Shown piece by piece: positions 1 through 33,932 of a stretch of 33,932 nucleotides of DNA. Where the stretch lies: positions 1 to 33,932 of the forward strand of contig JAISKM010000151.1 in the NCBI GenBank assembly GCA_031261285.1, written 5' to 3'. The notes below the pieces were generated by a model. That model searched no databases and was not told the origin of the DNA. It saw only the letters and a list, made by a program, of their open reading frames with translations. The stretch comes from Candidatus Symbiothrix sp. (GTDB lineage Bacteria > Bacteroidota > Bacteroidia > Bacteroidales > Azobacteroidaceae). Position 1 is the first letter of the stretch; every line of letters starts with the position of its first letter. The position numbers were made by a program, and so were the translations under genes.

Positions 1-567
1 GATGTCACGTCTACGTGGACGGCTTTAGGCAGTTCGGGTGGTGGTACTTACACCTGTAGCGGTCAAGGTACAGGTACAATCACAGGTCTTTCCGGCAATA
101 CGTATTGCACGGCTACGTATCCGGATGCAACTACGGATTTGAAAAACCTTCGCTGGACGATCAGTAATTTGATGGAAGCTGGTGAGAGTGCCACGAATTA
201 TGAGGATCAAACCGAAGACCGGGGCTATTACTACACTTGGGCGCAAGCCAAGCCTACAGGCGATGATGACATCTGTAAGAAACACTTAAATCGCTATTAC
301 CGCATTCCCACTGATGCCGACTGGGCGTTACTGATAGCCGGCTATGCGTCGATGACAGAAGAAGAAAAAGCCGCTTGGAAAGGGATGTCTTCTCTGGCCG
401 GCTTTCGCCACAGTAATGGCACGTGGCTTAACTGGGGTTCCAATGGCTATTGGTGGAGTAGTTCGGTGACGGATAAGGGTTACTCTCTTGAAAACACCGG
501 CTCGTGGATAACCAATCTAAGCAGGACGGACTTTTGGTTTTCAGTGCGCTGTGTGCGAAATATTTAA
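1..567 (+). CDS. FISUMP-domain surface protein, 3' end only
   Basis: The reading frame is open from base 1 to a TAA at 565-567, so only the last 188 residues are seen and the true start lies outside the window; an internal TTG at 139 is not the likely start. The C-terminal part matches the Fibrobacter succinogenes major paralogous domain: a YYTWAQAK stretch, RIPTDADW, then a tryptophan-rich GYWWSSS block and the closing FSVRCVRNI. The upstream part is rich in Gly, Thr and Ser, as in a linker or Ig-like repeat of a secreted protein. These proteins are usually exported lipoproteins or surface proteins of unknown function in Bacteroidota. The family call is good; the function is unknown. Confidence 0.8.
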   Translation, partial: DVTSTWTALGSSGGGTYTCSGQGTGTITGLSGNTYCTATYPDATTDLKNLRWTISNLMEAGESATNYEDQTEDRGYYYTWAQAKPTGDDDICKKHLNRYYRIPTDADWALLIAGYASMTEEEKAAWKGMSSLAGFRHSNGTWLNWGSNGYWWSSSVTDKGYSLENTGSWITNLSRTDFWFSVRCVRNI

Positions 568-736
568 GCACACAACTAAACGAACATCTGTTTATCTGCT
601 GGGCTTTCAGCCCGCAAACGGGATGGATGTTCGTCATCCCTATCACCCCAGGCGATGCCTGGGGCTAGGATATACGACCCTTTCAGGGTAAACAACATAC
701 CAAGTAGGCTGCAAGCCTTACAGATCCTAGCCCAAC

Positions 737-878
737 GGCAACGCCTTGGGTAACGTAATGATCACTGGCAACGCCTTGATAATGTGACGGTCACCGGCAA
801 CGCCTTGGGTAACGTAATGATCACCGGCAACGCCTTGGGCAATGTGTCGGTAATGGCAACGTCTTGGATAATAATTGG
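737..878. repeat. Tandem array, about five 29-30 bp units
   Basis: Units begin with GGCAACGCCTT at 737, 767, 796, 826 and (slightly changed) 855, giving periods of 30, 29, 30 and 29 bases. The first unit is the right half of the palindrome at 731-750, so the array appears to have grown from a REP-like element. There are no unique spacers, so it is not a CRISPR. Confidence 0.85.
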
Positions 879-965
879 TTTAGAAAGAGCACCCGCACGG
901 GTTTTTGTACATAGTTTCGTTTCGTTTTTCCCAAACGGGTCTCTTTCTTTTTCAAGAATTTTTTG

Positions 966-973
966 TATCTTTG
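966..973 (+). promoter_or_regulatory. -7 box of VOC/kdsC promoter
   Basis: TATCTTTG matches the Bacteroidota -7 consensus TAnnTTTG and lies 34 bases before the ATG at 1008. No clear -33 TTG is visible, so this rests on the -7 box only. Confidence 0.55.
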
Positions 974-1007
974 TAGCCGTAAAAAATGATCATTAAAATA
1001 AAAAGGT

Positions 1008-1385
1008 ATGAAAAGTGTATTTCTTGGAGTGGATCATCCCGCTATTGCAGCGAAGGATGCGGACGCGTTGACAAAATGGTATTGCGATGTGTTGGGCTAT
1101 GAAGTGTTGGCAAAAAATGACCAACCCACATACATTATTAAAGCTCCCGACGGCAGTTTTCTTGAGATCATGCCGGATGACGGTTCTCCTCAGACGAAGC
1201 GTGAGGTGCGCACCCCGGGATGGTCGCATTTGGCACTGCGCGTAAGTGATATGGATAAAGCCATTGCTGCATTAGACAAACATCATGTGTCTTGGATTAC
1301 GGATGAATTTGAGGCTCTTGGCGGCGGACGTATCCGTAATTTCACCGATCCGGACGGTAATCTGCTCCAAATTCTTCAAAGGTAA
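1008..1385 (+). CDS. VOC/glyoxalase-family protein
   Basis: This 125-residue protein is one vicinal-oxygen-chelate domain of two beta-alpha-beta-beta-beta modules. Its first module starts LGVDHPAIAAKD with an early His, a middle segment has GSFLEIMP with a Glu, a second half has GWSHLALRV with a His, and the end is FTDPDGNLLQILQ. These His/Glu positions are the usual metal ligands, so it could be a glyoxalase I-like or other metal-dependent lyase or dioxygenase. The substrate cannot be told. The next gene, kdsC, starts four bases after the stop, so the two are probably cotranscribed from the promoter near 970; a functional link with Kdo synthesis is not evident. Confidence 0.85.
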   Translation: MKSVFLGVDHPAIAAKDADALTKWYCDVLGYEVLAKNDQPTYIIKAPDGSFLEIMPDDGSPQTKREVRTPGWSHLALRVSDMDKAIAALDKHHVSWITDEFEALGGGRIRNFTDPDGNLLQILQR

Positions 1386-1389
1386 ATTC

Positions 1390-1911
1390 ATGAGCACGAT
1401 CAATCACGATTTGACAACAATCAAGGCCTTTGTCTTTGACATAGACGGTGTTTTGTCAGGCGAAACAATTCCCCTTCATCCAAACGGCGAACCGATGCGA
1501 TTTGCCAACACGAAAGATGGGTATGCGATGGCAACAGCTGCCCGGCAAGGCTTTGTGTTGGGGATCATCACGGGGAGCAACACGGAGGCAGTGCGCAAAC
1601 GCTACGAAGGGCTTGGTTTTAAGTATATTTATCAAAAATCGAAACGCAAATTAGACGATTTGCACGATTTTATACAAAAAACAGGCCTGAAAGCGGAAGA
1701 TATTTGTTACGTGGGCGATGATATTCCGGACTCCGAATGTCTGCAAGCGGTAGGCCTGCCTGCCTGCCCGGCCGATGCAGTGCCCGAAATCAAAGCTGTC
1801 TCCAAATACATTTCGCACAAAAATGGCGGCGACGGCGTGGGGCGCGACATCATTGAGCAAGTGCTCAAAGCCCAAGATAAGTGGCCGCTGACGGGGAATG
1901 CGTCGTGGTAA
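1390..1911 (+). CDS. kdsC: KdsC-like 3-deoxy-D-manno-octulosonate 8-phosphate phosphatase
   Basis: KdsC removes phosphate from Kdo 8-phosphate in the cytoplasm, giving Kdo for the lipopolysaccharide core. The 173-residue protein has HAD motif I FDIDGVLS near residue 15, ITGSNTEAV (motif II) and YVGDDIPDSE (motif IV), with no cap domain, as in the C0 HAD/KdsC family. The C-terminal KYISHKNGGDGVGRD and the closing stretch around KAQDKW are typical of Bacteroidales KdsC. I chose the ATG at 1390 because it gives the family's usual N-terminus, four bases after the VOC gene; the frame is open upstream to 1285 only as overlap. It ends two bases from the convergent acyltransferase gene. Confidence 0.88.
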   Translation: MSTINHDLTTIKAFVFDIDGVLSGETIPLHPNGEPMRFANTKDGYAMATAARQGFVLGIITGSNTEAVRKRYEGLGFKYIYQKSKRKLDDLHDFIQKTGLKAEDICYVGDDIPDSECLQAVGLPACPADAVPEIKAVSKYISHKNGGDGVGRDIIEQVLKAQDKWPLTGNASW

Positions 1912-1913
1912 TC

Positions 1914-2723
1914 CTAATCACAGTTCAGACGATATGTTTTTTCTTGTAAAAATTGACCGAAGTCTTTGAGGTCGGAGTGTTGCTGTTGTTCGGCAACAGA
2001 AATCGGTTCGCCAACCACCAAGTGGATGGTTTTGCCTTTTTTTGTGTCCAATTCGTGGCAGAGACGGATGGTGCGAATCCGCCAATCTATTTTGTCCAGG
2101 AAATTGAACAACCATGAATTTTGTCCGGAAATATAGACCGGCACTACCGGCACTTGGGCTTTTTGAATCAATTTCAGCACGCCGGGTTGCCACTCGCGGT
2201 CGCGAATCACGCCTTTTCCGTAATTTTTAGATACGGCTCCTGCAGGAAAAAAACCCAGCGCATGACCGTTTTTGACGTGCGCCAGACATTCTTTGACGCC
2301 GGCAAGACTTGATTTTTTGACTGTTTCGGCACTGTAGGGATTCACACCGATGAAATGGTCTGCCATCACATCCACCAGCGCCAACATCCAATTGACCATG
2401 ACTCTGAAATCGGGACGAATTTTAGCAACCTCTCCCACGAGCATAATGCCGTCGATATGACCGTAAGGATGATTGGAGACCGTGATAAACGGTTTCCCTT
2501 CAAATTGTTTCAGCACGTCCATATTGTGGACTTGGCGCGTAATGCCTAATCCATCGATCATCGCATCCTCAATATCTGTACCCGTGAGATGTTTTGCCGA
2601 ATCATACACACGGTTGACTTTGTCGAACCCACCGATTTTCATGACGCATGTTGCAATAAAATTATTAGCAAGTATTGGAGAAATACTTGCTAATAATTTT
2701 TTATCTATTAATTTTTCTTTCAT
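1914..2723 (-). CDS. PlsC-like lysophospholipid acyltransferase
   Basis: This 269-residue protein is a 1-acyl-sn-glycerol-3-phosphate acyltransferase-family enzyme, which transfers a fatty acyl chain to a lysophospholipid or related acceptor at the inner membrane. Motif I is SNHPYGHIDG near residue 87, with the His and Asp spaced as in the Bacteroidota hemolysin-like subgroup (HX5D), and motif III is FFPAGAVSK. It is the last gene of a minus-strand run after the phosphatidyltransferase/HAD fusion and inositol-phosphate synthase, which suggests a role in inositol-lipid remodelling, though this is inference from position only. The N-terminal codons lie in a perfect 19-bp inverted repeat (2658-2700). 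A REP-like palindrome lies just upstream at 2734-2754. Confidence 0.83.
   Translation of the reverse strand: MKEKLIDKKLLASISPILANNFIATCVMKIGGFDKVNRVYDSAKHLTGTDIEDAMIDGLGITRQVHNMDVLKQFEGKPFITVSNHPYGHIDGIMLVGEVAKIRPDFRVMVNWMLALVDVMADHFIGVNPYSAETVKKSSLAGVKECLAHVKNGHALGFFPAGAVSKNYGKGVIRDREWQPGVLKLIQKAQVPVVPVYISGQNSWLFNFLDKIDWRIRTIRLCHELDTKKGKTIHLVVGEPISVAEQQQHSDLKDFGQFLQEKTYRLNCD
2658..2700. repeat. Perfect 19-bp inverted repeat inside acyltransferase codons
   Basis: Arms 2658-2676 and 2682-2700 are perfect reverse complements with a 5-base loop GGAGA. It falls in codons 8-22 of the acyltransferase gene, so the mRNA would fold into a long AU-rich hairpin close to the start codon. Confidence 0.9.
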
Positions 2724-2733
2724 AAAATTAAAA

Positions 2734-2754
2734 GGGCGGGCGTAAAGCCCGCCC
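2734..2754. repeat. REP-like palindrome, GTAGGGGCGGGC family
   Basis: Arms GGGCGGGC and GCCCGCCC surround GTAAA, in the gap between inositol-phosphate synthase and the acyltransferase. Read on the minus strand with its CGTAGG edge it closely matches the element inside hflX (30420-30454) and is a relative of the one at 16112-16244. Confidence 0.85.
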
Positions 2755-2764
2755 CTACGAGATT

Positions 2765-4063
2765 TTAATCTACGAAATCAATGGTTTCTTCACCAATGAT
2801 TTGACGCAGGGTATTTTTCATTTTCACGGATTGGATGAACAAATCGTGTTCTGCGATGTGTTCGTTGTCGTGCATCGGGCTCTTGAAATAGAACGACAGC
2901 CATGATTGGATGCCGCTGAATCCGGCACGTTTAGCCAAGTCAGACAGCAACACCAAGTCCAAGCACAACGGCGCAGCCAAGATAGAGTCGCGACACAAGA
3001 AATTCACTTTCAACTGCATCGGATAACCCAACCAGCCAAAAATGTCGATGTTGTCCCACCCTTCTTTGTTGTCTTTGCGAGGCGGATAGTAGTTGATACG
3101 CACCTTGTGGTAAATGTTTCCGTACAATTCGGGATACAATTCCGGTTGCAGGATATTGTCGACGACCGACAATTTCGACACTTCTTTTGTTTTGAATGAA
3201 CCCGGATCGTCCAATACTTCGCCGTCGCGATTGCCCAAGATATTGTCTGAGAACCAGCCGTTCAAACCAAGCATCCGGGTTTTGAACATTGGACTCAGAA
3301 CGGTTTTCAACATCGTTTGACCTGTTTTGAAGTCTTTTCCCGAAATAGGTGTCTGCGTTTGAGCAGCCAAATCCCACATGGCAGGAAAATCGACCGTTGT
3401 GTTAGGCGCACCATTAATAAATGGAATACCTTCTTCCACAGCCGCGTAAGCGTAAATCAAAGAGGGCGAAATCTGGTCACTATTAGGCTCTTTCATCGCC
3501 TTTTGCAACGCAGGAATAGATTGATGCACATCTGAAAGCGGCAAATACACCTCAGTGGAGCCGCACCAAATCACCACGATACGATCGCAGTTGTTTTTCG
3601 CTTTAAACTCTTGAATATCTTTGCGCACAAGTTCCTTCAAATCCCATTTGGTAGGAGCCGATTTCACCCACGTGCCGTGCAAACGTTTCACAAAACTTTG
3701 GTCAAAAACGGCTTTCATCGGTTTGATAGCCGACAATTCGTCTTTTACTTTGTCCAAATCTTCAACCGTCAACACTTCTGCGTGACGCGCCGCTTCGTAG
3801 GCATTGTCCTCAAAAATATCCCAGCCACCAAAAACGATGTCTTTCAAATCTGCCAATGGCACCACGTCCTTGATTTTGGGGAAACGATTTTCTTCTCTTT
3901 TGCCCAGACGCATTGTTCCTAATTGCGTCAACGAACCTACAGGCACGCCTTGACCCTTGCGAGCCAGCAATGTTCCTGCAATGAAAGTAGTTGCCACAGC
4001 ACCTACACCTACAGTAAGTACGCCTAATTTTCCTTTAGCGTCTTTCACTTGTACTTTTTTCAT
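2765..4063 (-). CDS. Inositol-3-phosphate synthase
   Basis: This 432-residue enzyme converts glucose 6-phosphate to 1D-myo-inositol 3-phosphate with NAD+, the first committed step of inositol-lipid synthesis. The N-terminus has the NAD-binding GVGAVAT glycine loop of a Rossmann fold, preceded by a short Lys-rich stretch. Further signs are VIWCGSTEVY, EEGIPFINGAPNTTVD, SGKDFKTGQTMLK and GWFSDNILGNRDG, the last two matching the catalytic region of this family. Its start is 21 bases after the end of the phosphatidyltransferase/HAD gene, so the two are translated from one message. In Bacteroides thetaiotaomicron a similar synthase sits beside a CDP-alcohol transferase in the inositol-lipid cluster, which supports the reading. 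Confidence 0.92.
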   Translation of the reverse strand: MKKVQVKDAKGKLGVLTVGVGAVATTFIAGTLLARKGQGVPVGSLTQLGTMRLGKREENRFPKIKDVVPLADLKDIVFGGWDIFEDNAYEAARHAEVLTVEDLDKVKDELSAIKPMKAVFDQSFVKRLHGTWVKSAPTKWDLKELVRKDIQEFKAKNNCDRIVVIWCGSTEVYLPLSDVHQSIPALQKAMKEPNSDQISPSLIYAYAAVEEGIPFINGAPNTTVDFPAMWDLAAQTQTPISGKDFKTGQTMLKTVLSPMFKTRMLGLNGWFSDNILGNRDGEVLDDPGSFKTKEVSKLSVVDNILQPELYPELYGNIYHKVRINYYPPRKDNKEGWDNIDIFGWLGYPMQLKVNFLCRDSILAAPLCLDLVLLSDLAKRAGFSGIQSWLSFYFKSPMHDNEHIAEHDLFIQSVKMKNTLRQIIGEETIDFVD

Positions 4064-4084
4064 ATTATTATATTTTTATATACT

Positions 4085-5797
4085 TCAATCTATCCGTCCT
4101 TGCGGGTCAAGAACGCAATGACATAACTCCTTGAAATCTTCAATAATCGCGCCGGGCTGCTTGCCGGGGATTTCCTCGTCCCAACCCTGACCTTTCAACC
4201 AGATGGTTTGACAGCCTAAGGACTGTGCGGGGGCGATGTCTTTGCGATAGGAATCGCCTATCACAACCACCTCGCCGGGTGTTAATCCCAACGCCTTGAC
4301 ACCCAACGCAAAAATTGCGGGGTCGGGCTTTCGAACGTTTACCACAGCCGATTCAACGATGCTTTTAAACAACGTATCCAAACCAAAATCGTTCAAAACC
4401 GCCTCAATGTTGCCATAAAAATTAGAAACCAACACCATAGGGTATTTGGCGGCTAATTTTTGCAATGTCGGTATTGCATTTTCAACGGTTGAACGTGCAA
4501 AGTTATAACTTTGATTTGTAATTTGCAAAGAAAATTGAGTAATTTTTTCATTTTTTGGCAAAATTTCTTGTTCAACCAAGAAATTCAGCTCACTTTCGAT
4601 CTTTTTGTGCAATAAATTTCGGAAATTATCGTCTGATTTGATGACCGGATGGGTTGCTAAATAACGTTCGCCATAGACGTAAGCTTCGCGAAATTGTTCC
4701 TTAGAAATGGGAACTCCTGCCGCGACATACCCCTCCCACAACACTTCGGCCCAATGTTTACCATTGCTGTCAATTGTGGCACCGTAATCAAAAATCAGTC
4801 CTTTGACTTCTGAGAAAGGCAGGTCATTCGCTTCAGGGGATTTCCGCCTGCGCGGGAATGACACGTCACTCTCTGTCATTCCCGTGCCCACGGGAACCCC
4901 ATCCAATTGAGTGGTCAATTGGCTACAGATTTTTTCGTATTTCTGCAACATATATATAAGCATCCCGTTCATCACCGTCAATTCAAAGATGAAATAAATC
5001 GCCGGAAAATTGATAAGTACGCTAATAAACAGCACGATAGCACGCAAGTTGAACGACAATAGATTGGTGTAAGGGATAAGCGGCAAACTTTGGGCGCGAT
5101 AGTCCGCGCAAAAGGTTGCAGGCGCCTGTCCGTCGTATTTCGTTTGGATGACGTGCAGCATTTTTTGCAATGCGGGCGTCATCGCCTCCTGTCCGCGCGT
5201 GTAATTCAGATACGTGTATTCAAAAAATTTCACAAACGGTTTTTCTCGCCAGGAAATAGCAGGATATTTGGCAGCCAAATCTTTAGAGTTGTCGAGTTCG
5301 CTCCCACTTTTACCTTTTAAAAAAAGGAGGTGCACATTGCGAAAATAGTCTGCCATCGCCGCCTGTTTGGTGTGCGAATAGCCGGCTGCCACCGCCAAAA
5401 GCAAGATTCCCAGACTCCAAGGGTTCCACAACCGGACAATAATGGCAATGTAGATGGCGATAAACCAAAAGTCGCCGCACGCACCATCCAGGATGCGTCC
5501 AAGCTCCGATTTTTGATTGGTCATGCGTGCCAGTTGACCGTCGGCACTGTCATACGAATTGGCCCAAATCAACAGAAAAATGCCCACGAGATTTATCCAA
5601 ACGCTCGTAAACCCAAAACAAACACCCGCTGCCACGCCGATAAAAATGGACGCAATCGTAATCTGATTGGGCGTCACACCCCATTTGTGAAACAGACACG
5701 CCCACCAATACCCGATTGGGCGGTAGAAATGAATATCTATAAACTCCTCTGTATCAGTGGATTTGAGCGTCGATTCTAATGCCGGTAGTTTCTCCAT
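4085..5797 (-). CDS. CDP-alcohol phosphatidyltransferase fused to a HAD hydrolase domain
   Basis: The 570-residue product has two parts. Residues 1-295 form a polytopic membrane enzyme with the CDP-alcohol signature DSADGQLAR followed by GRILDGACGD; this family joins inositol phosphate (or another alcohol) to CDP-diacylglycerol. The last Asp of the canonical motif is one residue later than usual. Residues from about 325 on form a HAD domain with GLIFDYGATID, VLVSNFYGN, RKPDPAIF and VIGDSYRKD. In HAD motif I the second Asp is Gly, so ordinary phosphatase acid/base catalysis is doubtful. The joint (residues about 298-320) is encoded by a small palindromic repeat (4840-4898). The neighbour inositol-3-phosphate synthase points to phosphatidylinositol (phosphate) synthesis. 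Confidence 0.85.
   Translation of the reverse strand: MEKLPALESTLKSTDTEEFIDIHFYRPIGYWWACLFHKWGVTPNQITIASIFIGVAAGVCFGFTSVWINLVGIFLLIWANSYDSADGQLARMTNQKSELGRILDGACGDFWFIAIYIAIIVRLWNPWSLGILLLAVAAGYSHTKQAAMADYFRNVHLLFLKGKSGSELDNSKDLAAKYPAISWREKPFVKFFEYTYLNYTRGQEAMTPALQKMLHVIQTKYDGQAPATFCADYRAQSLPLIPYTNLLSFNLRAIVLFISVLINFPAIYFIFELTVMNGMLIYMLQKYEKICSQLTTQLDGVPVGTGMTESDVSFPRRRKSPEANDLPFSEVKGLIFDYGATIDSNGKHWAEVLWEGYVAAGVPISKEQFREAYVYGERYLATHPVIKSDDNFRNLLHKKIESELNFLVEQEILPKNEKITQFSLQITNQSYNFARSTVENAIPTLQKLAAKYPMVLVSNFYGNIEAVLNDFGLDTLFKSIVESAVVNVRKPDPAIFALGVKALGLTPGEVVVIGDSYRKDIAPAQSLGCQTIWLKGQGWDEEIPGKQPGAIIEDFKELCHCVLDPQGRID
4840..4898. repeat. dRS3-like palindrome pair within the fusion gene
   Basis: Two short palindromes, 4841-4858 (TTTCCGC/GCGGGAA) and 4879-4896 (TTCCCGT/ACGGGAA), face each other, and CGGGAATGACA at 4854-4864 is repeated inverted at 4875-4885. 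The pattern ATTCCC-n-GGGAA is that of widespread dRS3-type small repeats. It is translated in frame as a Pro/Arg-rich linker (SFPRRRKSPE). Confidence 0.8.
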
Positions 5798-5816
5798 CGT
5801 ATCCTTATTTAGGGCA

Positions 5817-5824
5817 CAAATTTA
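5817..5824 (-). promoter_or_regulatory. -7 box of inositol-lipid operon
   Basis: On the minus strand TAAATTTG fits TAnnTTTG and lies about 20 bases before the ATG at 5797. No good -33 TTG is seen, so confidence is moderate. Confidence 0.45.
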
Positions 5825-5896
5825 CGAATTATTTTTTAATTAGCCCTACTTTTTCTCTCAAACATTCATGCCGGGGGCGATTTTCTAAACAATCCC

Positions 5897-5927
5897 TTGC
5901 AAATCCCAAACTTTTTTCCGAACTTTG
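5897..5927 (+). promoter_or_regulatory. ilvBNC promoter
   Basis: TTG at 5897-5899 and GAACTTTG at 5920-5927 are 20 bases apart, matching the -33/-7 arrangement of Bacteroidota promoters. This argues against translation starting at the TTG codon at 5897 and for the ATG at 5948, about 20 bases downstream of the -7 box. Confidence 0.6.
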
Positions 5928-5947
5928 CAGCCAATTTGTATAGTTTA

Positions 5948-7648
5948 ATGGAGAAAAAAAAAATAACCGGTTCACAAGCGTTGTTGGAAGCATTGATACA
6001 CGAGGGTGTGGATACTATTTTTGGTTATCCGGGCGGACAAGCCATTCCCATCTACGACTCGTTGTACGACTATCAAGATAAACTCAAACACATTCTCGTG
6101 CGTCACGAACAAGGGGCGACACATGCGGCACAAGGCTATGCTCGCGTGTCGGGAAAGGTGGGCGTGACGGTGGTGACGTCTGGTCCGGGCATCTCAAACA
6201 CCATTACAGGGATTGCCGACGCGATGCTTGACAGTACGCCGATTGTGGTGATTGCGGGTCAAGTGCCGGCTGCACTGCTTGGGACAGATGCTTTTCAGGA
6301 AATTGACGTGATTGGCGTGACCCAACCGGTTACCAAATGGGCGCATCAGGTGCGCTCGGCGGAAGAAATTCCGTCAGCGATTGCCCGCGCGTTTTACATT
6401 GCTTCCACCGGTCGTCCGGGTCCTGTGGTGCTGGATATTACAAAAAATGCGCAGGTCACAACGGTCGATTACAAGCCACACAAAGTTGATTTCATTCGTT
6501 CCTATATTCCCGTTCCCGAGATTAATCCGGCCTATATAGAAGAGGCAACGGACCTGATTCATAGTGCAAAAAAACCGTTAGCGATTGTGGGACAAGGCGT
6601 TATTTTGGGAAACGCTGAAAAAGAATTGCTCGCATTTCTGAGAAAAGCCGATATTCCGGCTGCGTCTACGTTTATGGGATTGTCTGCGTTGCCGTCCGGC
6701 GAACCCCTTAATGTGGGCATCGTGGGCATGCACGGCAATGTGGCTCCAAATTTGAAAACGAATGAATGTGATGTGCTGATTGCGATTGGAATGCGCTTTG
6801 CAGACCGTGTAACCGGCGATTTGGCACGTTATGCGAAGCAGGCAAAAATCATCCATTTTGACATTGACCCTGCCGAAATCAATAAAAATGTACATTGCGA
6901 CGTTCCTGTTTTGGGCGATGCCAAAGAAACATTGGCGGAAGTGACCAAACGGCTGAACGAAACCAAACATACGGATTGGATTAAATCATTTCAATCGCCT
7001 AAAAATAAGGAAGTTAAGGCAGTCATTGACACCGAAACTGCACCTGAAAGCGGTCCCTTGAAAATGGGCGAAGTGGTGCGAAAAGTGTCCGAAGCCACCA
7101 ACAACGATGCCGTTTTGGTGACGGATGTCGGTCAAAATCAGATGATGGCCTTGCGCTATTTCCAATTCAAACACAGCAAAAGTGTTGTCACTTCCGGTGG
7201 TTTGGGGACGATGGGATTCGGTTTGCCGGCGGCAATTGGGGCTAAATTCGGTGCACCCGGCCGGACGGTTTGCCTGTTTGTGGGCGATGGCGGACTGCAA
7301 ATGACGATCCAGGAATTGGGTACGATTATGCAATATAAGACGCCGGTCAAAATCATTCTTTTGAACAATGATTTCCTCGGCATGGTGCGTCAGTGGCAAG
7401 AATTGTTTTGGGACGAACGCTACTCCCACACAGAAATGCACAACCCCAATTTCGTGCAAATTGCGAACGCTTACAACATTCCCGCACGAGCCGTAGAAAC
7501 GCGCGAAGAATTGGATGCCGCGATTAAAGAAATGCTCTCCACCTCCGGTGCGTATCTTTTGGACGCGCATGTGGTTCAAAAAGGCATGGTTTATCCGATG
7601 GTGCCGGGTGGTGCGGCAATCACAGATATTTTATTAGGCGATGAATAA
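5948..7648 (+). CDS. ilvB: Acetolactate synthase large subunit
   Basis: This thiamine-diphosphate enzyme condenses two pyruvates, or pyruvate and 2-oxobutyrate, in the first common step of valine, leucine and isoleucine synthesis. The 566-residue protein shows the N-terminal TPP-family domain with the catalytic Glu in RHEQGATHAAQGYAR, the middle domain with FDIDPAEINKN, and the C-terminal TPP-binding motif running from GDGGLQMTIQELG to LLNNDFLGMV. I start it at ATG 5948 rather than the upstream TTG because the latter is part of the promoter and the resulting MEKKKITGSQALLE is the family's usual N-terminus. The stop overlaps the ilvN start by eight bases, so the subunits are translationally coupled. 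Confidence 0.95.
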   Translation: MEKKKITGSQALLEALIHEGVDTIFGYPGGQAIPIYDSLYDYQDKLKHILVRHEQGATHAAQGYARVSGKVGVTVVTSGPGISNTITGIADAMLDSTPIVVIAGQVPAALLGTDAFQEIDVIGVTQPVTKWAHQVRSAEEIPSAIARAFYIASTGRPGPVVLDITKNAQVTTVDYKPHKVDFIRSYIPVPEINPAYIEEATDLIHSAKKPLAIVGQGVILGNAEKELLAFLRKADIPAASTFMGLSALPSGEPLNVGIVGMHGNVAPNLKTNECDVLIAIGMRFADRVTGDLARYAKQAKIIHFDIDPAEINKNVHCDVPVLGDAKETLAEVTKRLNETKHTDWIKSFQSPKNKEVKAVIDTETAPESGPLKMGEVVRKVSEATNNDAVLVTDVGQNQMMALRYFQFKHSKSVVTSGGLGTMGFGLPAAIGAKFGAPGRTVCLFVGDGGLQMTIQELGTIMQYKTPVKIILLNNDFLGMVRQWQELFWDERYSHTEMHNPNFVQIANAYNIPARAVETREELDAAIKEMLSTSGAYLLDAHVVQKGMVYPMVPGGAAITDILLGDE

Positions 7649-8210
7649 TACATTATATACTATCACGATTTTTTCCGAGAACATGGTCGGATTGTTGAAC
7701 CAAGTGACGATTATTTTCACGCGTCGCGGGTTGAATATTGAGACGCTTTCTGTGTCGCCATCCGCCATTGCAGGGATTCACAAGTTCACAATCACGACTT
7801 TATCCGACCAAGAAATGATTGAAAAAGTGGTCAAACAAATTGACAAACGCGTGGGCATTGTGAAATCGTATTACCATACCGACAAGGATTTGATTCATCA
7901 GGAAATCGCGTTATACAAGCTTTCAACACAGAAGTTACTCTCTTTGGGGTCGATTGAAGACATCATCCGTCGCTACAATGCCCGCATTTTGGACATGACG
8001 GACGTGTGGACGGTACTCGAAAAAACAGGACATCACGACGATACCCAAGCCCTGTTTGAAGAATTGAAAGAAAAAATTGGTGTGTTGCAATTCATCCGTT
8101 CGGGACGAGTATCCATCACCAAATCCAATGTAGAACGGTTAAGTGATATGCTCGCAGCAATAGAAGAAAAAATAAATAACAATACAAAGTGTTCTGAAAG
8201 GACTACATGA
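7641..8210 (+). CDS. ilvN: Acetolactate synthase small (regulatory) subunit
   Basis: The regulatory subunit binds IlvB and passes on feedback inhibition, usually by valine. At 189 residues it has an N-terminal ACT domain (YTITIFSENMVGLLNQVT, then RRGLNIETLSVS) and the C-terminal small-subunit domain. The ATG overlaps the end of ilvB by eight bases. The last residues are Asn/Lys-rich and end just before a REP-like fragment at 8215-8240, which shares its CCCAACGGCAACGCC core with the array near 737. Confidence 0.93.
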   Translation: MNNTLYTITIFSENMVGLLNQVTIIFTRRGLNIETLSVSPSAIAGIHKFTITTLSDQEMIEKVVKQIDKRVGIVKSYYHTDKDLIHQEIALYKLSTQKLLSLGSIEDIIRRYNARILDMTDVWTVLEKTGHHDDTQALFEELKEKIGVLQFIRSGRVSITKSNVERLSDMLAAIEEKINNNTKCSERTT

Positions 8211-8284
8211 CCCAGCCCAACGGCAACGCCTGGGGGTTGTGGGAATGGAATTGAAGTGAAAATAAACATTTAATAAATAAAAAA
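8211..8284. repeat. REP-like fragment between ilvN and ilvC
   Basis: The segment CCCAACGGCAACGCC at 8216-8230 is the same core as 731-745. Bacteroides ilv operons often carry an acyl-ACP thioesterase gene between ilvN and ilvC; here only this short repeat-bearing gap is present. Confidence 0.6.
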
Positions 8285-9331
8285 ATGGCAATAATTAATT
8301 TTGGCGGGGTTGACGAACAAGTCGTGACCCGTGAAGAATTTCCTTTGGAAAAAGCAAGAGAAGTGTTGAAAAACGAAACCATCGCAGTGATCGGTTACGG
8401 CGTACAAGGTCCCGGACAATCATTGAACTTGCGCGACAATGGCTTCAACGTCATCGTTGGTCAACGCAAAGGTGGCAAAACGTGGGACAAAGCCGTTGCT
8501 GACGGTTGGGTGCCGGGCGAAACGCTTTTCGACATCGAAGAAGCAGTACAAAAAGGTACAATTATTCAATATTTGTTGTCTGACGCGGCTCAAATCGAGG
8601 TTTGGCCTCGTATCAAGCCGTATTTAACAGCGGGCAAAGCCTTGTATTTTTCTCACGGCTTTGGCATCACTTACAAAGAACGCACAGGCATCGTGCCTCC
8701 AACCGACATTGACGTGATTTTGGTAGCTCCAAAAGGTTCGGGAACGTCTTTGCGCCGTATGTTTTTGGAAGGTCGCGGGTTGAATTCGTCGTTTGGCGTA
8801 TTCCAGGATGCCACCGGCAAAGCGCGTGACCGTGCAATCGCATTAGGTATCGGCGTGGGATCAGGCTATTTATTTGAAACGACTTTCAAACGCGAAGTGT
8901 ATTCCGATTTGACCGGCGAACGCGGTACGTTGATGGGCGCCATCCAAGGACTTCTGTTGGCACAATACGAGGTGTTGCGCGAAAACGGACACACGCCTTC
9001 GGAAGCGTTCAACGAAACCGTTGAAGAATTGACGCAATCGTTGATGCCTTTGTTCGCAGAAAACGGTATGGATTGGATGTATGCCAACTGCTCCACCACG
9101 GCTCAACGCGGTGCTTTGGACTGGATGGGACCTTTTCACGATGCGTCTAAACCGGTTTTCGCCAAATTGTACAGCGAGGTAGCGTGCGGCAACGAAGCAC
9201 AACGCTCCATCGACACCAACTCTAAACCGGATTACCGCGCAGGTTTGGATGCCGAATTGAAAGCCTTACGCGAAAGCGAAATGTGGCGCACCGGTGCTGT
9301 TGTTCGCAAATTGCGTCCGGAAAACAATTAA
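8285..9331 (+). CDS. ilvC: Ketol-acid reductoisomerase
   Basis: IlvC rearranges and reduces acetolactate or acetohydroxybutyrate to the dihydroxy acid, using NADPH and Mg2+, the second step of branched-chain amino acid synthesis. The 348-residue protein has the Rossmann loop VIGYGVQGPGQ, the cofactor-specificity loop VIVGQRKGGKTW, HGFGI, and the conserved SDLTGERGTL with the metal-binding Asp and Glu. The length is typical of class I enzymes. It lies 74 bases after ilvN and most likely belongs to the same transcript. ilvD and ilvA are not in the window. Confidence 0.95.
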   Translation: MAIINFGGVDEQVVTREEFPLEKAREVLKNETIAVIGYGVQGPGQSLNLRDNGFNVIVGQRKGGKTWDKAVADGWVPGETLFDIEEAVQKGTIIQYLLSDAAQIEVWPRIKPYLTAGKALYFSHGFGITYKERTGIVPPTDIDVILVAPKGSGTSLRRMFLEGRGLNSSFGVFQDATGKARDRAIALGIGVGSGYLFETTFKREVYSDLTGERGTLMGAIQGLLLAQYEVLRENGHTPSEAFNETVEELTQSLMPLFAENGMDWMYANCSTTAQRGALDWMGPFHDASKPVFAKLYSEVACGNEAQRSIDTNSKPDYRAGLDAELKALRESEMWRTGAVVRKLRPENN

Positions 9332-9333
9332 AA

Positions 9334-9381
9334 GCTCTCGTAGAGAGCACAGCTATATAGCCAGTAGCCTCAGGCTACTGG
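9334..9381. repeat. Two palindromes after ilvC
   Basis: GCTCTC/GAGAGC at 9334-9348 and CCAGTAGCCT/AGGCTACTGG at 9361-9381 (10-bp perfect arms around one base). They may act as a terminator or mRNA-end structure, but there is no clear U-tract; the second looks like another REP-type element. Confidence 0.65.
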
Positions 9382-9437
9382 TGTGTATATAAGATGATCC
9401 CTATTTTGCCTGCAGCGCAGGCGCATATAACACAAAA

Positions 9438-10001
9438 ATGAAAAACAAAAAAACATACAGGTTATTAGTGTTGATGTTGTTGGTAATGGCGTTTGTGGGA
9501 GGAAATTCCTGCAAAACAGCGAAGCCAACCACTCAAGTTGTGCCGCAACAAGAGACGATTTCGTCAAACCTGAAAGTGACTTTCAGAAAAGACAGCTACG
9601 CAAGTGGGATCACGCTGGATGGTCAACTGCGACTTGTCAAAGACAAGGCGATTCAGGTGTCTATGCGTATGCCAATTTTTGGAACAGAGGTAGCAAAGGT
9701 GGTGATTACGCCGGCTCACGTTCTGATTATCGACCGTTTACACAAGACTTTTGTGTATGAGGTGGTTTCGGAAGTCCAAGAAAAATTGACGATTGATTTA
9801 GATTACAACAGTTTGGAAGCGGAATTTTCTCAACCAAAGGATGATATAAGTTTCAATATTCATGACTCCGAATTTGATGTGAGGTTTCTAAATTTCGAGA
9901 AAAATAAGGATTTCACGATTGACGACACGCCACCTAATCCTGAAAAATATACGCAAGTGGCTTTGGATCAATTGATTGAACTTATCAAAAGAAGTTTGTG
10001 A
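9438..10001 (+). CDS. DUF4292-type lipoprotein
   Basis: This 187-residue protein has a Lys-rich start, a hydrophobic stretch and a lipobox-like GGNSC at residues 22-26, so it is probably lipid-anchored in the outer membrane facing the periplasm. The body (LKVTFRKDSYASGITLDGQ, then SMRMPIFGTEVAKVVITP) matches DUF4292 proteins, which resemble the outer-membrane lipoprotein carriers/receptors LolA/LolB in overall beta-sheet form. The TGA overlaps the ATG of the following EnvC-like gene by one base, a pairing seen in other Bacteroidota. The role is not known; lipoprotein or envelope maintenance is a guess. Confidence 0.82.
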   Translation: MKNKKTYRLLVLMLLVMAFVGGNSCKTAKPTTQVVPQQETISSNLKVTFRKDSYASGITLDGQLRLVKDKAIQVSMRMPIFGTEVAKVVITPAHVLIIDRLHKTFVYEVVSEVQEKLTIDLDYNSLEAEFSQPKDDISFNIHDSEFDVRFLNFEKNKDFTIDDTPPNPEKYTQVALDQLIELIKRSL

Positions 10002-11443
10002 TGACAATGCGACGCTGGGCGTATGCCATACGCTCCTACATAGTATTACTGTTATTTTCGTTTGCCACGATAACATTATCGGCGCAGACCGGGAAATCAA
10101 CGTCCAAATCGAAACAAACAACAACGCAGAAAGCGCCTGCCAAAAAAACAACGACCAAACGAGCACCGGCAAAAAAAGCCACAGCCAAACAAGCACCGGC
10201 GAAAAAAACGACCGTAAAGCCTAAAACGACGTCCGGCAGGTCTGCTTCCGCATCTACTTCCTCGCCGGCTTCACAGTCCAAACAAAGTCTCGAACAGCAG
10301 CGCAAATCCTTGTTGAACGAGATTGAACAGACCAGCAAACTATTGAACGAAAATAAAAAATCTATTTCGGCAGTACAAAGTCGCCTGACATTGGTTGCCA
10401 AACAGATTGACGATCGCAAACAGGTGTTGACGATTTTGGGAAAAGAAATCGATCAAACGTCGTCTGAAATAGGCACTAAAGAGCAGGTAATCAATGAATT
10501 AGTACAAAATCTAAAACTTAAAAAAGAGCACTACGCTATTTCCGTACGGAAAATGCACAAACAGCAAAACAACGGCGAACAACTGCTCTGGATTCTGTCT
10601 GCCGACCATTTGTCACAATCCTACCGCCGGATGTTGTACTTGCGAAACTATGCAGAATGGCGCAAAAATCAAGCGGAAGAAATTCAGGTGCAACAGGCAC
10701 AAGTGACTGCCGAAAAGCAGATGTTGGAAATCAAAAAACGCGAAAAAGAAGGTTTGGCGGCCATCAAGCGTACCGAAGAAGCTAAATTGGAACAAGAGGA
10801 GGCTACCAAAAAAACGGAAGCAGCTAATTTGGCTAAAAATGCCAAAAAATTGGAGGCGCAACTGAAAACGAAGCGTCAACAGGCGGACGCTCTGAATCGC
10901 AAAATCGAACAAATCATCGCTGCCGAAGTAGCAGCTGCTCAAAAAGCCGCCCAAGCACAACCGAAAACGGAGCGTAAAGCAGCCACCAAAGGTGGTTTCG
11001 CGATGACGAAAGAGGAGCAAACGCTGTCGTCTAATTTCGCGAACAACAAGGGACGATTGCCTTTCCCGCTCAAAGGCAGCTATCGCATTACCGAACATTT
11101 TGGCGTGCAACAGTACGAAAATTTGAAAAATGTGCAGCACAACAGCAACGGCATCAAGATAGAAACGTCCAAGGGCAATCGCGCCAAAGCGGTGTTTGAC
11201 GGCGTCGTATCAGGTATTTTCCTTGTGCCGGGCTATCAAACGTCTATCATTCTCAGACATGGTAACTACCTGACGCTCTATGCCAATCTCGAACAAGTGT
11301 CGGTGAAAAAAGGCGATAAAGTGAAAACGGGTCAAGACCTGGGCAGTATCTACACCGACTCGGCAACCGGCGAAACCGCCCTCTATTTTGAGTTGTGGAA
11401 GGAGCAAACAAAACAAAATCCGGAGCCGTGGCTCAATAGATAG
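10001..11443 (+). CDS. EnvC-like murein hydrolase activator (degenerate LytM)
   Basis: A secreted protein of 480 residues: signal peptide at about 10-28, a Lys/Ala/Thr-rich linker with three APAKK units at about residues 45-72, a long coiled coil (about 90-315) and a C-terminal LytM/peptidase M23 domain. The LytM domain keeps the fold signature around VFDGVVSGIF and ILRHGNYLTLYANL but has lost zinc ligands: the usual HxxxD place reads HNSNGIKIE and the HxH place reads LYFELW. Such proteins do not cut peptidoglycan but activate amidases during cell separation. A GTG at 9998 is an alternative start; the ATG at 10001 overlaps the previous stop. Confidence 0.87.
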   Translation: MTMRRWAYAIRSYIVLLLFSFATITLSAQTGKSTSKSKQTTTQKAPAKKTTTKRAPAKKATAKQAPAKKTTVKPKTTSGRSASASTSSPASQSKQSLEQQRKSLLNEIEQTSKLLNENKKSISAVQSRLTLVAKQIDDRKQVLTILGKEIDQTSSEIGTKEQVINELVQNLKLKKEHYAISVRKMHKQQNNGEQLLWILSADHLSQSYRRMLYLRNYAEWRKNQAEEIQVQQAQVTAEKQMLEIKKREKEGLAAIKRTEEAKLEQEEATKKTEAANLAKNAKKLEAQLKTKRQQADALNRKIEQIIAAEVAAAQKAAQAQPKTERKAATKGGFAMTKEEQTLSSNFANNKGRLPFPLKGSYRITEHFGVQQYENLKNVQHNSNGIKIETSKGNRAKAVFDGVVSGIFLVPGYQTSIILRHGNYLTLYANLEQVSVKKGDKVKTGQDLGSIYTDSATGETALYFELWKEQTKQNPEPWLNR

Positions 11444-11500
11444 TTATTAGAGTTTAGAGTGTAGTTATTAGAGTTTAGAGTGGAGTTATTAGAGTGGAGA
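11441..11500. repeat. 21-bp tandem repeat, about 2.6 units
   Basis: TAGTTATTAGAGTTTAGAGTG occurs at 11441-11461 and again at 11462-11482, with a partial third unit from 11483. The TAG stop of the EnvC-like gene is the first codon of the first unit. Confidence 0.85.
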
Positions 11501-11531
11501 ATGGTTGTATTGTCATTGCGAGGGTGAAGTT

Positions 11532-12197
11532 ATGGGTTATTTGGTACAGGAACCGGCATTAGTGTTACATTCAGGTGGTCAGGATTCGACGACTTGTCTG
11601 TTTTGGGCATTGAAACACTTCAAAGAGGTGCGAACGCTCTGCATCACGTATGGCCAACGTCATGCGCAGGAGGTGGAAGTGGCTCAAAAAATTGCGATTG
11701 ATGCCGGTGTGCCGTTTCAGGTGCTGGACGCCACGCTGATTAGCAAATTGGCTGATAATTCGCTGACTAATCCCAATATTACGATGGATCAAGAAAAGCC
11801 TGCGGATTCGTATCCCAACACGTTTGTGCCCGGACGCAATTTGCTTTTTTTGACGTTTGCCGCCGTTATTGCTCGCTCTTATGGCATCCGGAACATCGTC
11901 ACAGGTGTTTCACAAGCAGATTACAGTGGTTATCCCGACTGCCGTGATACGTTTATTCGCTCTGCCAACACGACGCTGAACCTCGCGATGGACGAGCAAT
12001 TCATCATCCATACTCCGCTCATGTGGCTCACAAAAGCCGAAACATGGGCACTCGCCGACGAGTTAGGCGTGTTAGAAATCGTCAAAAACAACACTCTCAC
12101 CTGTTACAACAGCATCATTGCCGAAGGTTGCGGTCATTGCCCCGCCTGCAAACTCCGCCAAGCCGGCTTGGCAGAATACGAAAACAGTAGAAACTAA
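11532..12197 (+). CDS. queC: 7-cyano-7-deazaguanine synthase
   Basis: QueC makes preQ0 from 7-carboxy-7-deazaguanine, ammonia and ATP in the queuosine tRNA-modification pathway. The 221-residue protein has the PP-loop [16 protein letters not shown] near the N-terminus, [14 protein letters not shown] in the middle, and the zinc site [10 protein letters not shown] near the C-terminus preceded by NNTLTCYN. I use ATG 11532; an upstream TTG at 11505 would add nine residues encoded by repeat-like intergenic sequence. No queD, queE or queF is in the window. It converges on the outer-membrane protein gene, with a 45-base gap. Confidence 0.93.
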
Positions 12198-12242
12198 GTG
12201 AGTCTATGCCAAAATAAGCGCAGGTATTTTTGCGCAAGTGCG

Positions 12243-15194
12243 TTACATTGGTCTTCCGCCGCCTGGTCTACCGCCACCCGGTCCGCCCCAACCACCGCGT
12301 TCGCGTCTTTCACCGCCATTGAAATCGCTGGCTTTTGCCGAACTGGATTTAGGAAATATGGTGAATTTATAGATGAAACTACACATAAAATAGCTCGGGA
12401 TAACGGTTGTTTCGCTGGTTCGGAAACCGTTGGTTGTTGCCGCTGCCATCACGTTGTTGCGGTCTTGCAGAATGTCGTAAATTTGCAACTTCAAGGAGCC
12501 CGTGCCGATGGATTTACTGAATAATTGCTTCATCGCGTAGGCGTTCCACATCGTTTGAGAGATGTTGTAGCCTTGCGCATAGCCCTTGCGAGCCGACCAT
12601 GAAATGTCGGTATTCAACGTCCAGTGGTAGGGCAAATACCATGTTGTGTTGTAGCCGGCGCCAAAATCGTAGGTTTCCTGATTGCTCGTTGGACGCGCCG
12701 AATAGGAAATGTCGTTGTAGCGAATGGATGCGTTGATGCCCATGTCGAACAGTTCGGAACGGTAGTTCAGTGAAACATTTTCCATCAACGACAGGTTTTT
12801 CATACGGTTGGGAGCTTCGTTGACAAACGAATTAGTTTCGCGAAAAGACACATTCATAAAATCGGAAACCGAGAATTTTTTATTGCGAAAAGGCATATTG
12901 AACATGCCGCGAACGTTAGCATTCCAGTTACCGTTAACGTTTTTATAGGTAGTCTGACGCACACCGGCGGGGAGGTCTAATTCCGTATTGGGTCCCATTT
13001 GGGTGATACTTGTGATGTCGTTGAACGAAAAGTTTCCTTCGGCACTAATGCGGTAAGCCAATTGTGTTTCCGGAACATATTTGTTGAACTGCAAGCGCAT
13101 ACTGTTGCTGTATCCGGGTTTCAGGTCCGGATTTCCTTTCACCCAATCGGTTGGACGCGTTTGGTCGACATAATCGCGCAACTGAGTGGCTGACGGCTGA
13201 TTTGTTTCACCTTCGTATTGAAATTCCAACGTAGTGCGTTGTGCAAAATTGTATTTAAACCGGATATTCGGTGAAAAGTTAACCACATCTTGTGTGATAT
13301 TGGAAATCAACGAATCGCCCATCACATTACGCAAATGTCCATCGAAATCGTGCGCGATTTCAAATTTTGGGATTTGTCCCACTGACGGTTGATAGGTCTT
13401 ATTCTCGGATTTTGACGGGTCAACATTAAACCCAAGTGTCCAGTTGTATTTTGCACGCTGTGCTTTGAAACTCAGTCCGATACGTTGATTGGTTGATGTG
13501 CGCTTGGTACTGCGACTTTGCGACGGATTGATAAAGGCTGTATCCGGTTCCAACCACTCGCTCCAAGGAGCTTCAATGCCATCTACGATATCGTAAGTAC
13601 TGTTGATATCTTTGGTGTTGGATTGTGTAAAGCGGTAGTTAAATTGGAGAAAATTGTTGTGTCCAATCGGTTCAACGTACGACACGCGTGCGCGGTAGCT
13701 GTTGGATTGATCATCGTTTTCATCGCGCTGATTGCGGTATTCATAGCCGAGAAAATTGCCGTCGCTGTAATTGGCTTTGTCCCAAATGCTGCGTTCTTGT
13801 GAGTTATTATTGCTGTAATTACCGGCGAGATTCAATGCCAATACGCGCCCGGGTTTGTTGGCGAATTGGTGGGCATAATCTAATTGACCACCGACACTGT
13901 AACCGTCTCCTGTGTTGTGAGCGGTGGTTTGAGAACTAAAAATACTGTCGAGTTCCACCTTCTTATCGGCATCATAATTGAGTCGGTCGGCAAATTCTAA
14001 TTCGTGACTTTCACTTTTATTGTAGCGAAAGTTCGGACGGAACTTCAGGGTATTGAGCGTGTCGGGTTTCCACTCAAAATTCATGTTGGCAGACACGTTT
14101 TTAGACGAGTATTGATTCGTGGTTTGTGTTTTATCTAACTGCGAGTGTGCTGCAATCGTGGTTTGCTCTACTTGGCTATGCGAATCGTTGTCAGATGAAT
14201 TGAAACGCACATCCGCATTCATATTCAGCGTTTTGGAAAGCTCCTTATTGATGTTGAGGCTGACATTTTGCGATTCGGCAATACCACCACTGCCACGTCG
14301 CATCCGCATGCCGCCAAATTGGTTTGCGCCTAAATCGGCCGCCCCCATGTTATTATTGTTATTTGCACCCAAAATCAGGGTGACGCGGTCGTTATTTTGC
14401 ATGTGATTGACGAATGCGCCGCCTTGGTAACGGAAATCGTTCGGCTCAGCCCGGTCTGCTCCGCCTCCGAGCAACAGATTGCCCATCGTGCCTTTTTTCA
14501 TTCCGGGACGAATGGTCAGGTTGATGATTGTTTCTTCTTCGCCGTCGTCAAAGCCTGTCATACGTGCCATCTCTGATTTTTGGTCAAGCACTTGCAGCTT
14601 TTCAATCATGTCTACCGGAAGATTTTTCGATGCCACTTGCGGATCGTCGGAAAAGAAATCCTTATTGTCGACCATGAATTTCTTCACTTCTTTGCCGTTG
14701 ACCGTGATTTTCCCGTCTTTATCCACTTCCACGCCGGGTAATTTTTTCAGCAGGTCTTCGACTACGGCATTTTCGGCTACCTTGTAAGAGGCGGCATCGT
14801 ATTCCACCGTATCGCCTTTCATCACGACATCGGGCCGTTTGCCTTCCACGACTACTTCGCCCAGCATGATGGTGTTTTCGGTCATATACAGTTTGCCGAG
14901 ATTTTGGTTGGTTTTCAGATTAACGTTGGTGGTGATAGTATCATATCCCAAGTAGGTGATTTGCAAAACATAATTGCCTGTGGCAGCATCTCTTAACGAA
15001 AAGGCGCCGTTGGCATTGCTAATGGCGCCCATCACAAAAGCCTTCGTTTTTGCGTTGAGAAGTGACACACTGCCGGCAATAATCGGCTCGTTGTCGCTTT
15101 TATCTAAAATTGTACCGGACAAATTCGCTGTTTGTTGCCCCAAAACAGTCACTGAACACAGAAAAAGAAGTAAAACACTACCAATATTTTTCAT
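12243..15194 (-). CDS. TonB-receptor-like outer-membrane beta-barrel protein
   Basis: A 983-residue outer-membrane protein: signal peptide at residues 1-20, a carboxypeptidase regulatory-like domain (SGTILDKSDNEPIIAGSVSL to about residue 100), a plug-like domain with DLLKKLPGVEVDKDGKITV, then a large beta-barrel rich in aromatic and Asn residues. This matches the OMP_b-brl_3 type of TonB-dependent receptor relatives in Bacteroidota. The C-terminus after about residue 960 is a Gly/Arg tail (GGWGGPGGGRPGGGRPM), common in these proteins. I start at ATG 15194, giving a proper signal peptide; the ORF extends to 15239 without one. No SusD partner is adjacent, so it is not a typical glycan-uptake pair. 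The substrate is unknown. Confidence 0.87.
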   Translation of the reverse strand: MKNIGSVLLLFLCSVTVLGQQTANLSGTILDKSDNEPIIAGSVSLLNAKTKAFVMGAISNANGAFSLRDAATGNYVLQITYLGYDTITTNVNLKTNQNLGKLYMTENTIMLGEVVVEGKRPDVVMKGDTVEYDAASYKVAENAVVEDLLKKLPGVEVDKDGKITVNGKEVKKFMVDNKDFFSDDPQVASKNLPVDMIEKLQVLDQKSEMARMTGFDDGEEETIINLTIRPGMKKGTMGNLLLGGGADRAEPNDFRYQGGAFVNHMQNNDRVTLILGANNNNNMGAADLGANQFGGMRMRRGSGGIAESQNVSLNINKELSKTLNMNADVRFNSSDNDSHSQVEQTTIAAHSQLDKTQTTNQYSSKNVSANMNFEWKPDTLNTLKFRPNFRYNKSESHELEFADRLNYDADKKVELDSIFSSQTTAHNTGDGYSVGGQLDYAHQFANKPGRVLALNLAGNYSNNNSQERSIWDKANYSDGNFLGYEYRNQRDENDDQSNSYRARVSYVEPIGHNNFLQFNYRFTQSNTKDINSTYDIVDGIEAPWSEWLEPDTAFINPSQSRSTKRTSTNQRIGLSFKAQRAKYNWTLGFNVDPSKSENKTYQPSVGQIPKFEIAHDFDGHLRNVMGDSLISNITQDVVNFSPNIRFKYNFAQRTTLEFQYEGETNQPSATQLRDYVDQTRPTDWVKGNPDLKPGYSNSMRLQFNKYVPETQLAYRISAEGNFSFNDITSITQMGPNTELDLPAGVRQTTYKNVNGNWNANVRGMFNMPFRNKKFSVSDFMNVSFRETNSFVNEAPNRMKNLSLMENVSLNYRSELFDMGINASIRYNDISYSARPTSNQETYDFGAGYNTTWYLPYHWTLNTDISWSARKGYAQGYNISQTMWNAYAMKQLFSKSIGTGSLKLQIYDILQDRNNVMAAATTNGFRTSETTVIPSYFMCSFIYKFTIFPKSSSAKASDFNGGERRERGGWGGPGGGRPGGGRPM

Positions 15195-15315
15195 CAAAAA
15201 AATTTTATAAAACCAACGTCTATAACAAACAGACCGCAAAAGTCGGCAAAAGTTTAATGCAACCGTCGATTTTAATAAAATTTAACAGTTTGGCGACTTG
15301 TTTTGGAGCAACAGA

Positions 15316-15903
15316 TTAGTTGAGGGATTTCAACCGTTCCGTGAGTAAATTGACATGTACTTCTTCGTCGGCAATCAGTTTGGCGAGCATTTGCAGGCAA
15401 TATTTTGTCGTTTTGTTTTGTTTCAGCGGCGTGATTTTGTCCACGATCTCGTTGTAAGCTGAAATCGTGTCTTTTTCTGATTGGATATTGGCTTGCAGGG
15501 CTGTTGACGGCGATTTGCCGTAGTTGACAAACGTTGTTGTGTATTTTTGCGTATCAATGCGCCCGCCTAAATCGCAGATTAAATCGCCCAGATTGTCCAA
15601 ATGCTTCATTTCGACCATCGCGATGCCCATCAACATCTCGCCAAGTTCGTCATACAACGACTCTTGCGACACGTATTGAATAATCGCATTGAGTTCGGAA
15701 AAATCGCACGTGCCTTTGTAAACGGGCAAAAACCACATCCAATCCACCCCGTCGCCCGCTTTCGCCTCGCCATCGGGATAGACCACGTTGGAATTACTAT
15801 ACTTCATCGCATTGACCAAACCCAAGGTCAACGCATCCAATTGATTGGCACCGCGCTCTTTCATCAGGCGGTACATCATGCTTTTGTCTGTTGTAGTGTC
15901 CAT
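15316..15903 (-). CDS. Ferritin-like di-iron domain protein
   Basis: A 195-residue helical protein with the repeated Glu/His pattern of ferritin-like four-helix bundles: ELGEMLMGIAMVEMKHL (ExxH), SEKDTISAYNEI, and ADEEVHVNLL (ExxH). These would form a di-metal site as in rubrerythrin, bacterioferritin or manganese catalase relatives. No rubredoxin Cys pairs are present. A role in oxidative stress or iron handling is likely, but the substrate is unknown. A minus-strand -7 box (TATTTTTG) lies at 15944-15951. Confidence 0.78.
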   Translation of the reverse strand: MDTTTDKSMMYRLMKERGANQLDALTLGLVNAMKYSNSNVVYPDGEAKAGDGVDWMWFLPVYKGTCDFSELNAIIQYVSQESLYDELGEMLMGIAMVEMKHLDNLGDLICDLGGRIDTQKYTTTFVNYGKSPSTALQANIQSEKDTISAYNEIVDKITPLKQNKTTKYCLQMLAKLIADEEVHVNLLTERLKSLN

Positions 15904-15943
15904 AATTTTGAATTTTTTAGAACTTACCGTTTATATTAAAACA

Positions 15944-15951
15944 CAAAAATA
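15944..15951 (-). promoter_or_regulatory. -7 box of ferritin-like gene
   Basis: Minus-strand TATTTTTG fits TAnnTTTG, 41 bases before the start codon. No clear -33 TTG is seen. Confidence 0.4.
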
Positions 15952-16111
15952 GACAAAAAGTTTTGATTATTAACACATTTTGGGAAAAAATGTCTGCACT
16001 GTGTCATACAGTCCAATAGTTTCGCCATCATGTTTATTCACACCAAATATATGCCAAACTGCTGTCTTCATAACGTTTGAATTTATACCCGGCATCATTC
16101 ATCAGCGCACT

Positions 16112-16244
16112 GTAGGGGCGACCCTTGCGGTCGCCCCAAATGCGGTCGCCCAAAATACGGTTGCCCAAAATACGGTCGTCCCAAATGCGGTCGCCCCAAA
16201 TGCGGTCGTTAACAATAATGGGCGACCGCAAGGGTCGCCCCTAC
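16112..16244. repeat. REP palindrome split by a 15-bp tandem array
   Basis: Perfect 25-bp arms GTAGGGGCGACCCTTGCGG... lie at 16112-16136 and, inverted, at 16220-16244. Between them, starting inside the left arm, are six units of 15 bases at 16127, 16142, 16157, 16172, 16187 and 16202 with consensus GCGGTCGCCCCAAAT. Such an element would normally have a loop of a few bases; here it has been expanded. Confidence 0.9.
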
Positions 16245-16292
16245 GGACGGATTTTTTTATGGGCATCGTCGAAAATTTCAAACAATCGTTTC

Positions 16293-16342
16293 AGCTATGG
16301 CACCTTTTTGATTTGCGACTGCAAAGGCAGGCATTATTTTTG
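16293..16342 (-). repeat. Partial copy of tRNA-Phe 5' end and promoter region
   Basis: Fifty bases match 29340-29389 with two differences. On the minus strand this is a promoter-like segment (TGCCTTTG in place of TACCTTTG) followed by the first 13-14 bases of tRNA-Phe (GGTGCCATAGCT), after which the match ends. It is a remnant of a second tRNA-Phe locus. Confidence 0.85.
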
Positions 16343-16511
16343 CCCGCCCTGCGGTCTGTGGCACCATTTTTAGCAGTTACTTAGGTTATTTGGTTGTTAT
16401 CGCCAATACGATAATTGCACTGATTTTGTGTGTGGTTTAACTCACGGTTTAACTGACAATGTTAAAACAAGATTGTTTATAATTATTTTTATTCTCACTA
16501 TTTTTTAATAG

Positions 16512-16540
16512 AACGGCAAGCGTTTTTAGTGCCTGCCGTT
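16512..16540. repeat. AACGGCA hairpin downstream of HEPN gene
   Basis: AACGGCA (16512-16518) pairs with TGCCGTT (16534-16540). A similar hairpin lies at 17048-17077 on the other side of the HEPN gene. There is no U-tract, so it is not a standard terminator. Confidence 0.65.
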
Positions 16541-16548
16541 CGGATTGT

Positions 16549-17022
16549 TTAACTTCTTTCTTTTTGCATTTCTGTGAGCATACAATCCGTTAATTGGGTT
16601 GTAAACTTTCGCAAATTTGATACTGAAATAGTCTCCTCAAAAGTTTTGTTTGTTTTTGTCTTATCTGTAAAATCCTCAAATTTTATTTTATCTATTTTTT
16701 TTGACACATCATCACTAATAACCTTAAAGTTATAGTGAGCAACTGAATTTCGCAGATGCCTTGCCACTTCATTTACGGTATTGTCTTTGTTGTTCTTTTT
16801 AATATCATTTGGACTAATACCCCACTTTTCTTGCGAAATAATTTCAGTTGGCAAATTATCATACCAATGTTGCTGCGGAATTATCAACAGACCGACAAGA
16901 CAGTTAATAAATAAAGTCACTTCAAATTTTTCTTTTTCGTCAATTTGTAATCTGTCGTATTGTTCAATGATTGTTCGCGTTCGACAAACAAAATCATATT
17001 CTTGTTGTTTATAGAAACTCAT
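16549..17022 (-). CDS. HEPN-family protein (probable RNase)
   Basis: This 157-residue protein carries the HEPN motif Rx4H as RHLRNSVAHYNF near its middle, after a helical N-terminal half (RTRTIIEQYDRL). It resembles the small pEK499_p136-type HEPN family. HEPN proteins are often RNases in toxin-antitoxin or anti-phage systems. I prefer the ATG at 17022 (MSFYKQQEYDF); an ATG 33 bases further upstream overlaps the hairpin at 17048-17077. No antitoxin partner is adjacent. It is AT-rich, as are its neighbours. Confidence 0.72.
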   Translation of the reverse strand: MSFYKQQEYDFVCRTRTIIEQYDRLQIDEKEKFEVTLFINCLVGLLIIPQQHWYDNLPTEIISQEKWGISPNDIKKNNKDNTVNEVARHLRNSVAHYNFKVISDDVSKKIDKIKFEDFTDKTKTNKTFEETISVSNLRKFTTQLTDCMLTEMQKERS

Positions 17023-17047
17023 ATCTATTTTATTACAATTATTATTA

Positions 17048-17077
17048 AACGGCAAATGATATTTCGCACTTGCCGTT
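17048..17077. repeat. AACGGCAA hairpin upstream of HEPN gene
   Basis: AACGGCAA (17048-17055) pairs with TTGCCGTT (17070-17077). It pairs in form with the hairpin at 16512-16540, so the HEPN gene is bracketed by two related palindromes. Confidence 0.65.
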
Positions 17078-17097
17078 CGTTTTACATAAATTTCTTT

Positions 17098-17727
17098 TTA
17101 AAACTTCTCAAAATGCCACTTCATTCCACTAGGCTCTATTGAGGTGCATTCCCACGATGTTTCCCCTCCTTTTTGATATGTTTTATTCCATCCTTTTTTC
17201 AGAGATAAATTATATTTATCCGTATAACCACCCTTTGTATGTGAACCTTTTATGCTGGCATCTCTATCAACGTAAACCCACATGAGTGCAACACCATTTT
17301 CATTTTCACAGTAAAATACCCCGACTTCATTTTCATTGCCGTTTTTATACGCCTTAATATAATCGAAAGCTATATCTTGCGTATTAGTATCACTTATCGT
17401 TATTCCAGAGTCTGCTATTAATTCAGGGTTTGAAAAGATGGTTTTTGCCGGTTGCATTAATGCAAGATATTGAGCAGCGACTGGGTTTGGCAACTTGAGC
17501 GTAAAGCCGCCATTTTCATATTTTCCATTCACACCCATTTCGTCTTTCAAAATCCCGTCTCCTGGTCTTACTTCATCAACGGCTGTATTTCCTGTTGATA
17601 AAGTTACCTTAATTACGCCGTCAAAATTTCCGCTTTTGCCACCGTCATCGTCATTACTGCAAGTCGTAAAACCTAAAATACACACTATGGCTAATAATAT
17701 AGCCGACAAAAATTTGCTTGTTTTCAT
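17098..17727 (-). CDS. Hypothetical lipoprotein
   Basis: The 209-residue product has an N-terminal signal with lipobox-like FTTC, and right after the Cys a run of acidic residues (SNDDDGG), which in Bacteroidota resembles the lipoprotein export signal for surface display. The rest shows no motif I recognise: a Gly/Asn-rich N-terminal part, then a beta-rich domain with several Trp near the C-terminus. It is probably a surface lipoprotein of unknown function. It stands 43 bases before the hairpin ahead of the HEPN gene, on the same strand. Confidence 0.7.
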   Translation of the reverse strand: MKTSKFLSAILLAIVCILGFTTCSNDDDGGKSGNFDGVIKVTLSTGNTAVDEVRPGDGILKDEMGVNGKYENGGFTLKLPNPVAAQYLALMQPAKTIFSNPELIADSGITISDTNTQDIAFDYIKAYKNGNENEVGVFYCENENGVALMWVYVDRDASIKGSHTKGGYTDKYNLSLKKGWNKTYQKGGETSWECTSIEPSGMKWHFEKF

Positions 17728-17751
17728 TTTTACTTGTTTAAATTGTTATTC

Positions 17752-17958
17752 TTATTCTGATAATTCTAACAAATCCTGTTCAAAATAGGGTTTTCGTAGT
17801 TCGCCTTTGTCATCATAATAGTTGCATTCAACTTTTGAAGATTCTTCCATTTCTGTTAGAGAATTTCTCTTCAAAACTTTTTCATACCTCACAACTGTCA
17901 TTTTTGGACTGCCAGATTTTAGACAGACCACATCTCCAATTTTAAATTTTTTGTCCAT
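17752..17958 (-). CDS. YodC/DUF2158-family small protein
   Basis: This 68-residue protein begins MDKKFKIGDVVCLKSGSPKM, the hallmark of the DUF2158 (YodC) family, a small SH3-like beta-barrel of unknown role. It is 24 bases upstream of the lipoprotein gene on the same strand. I use the ATG at 17958 since the residues before it (to 17991) are not part of the family. A candidate structured RNA lies 67 bases upstream. Confidence 0.75.
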   Translation of the reverse strand: MDKKFKIGDVVCLKSGSPKMTVVRYEKVLKRNSLTEMEESSKVECNYYDDKGELRKPYFEQDLLELSE

Positions 17959-18025
17959 AATAAATTTATTTTTTCGCCTCCCTGTCCCCACCGTTCAGCA
18001 GTTTATAATTTGTAATTTTTTACAC

Positions 18026-18110
18026 AAAAAAAGCGCAGGAACTGTAATCATATCCATTTAGAGGTATCGCCAAACACCCACACCAAAGATAGACAACAGA
18101 ACCTGCGCTC
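18026..18110 (-). ncRNA. Candidate structured RNA ending in a U-tract
   Basis: On the minus strand AGCGCAGG (18109-18102) pairs perfectly with CCUGCGCU (18039-18032), with CUGU/ACAG continuing the stem after a 2x2 internal loop; a run of U follows the 3' arm. The enclosed 50 or so bases include TATCTTTG (18091-18084), itself a -7-like box, and a tiny ORF. A second minus-strand TATCTTTG lies at 18286-18279, upstream. This could be a small RNA with an intrinsic terminator, or an inverted-repeat-flanked promoter. I do not recognise the family. Confidence 0.4.
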
Positions 18111-18321
18111 TTGTTTATATATTCTTAAAATATACAAATTCAGAACGCAAGCCTTGTCGCTATTACCCTCTTGGTGTTGAAAATTGGCGATTTTCTAAAT
18201 AAGGATAATTTTACACGCTTTCGTTTATCAAAATGTCCTTCCAAAAGCCCAACGCTATGAACTGTTAGAATTATGCGACAAAGATAGTGAATTTTTAAAT
18301 ACGAAAGCATTTTTTACATTT

Positions 18322-18624
18322 TTACACGAAATTGTAGCGACCATACAGCCGTTTAACTGCTGTAATATCAAAATCGCAACCTCTGCGAGTTTTAAAGTCA
18401 TTGTTTTGCGGATTGCCTAACTTGATGCCTTGCTTTTTCTTTTCTGCTAAGGCTTGTTTTGTTCTGGTACTAATCAGTTGCGCCTTATTCTCTGCTATGG
18501 CTGCAATGATATGAATGGTCAGACGGTTAACCGTTGGCATATCGCAGCATATAAAATCAACGTTCGCAGCTTGCAAATTAGTGACAAAATGCAGGTTGCG
18601 TGCCAATCTATCCAACTTAGCCAC
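18322..18624 (-). pseudogene. Serine recombinase (resolvase) remnant
   Basis: The 100-residue frame keeps the second half of a resolvase catalytic domain: KLDRLARNLHFVTNLQ, VDFICCDMPTVNRLTIH, and ISTRTKQALAEKKKQGIKLG, followed by a short C-terminal part. The N-terminal strand with the catalytic Ser is missing, and a TAG lies three codons upstream of the GTG at 18624, so it cannot be active. The end is also truncated (no large C-terminal domain). It is the only integrase-type gene in the accessory region, and lies just outside the tRNA-like copy at 18793. It probably marks an old mobile element. Confidence 0.8.
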
Positions 18625-18753
18625 TAGTCTCTATAGGGAGGGACAAAGAGTTGCTACGCTCGTCTGAACGTCTTATTTAGGATTTCCTTTAGAGAGTAGA
18701 TAAGAATATTTTATAAGAAATTTAAGAATCTGGTTTTTTTGTTAAAATCATGT

Positions 18754-18782
18754 AAAAAGCAGTTACATTTACGTAACTGCTT
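18754..18782 (-). terminator. Intrinsic terminator after tRNA-Phe-like copy
   Basis: A 10-bp perfect stem AAGCAGTTAC/GTAACTGCTT with a 6-base loop is followed on the minus strand by a U-tract. It is homologous to the terminator at 29237-29265. Confidence 0.75.
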
Positions 18783-18792
18783 GATTTTCAGG

Positions 18793-18865
18793 TGGTACCA
18801 CCAGGATTCGAACCGGGGACACACGGATTTTCAGTCCGATGCTCTACCAACTGAGCTATGGAGCA
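18793..18865 (-). tRNA. tRNA-Phe(GAA)-like copy with broken acceptor stem
   Basis: From 18792 to 18861 it is identical (70 bases) to the intact tRNA-Phe at 29278-29347, including the GAA anticodon loop CTGAAAA, D- and T-arms. The acceptor 5' strand, however, is TGCTCCA and cannot pair with the 3' strand TGGTACC at positions 1, 3 and 4. No Bacteroidota promoter is apparent upstream. It is probably a non-functional copy or the far end of an element integrated at tRNA-Phe. Confidence 0.7.
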
Positions 18866-19079
18866 AGAAGATGCAGCTAAACATTTGATTTTAAGCAATT
18901 TATATGCTTGAAAAATACAATTTATTGTTGCTTTTTTGCCTCTATTTTAAAAAAGTTGACACATTTTTGACACAGATTGTATCAGTTTATAAATTTGTTT
19001 ATTCTCTCTATTTTAGAGCCATTTGCAGCTCTGTTCTTTAAAATTTCCCAACATATATGGATAGAATTTTACAATTTAA
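18866..19079. other. AT-rich gap; left flank of toxin-antitoxin cassette
   Basis: No gene is seen. Bases 19042-19067 form a direct repeat with 19653-19679, flanking the PIN/antitoxin pair. Confidence 0.6.
19042..19067. repeat. Direct repeat, left side of PIN cassette
   Basis: AATTTCCCAACATATATGG and the following ATAGAAT recur, with small changes, at 19653-19679. The leading AAATTTCCCAACA also appears near 27339 beside the AbiE module. Confidence 0.7.
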
Positions 19080-19383
19080 TTAGATACTGTCTATAGAATC
19101 ATTAAATAAACGACTGTTTTTGATTTCAAACAAGTCGTTTGTAGTGAGTGTGTTATGATAATTTTTATTGGAAAGCCCAGCTACTAATTTTTTATCTCCT
19201 GTCCATAATTTACATTTAAATTGTTTTGAATAAGCAATATAAACCACATCTTTGAAATCAATGTCAGAAACGAGATTGTTTGCAAATAGCCAATTTTCCA
19301 GAATTGATTAATACATCCCCAATCTTGCCATCTGAATTAAGAATTGCACTGAAAATAATGTTTGCATCAACAACAATTTTCAT
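19080..19383 (-). pseudogene. PIN-domain toxin, internally deleted
   Basis: The start MKIVVDANIIFSAIL (first acidic residue of the PIN active site) runs for 39 residues and then stops at about 19264. In another frame the C-terminal part follows at once: DIDFKDVVYIAYSKQFKCK and LWTGDKKLVAGL, with the later PIN Asp residues, ending at the TAA at 19082-19080. About 40-50 middle residues of a normal PIN domain are absent and the frame is shifted. The ATG overlaps the antitoxin stop by four bases, as in intact pairs. Confidence 0.85.
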
Positions 19384-19586
19384 TTGAGAAATCGCTGTTT
19401 ATTTTTGTTCCACCAATTGACATTAACTTCGTTTGCCAAACTGTCAATAGCCGATTGTTTAGCTTTTGACTTAGACGTAGCCTCCAAATATTTAGCATAG
19501 TCAATCAAACGCTGAATGCCAAAAATATCCGTTCCAGAAGAAAACGAAATAGTAATTTGATTATTTGCAACTCTTTCAACTATCAT
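19380..19586 (-). CDS. Antitoxin of a PIN-type toxin-antitoxin pair
   Basis: A 68-residue protein whose TGA overlaps the ATG of the PIN toxin (ATGA). It begins MIVERVANNQITISFSSGTD and has a helical middle (IQRLIDYAKYLEATSKSK) and a Trp-containing C-terminus (VNVNWWNKNK) of the kind that masks PIN active sites. It has no recognisable DNA-binding motif that I can name, and its family is assigned mainly by its position. With the toxin broken, it is an orphan antitoxin that could still neutralise related toxins. Confidence 0.75.
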   Translation of the reverse strand: MIVERVANNQITISFSSGTDIFGIQRLIDYAKYLEATSKSKAKQSAIDSLANEVNVNWWNKNKQRFLK

Positions 19587-19652
19587 AATTCATATAAATT
19601 TGTTGTTGCAAAGTTACAACTTTATTTTGAATTAGCAATTTTTCTGAGTGTA

Positions 19653-19679
19653 AATTTTCCCCAACATAATGGATAGAAT
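19653..19679. repeat. Direct repeat, right side of PIN cassette
   Basis: AATTTTCCCCAACATAATGG then ATAGAAT; partner of 19042-19067. The pair brackets the 0.6-kb toxin-antitoxin unit. Confidence 0.7.
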
Positions 19680-19693
19680 GTTGTTTCTTATAT

Positions 19694-20308
19694 TTATGTT
19701 CTATAATTGCATTTATACGCTAAATTTTTAGACTTGCATTGAGGACAAAAAAGTGGATTATCACAACTTAATTTGCCTCCACATTCACAAACAAGAGGGT
19801 GAACAATGTTTATTTTGTGATATTCCTTTGAATGACTTTCTATTTCATGAAATTTACCACATGATTGGCATTGATAACCAATTACTGCATCATAACTTCC
19901 ATGAACGAATGAAACAGTATCTTTACTATAGCCACATTCTTTGCAAGTTATTTTGCCAGCGCCACCCATACGACTGTAATACAAAGAGTTATCTCGTTTT
20001 TGATTTTCTTTTTCAATATCTCGCTTTCTTTGCTGTTTTTCTTTTTCATATCTTGTAAAGATAGATATTAGAAACGGAGTGGCAAGAAACATCAAACAGG
20101 CAGTAATTATCAGCACGAGGGTAATAACGATTCTTTTCATTGTCCTTGCAAAAGTATTTAAATGGAGATCCCAACTAATATCTCTATAAGTTTTAGGGAT
20201 GCTTTCTTTAAAAAACTGTATCGTTTGATTCCTTACGGCAGGAATAAATAGTATAATTGCTGCACAGATTGTTGCGTATGCTATTATTATAAAAATAAAT
20301 GTGTTCAT
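19694..20308 (-). CDS. Membrane protein with zinc ribbons
   Basis: A 204-residue protein with two N-terminal membrane helices (about residues 5-24 and 60-84), a charged coil (about 88-108) and a cytoplasmic C-terminal half with Cys pairs: CKECGYSK, CQSCGKFHE, then CECGGK and CPQCKSK. These form two zinc ribbons. No enzyme motif is visible. It lies 18 bases after the TPR gene on the same strand and is the last gene of the run from 25793, so it may be the membrane part of that system. The function is unknown. Confidence 0.7.
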   Translation of the reverse strand: MNTFIFIIIAYATICAAIILFIPAVRNQTIQFFKESIPKTYRDISWDLHLNTFARTMKRIVITLVLIITACLMFLATPFLISIFTRYEKEKQQRKRDIEKENQKRDNSLYYSRMGGAGKITCKECGYSKDTVSFVHGSYDAVIGYQCQSCGKFHEIESHSKEYHKINIVHPLVCECGGKLSCDNPLFCPQCKSKNLAYKCNYRT

Positions 20309-20326
20309 AAATTTCTATTTTTATGT

Positions 20327-21406
20327 TTATAATACCTGAATGGGTTTAACTTTTCTCCCGAATACATCAGTCGTCAAATAAAACAATGCCTTTGCTATAG
20401 CAAATTCAAATTTAGCAAAAGTGTGATTGCATATAGGTTTTTTATAGATTTTTCTAAAGAAAAAATAAGGCAATGCCTGTGCCTCAACAAAAATAAACGT
20501 GTCAGATTCACTCTGTTTCTTTGTACTTAAATACATATCAATCTGCAATTTACCTTGTTTTTTAGGTGGATTGGGATACTTGTAAACACCATCACATTTG
20601 CCATATTTGAATATGTCCTCCTCATTAAATAACACTATTTCAAAACCGTTTGGCTGTAAAGATAATGCTTTTTCATAATCTTTTTGAGCCTCTTGGTAAT
20701 TCTTATGATGTCGATAATACAAAGCTCTGTTGATGTAAGCATCAGAACAATTTGCATCTATTTCTATGGCTTTATTCAAATTGTCCAGTATACCCTTTTG
20801 ATAATTTGCTTTTTCACTCATTGCTGCTACTTGTAGGTGAGAATATATTTCATCAAATGTACTGTTGTTTTGATTTCTTTTTATCAAAGAAATCAGTTCT
20901 CTCCATGTGATTTCAGTTGTATCTACGTGGGATACTTTTAAATATTTTTCTTCTTCCCCTTCTTCATCAAACAAACCTTTTCTTGTTTCAATCTCAAATT
21001 GAAATTCTTTATGTAATATTTGGATAATATTGCCATTTTTTATGTCAAATTCCAATTCTTTTGTATATGAAGAGCCATATCCACCGTGAACATACTGAGC
21101 CATCTTTCCAATGGGTACTCTAAGCTTTCCGGTAAACCAAGTTGCTTTTATTTCGGTTTCATTTGGAAATAGATAATTTATATCCACTTGAGAAGAATTT
21201 TCCCAAGTGCGTACATTCCCTATAAAATCAACTAAATAGAGAGCGTTGTCTTTCAATTCCCAAGTACCTACATAGCCCCTCCAACAAGCTGTGCTTGCAG
21301 CTGCAAATTTTAACCCTTTATCTTTTATATAGCTTTCTAACGGATTACTAAGCAAACTTATCGTTTCGTCTGCTATAATTATTTTTTCTGCTGCTTGTGC
21401 TGTCAT
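20327..21406 (-). CDS. TPR-repeat protein of unknown function
   Basis: This 359-residue protein has a beta-rich N-terminal half with many aromatic residues (ACWRGYVGTWELKDNALYLV; GYGSSYTKELEFDIKNG) and a TPR pair after about residue 200: KGILDNLNKAIEIDANCSDA then YRHHKNYQEAQKDYEKALSL. The C-terminus is uncharacterised. No catalytic motif is recognised. The start is six bases after the end of the FRG gene, suggesting translational coupling. TPRs are common scaffolds or sensors in bacterial conflict systems. Confidence 0.7.
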   Translation of the reverse strand: MTAQAAEKIIIADETISLLSNPLESYIKDKGLKFAAASTACWRGYVGTWELKDNALYLVDFIGNVRTWENSSQVDINYLFPNETEIKATWFTGKLRVPIGKMAQYVHGGYGSSYTKELEFDIKNGNIIQILHKEFQFEIETRKGLFDEEGEEEKYLKVSHVDTTEITWRELISLIKRNQNNSTFDEIYSHLQVAAMSEKANYQKGILDNLNKAIEIDANCSDAYINRALYYRHHKNYQEAQKDYEKALSLQPNGFEIVLFNEEDIFKYGKCDGVYKYPNPPKKQGKLQIDMYLSTKKQSESDTFIFVEAQALPYFFFRKIYKKPICNHTFAKFEFAIAKALFYLTTDVFGRKVKPIQVL

Positions 21407-21412
21407 TTTATG

Positions 21413-22243
21413 TTATAATTTATATTTTGTTTGTAAATCTTTGACTATAGCATCAATCTCCGTGATGGTCTTAATCATAACAGTATTATAATTAATGTGA
21501 TAATTATCAAGCTCCTTTCTCATCGCTTCTTTGCAGTCTGAAGGAATAATGATTTTGTGTAAATTTTTGTTGAAATATTCTTGCTCCTCCAAAGGAATAT
21601 AGATCGTTTCATAAGGTTGAATAAGAAATTTTCCGTTTTGACACATTTTTCTTCTTTGTGCGATTTCTTTTTCTAAATTGTCTGAATAAAATGTTGATGC
21701 GTTTAAAAGAGCAATGTTGTTAAATTCAAATGGATCACTATTTAGATGTTTCATTGAAGAGTCATTCTCGGAAATTAAAATCTCACGAGGAGAGAAATAT
21801 ATCCAAAATTGACCATCTAAGCCATCGTATTTAGAATCACAAACAGCAAAATATAATGCAATCTGCCAATTAAGAGTCCAATCCATAAATCGAGTTGGAA
21901 TACCATAATGCTGCGCTTGAGCTATTAATAACCAATCATCATGATATCCTTTTTTTGTCCAACGTGTTTGAATATGTTCGTTCAAATTCCAGATTTCTAA
22001 CTGTTGTTTAAATTCAGTAATAATTGCTTTTTCATTTTTTTTTACTTTCTTTGGACTACACCCCTTTAAATTTCGAATAATATTTGGCTCTAAACCCCAA
22101 GAATCATTAGCTTGCCCACGATAAATTTCTTGAACATTTTGTGCATTCAAGTAGAACCGATCGCTTCGTATTTCTTGAATAACTTTGCTCAATTCTTCGT
22201 AAGATGTAATTTTCTGTGGTAATTCGTGAATTATTAGACACAT
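21413..22243 (-). CDS. FRG-domain protein
   Basis: The 276-residue protein matches the FRG domain: the N-terminal YRGQANDSWGLEPNIIR, then LLIAQAQHYGIPTRFMDW and NWQIALYFAVCDS. These are the defining conserved blocks. Proteins of this kind are frequent in phage-defence islands, although no biochemical activity has been established to my knowledge. It sits six bases ahead of the TPR gene and 38 bases after the exonuclease gene, inside a six-gene minus-strand run. The family call is strong, the function is not known. Confidence 0.85.
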   Translation of the reverse strand: MCLIIHELPQKITSYEELSKVIQEIRSDRFYLNAQNVQEIYRGQANDSWGLEPNIIRNLKGCSPKKVKKNEKAIITEFKQQLEIWNLNEHIQTRWTKKGYHDDWLLIAQAQHYGIPTRFMDWTLNWQIALYFAVCDSKYDGLDGQFWIYFSPREILISENDSSMKHLNSDPFEFNNIALLNASTFYSDNLEKEIAQRRKMCQNGKFLIQPYETIYIPLEEQEYFNKNLHKIIIPSDCKEAMRKELDNYHINYNTVMIKTITEIDAIVKDLQTKYKL

Positions 22244-22281
22244 ATATTGATTTAATTTTTTTATTTTGAACTTTTACAGTT

Positions 22282-24708
22282 TTATTTTCTTAATTTTTGC
22301 AAAACACTATTTACAAAATCTTCTGTCAAATGTGGCTTTATCACTTTATGGTATAACACCTCGTTTGACTCCAATGAAACCCACTTATCGCGAAATTTTT
22401 GAATAAGTTCCAAAGACCAAGGTAATGCCTCGTTCATACTTAGACCACAATTGTCATTATACCAATCATTATACCAAAGCCATTTATCTTTGTATTTTTC
22501 AATCAAATCAATAGACCATGGCAAAGCAGTATTACTTGACAAAGCATCCCAATCCCAATTTGAATTATATTTATCAATAAATTTTAAAGACCATGGCAAA
22601 GATTTATTTTTCGATAAACCTCCATTGAAACCCATTATAGCATAGTAATTACTGGGTGAGTTCCAATTCCAATTATCCACATACCTATCAATGAAATCTT
22701 CAGACCAGGGTAAGGCTTCGTTCTCTGACAACCGATCCCAGTTCCACTTATCTATGAAATTGTCAATCAACACAATACACCATGGCAATCCTATATTTGA
22801 AGATAGATTTTTCCAATTCCATCTTTCCAAATAATCGTTCAATAACTTCGTCTGCCATGGCAACCCTTCGTTCAGAGATAAATTGTTCCAGTCCCATTTG
22901 TCTATATATTTTTCAAGAAGTTCAACACTCCACGGTAATGATTGATTTTTAGATAAATTTTCCCAATTCCATTTATATAAATATTTCTCTATAAGGTCCA
23001 CAGTCCACGGGAGATAAATATTTTCGGACAAAGCATCCCAATCAATTTCTTTATAGTATTGATGAATTGTATCATAATTCCATGTGATATTTGGAATTTT
23101 AATAATTTCATAACCTAACGCTTCATAACGTTGTTTAGATACCATATCATGAAAATGAGCGTTTCCTGATGGTGAGAATGCGAAAAATTCATTGCTATGG
23201 TTTTCGATGAATTGTTCTTTTGATATGATAGACCAAGATTTACCACAATATTTCTTTTCATCAGAAAATAGTCGTTGGCTTATCAGTACACATGTTTTCA
23301 AATCCAATTTATAACCATTCATTTCAAGAATTTTTCTATTGGAAGGAGGCGTGATCCTGCTAACGCCTTTGTTGTGAACAATCCAAACAGCGTCAGGATA
23401 TTCCTCATTAGGAATAGTCAGACCGACGCAGATATTGCCTAACGCTTCGTTGAATGTACGTGCTACTGTGCACAACGTGTTGCCAACTGCATCTACACCA
23501 AACATTTCCTTAGTGTTAGGATTAATCACTACGTTGATTGAGTCAGTGTTGGTCATTGCTTTGAACTGTTCTATAGTTACAATTTTAGAAAAATCGCAAT
23601 CATTATCTTTCTCTTGTATGGGATAAGTTAGTGTAAGACGGGCTTCTGAGTACAATTTTTTAAATTTGTAAAGGCTCTTGTTTTTTAATAGACCGTCAAT
23701 ATCCCATTTATTCTCATATTTTTCTATGAATTTTATATCATCCCATGGTAATCCTGCATTTTGTGACAAATTTTCCCAACTCCATTTGTCAATATATTTG
23801 TCAATCAAATAAGCAGAAATGTTGCGAGATAATAAAGCCCAATTTAAATTGTCTTGATAATTATTAATTAATTCTTCCGCTTTACGATATTCACATCTTT
23901 TATAAAGATCCCTAATGATATTTGTAACTACACAACTAAAATTCAATACATTTTTGTACTGCAACAATAATGCCTCAGTAAAAGGATAATATTTGGAAAT
24001 AATATTAATAAACAGCTTTTGATTATTCAAAGCAAACAATTCTAATTCTTTTTGTGCCGGACTAAAAGCGATACTACCACTTATTAATGTGGGGGAAATG
24101 TGTGCTATTGGTGCTTGTTTCACTTGTGTCTTAGGAATTTTGATAATCCCTTTTTTCTCCAACTCCCAAAAACATTTTACCGTAGCTTTTATATCCACCA
24201 AAGCATCGTGAGCTTCCGAAACAGAAGTATTAAATAATTTATCATATAGTTCAGATAGGGATGGATATTTGTAGCCATAACTTCCGGGAAGTGCACAAAA
24301 ATCAGTACTAACTTGCATTGTGCAAATTTTTGTTTTACTTGACAGAAAATTAGGTATCTTTATCCGATAAAGTTCTGCACCAATAATTTTTTCGTCAAAG
24401 GCAATATTATGAGCAACTATGTATTCAGCCTTTTCTACCCACGACTGAAATTCTACTAAAACTGATTTTAAATCTTTTCCATCCCTAATAGCTTTTTCAG
24501 TAGTGATACGATGAAGTTTAGTTGATTCCGTTGGGATTGTAAATCCCAACGGCTTTACAATATGATTAACTTCTTTAACTTGATGTCCATCAAAATCATA
24601 CACCATATATGCTAATTGCACCAACCGAGGCCAATTATCTATGTCAGATACAGGTGCTTTATAATTCTTAGGCAATCCTGTTGTTTCTGTATCAAAAAAT
24701 AGTATCAT
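22282..24708 (-). CDS. DEDDh exonuclease fused to Trp-rich LPW repeats
   Basis: An 808-residue protein. Residues 1-190 are a DnaQ-like 3'-5' exonuclease with ExoI FFDTETTGLP, ExoII VAHNIAFDEKII and ExoIII EAHDALVDIKATV, so all DEDDh residues are present. Residues about 280-355 hold three degenerate repeats and about 555-790 hold eight more of the form WxWxxLSxNxxLPWSxxLIxxYxDK (periods mostly 24-27 residues). Similar WNW..LS.N repeats are abundant in giant DNA viruses. Between them lies an unassigned region of about 200 residues. The ATG at 24708 places MILFFDTETTG at the N-terminus, better than the TTG nine bases upstream. It is likely to act on DNA or RNA, with the repeats for binding. Confidence 0.83.
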   Translation of the reverse strand: MILFFDTETTGLPKNYKAPVSDIDNWPRLVQLAYMVYDFDGHQVKEVNHIVKPLGFTIPTESTKLHRITTEKAIRDGKDLKSVLVEFQSWVEKAEYIVAHNIAFDEKIIGAELYRIKIPNFLSSKTKICTMQVSTDFCALPGSYGYKYPSLSELYDKLFNTSVSEAHDALVDIKATVKCFWELEKKGIIKIPKTQVKQAPIAHISPTLISGSIAFSPAQKELELFALNNQKLFINIISKYYPFTEALLLQYKNVLNFSCVVTNIIRDLYKRCEYRKAEELINNYQDNLNWALLSRNISAYLIDKYIDKWSWENLSQNAGLPWDDIKFIEKYENKWDIDGLLKNKSLYKFKKLYSEARLTLTYPIQEKDNDCDFSKIVTIEQFKAMTNTDSINVVINPNTKEMFGVDAVGNTLCTVARTFNEALGNICVGLTIPNEEYPDAVWIVHNKGVSRITPPSNRKILEMNGYKLDLKTCVLISQRLFSDEKKYCGKSWSIISKEQFIENHSNEFFAFSPSGNAHFHDMVSKQRYEALGYEIIKIPNITWNYDTIHQYYKEIDWDALSENIYLPWTVDLIEKYLYKWNWENLSKNQSLPWSVELLEKYIDKWDWNNLSLNEGLPWQTKLLNDYLERWNWKNLSSNIGLPWCIVLIDNFIDKWNWDRLSENEALPWSEDFIDRYVDNWNWNSPSNYYAIMGFNGGLSKNKSLPWSLKFIDKYNSNWDWDALSSNTALPWSIDLIEKYKDKWLWYNDWYNDNCGLSMNEALPWSLELIQKFRDKWVSLESNEVLYHKVIKPHLTEDFVNSVLQKLRK

Positions 24709-24760
24709 TAAATCCAATTAGTTTTTATTTTACATACTCTAAAAAGTTTTTGGCTACCTT

Positions 24761-25060
24761 TTAGTTTTTTAATAATTCAATTCCATCGACTATTTTAATG
24801 GCTGAATAATATTTCTCTATCCGTTGAATAAATTCCACCCAGAAGCCGTCATAACGTGCTTTTTCTAAATTAGCACAAAAATTATTAGCCTTTAATTTGC
24901 CAATGATGTAGCTTTTATGCTCATCATTATTGATTTCTTCTTCATTTATATAGCTCAAATATGCAATTTTGCCCAATTTAGAGTGTTCCTGTGGGCTAAA
25001 TCCCAAATAAGGAAGATTGAAACAATAGTTATCAATCGCTTCTTTTAATTCTAAATTCAT
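24761..25060 (-). CDS. Small hypothetical protein
   Basis: A 99-residue mostly helical protein starting MNLELKEAIDNYCFNLPYLG with no motif I recognise. It lies 52 bases before the exonuclease gene and 58 bases after the HEPN-like gene, on the same strand, so it is probably part of that operon. A TA-like or regulatory role is possible but nothing in the sequence shows it. Confidence 0.6.
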   Translation of the reverse strand: MNLELKEAIDNYCFNLPYLGFSPQEHSKLGKIAYLSYINEEEINNDEHKSYIIGKLKANNFCANLEKARYDGFWVEFIQRIEKYYSAIKIVDGIELLKN

Positions 25061-25118
25061 ATCAGTTGACTTTTTTATTTATTTTGCCTACTCTATACAG
25101 TTTTCAGTTACCCTGTTG

Positions 25119-25793
25119 TTATTTTGTTGCACTTTCACAATTAGAAATTATCTTTCTCATTTTAGTTCTACAATTGTCCCAAATTTCACTGTCCCATTCG
25201 CTTGTTTCAAGTTCTTTTTTGTAATTTTCTAATGCTGTATTCATCTTTCTCATGAATATTTCTGCATTAATCACAAGTTGTTCACTGTTAAAAATTCCTT
25301 CCGTTTCTTGCGTAGTTGTTCCTTCTCCATTTGTGTTTGTTCGGGTAATTTTCCAGCCACCTGTTGTTTCCCCCTGATGCAAAATTCCACAACGAACATT
25401 TTTGTAAAAATCGGTACTTTTTAAATCTGAAAAATTGGATTCTTCAGCAAAAAAATGTTTAAATGCTTTTTCTGATTTACCTCTTTCATTAGTATCTTCC
25501 CAACCATTTTTAAAAGATTGTAAGGCTTCAATCAGTAAACAACAGTTTGCCATTATTGAAAAACCATTTTTATATTGTTTTTTATATTGTTTTTTATATT
25601 TTGCTTCATCGTATTGAAAGGGTTTTAAATATCTGTCATACAAGCGATGATAAATAAAATTAGCAATCTTTTTCTGTTCTTTCTCCTTTACAAATTCTTT
25701 GTATTCTTTGATTGTTACTGATATGGGGTCTTCCCGATTGTCTTCAAACCAAATAGCAAGTTTTATTTCAGATATGTCTTTTTGTGTATTCAT
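25119..25793 (-). CDS. HEPN-like protein
   Basis: The 224-residue protein has a helical fold and a late Rx4H motif, YKNVRCGILHQGET, which is the HEPN ribonuclease signature, preceded by a long-helix region with MANCCLLIEALQ. It is the first gene of the minus-strand run to 19694 and may be its effector. Lys-rich, low-complexity repeats (YKKQYKKQYK) lie near residue 70. HEPN identity is inferred from the motif and helical content; the exact family is unknown. Confidence 0.6.
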   Translation of the reverse strand: MNTQKDISEIKLAIWFEDNREDPISVTIKEYKEFVKEKEQKKIANFIYHRLYDRYLKPFQYDEAKYKKQYKKQYKNGFSIMANCCLLIEALQSFKNGWEDTNERGKSEKAFKHFFAEESNFSDLKSTDFYKNVRCGILHQGETTGGWKITRTNTNGEGTTTQETEGIFNSEQLVINAEIFMRKMNTALENYKKELETSEWDSEIWDNCRTKMRKIISNCESATK

Positions 25794-25828
25794 CTTAAAA
25801 ATTGTTTATGTATATATTATTCTTGTTT

Positions 25829-27109
25829 TTATTTTACAACCACTTTTTGGCTTTCATTATCAACTCTCACAACATAAACGCCCTTGTTCAAACTGATTTC
25901 TGCACAGCCATTGATGACAGATTGATAGGCTTTTTGTCCTGCAATGTTGAATACAGACACAGAAGTTGCCTCTTTTGTTGCAAGCACTATGCCGTTTGCA
26001 TTGCTATTGATTGCGATTTTGTCTTTGTTGATTGTGTTGATTGCGGTAGCATCCTCCTCAATGATATTCACAAAATCGCCCCAACCGACTGCAATCCAAT
26101 AAGCCATATAAGAGCCTTTGGGAACATAAAGTTTACATATTTTTTTGTCAACAGAAACAGAAAAAGAATATCCTCCACTTGGAGGAGTTGGATTTTTCAT
26201 ATGTATTTCTTTAATTCCTGTACAACCCTCAAAAGCCCTATCTCCAATCGAAGTCACACAATTTGGAATAGTAACAGAGGTTAAACCTGTGCAATTCTCA
26301 AAAGCAGAATCTCCAATCGACTTCACACTATTTCCAATAGTCACAGAAGTTAATCCTTTACAACCAGAAAAAGCATAACCTCCAATCAAAGTCACACTAT
26401 TTCCAATGGTTACAGAAGTTAATCCTGTACAATTAGCAAAAGCATAACCTCCAATCAAAGTCACACTATTTGGAATAATATAGGTTGTAATAGCTTTTGC
26501 ATTGGGACAGTAAATTAAGGTTGTTTTATCTTTGTTATACAAAACGCCATCAATTGCAGAATAATGTGTATTTTGCTCTGAAACAATAAATTCTTTAATT
26601 CCTGTACAATCCTCAAAAGCCCACTGCTTAATCGAAGTTACACTGTTTGGAATAGTCATCGAAGTTAATCCTATACAATAATAAAAAGCCCGCTGTCCAA
26701 TTGAAGTTACACTGTTTGGAATAGTCACAGAAGTTAATCTTGTACATAGATAAAAAGCATAATCTCCAATCGCATTATTAGAGGTAGTATAAAAACTATA
26801 GTATACCTGACCACCACTAACAATATTTGCATCTGCCAAATTAAGAATTGCCAATTTTCCACTTGTTCCGTTTCCGTTGACATCACGCCCAGCCATTTCA
26901 CGGATAAATTTAATATCTGTACCGTTCAAATTACCTGTGAGGGTTAAATCGGTAATCATATACTTTTTAGTTTCTGCAATTAGATTAGGCAATGTGCCAG
27001 CCGTTGCCACATTTATCGTAATAGGCGGAACATCTTGTGCCTGCGCACTGAATGTTAGCAATAATCCGATTATCACTAACAATGATTTGAATGTTAATTT
27101 TGTTTTCAT
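25829..27109 (-). CDS. BspA-like leucine-rich repeat protein with type IX secretion domain
   Basis: A 426-residue secreted protein: signal peptide 1-25, a middle of at least seven LRR_5 repeats with the pattern LTSVTIPNSVTSIGxxAF, and a C-terminal type A sorting domain for type IX secretion, beginning near SVFNIAGQKAY and ending VYVVRVDNESQKVVVK. It would be exported and anchored at the cell surface. BspA-like proteins bind host or matrix proteins in oral Bacteroidota. It lies between defence-type genes, an unusual place. The repeats have near-identical DNA, making the gene prone to recombination. Confidence 0.88.
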   Translation of the reverse strand: MKTKLTFKSLLVIIGLLLTFSAQAQDVPPITINVATAGTLPNLIAETKKYMITDLTLTGNLNGTDIKFIREMAGRDVNGNGTSGKLAILNLADANIVSGGQVYYSFYTTSNNAIGDYAFYLCTRLTSVTIPNSVTSIGQRAFYYCIGLTSMTIPNSVTSIKQWAFEDCTGIKEFIVSEQNTHYSAIDGVLYNKDKTTLIYCPNAKAITTYIIPNSVTLIGGYAFANCTGLTSVTIGNSVTLIGGYAFSGCKGLTSVTIGNSVKSIGDSAFENCTGLTSVTIPNCVTSIGDRAFEGCTGIKEIHMKNPTPPSGGYSFSVSVDKKICKLYVPKGSYMAYWIAVGWGDFVNIIEEDATAINTINKDKIAINSNANGIVLATKEATSVSVFNIAGQKAYQSVINGCAEISLNKGVYVVRVDNESQKVVVK

Positions 27110-27344
27110 ATTTTATTTATTTTTATTTCAATCGTATCAATTAAAGAAAGGTTGATTTTTTTTTTTCAATTTTAATCGCACTAATTAAATGAGGGTAATT
27201 GTCTGCTTCACATAAATTTTCTATTATACCGTCAATTTTTCTCCCATCTTTTTAGGAGGTGTAACTCTATGAACATTCGGAATTGCAACAAAGGTAGAAG
27301 TTTATTTTTGATTTACAAAATGTTTTACAAGATTTCTAAAATTT

Positions 27345-27372
27345 CCCAACAAAAAAAGCAGCCACATTCCTG
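27345..27372 (-). repeat. Copy of tRNA-Phe terminator, left of AbiE module
   Basis: CCCAACAAAAAAAGCAGCCA and the following CATTCCTG match 29231-29259. In the intact locus this is the 3' half of the tRNA-Phe terminator. Here the other half is changed and no tRNA precedes it on the minus strand; just upstream, GGTGGTGGCACC may be a decayed tRNA 3' end. Confidence 0.75.
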
Positions 27373-27450
27373 AAAGTGTCTATGAGGTGCCACCACCTAA
27401 AGTCACTTTCATACCGCTTCGGTTTGCAGAGGTCTGTTTTTTTACCAAAA

Positions 27451-27482
27451 TTTGCAAATCTCAATAATTTACTTTAATTTTG
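27451..27482 (+). promoter_or_regulatory. AbiE promoter
   Basis: TTTG at 27451-27454 and TAATTTTG at 27475-27482 with a 20-base spacer match the Bacteroidota consensus, 22 bases before the AbiEi ATG. Confidence 0.75.
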
Positions 27483-27504
27483 CGCTTGTAATTATACTAA
27501 TAGT

Positions 27505-28281
27505 ATGATAAAAGAAGATGAAATAAAGAAAACGAAGATAAATAAACTGATGCAGACTCTACCCAAAGGGCTTGTTTTGCTCTCTTCGTGGTTAGTTTCA
27601 GAAGGCTATTCGTATGAATTGCAACAGCGCTACCGAACAAGTGGGTGGTTGAAATCTATAGGCAAAGGAGCGATGGTTAGGAGTAAGGATTCCCTTGTTT
27701 TGTCTGGTGCAATATCCGCACTTCAAATACAAGCCAATCTAAATATCCATGTAGGAGGTCGTTCTGCTTTAGAACAATTAGGTCTTGCCCATTATTTGCA
27801 AGTCAACTCTCAAGAAACAATCCTATTTGTTAATGGAAAGTCATCCTTACCTTTGTGGTTTACAAGCAATCAATGGGATACCAAGGTTAAATTATTTCGC
27901 ACCTCTCTTTTTAGAGATGACACGATAGGTCTAATGGATTATCAAGATGGTGAACTGACGATGAAAATATCCAATGCGGCACGAGCCATGATGGAATGTC
28001 TTTCATTATGCCCAACGCAATTTCCATTGACAGAGGCATACGAACTTATGGAAGAGCTAACATCACTTCGTCCTGCGCAGGTGCAAACGCTTTTAGAGCA
28101 ATGCAAATCGGTCAAAACAAAACGATTGTTTCTTTATTTTGCTGAGAGAGCTAATCACGCATGGTTCAAATATTTAGATGTAGATAAAATAGACTTAGGA
28201 AGTGGGGTGCGAAGTTTTGTTGAAAACGGCACTTTTGTTTTTAAATACCAAATTGTTTTACCTCAAGAACTTATGATATGA
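27505..28281 (+). CDS. AbiEi-family antitoxin of a type IV toxin-antitoxin system
   Basis: A 258-residue protein related to AbiEi: an N-terminal winged-helix-like part (LPKGLVLLSSWLVSEGYSYE, then RTSGWLKSIGKGA) that normally represses its own promoter, a middle domain with GGRSALEQLGLAHYL, and a C-terminal domain after SNAARAMMECL. In type IV systems AbiEi counters the toxin without binding it, and controls transcription. The stop overlaps the AbiEii ATG (ATGA). The promoter is immediately upstream. The pair is complete and apparently intact. Confidence 0.87.
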   Translation: MIKEDEIKKTKINKLMQTLPKGLVLLSSWLVSEGYSYELQQRYRTSGWLKSIGKGAMVRSKDSLVLSGAISALQIQANLNIHVGGRSALEQLGLAHYLQVNSQETILFVNGKSSLPLWFTSNQWDTKVKLFRTSLFRDDTIGLMDYQDGELTMKISNAARAMMECLSLCPTQFPLTEAYELMEELTSLRPAQVQTLLEQCKSVKTKRLFLYFAERANHAWFKYLDVDKIDLGSGVRSFVENGTFVFKYQIVLPQELMI

Positions 28282-29186
28282 ATGAAATTTATAACAAACA
28301 AGTCGGTTTGTTGCTGGATATTTTGCCAACAATAGCCGAAGAAAAGAGTTTTGCATTGCATGGTGGAACGGCAATAAACCTGTTTTGCCTGAATATGCCG
28401 CGCTTGTCGGTCGATATTGACCTGACTTTTGTCTCTTTTAGCAATGATCGGAATCAAGATTTGGAAAAGATTCGAACGGCACTTGACAATATCAAGACAA
28501 AATTACACAATCGGATTCCATTACTTCATTTTGAGGATGCGAAACGTGCCACGGATAATCTCAAAATTATTTGCTCAACACCCACTGCAACTGTGAAAAT
28601 TGAAGTCAATCAAATAAATAGAGGCTTAATTGCAGAACCTCAAATAATAGTCTTGTGTGATAAAGCACAGGAAGCGTTTGACCGTTTTTGTGAAGTTCAA
28701 ACAGTATCATTTGGGCAACTTTGGGGTGGCAAAATCAATGCCGCTTTAGATCGTCAGCATCCGAGGGATTTGTTTGATGTAAAAAATTTGTTTGAAAACG
28801 GAGGTATTACAGAAGAAATCAAACAGGGTTTTCTGTTTTTCTTGCTGTGCGGCAAACGTCCTTTTCATGAATTGCTAAATCCACAGCCCGTTGATCAACG
28901 TCATGTTTTTAGCAGTCAATTTAGTGGTATGACTGATAGCCCATTTGTGTATGCTGAATTTGAAACGACTCGAAAACAATTAGTGGATGAAATTCATAAA
29001 TCATTGATTAACAGGGATAAAGATCTTCTTTTTGCCTTTGCAAAAGGCGAGCCAATTTGGGATAATGTTGATTACAGTATATTTCCTGCTATTCGTTGGA
29101 AATTGCTGAATATCCAGAAGCTGAAAGAAAATAATTCGCAGAAGTTTAAGGAACAGATAAAAGTGCTTGAAGAGATTCTTTCATAA
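28278..29186 (+). CDS. AbiEii-family nucleotidyltransferase toxin
   Basis: This 302-residue protein has the minimal-nucleotidyltransferase signature HGGTAINLFCL followed by RLSVDIDLTF (GG and DxD), with KIEVNQINRG and the later K...RDLFDVKNL block of the AbiEii/DUF1814 family. AbiEii proteins transfer nucleotides to RNA (tRNA in relatives such as MenT) and block growth on phage infection. It overlaps AbiEi by four bases. The next features are the tRNA-Phe terminator and tRNA-Phe gene, so the toxin's possible target type is next door, likely by chance. Confidence 0.87.
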   Translation: MNEIYNKQVGLLLDILPTIAEEKSFALHGGTAINLFCLNMPRLSVDIDLTFVSFSNDRNQDLEKIRTALDNIKTKLHNRIPLLHFEDAKRATDNLKIICSTPTATVKIEVNQINRGLIAEPQIIVLCDKAQEAFDRFCEVQTVSFGQLWGGKINAALDRQHPRDLFDVKNLFENGGITEEIKQGFLFFLLCGKRPFHELLNPQPVDQRHVFSSQFSGMTDSPFVYAEFETTRKQLVDEIHKSLINRDKDLLFAFAKGEPIWDNVDYSIFPAIRWKLLNIQKLKENNSQKFKEQIKVLEEILS

Positions 29187-29236
29187 TGATGGAGATATTT
29201 TTACGAATAGAAATTTTTTAATGCAAACCACCCAAC

Positions 29237-29265
29237 AAAAAAAAACAGCCACATTCCTGCAACTG
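29237..29265 (-). terminator. tRNA-Phe terminator
   Basis: Minus-strand stem CAGTTGCA/TGTGGCTG (8 bp with three GU pairs) closed by a GGAA loop and followed by nine U. It is 14 bases after the tRNA 3' end. Confidence 0.8.
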
Positions 29266-29278
29266 CTTCACTATCAAG

Positions 29279-29351
29279 TGGTACCACCAGGATTCGAACC
29301 GGGGACACACGGATTTTCAGTCCGATGCTCTACCAACTGAGCTATGGTACC
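29279..29351 (-). tRNA. tRNA-Phe (GAA)
   Basis: A 73-base cloverleaf on the minus strand: acceptor GGTACCA/TGGTACC fully paired, D-arm GCTC/GAGC with AGTTGGTA loop, anticodon loop CTGAAAA with GAA, variable GTGTC, T-loop TTCGAAT, discriminator A; CCA is not encoded. It has a good promoter at 29369-29399 and a terminator at 29237-29265. Confidence 0.93.
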
Positions 29352-29368
29352 TTTTTGATTTGCGACTG

Positions 29369-29399
29369 CAAAGGTAGGCATTATTTTTGAATACGCAAA
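29369..29399 (-). promoter_or_regulatory. tRNA-Phe promoter
   Basis: Minus strand TTTG (29399-29396) and TACCTTTG (29376-29369), 19 bases apart. It is divergent from the hflX promoter. Confidence 0.8.
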
Positions 29400-29415
29400 T
29401 TATTTTGCGCATTTT

Positions 29416-29446
29416 TTTGAAAGATGCGTAAAAAATCGTATCTTTG
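29416..29446 (+). promoter_or_regulatory. hflX promoter
   Basis: TTTG at 29416-29419 and TATCTTTG at 29439-29446 with a 19-base spacer, 25 bases before the ATG. Confidence 0.8.
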
Positions 29447-29471
29447 TGCTCTTATTAGTGGTAAAATTTAG

Positions 29472-30737
29472 ATGAAAGAATTTATTCTCACAGATACAAT
29501 CACGGAAAATGCAGTACTCGTTGGGCTGATTACGCCTACTCAGAACGAACAAAAATCCAAAGAATATTTGGACGAATTGGACTTTCTGGCGGACACAGCG
29601 GGCATTCACACCGTTAAACGCTTTACGCAGCGCGTGGAACAGGCGCATCCTGTCACGTTTGTTGGGACGGGGAAATTGCAGGAAATCAAAGCCTACACCG
29701 AAGACGAGGATAACGAAATCGGGATGGTGATTTTCGACGACGAACTGAGTCCCAAGCAGTTGCGCAACCTCGAAGCCGAACTGAAAGTGAAAATCATGGA
29801 CAGAACGAGCCTAATTCTCGATATTTTTGCAGCCCGTGCACAAACCGCAGACGCCAAAACACAAGTTGAATTGGCGCAATATAACTATATGTTGCCCCGT
29901 CTGAAACGCCTGTGGACGCACTTGGAGCGACAAAGTGGTAGCGGTAGCGGCGGATTGCGAATGCGTGGACCCGGTGAAACGCAGTTGGAAACCGACCGGC
30001 GAATTATTTTGCACAAGATTTCTAAACTCAAAGAGGATTTGAAAGACATTGACAAACAAAAGGCCAATCAACGACAAAATCGAGGTAAATTGGTGCGCGT
30101 GGCACTTGTGGGCTACACCAACGTCGGAAAATCCACCTTAATGAATTTGTTAAGCAAATCCGATGTGTTTGCCGAAAATAAACTGTTTGCGACGCTCGAC
30201 ACGACCGTGCGTAAAGTTTCTATCGAAAATCTCGCTTTTTTACTGACTGATACGGTTGGATTTATTCGCAAACTGCCGACCGAACTCATTGAGGCGTTCA
30301 AATCCACCCTCGACGAGGTGCGTGAAGCCGATTTGCTCGTGCACGTGGTCGATATTTCGCATCCCGCATTCGAGGAGCAGATGGAAACCGTTACAAAAAC
30401 ATTGAACGAAATCATTAATCCCGTAGGGGCGGGTTTTACACCCGCCCTTACGGGGAAACCGACCATTATTGTGTTCAACAAGATTGACGCGTTTGAACAC
30501 ATCGAAAAAGATGCCGACGACCTCACGCCGCGCTCCAAAGAAAACATCCCTCTGGAGGAGTTGAAGCGTACTTGGATGAATAACTTGCACGAATGTTGCA
30601 CGTTTATTTCAGCAAAAGATAAGGAAAACATCGAAGAATTGAAAGCCCTTTTATATCAAAAAGTGAAAGAAATTCACGTCGAACGCTTCCCCTACAACGA
30701 TTTTCTGTATCAAGATTACAGCGAAGAAGCGGAATAA
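29472..30737 (+). CDS. hflX: GTPase HflX
   Basis: HflX is a ribosome-associated GTPase that splits stalled 70S ribosomes under stress. The 421-residue protein has the N-terminal HflX domain (HPVTFVGTGKLQEIK, then DELSPKQLRNLE), the Gly-rich linker GSGSGGLRMRGPGETQLETD, and the GTPase domain with G1 GYTNVGKST, G3 DTVGFIRKLP and G4 NKIDAF. Between the G3 part and G4, at residues about 317-328, a 35-base palindromic repeat is translated in frame as NPVGAGFTPALTG just before KPTIIVFNKID. Everything else fits normal length. Base composition is like the chromosomal genes, unlike the AT-rich flanks. Confidence 0.93.
   Translation: MKEFILTDTITENAVLVGLITPTQNEQKSKEYLDELDFLADTAGIHTVKRFTQRVEQAHPVTFVGTGKLQEIKAYTEDEDNEIGMVIFDDELSPKQLRNLEAELKVKIMDRTSLILDIFAARAQTADAKTQVELAQYNYMLPRLKRLWTHLERQSGSGSGGLRMRGPGETQLETDRRIILHKISKLKEDLKDIDKQKANQRQNRGKLVRVALVGYTNVGKSTLMNLLSKSDVFAENKLFATLDTTVRKVSIENLAFLLTDTVGFIRKLPTELIEAFKSTLDEVREADLLVHVVDISHPAFEEQMETVTKTLNEIINPVGAGFTPALTGKPTIIVFNKIDAFEHIEKDADDLTPRSKENIPLEELKRTWMNNLHECCTFISAKDKENIEELKALLYQKVKEIHVERFPYNDFLYQDYSEEAE
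30420..30454. repeat. REP-like palindrome inside hflX
   Basis: Arms CCCGTAGGGGCGGGT (30420-30434) and ACCCGCCCTTACGGG (30440-30454) pair at 14 of 15 positions. Same family as 2734-2754. Confidence 0.9.
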
Positions 30738-30776
30738 AAATATCTAAAAAATAATGCGAATACGAAGAAAAAGTTT

Positions 30777-30784
30777 TAACTTTG
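30777..30784 (+). promoter_or_regulatory. -7 box of synthetase-like operon
   Basis: TAACTTTG fits TAnnTTTG and is 8 bases before the ATG at 30793. The upstream ATG at 30754 would lie in the promoter, so I do not use it as start. Confidence 0.5.
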
Positions 30785-30792
30785 CAGTCCGT

Positions 30793-32121
30793 ATGAAAAA
30801 CTTATTTATCAAAGACATTTTACATAGTAGAGTAACAACCGGTTGTTGCTCCGTTATGGGGTGGGTCAAAAACAAAAGAAAAAGTAAGCAAACCATTTTT
30901 ATTGATTTATGCGATTCTACAGGCTGTATTCAATTAGTTCTTGAAAAAACAACTCTTGGCGATGACATTTTTAACGAAGCCCAAAAAGTTACTGTTGAAT
31001 CTGCGATAGAAATATCGGGCGCAATACACGAAACTACAAATGGCAGAGAAATTATTGTCAGTTCTTTTACTCTAATCTCTGCCGCAACAAAACATTTCAC
31101 CCCTGAGCCACGAAGTGATTTTGACATTTTTGATAAAAAATATACCAATCAAGTACTTTCAAACAGGCATGTGTATATCAGGAACCCTAAGTTAATGGCA
31201 ATTCAAAAATTTAGAAATTTGCTTTTGTATCATATCCGTAATTGGTTTTTTGAAAATGATTTTCTTGAAATTGCAGCACCTGTCTTGACAAACACAACAT
31301 TATATAATGCCGAGTCGACAGCAATTCCTGTAAATTTGCACGGACAATCTGTTTTTTTGTCGCAATGTGCAGGATATTATCTCGAAGCGTCTGCAATGGC
31401 ATTTGAAAAAGTGTATAATATAAGTCCGAGCTTCAGGGCGGAAGAATCAAAGAGTAAAAGGCATTTGATTGAATATTGGCACATAAAAGCAGAATTAACT
31501 TTTGGGAATTTAGAAGATATTATCAAAATTGTAGAAACAATCATAAAATATCTGGTAGAAAAATTACAGCAAGAAAAAGAAATTGAAACTATTTTCAGAA
31601 CACTTAATACTGAATTTTGCCTTGACGGATTAAAAACGCCTTATCCTCGTATTTCATACGAAGAAGCCGTTTCGCTTTTACAAGAAAATGGTTGCGATAT
31701 AAAATTTGGCGAAAGTATTGGCAATGAAAAAGAAGAAAAAATTTTGTTTGAGAAATTTCATTCGCCGTTATGGCTGATGGGTATGCCAAGAAGTATTGAG
31801 CCGTTCCCATACGTCATTGACGAAAAAGATAATCGGGTTACGAAAACAGCAGATTTGATAGCAAGCAATCTTTACGGCGAACTTTTGGGTGTTGCCGAAA
31901 AGATTTACGATATTGAAATGTTAGACGAACGTTTTAGAGAAAAAGGATTGGATAAAGATGCACGGTATGAGTGGATTAGAGATGTTCATAAAATGGGTTG
32001 TGTGCCGCATATTGCTTTTGGAATGGGCGTTGAGCGATTAATTCGCTGGCTAATGAATATTCCGCACGTCAGAGATGCGCACCCATTCCCAAGAGTTTTT
32101 GACAGAAAAATTATTGTTTAA
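30793..32121 (+). CDS. AsnRS-like class II aminoacyl-tRNA synthetase paralogue
   Basis: A 442-residue class IIb synthetase-like protein. It has an N-terminal OB-fold anticodon-binding domain (VMGWVKNKRKSKQTIFIDL), motif 1 ending FLEIAAPVLT, motif 2 SPSFRAEESKSKRHLIEYW with the ATP-binding Arg, and motif 3 FGMGVERLIRWL. The RHLxEYW block is typical of AsnRS. The amino-acid pocket differs: the AsnRS SGQL region reads QCAGYYLEA, and the usual GGSQRE region reads LGVAEKIYD. Catalytic motifs are intact, so adenylation is likely, but of an uncertain amino acid. It is the first of three synthetase-like genes and is AT-rich, suggesting transfer. Confidence 0.8.
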   Translation: MKNLFIKDILHSRVTTGCCSVMGWVKNKRKSKQTIFIDLCDSTGCIQLVLEKTTLGDDIFNEAQKVTVESAIEISGAIHETTNGREIIVSSFTLISAATKHFTPEPRSDFDIFDKKYTNQVLSNRHVYIRNPKLMAIQKFRNLLLYHIRNWFFENDFLEIAAPVLTNTTLYNAESTAIPVNLHGQSVFLSQCAGYYLEASAMAFEKVYNISPSFRAEESKSKRHLIEYWHIKAELTFGNLEDIIKIVETIIKYLVEKLQQEKEIETIFRTLNTEFCLDGLKTPYPRISYEEAVSLLQENGCDIKFGESIGNEKEEKILFEKFHSPLWLMGMPRSIEPFPYVIDEKDNRVTKTADLIASNLYGELLGVAEKIYDIEMLDERFREKGLDKDARYEWIRDVHKMGCVPHIAFGMGVERLIRWLMNIPHVRDAHPFPRVFDRKIIV

Positions 32122-32138
32122 AAATAAACTAATATTTT

Positions 32139-33326
32139 ATGAAAGAATTTATAAGCAAATTAAGTCAAATAAGAACTATCTGGTGGTTTATAGCATTGCT
32201 TTTTGCTGCAATTTGGAAGATATTGTCATGGATATTAAGTGATAATATAATACAATGGATTAATGATACACACATAGGCGATATTGGTTCTGTATTGGGA
32301 TTAATCATTTTGGTAATCTATCTATTTATAAAAAAACCATTTAAAAACATAGATTCTAATGCAATATTTAATGACATTACTTCCGATAACACAGTAATTA
32401 AGAAAATTGATGATAACAACGATATAATAAACTGTACTGTAACGGATTTTAATCTAAAAAGAAATCAAAAACAACAATGTGTTTTTATTGCTATAACTTT
32501 GGTGTCTGATTACTTAAATATTATACACTTTGCTATTTTAAGTAAATTAAGGCAGTTGCAAAAATATAATATTAATCCAATAATATACCTTACTATAATC
32601 AATAAACAGAATAAGGTAACTAAGATTGAGCGTTTATTTAAAAAAATACTTCGTTTATACCTCGTAAAACCTAAAATAATAACGAATGAACACAAATTAA
32701 GTAATGCGACAATGAATAAACTTGATGAAACAAAAGTTCAGGAAATATTGGATTTATTGCCGCCACATAAAAAAGATGGAGGAACAAATAATTATCTTAT
32801 TACCATAATGATGCCATTTATTGAAAATGGAATTCAACAAGAAGAAAAAGCATTGATAATATGCGGTGAGGATATGCAACAGTTTTGGAATTGGAATAAA
32901 ATCAATCAAGAAGACACGAAAAAACCGCCATTATTGTTTATATTACCGAAATTACAAGGATTGAACGGAGATGATATAACTCCTAAAAGTAATACTAATA
33001 CTTTGGCAATTAAATTTGATTTGAGAGATAAAACGGCAGGTTTTGAGAGTATTGATTCGGTAGTAAACATGATAGATACTGCCACAGATAAAAATGCTTT
33101 ATTGCAAATTTATACTTTTTTTGTTTTTCCACTTATTGAAATAAATGAAGCAAAAAATGATGTTTTGTTTAAAGTAAAAAAACACGATAATTCTTATTGT
33201 GATATAAAAAATATTTCAGATATAAATACGTTATCAAGTGTAGATATTGGTGATTTACAAAAAGATTTAAAAGAGCGAGTGAAATTATTATTAGAAAATA
33301 TGTCTAAAATGTTAATAAAAAAATAA
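32139..33326 (+). CDS. Membrane-anchored TyrRS-like protein
   Basis: A 395-residue protein with two N-terminal membrane helices (about residues 13-33 and 47-64). The soluble part reads like an archaeal-type TyrRS: VFIAITLVSDYLNIIHFAIL in place of the HIGH strand (NIIH for HLGH), IICGEDMQQFWNW for GGMEQRKIH, LPKLQGLNGDDITPKS for the GLDGEGKMSSS loop, QIYTFFVFPLIEI for the AKYFLEYPL helix, and a C-terminal DLKERVKLLLENMSKML. HIGH and KMSKS residues are not kept, so aminoacylation is doubtful. It starts 17 bases after the AsnRS-like gene and ends one base before the AspRS gene. No family name is known to me. Confidence 0.6.
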   Translation: MKEFISKLSQIRTIWWFIALLFAAIWKILSWILSDNIIQWINDTHIGDIGSVLGLIILVIYLFIKKPFKNIDSNAIFNDITSDNTVIKKIDDNNDIINCTVTDFNLKRNQKQQCVFIAITLVSDYLNIIHFAILSKLRQLQKYNINPIIYLTIINKQNKVTKIERLFKKILRLYLVKPKIITNEHKLSNATMNKLDETKVQEILDLLPPHKKDGGTNNYLITIMMPFIENGIQQEEKALIICGEDMQQFWNWNKINQEDTKKPPLLFILPKLQGLNGDDITPKSNTNTLAIKFDLRDKTAGFESIDSVVNMIDTATDKNALLQIYTFFVFPLIEINEAKNDVLFKVKKHDNSYCDIKNISDINTLSSVDIGDLQKDLKERVKLLLENMSKMLIKK

Positions 33327-33327
33327 T

Positions 33328-33932
33328 ATGGAAAGATTCCCAAAAACAGAAAAACTTCACATTAATGAAGTGAAAAATTACACTGGACAAACAATAAATA
33401 TCAAAGGTTTTGTTCATAATGTAAGAGATTTGAAAAAAGTTCAGTTTGTCATTTTAAGAGATAAAACAGGACTGTTGCAACTTTTTATTTCCAAAGAAGA
33501 GGCCAATGAGAAACTAAACGCTCTTGTTTCTTCTCTTACGAAAGAGTCGGTAATTTCGGTTACAGGCAAAGTAAATATTGACGAGAATATCAAACTCAAT
33601 CAGGTTGAAATTCAAGTTGAGAACATGGAGGTTATCAGTGCCTCGTTGCCCGAATTGCCTATTGATGAAAATTCGCCGTTGGATTTGTTGCTTGATTGGC
33701 GTTTCCTTGATTTGAGAAATGAAAGGAATCTTCTTATTTTTCAAGTTCAAACAACAGCAGAGCAAGCCATGCGTGAATTTTGGGCAGAACACGATTTTAT
33801 GGAAATTCATACGCCCAAATTTGTAGGAACAGCCACAGAATCCGGTTCGGAACTTTTTGAAGTGCCTTATTTTGGAAGGATGGCCTATTTAGCACAGTCG
33901 CCGCAATTCTACAAACAAATGGCAATGGCAGC
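33328..33932 (+). CDS. Archaeal-type AspRS-like class II synthetase, 5' part
   Basis: The frame is open to the window edge (201 codons seen). It starts with an OB-fold (NIKGFVHNVRDLKKVQFVIL), then LLDWRFLDLRN, motif 1 FMEIHTPKFV, and the sequence ATESGSELFEVPYFGR with AYLAQSPQFYKQMAMAA, the signature of the archaeal/eukaryal type (AspS2) rather than the longer bacterial AspRS that Bacteroidota use for housekeeping. The ATG at 33328 is one base after the previous stop. It is probably an acquired second AspRS that works with its two neighbours. Motifs 2 and 3 lie outside the window. Confidence 0.82.
   Translation, partial: MERFPKTEKLHINEVKNYTGQTINIKGFVHNVRDLKKVQFVILRDKTGLLQLFISKEEANEKLNALVSSLTKESVISVTGKVNIDENIKLNQVEIQVENMEVISASLPELPIDENSPLDLLLDWRFLDLRNERNLLIFQVQTTAEQAMREFWAEHDFMEIHTPKFVGTATESGSELFEVPYFGRMAYLAQSPQFYKQMAMA

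Follow-up and report, generated by a model that had tools for sequence, protein, structure and literature searches.

A palindromic repeat encodes the linker of a fused phosphatidyltransferase-HAD protein in Candidatus Symbiothrix

One open reading frame of a Candidatus Symbiothrix sp. genome encodes both a CDP-alcohol phosphatidyltransferase (PT) and a HAD protein, with a small palindromic repeat at their joint. Did the repeat make the fusion, or did it arrive in a linker that already existed? A first-pass annotation had proposed the former, with insertion at the gene boundary removing the stop and the start. Here we analyze the locus in its window (the whole stretch of 33,932 nucleotides of contig JAISKM010000151.1), in the genome and in relatives. 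The PT-HAD fusion with a repeat at the joint is confirmed as a real observation.

The fused gene and its surroundings

The frame of the fused ORF (5797 to 4085, minus strand) is uninterrupted across the PT/HAD joint. The same fused frame occurs at the same place in L040 (MS495-25), a separate record that is ~84% identical to the window over 3.5 kb. The features of the locus, in window positions, are:

2768-4063, minus strand: myo-inositol-1-phosphate synthase (MIPS; PF07994 347.6 bits, PF01658 110.2 bits), the next gene, on the same strand as the fused ORF
4088-5797, minus strand: fused PT-HAD ORF, 570 aa, with N-terminal PT and C-terminal HAD; stop codon at 4085-4087
4919-5797, minus strand: PT part, aa 1-293 (PF01066 39.1 bits, cut-off 22), with helices up to aa 299 and the native C-terminal tail next
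4898-4918, minus strand: PT C-terminal tail LTTQLDG, which aligns with the end of unfused PT proteins, immediately before their stop
4829-4900, minus strand: REP-encoded linker peptide GVPVGTGMTESDVSFPRRRKSPEA (from the translation)
4874-4900, no strand assigned: REP unit B, a dRS3-like palindrome with 3 mismatches to the 24-nt REP pattern, common to the window and L040
4837-4863, no strand assigned: REP unit A, a dRS3-like palindrome that L040 lacks, with 1 mismatch to the REP pattern
4877-4879, minus strand: in-frame ATG within the linker, first codon of MTESDVSF (4856-4879) and a possible separate HAD start
4088-4828, minus strand: HAD part with its N-terminal approach (PF00702/PF13419 and fold); the conserved core starts at VKG (aa 331)
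4098-4122, minus strand: a different REP, type 2 (GTCATTGCGGGC and following letters; 4 mismatches), from which the HAD C-terminal tail CHCVLDPQG is translated

Pfam places CDP-OH_P_transf at aa 42-134 and the HAD families inside aa 415-558 (PF00702 at 55 bits, cut-off 26.4). By sequence, the PT part matches the solved CDP-alcohol phosphotransferase 4o6m (E 2.1e-7). An AlphaFold2 model of the full fused ORF (mean pLDDT 84.4, pTM 0.54), built on an alignment of 27 rows of which only 6 cover the HAD region, has the PT helices ending at aa 299 and a HAD fold from aa 333. An alternative mixed alignment with HAD fragments was set aside, as HAD pieces seemed to be aligned onto PT. The best Foldseek match is the HAD protein 3qnm (E 1.5e-7, prob 1.00, TMt 0.60), and all displayed matches are HAD proteins. 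Residues 301-326, where pLDDT is below 50, are predicted to be a disordered joint between two confident domains. The pLDDT is also below 50 at aa 566-570, the end of the C-terminal tail that is partly encoded by REP type 2; a REP type-2 sequence is found at the HAD C-terminal end in L040 too.

Between the window and L040, which covers the protein only from about aa 139, dN/dS (Nei-Gojobori) is 0.114 for PT (160 codons) and 0.124 for HAD (225 codons). These low values point to purifying selection on both domains.

PT and HAD adjoin MIPS, and an acyltransferase gene comes after MIPS. The combination of MIPS, CDP-alcohol phosphatidyltransferase and HAD hydrolase is that of the alternative inositol-lipid cluster described for Bacteroides vulgatus and Prevotella (PMC9246714), so far as the sections on that cluster go. 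Those sections mention no repeat at a PT-HAD joint, and no NTP transferase, a member of their cluster, was recognized by eye in the window ORF list. They propose, as an unproven route, that PT catalyzes synthesis of PI-DAG and that a HAD step then leads towards PI-DHC. By analogy, the fused pair are probably inositol-lipid enzymes.

The PT motif, printed in the cluster sections of the same paper (PMC9246714) as DX2DGX2AR...GX3DX3D, is present in all but its last Asp, where all 60 filled rows have Gly (the other 2 of the 62 are gapped); the residue after this position is Asp in 52 of the 60. The motif being incomplete, we file PT by its Pfam score only and do not assume catalysis. The HAD part belongs to its superfamily by Pfam families above cut-off and by fold. 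Motif I of HAD phosphatases is DxD, and here it reads DYG[A/G]T, with Gly for the second Asp in all 62 rows, so standard phosphatase activity is not assumed for the HAD part. Both families thus lack one canonical active-site Asp across the 62 loci.

The repeat and its units inside genes

As the first-pass annotation had seen, the linker is encoded by a small palindromic repeat, and this repeat is real. The single element described at 4840-4898 is better resolved into two units, A and B, which appear to differ in age and together encode the linker. The units are inverted, with arms 78% complementary and a 10 nt gap. As RNA, A and B are predicted to form one hairpin (-37.8 kcal/mol, z -4.75), and 0 of 200 shuffles are as stable. 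A terminator between two genes is ruled out, as the repeat is not preceded by any stop codon.

The dRS3 core is an exact 20-bp ATTCCCN8GGGAAT, and each window unit has one mismatch to it. At up to 2 mismatches this pattern is not enriched inside the window (2 found against an expectation of 1.55, and 48 of 100 shuffles have at least 2). We call the repeat real because of its copy number in the 2.83-Mb genome. There are 64+70 strand matches to GTCATTCCCGCNNNNGCGGGAATC at up to 3 mismatches (0+0 for the reversed control), and TTCCCGCNNNNGCGGGAA, a palindrome, is matched at up to 2 mismatches 105 times per strand (~105 sites) versus 9 for its control. Chance as the origin of the palindrome at the joint is ruled out by this copy number, though the window-only dRS3 count is at chance level.

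From the window and 70 regions fetched for matches at up to 2 mismatches in the GTCATTCCCGCNNNNGCGGGAATC search, we collected 86 units with the consensus TGTCATTCCCGCGCAGGCGGGAATCCC, or ATTCCCGC-GCAG-GCGGGAAT in stem-loop form. The consensus agrees with the dRS3 core and has the 8-bp stem beginning A-T and T-A and the 4-nt loop of CGTC-1 REPs (dRS3 family); the high, scattered copy number is also as in that family. The CGTC tag at one end is mostly missing, the first tag base being T in 71 of the 86 units, C in 8, G in 6 and A in 1. We therefore label the repeat CGTC-1-like and do not file it as a CGTC-1 member.

Di Nocera et al. 2013 (PMC3733652) equate the CGTC-1 family with Neisseria dRS3, and the family as described in the relevant sections of that paper resembles our repeat in its stem, loop and many copies, in dimers that are able to fold together and in some intragenic copies. 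It is unlike our repeat in its first tag base, and in that elements there are mostly intergenic, whereas 54 of our 86 units lie in ORFs of at least 150 aa. In the window pair the tags point inwards, as they do in 4 of 7 close pairs (window counted); this arrangement, TT in the paper's terms, is rare there for CGTC elements.

The repeat is patchy in the genus, with 123+118 strand matches in G022, 59+54 in G020 and at most 6 in each of 7 other searched genomes. The window's genome also contains REP type 2 (96+101 strand matches; control 0+0). A REP mobilized by a RAYT would flank its cognate Y1 transposase. There are two Y1_Tnp genes in the genome; for the one inspected, a REP lies 0.8 kb off inside leuS, and none was seen by eye at the ends of the transposase gene.

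The 54 units in long ORFs lie at least 12 codons from the ORF ends; 5 are nearer an end and 27 are outside. By the same ORF test, 1538 of 2000 random window positions are inside, so the repeat mildly avoids long ORFs and shows no preference for them. The 54 units fall in 43 ORFs (from regions L104-L173 and the window), mostly conserved single genes, and across ORFs of the genome type 1 is read in five different frames. A Pfam scan covered 40 of the 43 ORFs and named families for 38; the other three are the window ORF, scanned separately, and L116 and L129, near-copies of the HlyD ORFs of L107 and L112. Families with an in-frame REP include LeuRS, PheT, FabD, KsgA, ClpX, MetH, IlvD, Ddl and UxaC (gene names by inspection). 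Compared with their best solved structures, FabD, KsgA and UxaC are longer by 7, 6 and 5 residues, respectively, at the REP peptide or next to it.

For REP type 2, 87 units were read from 60 regions (zero-mismatch matches and two others). There are 28 inside such ORFs, 16 near an ORF end and 43 outside. The 28 fall in 23 ORFs, and 18 of the 20 that were scanned have Pfam names; the remaining three (L174, L188 and L233) are genes scanned as L166, L147 and L106.

The PT-HAD joint is part of a wider burden of intragenic REPs in this Bacteroidota genome, resembling that of Rickettsia. The parts of PMC2229807 and PMC10969869 on Rickettsia palindromic elements and MITE-ORF fusions also describe palindromes translated in frame in conserved proteins and apparently tolerated, and the latter counts 44 integrations of the Rickettsia element in R. 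conorii genes. Those elements are ~150 bp in the review, whereas our units are ~24-27 nt and the window pair 64 nt; the host here is a Bacteroidota and the repeat stands at the joint of two genes. PMC2229807 reviews MITE reading frames that are fused in frame, and its sections on such fusions include no case that joins two normally separate enzymes. In titles and abstract openings on REPs and gene fusion, intragenic palindromes, dRS3 and palindromes in termite-gut Bacteroidales, with few subscription journals among them, the present case was not found.

Inspection of the Pfam scans revealed only two REP-type joints of normally separate genes, PT-HAD and a Ham1-PorZ joint in the same genome. 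In the latter (L130, ORF 1-1614, minus strand), Ham1 (rdgB) and PorZ, which we take to be normally separate genes, share an open frame in which the joint (aa 206-230) is REP-type sequence. The ATG of the signal-peptide-like start of PorZ is located in the repeat.

Fused and separate genes among relatives and the origin of the joint

The protein has a match in 34 of the 58 related genomes searched and, at a stricter threshold, in 26 of 38 genus genomes (the own genome is counted in both); a search of a collection of genome contigs gave 55 loci. PT and HAD are indeed normally separate, as initially annotated, with separate genes at 55 of the 62 distinct loci having both domains. The 7 fused loci are the window, L040, L012, L017, L020, L023 and L099. 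Seven loci that apparently duplicate another record's locus, and loci with one domain only, were left out of the tree.

Often the separate genes are direct neighbors that overlap or have a tiny spacer between them (e.g., L014, L018 and L052). At several other loci (e.g., L089, L027 and L083), a gene of ~320-330 aa lies between them, presumably encoding a lysylphosphatidylglycerol-synthase-like membrane protein. This kind of protein is mentioned near the inositol-lipid cluster in the sections concerned of PMC9246714.

On the 62-row PT+HAD tree, the fusion label requires three changes, also when well-supported branches alone are used (mean for shuffled labels, 6.7). We read the three as fusion gains, each fused group being surrounded by separate genes on the tree; losses could be among them. 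Heaver et al. (PMC9246714, section 10) had earlier reported a PT-HAD fusion in Prevotella veroralis. Given this case and the several fused groups on the tree, fusion of the pair recurs, which fits a benefit of joining.

At the L040 joint, a single REP-like unit with 2 mismatches to the pattern occupies the place of unit B. Unit A is missing, and the linker is 48 nt shorter than in the window. The order in L040 is PT tail, REP, about three residues and HAD core, so the REP is nearly the whole non-homologous joint. As unit B is common to the window and L040, it is at least as old as their common ancestor. Unit A was probably gained after the split, later than the fusion, unless it was deleted in L040.

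L012, L017, L020 and L023 form a clade of four fused loci. Three of them (L017, L020 and L023) have linkers of 18-21 nt without a REP, and the L012 linker contains an exact REP type-2 stem (GTCATTGCGGGC) where its sisters have none. A pattern modeled on the L012 linker has 5+2 matches in G020 (control 0) and none in G018 or G025; its control matches once in G018. The pattern misses the L012 site itself, which has a longer loop. The linker of L099 is long (~50 aa) and is matched by none of the four REP patterns tried.

Thus 4 of the 7 fusions (L017, L020, L023 and L099) lack a REP by the patterns tried, and these rule out the REP as a general cause of PT-HAD fusion. Fused relatives without the repeat are what the first-pass annotation had named as counting against its proposal. 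They fall outside the window's clade on the tree, which means that the repeat is not required, and its part in the window lineage is not thereby disproved. Taken together, the loci indicate that a REP is neither required for the fusion nor always first. The part of the proposal that holds is the position, as the REP occupies the place of the PT stop and HAD start of unfused relatives. The clade of the window and MS495-25 has two known members, with no fused relative lacking the REP and no unfused relative carrying it, so the order of events is not observed there.

For the window's clade, we propose that the ancestor shared by the window species and MS495-25 had PT and HAD as neighboring genes in the same direction, and that unit B, a single CGTC-1-like (dRS3-like) REP, inserted at the boundary between them. 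A REP is free of stop codons in most frames, and an in-frame peptide would have replaced the PT stop and the HAD start. Unit A would have been added later in the window lineage, lengthening the linker. In the product, a disordered linker would tether a soluble HAD domain to the membrane PT, giving one polypeptide that may carry out successive steps on an inositol lipid. We give this whole account an even chance. We lean slightly towards the REP as maker of the joint because of the positional fit in L040. Counting in the same direction are the PT tail before the REP, which aligns with the pre-stop C-terminus of unfused relatives, the REP-type sequence at the Ham1-PorZ joint, the reading of REPs in five frames and the predicted disorder at aa 301-326 between confident domains. 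The low dN/dS in PT and HAD also speaks for it. The REP-free majority of fusions and the opposite order at L012 count against insertion as the fusing event.

The genes may instead have been fused first, by a small indel or stop loss between tightly spaced neighbors, with the REP inserting later into a tolerant, disordered linker. This order is the one seen in the L012 clade, where four loci are fused and one gained a REP type-2 stem, and the very short or overlapping spacers of unfused relatives suit it. In-frame REPs in 43 ORFs, mostly single genes, make a late arrival in a tolerant linker plausible, and unit A probably arrived in this way. L040 keeps almost no non-REP linker that could be an older joint; this weighs little, as L017, L020 and L023, which lack a REP, likewise have joints of just a few residues. 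We regard fusion before the REP as a serious candidate, somewhat less likely than insertion of the REP as the fusing event. It is improbable that the open frame is merely apparent and that HAD is mainly translated alone from the ATG inside the REP, as PorZ may be. Both species have an in-frame ATG in the linker and the PorZ signal-peptide-like start is directly at the repeat ATG, but ribosomes translating PT should run on into HAD with no stop between the parts, and the L017, L020 and L023 joints have no in-frame ATG, GTG or TTG. Some separate HAD could be made from the linker ATG, and a full-length fusion and an internal start can coexist. The assembly is a repeat-rich draft of 171 contigs, which is the one reason to consider an assembly or sequencing artefact at the repeat; with L040, a separate record, fused at the same place and dN/dS low in both domains, we find an artefact scarcely credible.

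If insertion of unit B did make the fusion, the locus would show concretely how a small palindromic repeat can give rise to a two-domain enzyme that is then maintained. Even otherwise, the genus is a natural experiment in which one gene pair was apparently fused several times, at joints with and without REPs and in genomes with and without REPs. The REP-encoded peptides in dozens of conserved Bacteroidota proteins are a likeness to Rickettsia in a different phylum. We tentatively suggest, while putting the chance at a little under even, that REPs serve here as ready-made joints: they lie at gene ends and are open in most frames, so that insertion at a boundary could give an instant two-domain protein, of which PT-HAD would be one kept by selection, alongside more than 50 conserved ORFs with REP-encoded peptides.

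Other repeat-bearing frames

Several further ORFs contain repeats. One (L134, 676-2700, minus strand) joins LpxB and a small methyltransferase domain in one frame, with two REP units at the methyltransferase part and none at the joint. The editing domain of the leuS ORF (L094/L132, contig C149) carries an in-frame REP. The ORF stops immediately short of an IS200-like Y1 transposase gene and may be truncated there. The four closely similar HlyD-type ORFs (L107, L112, L116 and L129; two of them Pfam-scanned) have two in-frame REP units each, and each runs off the end of a different contig.

An ORF on contig C144 (L163, 23-1051, plus strand) resembles by eye the gene upstream of PT in L099, and here it is on another contig; it contains REP-like peptides of two types within one short stretch. 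In the window, the ORF of an HflX-like GTPase contains INPVGAGFTPALTGKP (30414-30461, plus strand), which resembles the peptide of another palindromic repeat. A repetitive, palindrome-flanked stretch (16109-16249, plus strand) reads TVGATLAVAPNAVAQ...GRPQGSPLRT, and similar peptides occur in proteins of L151 and L167.
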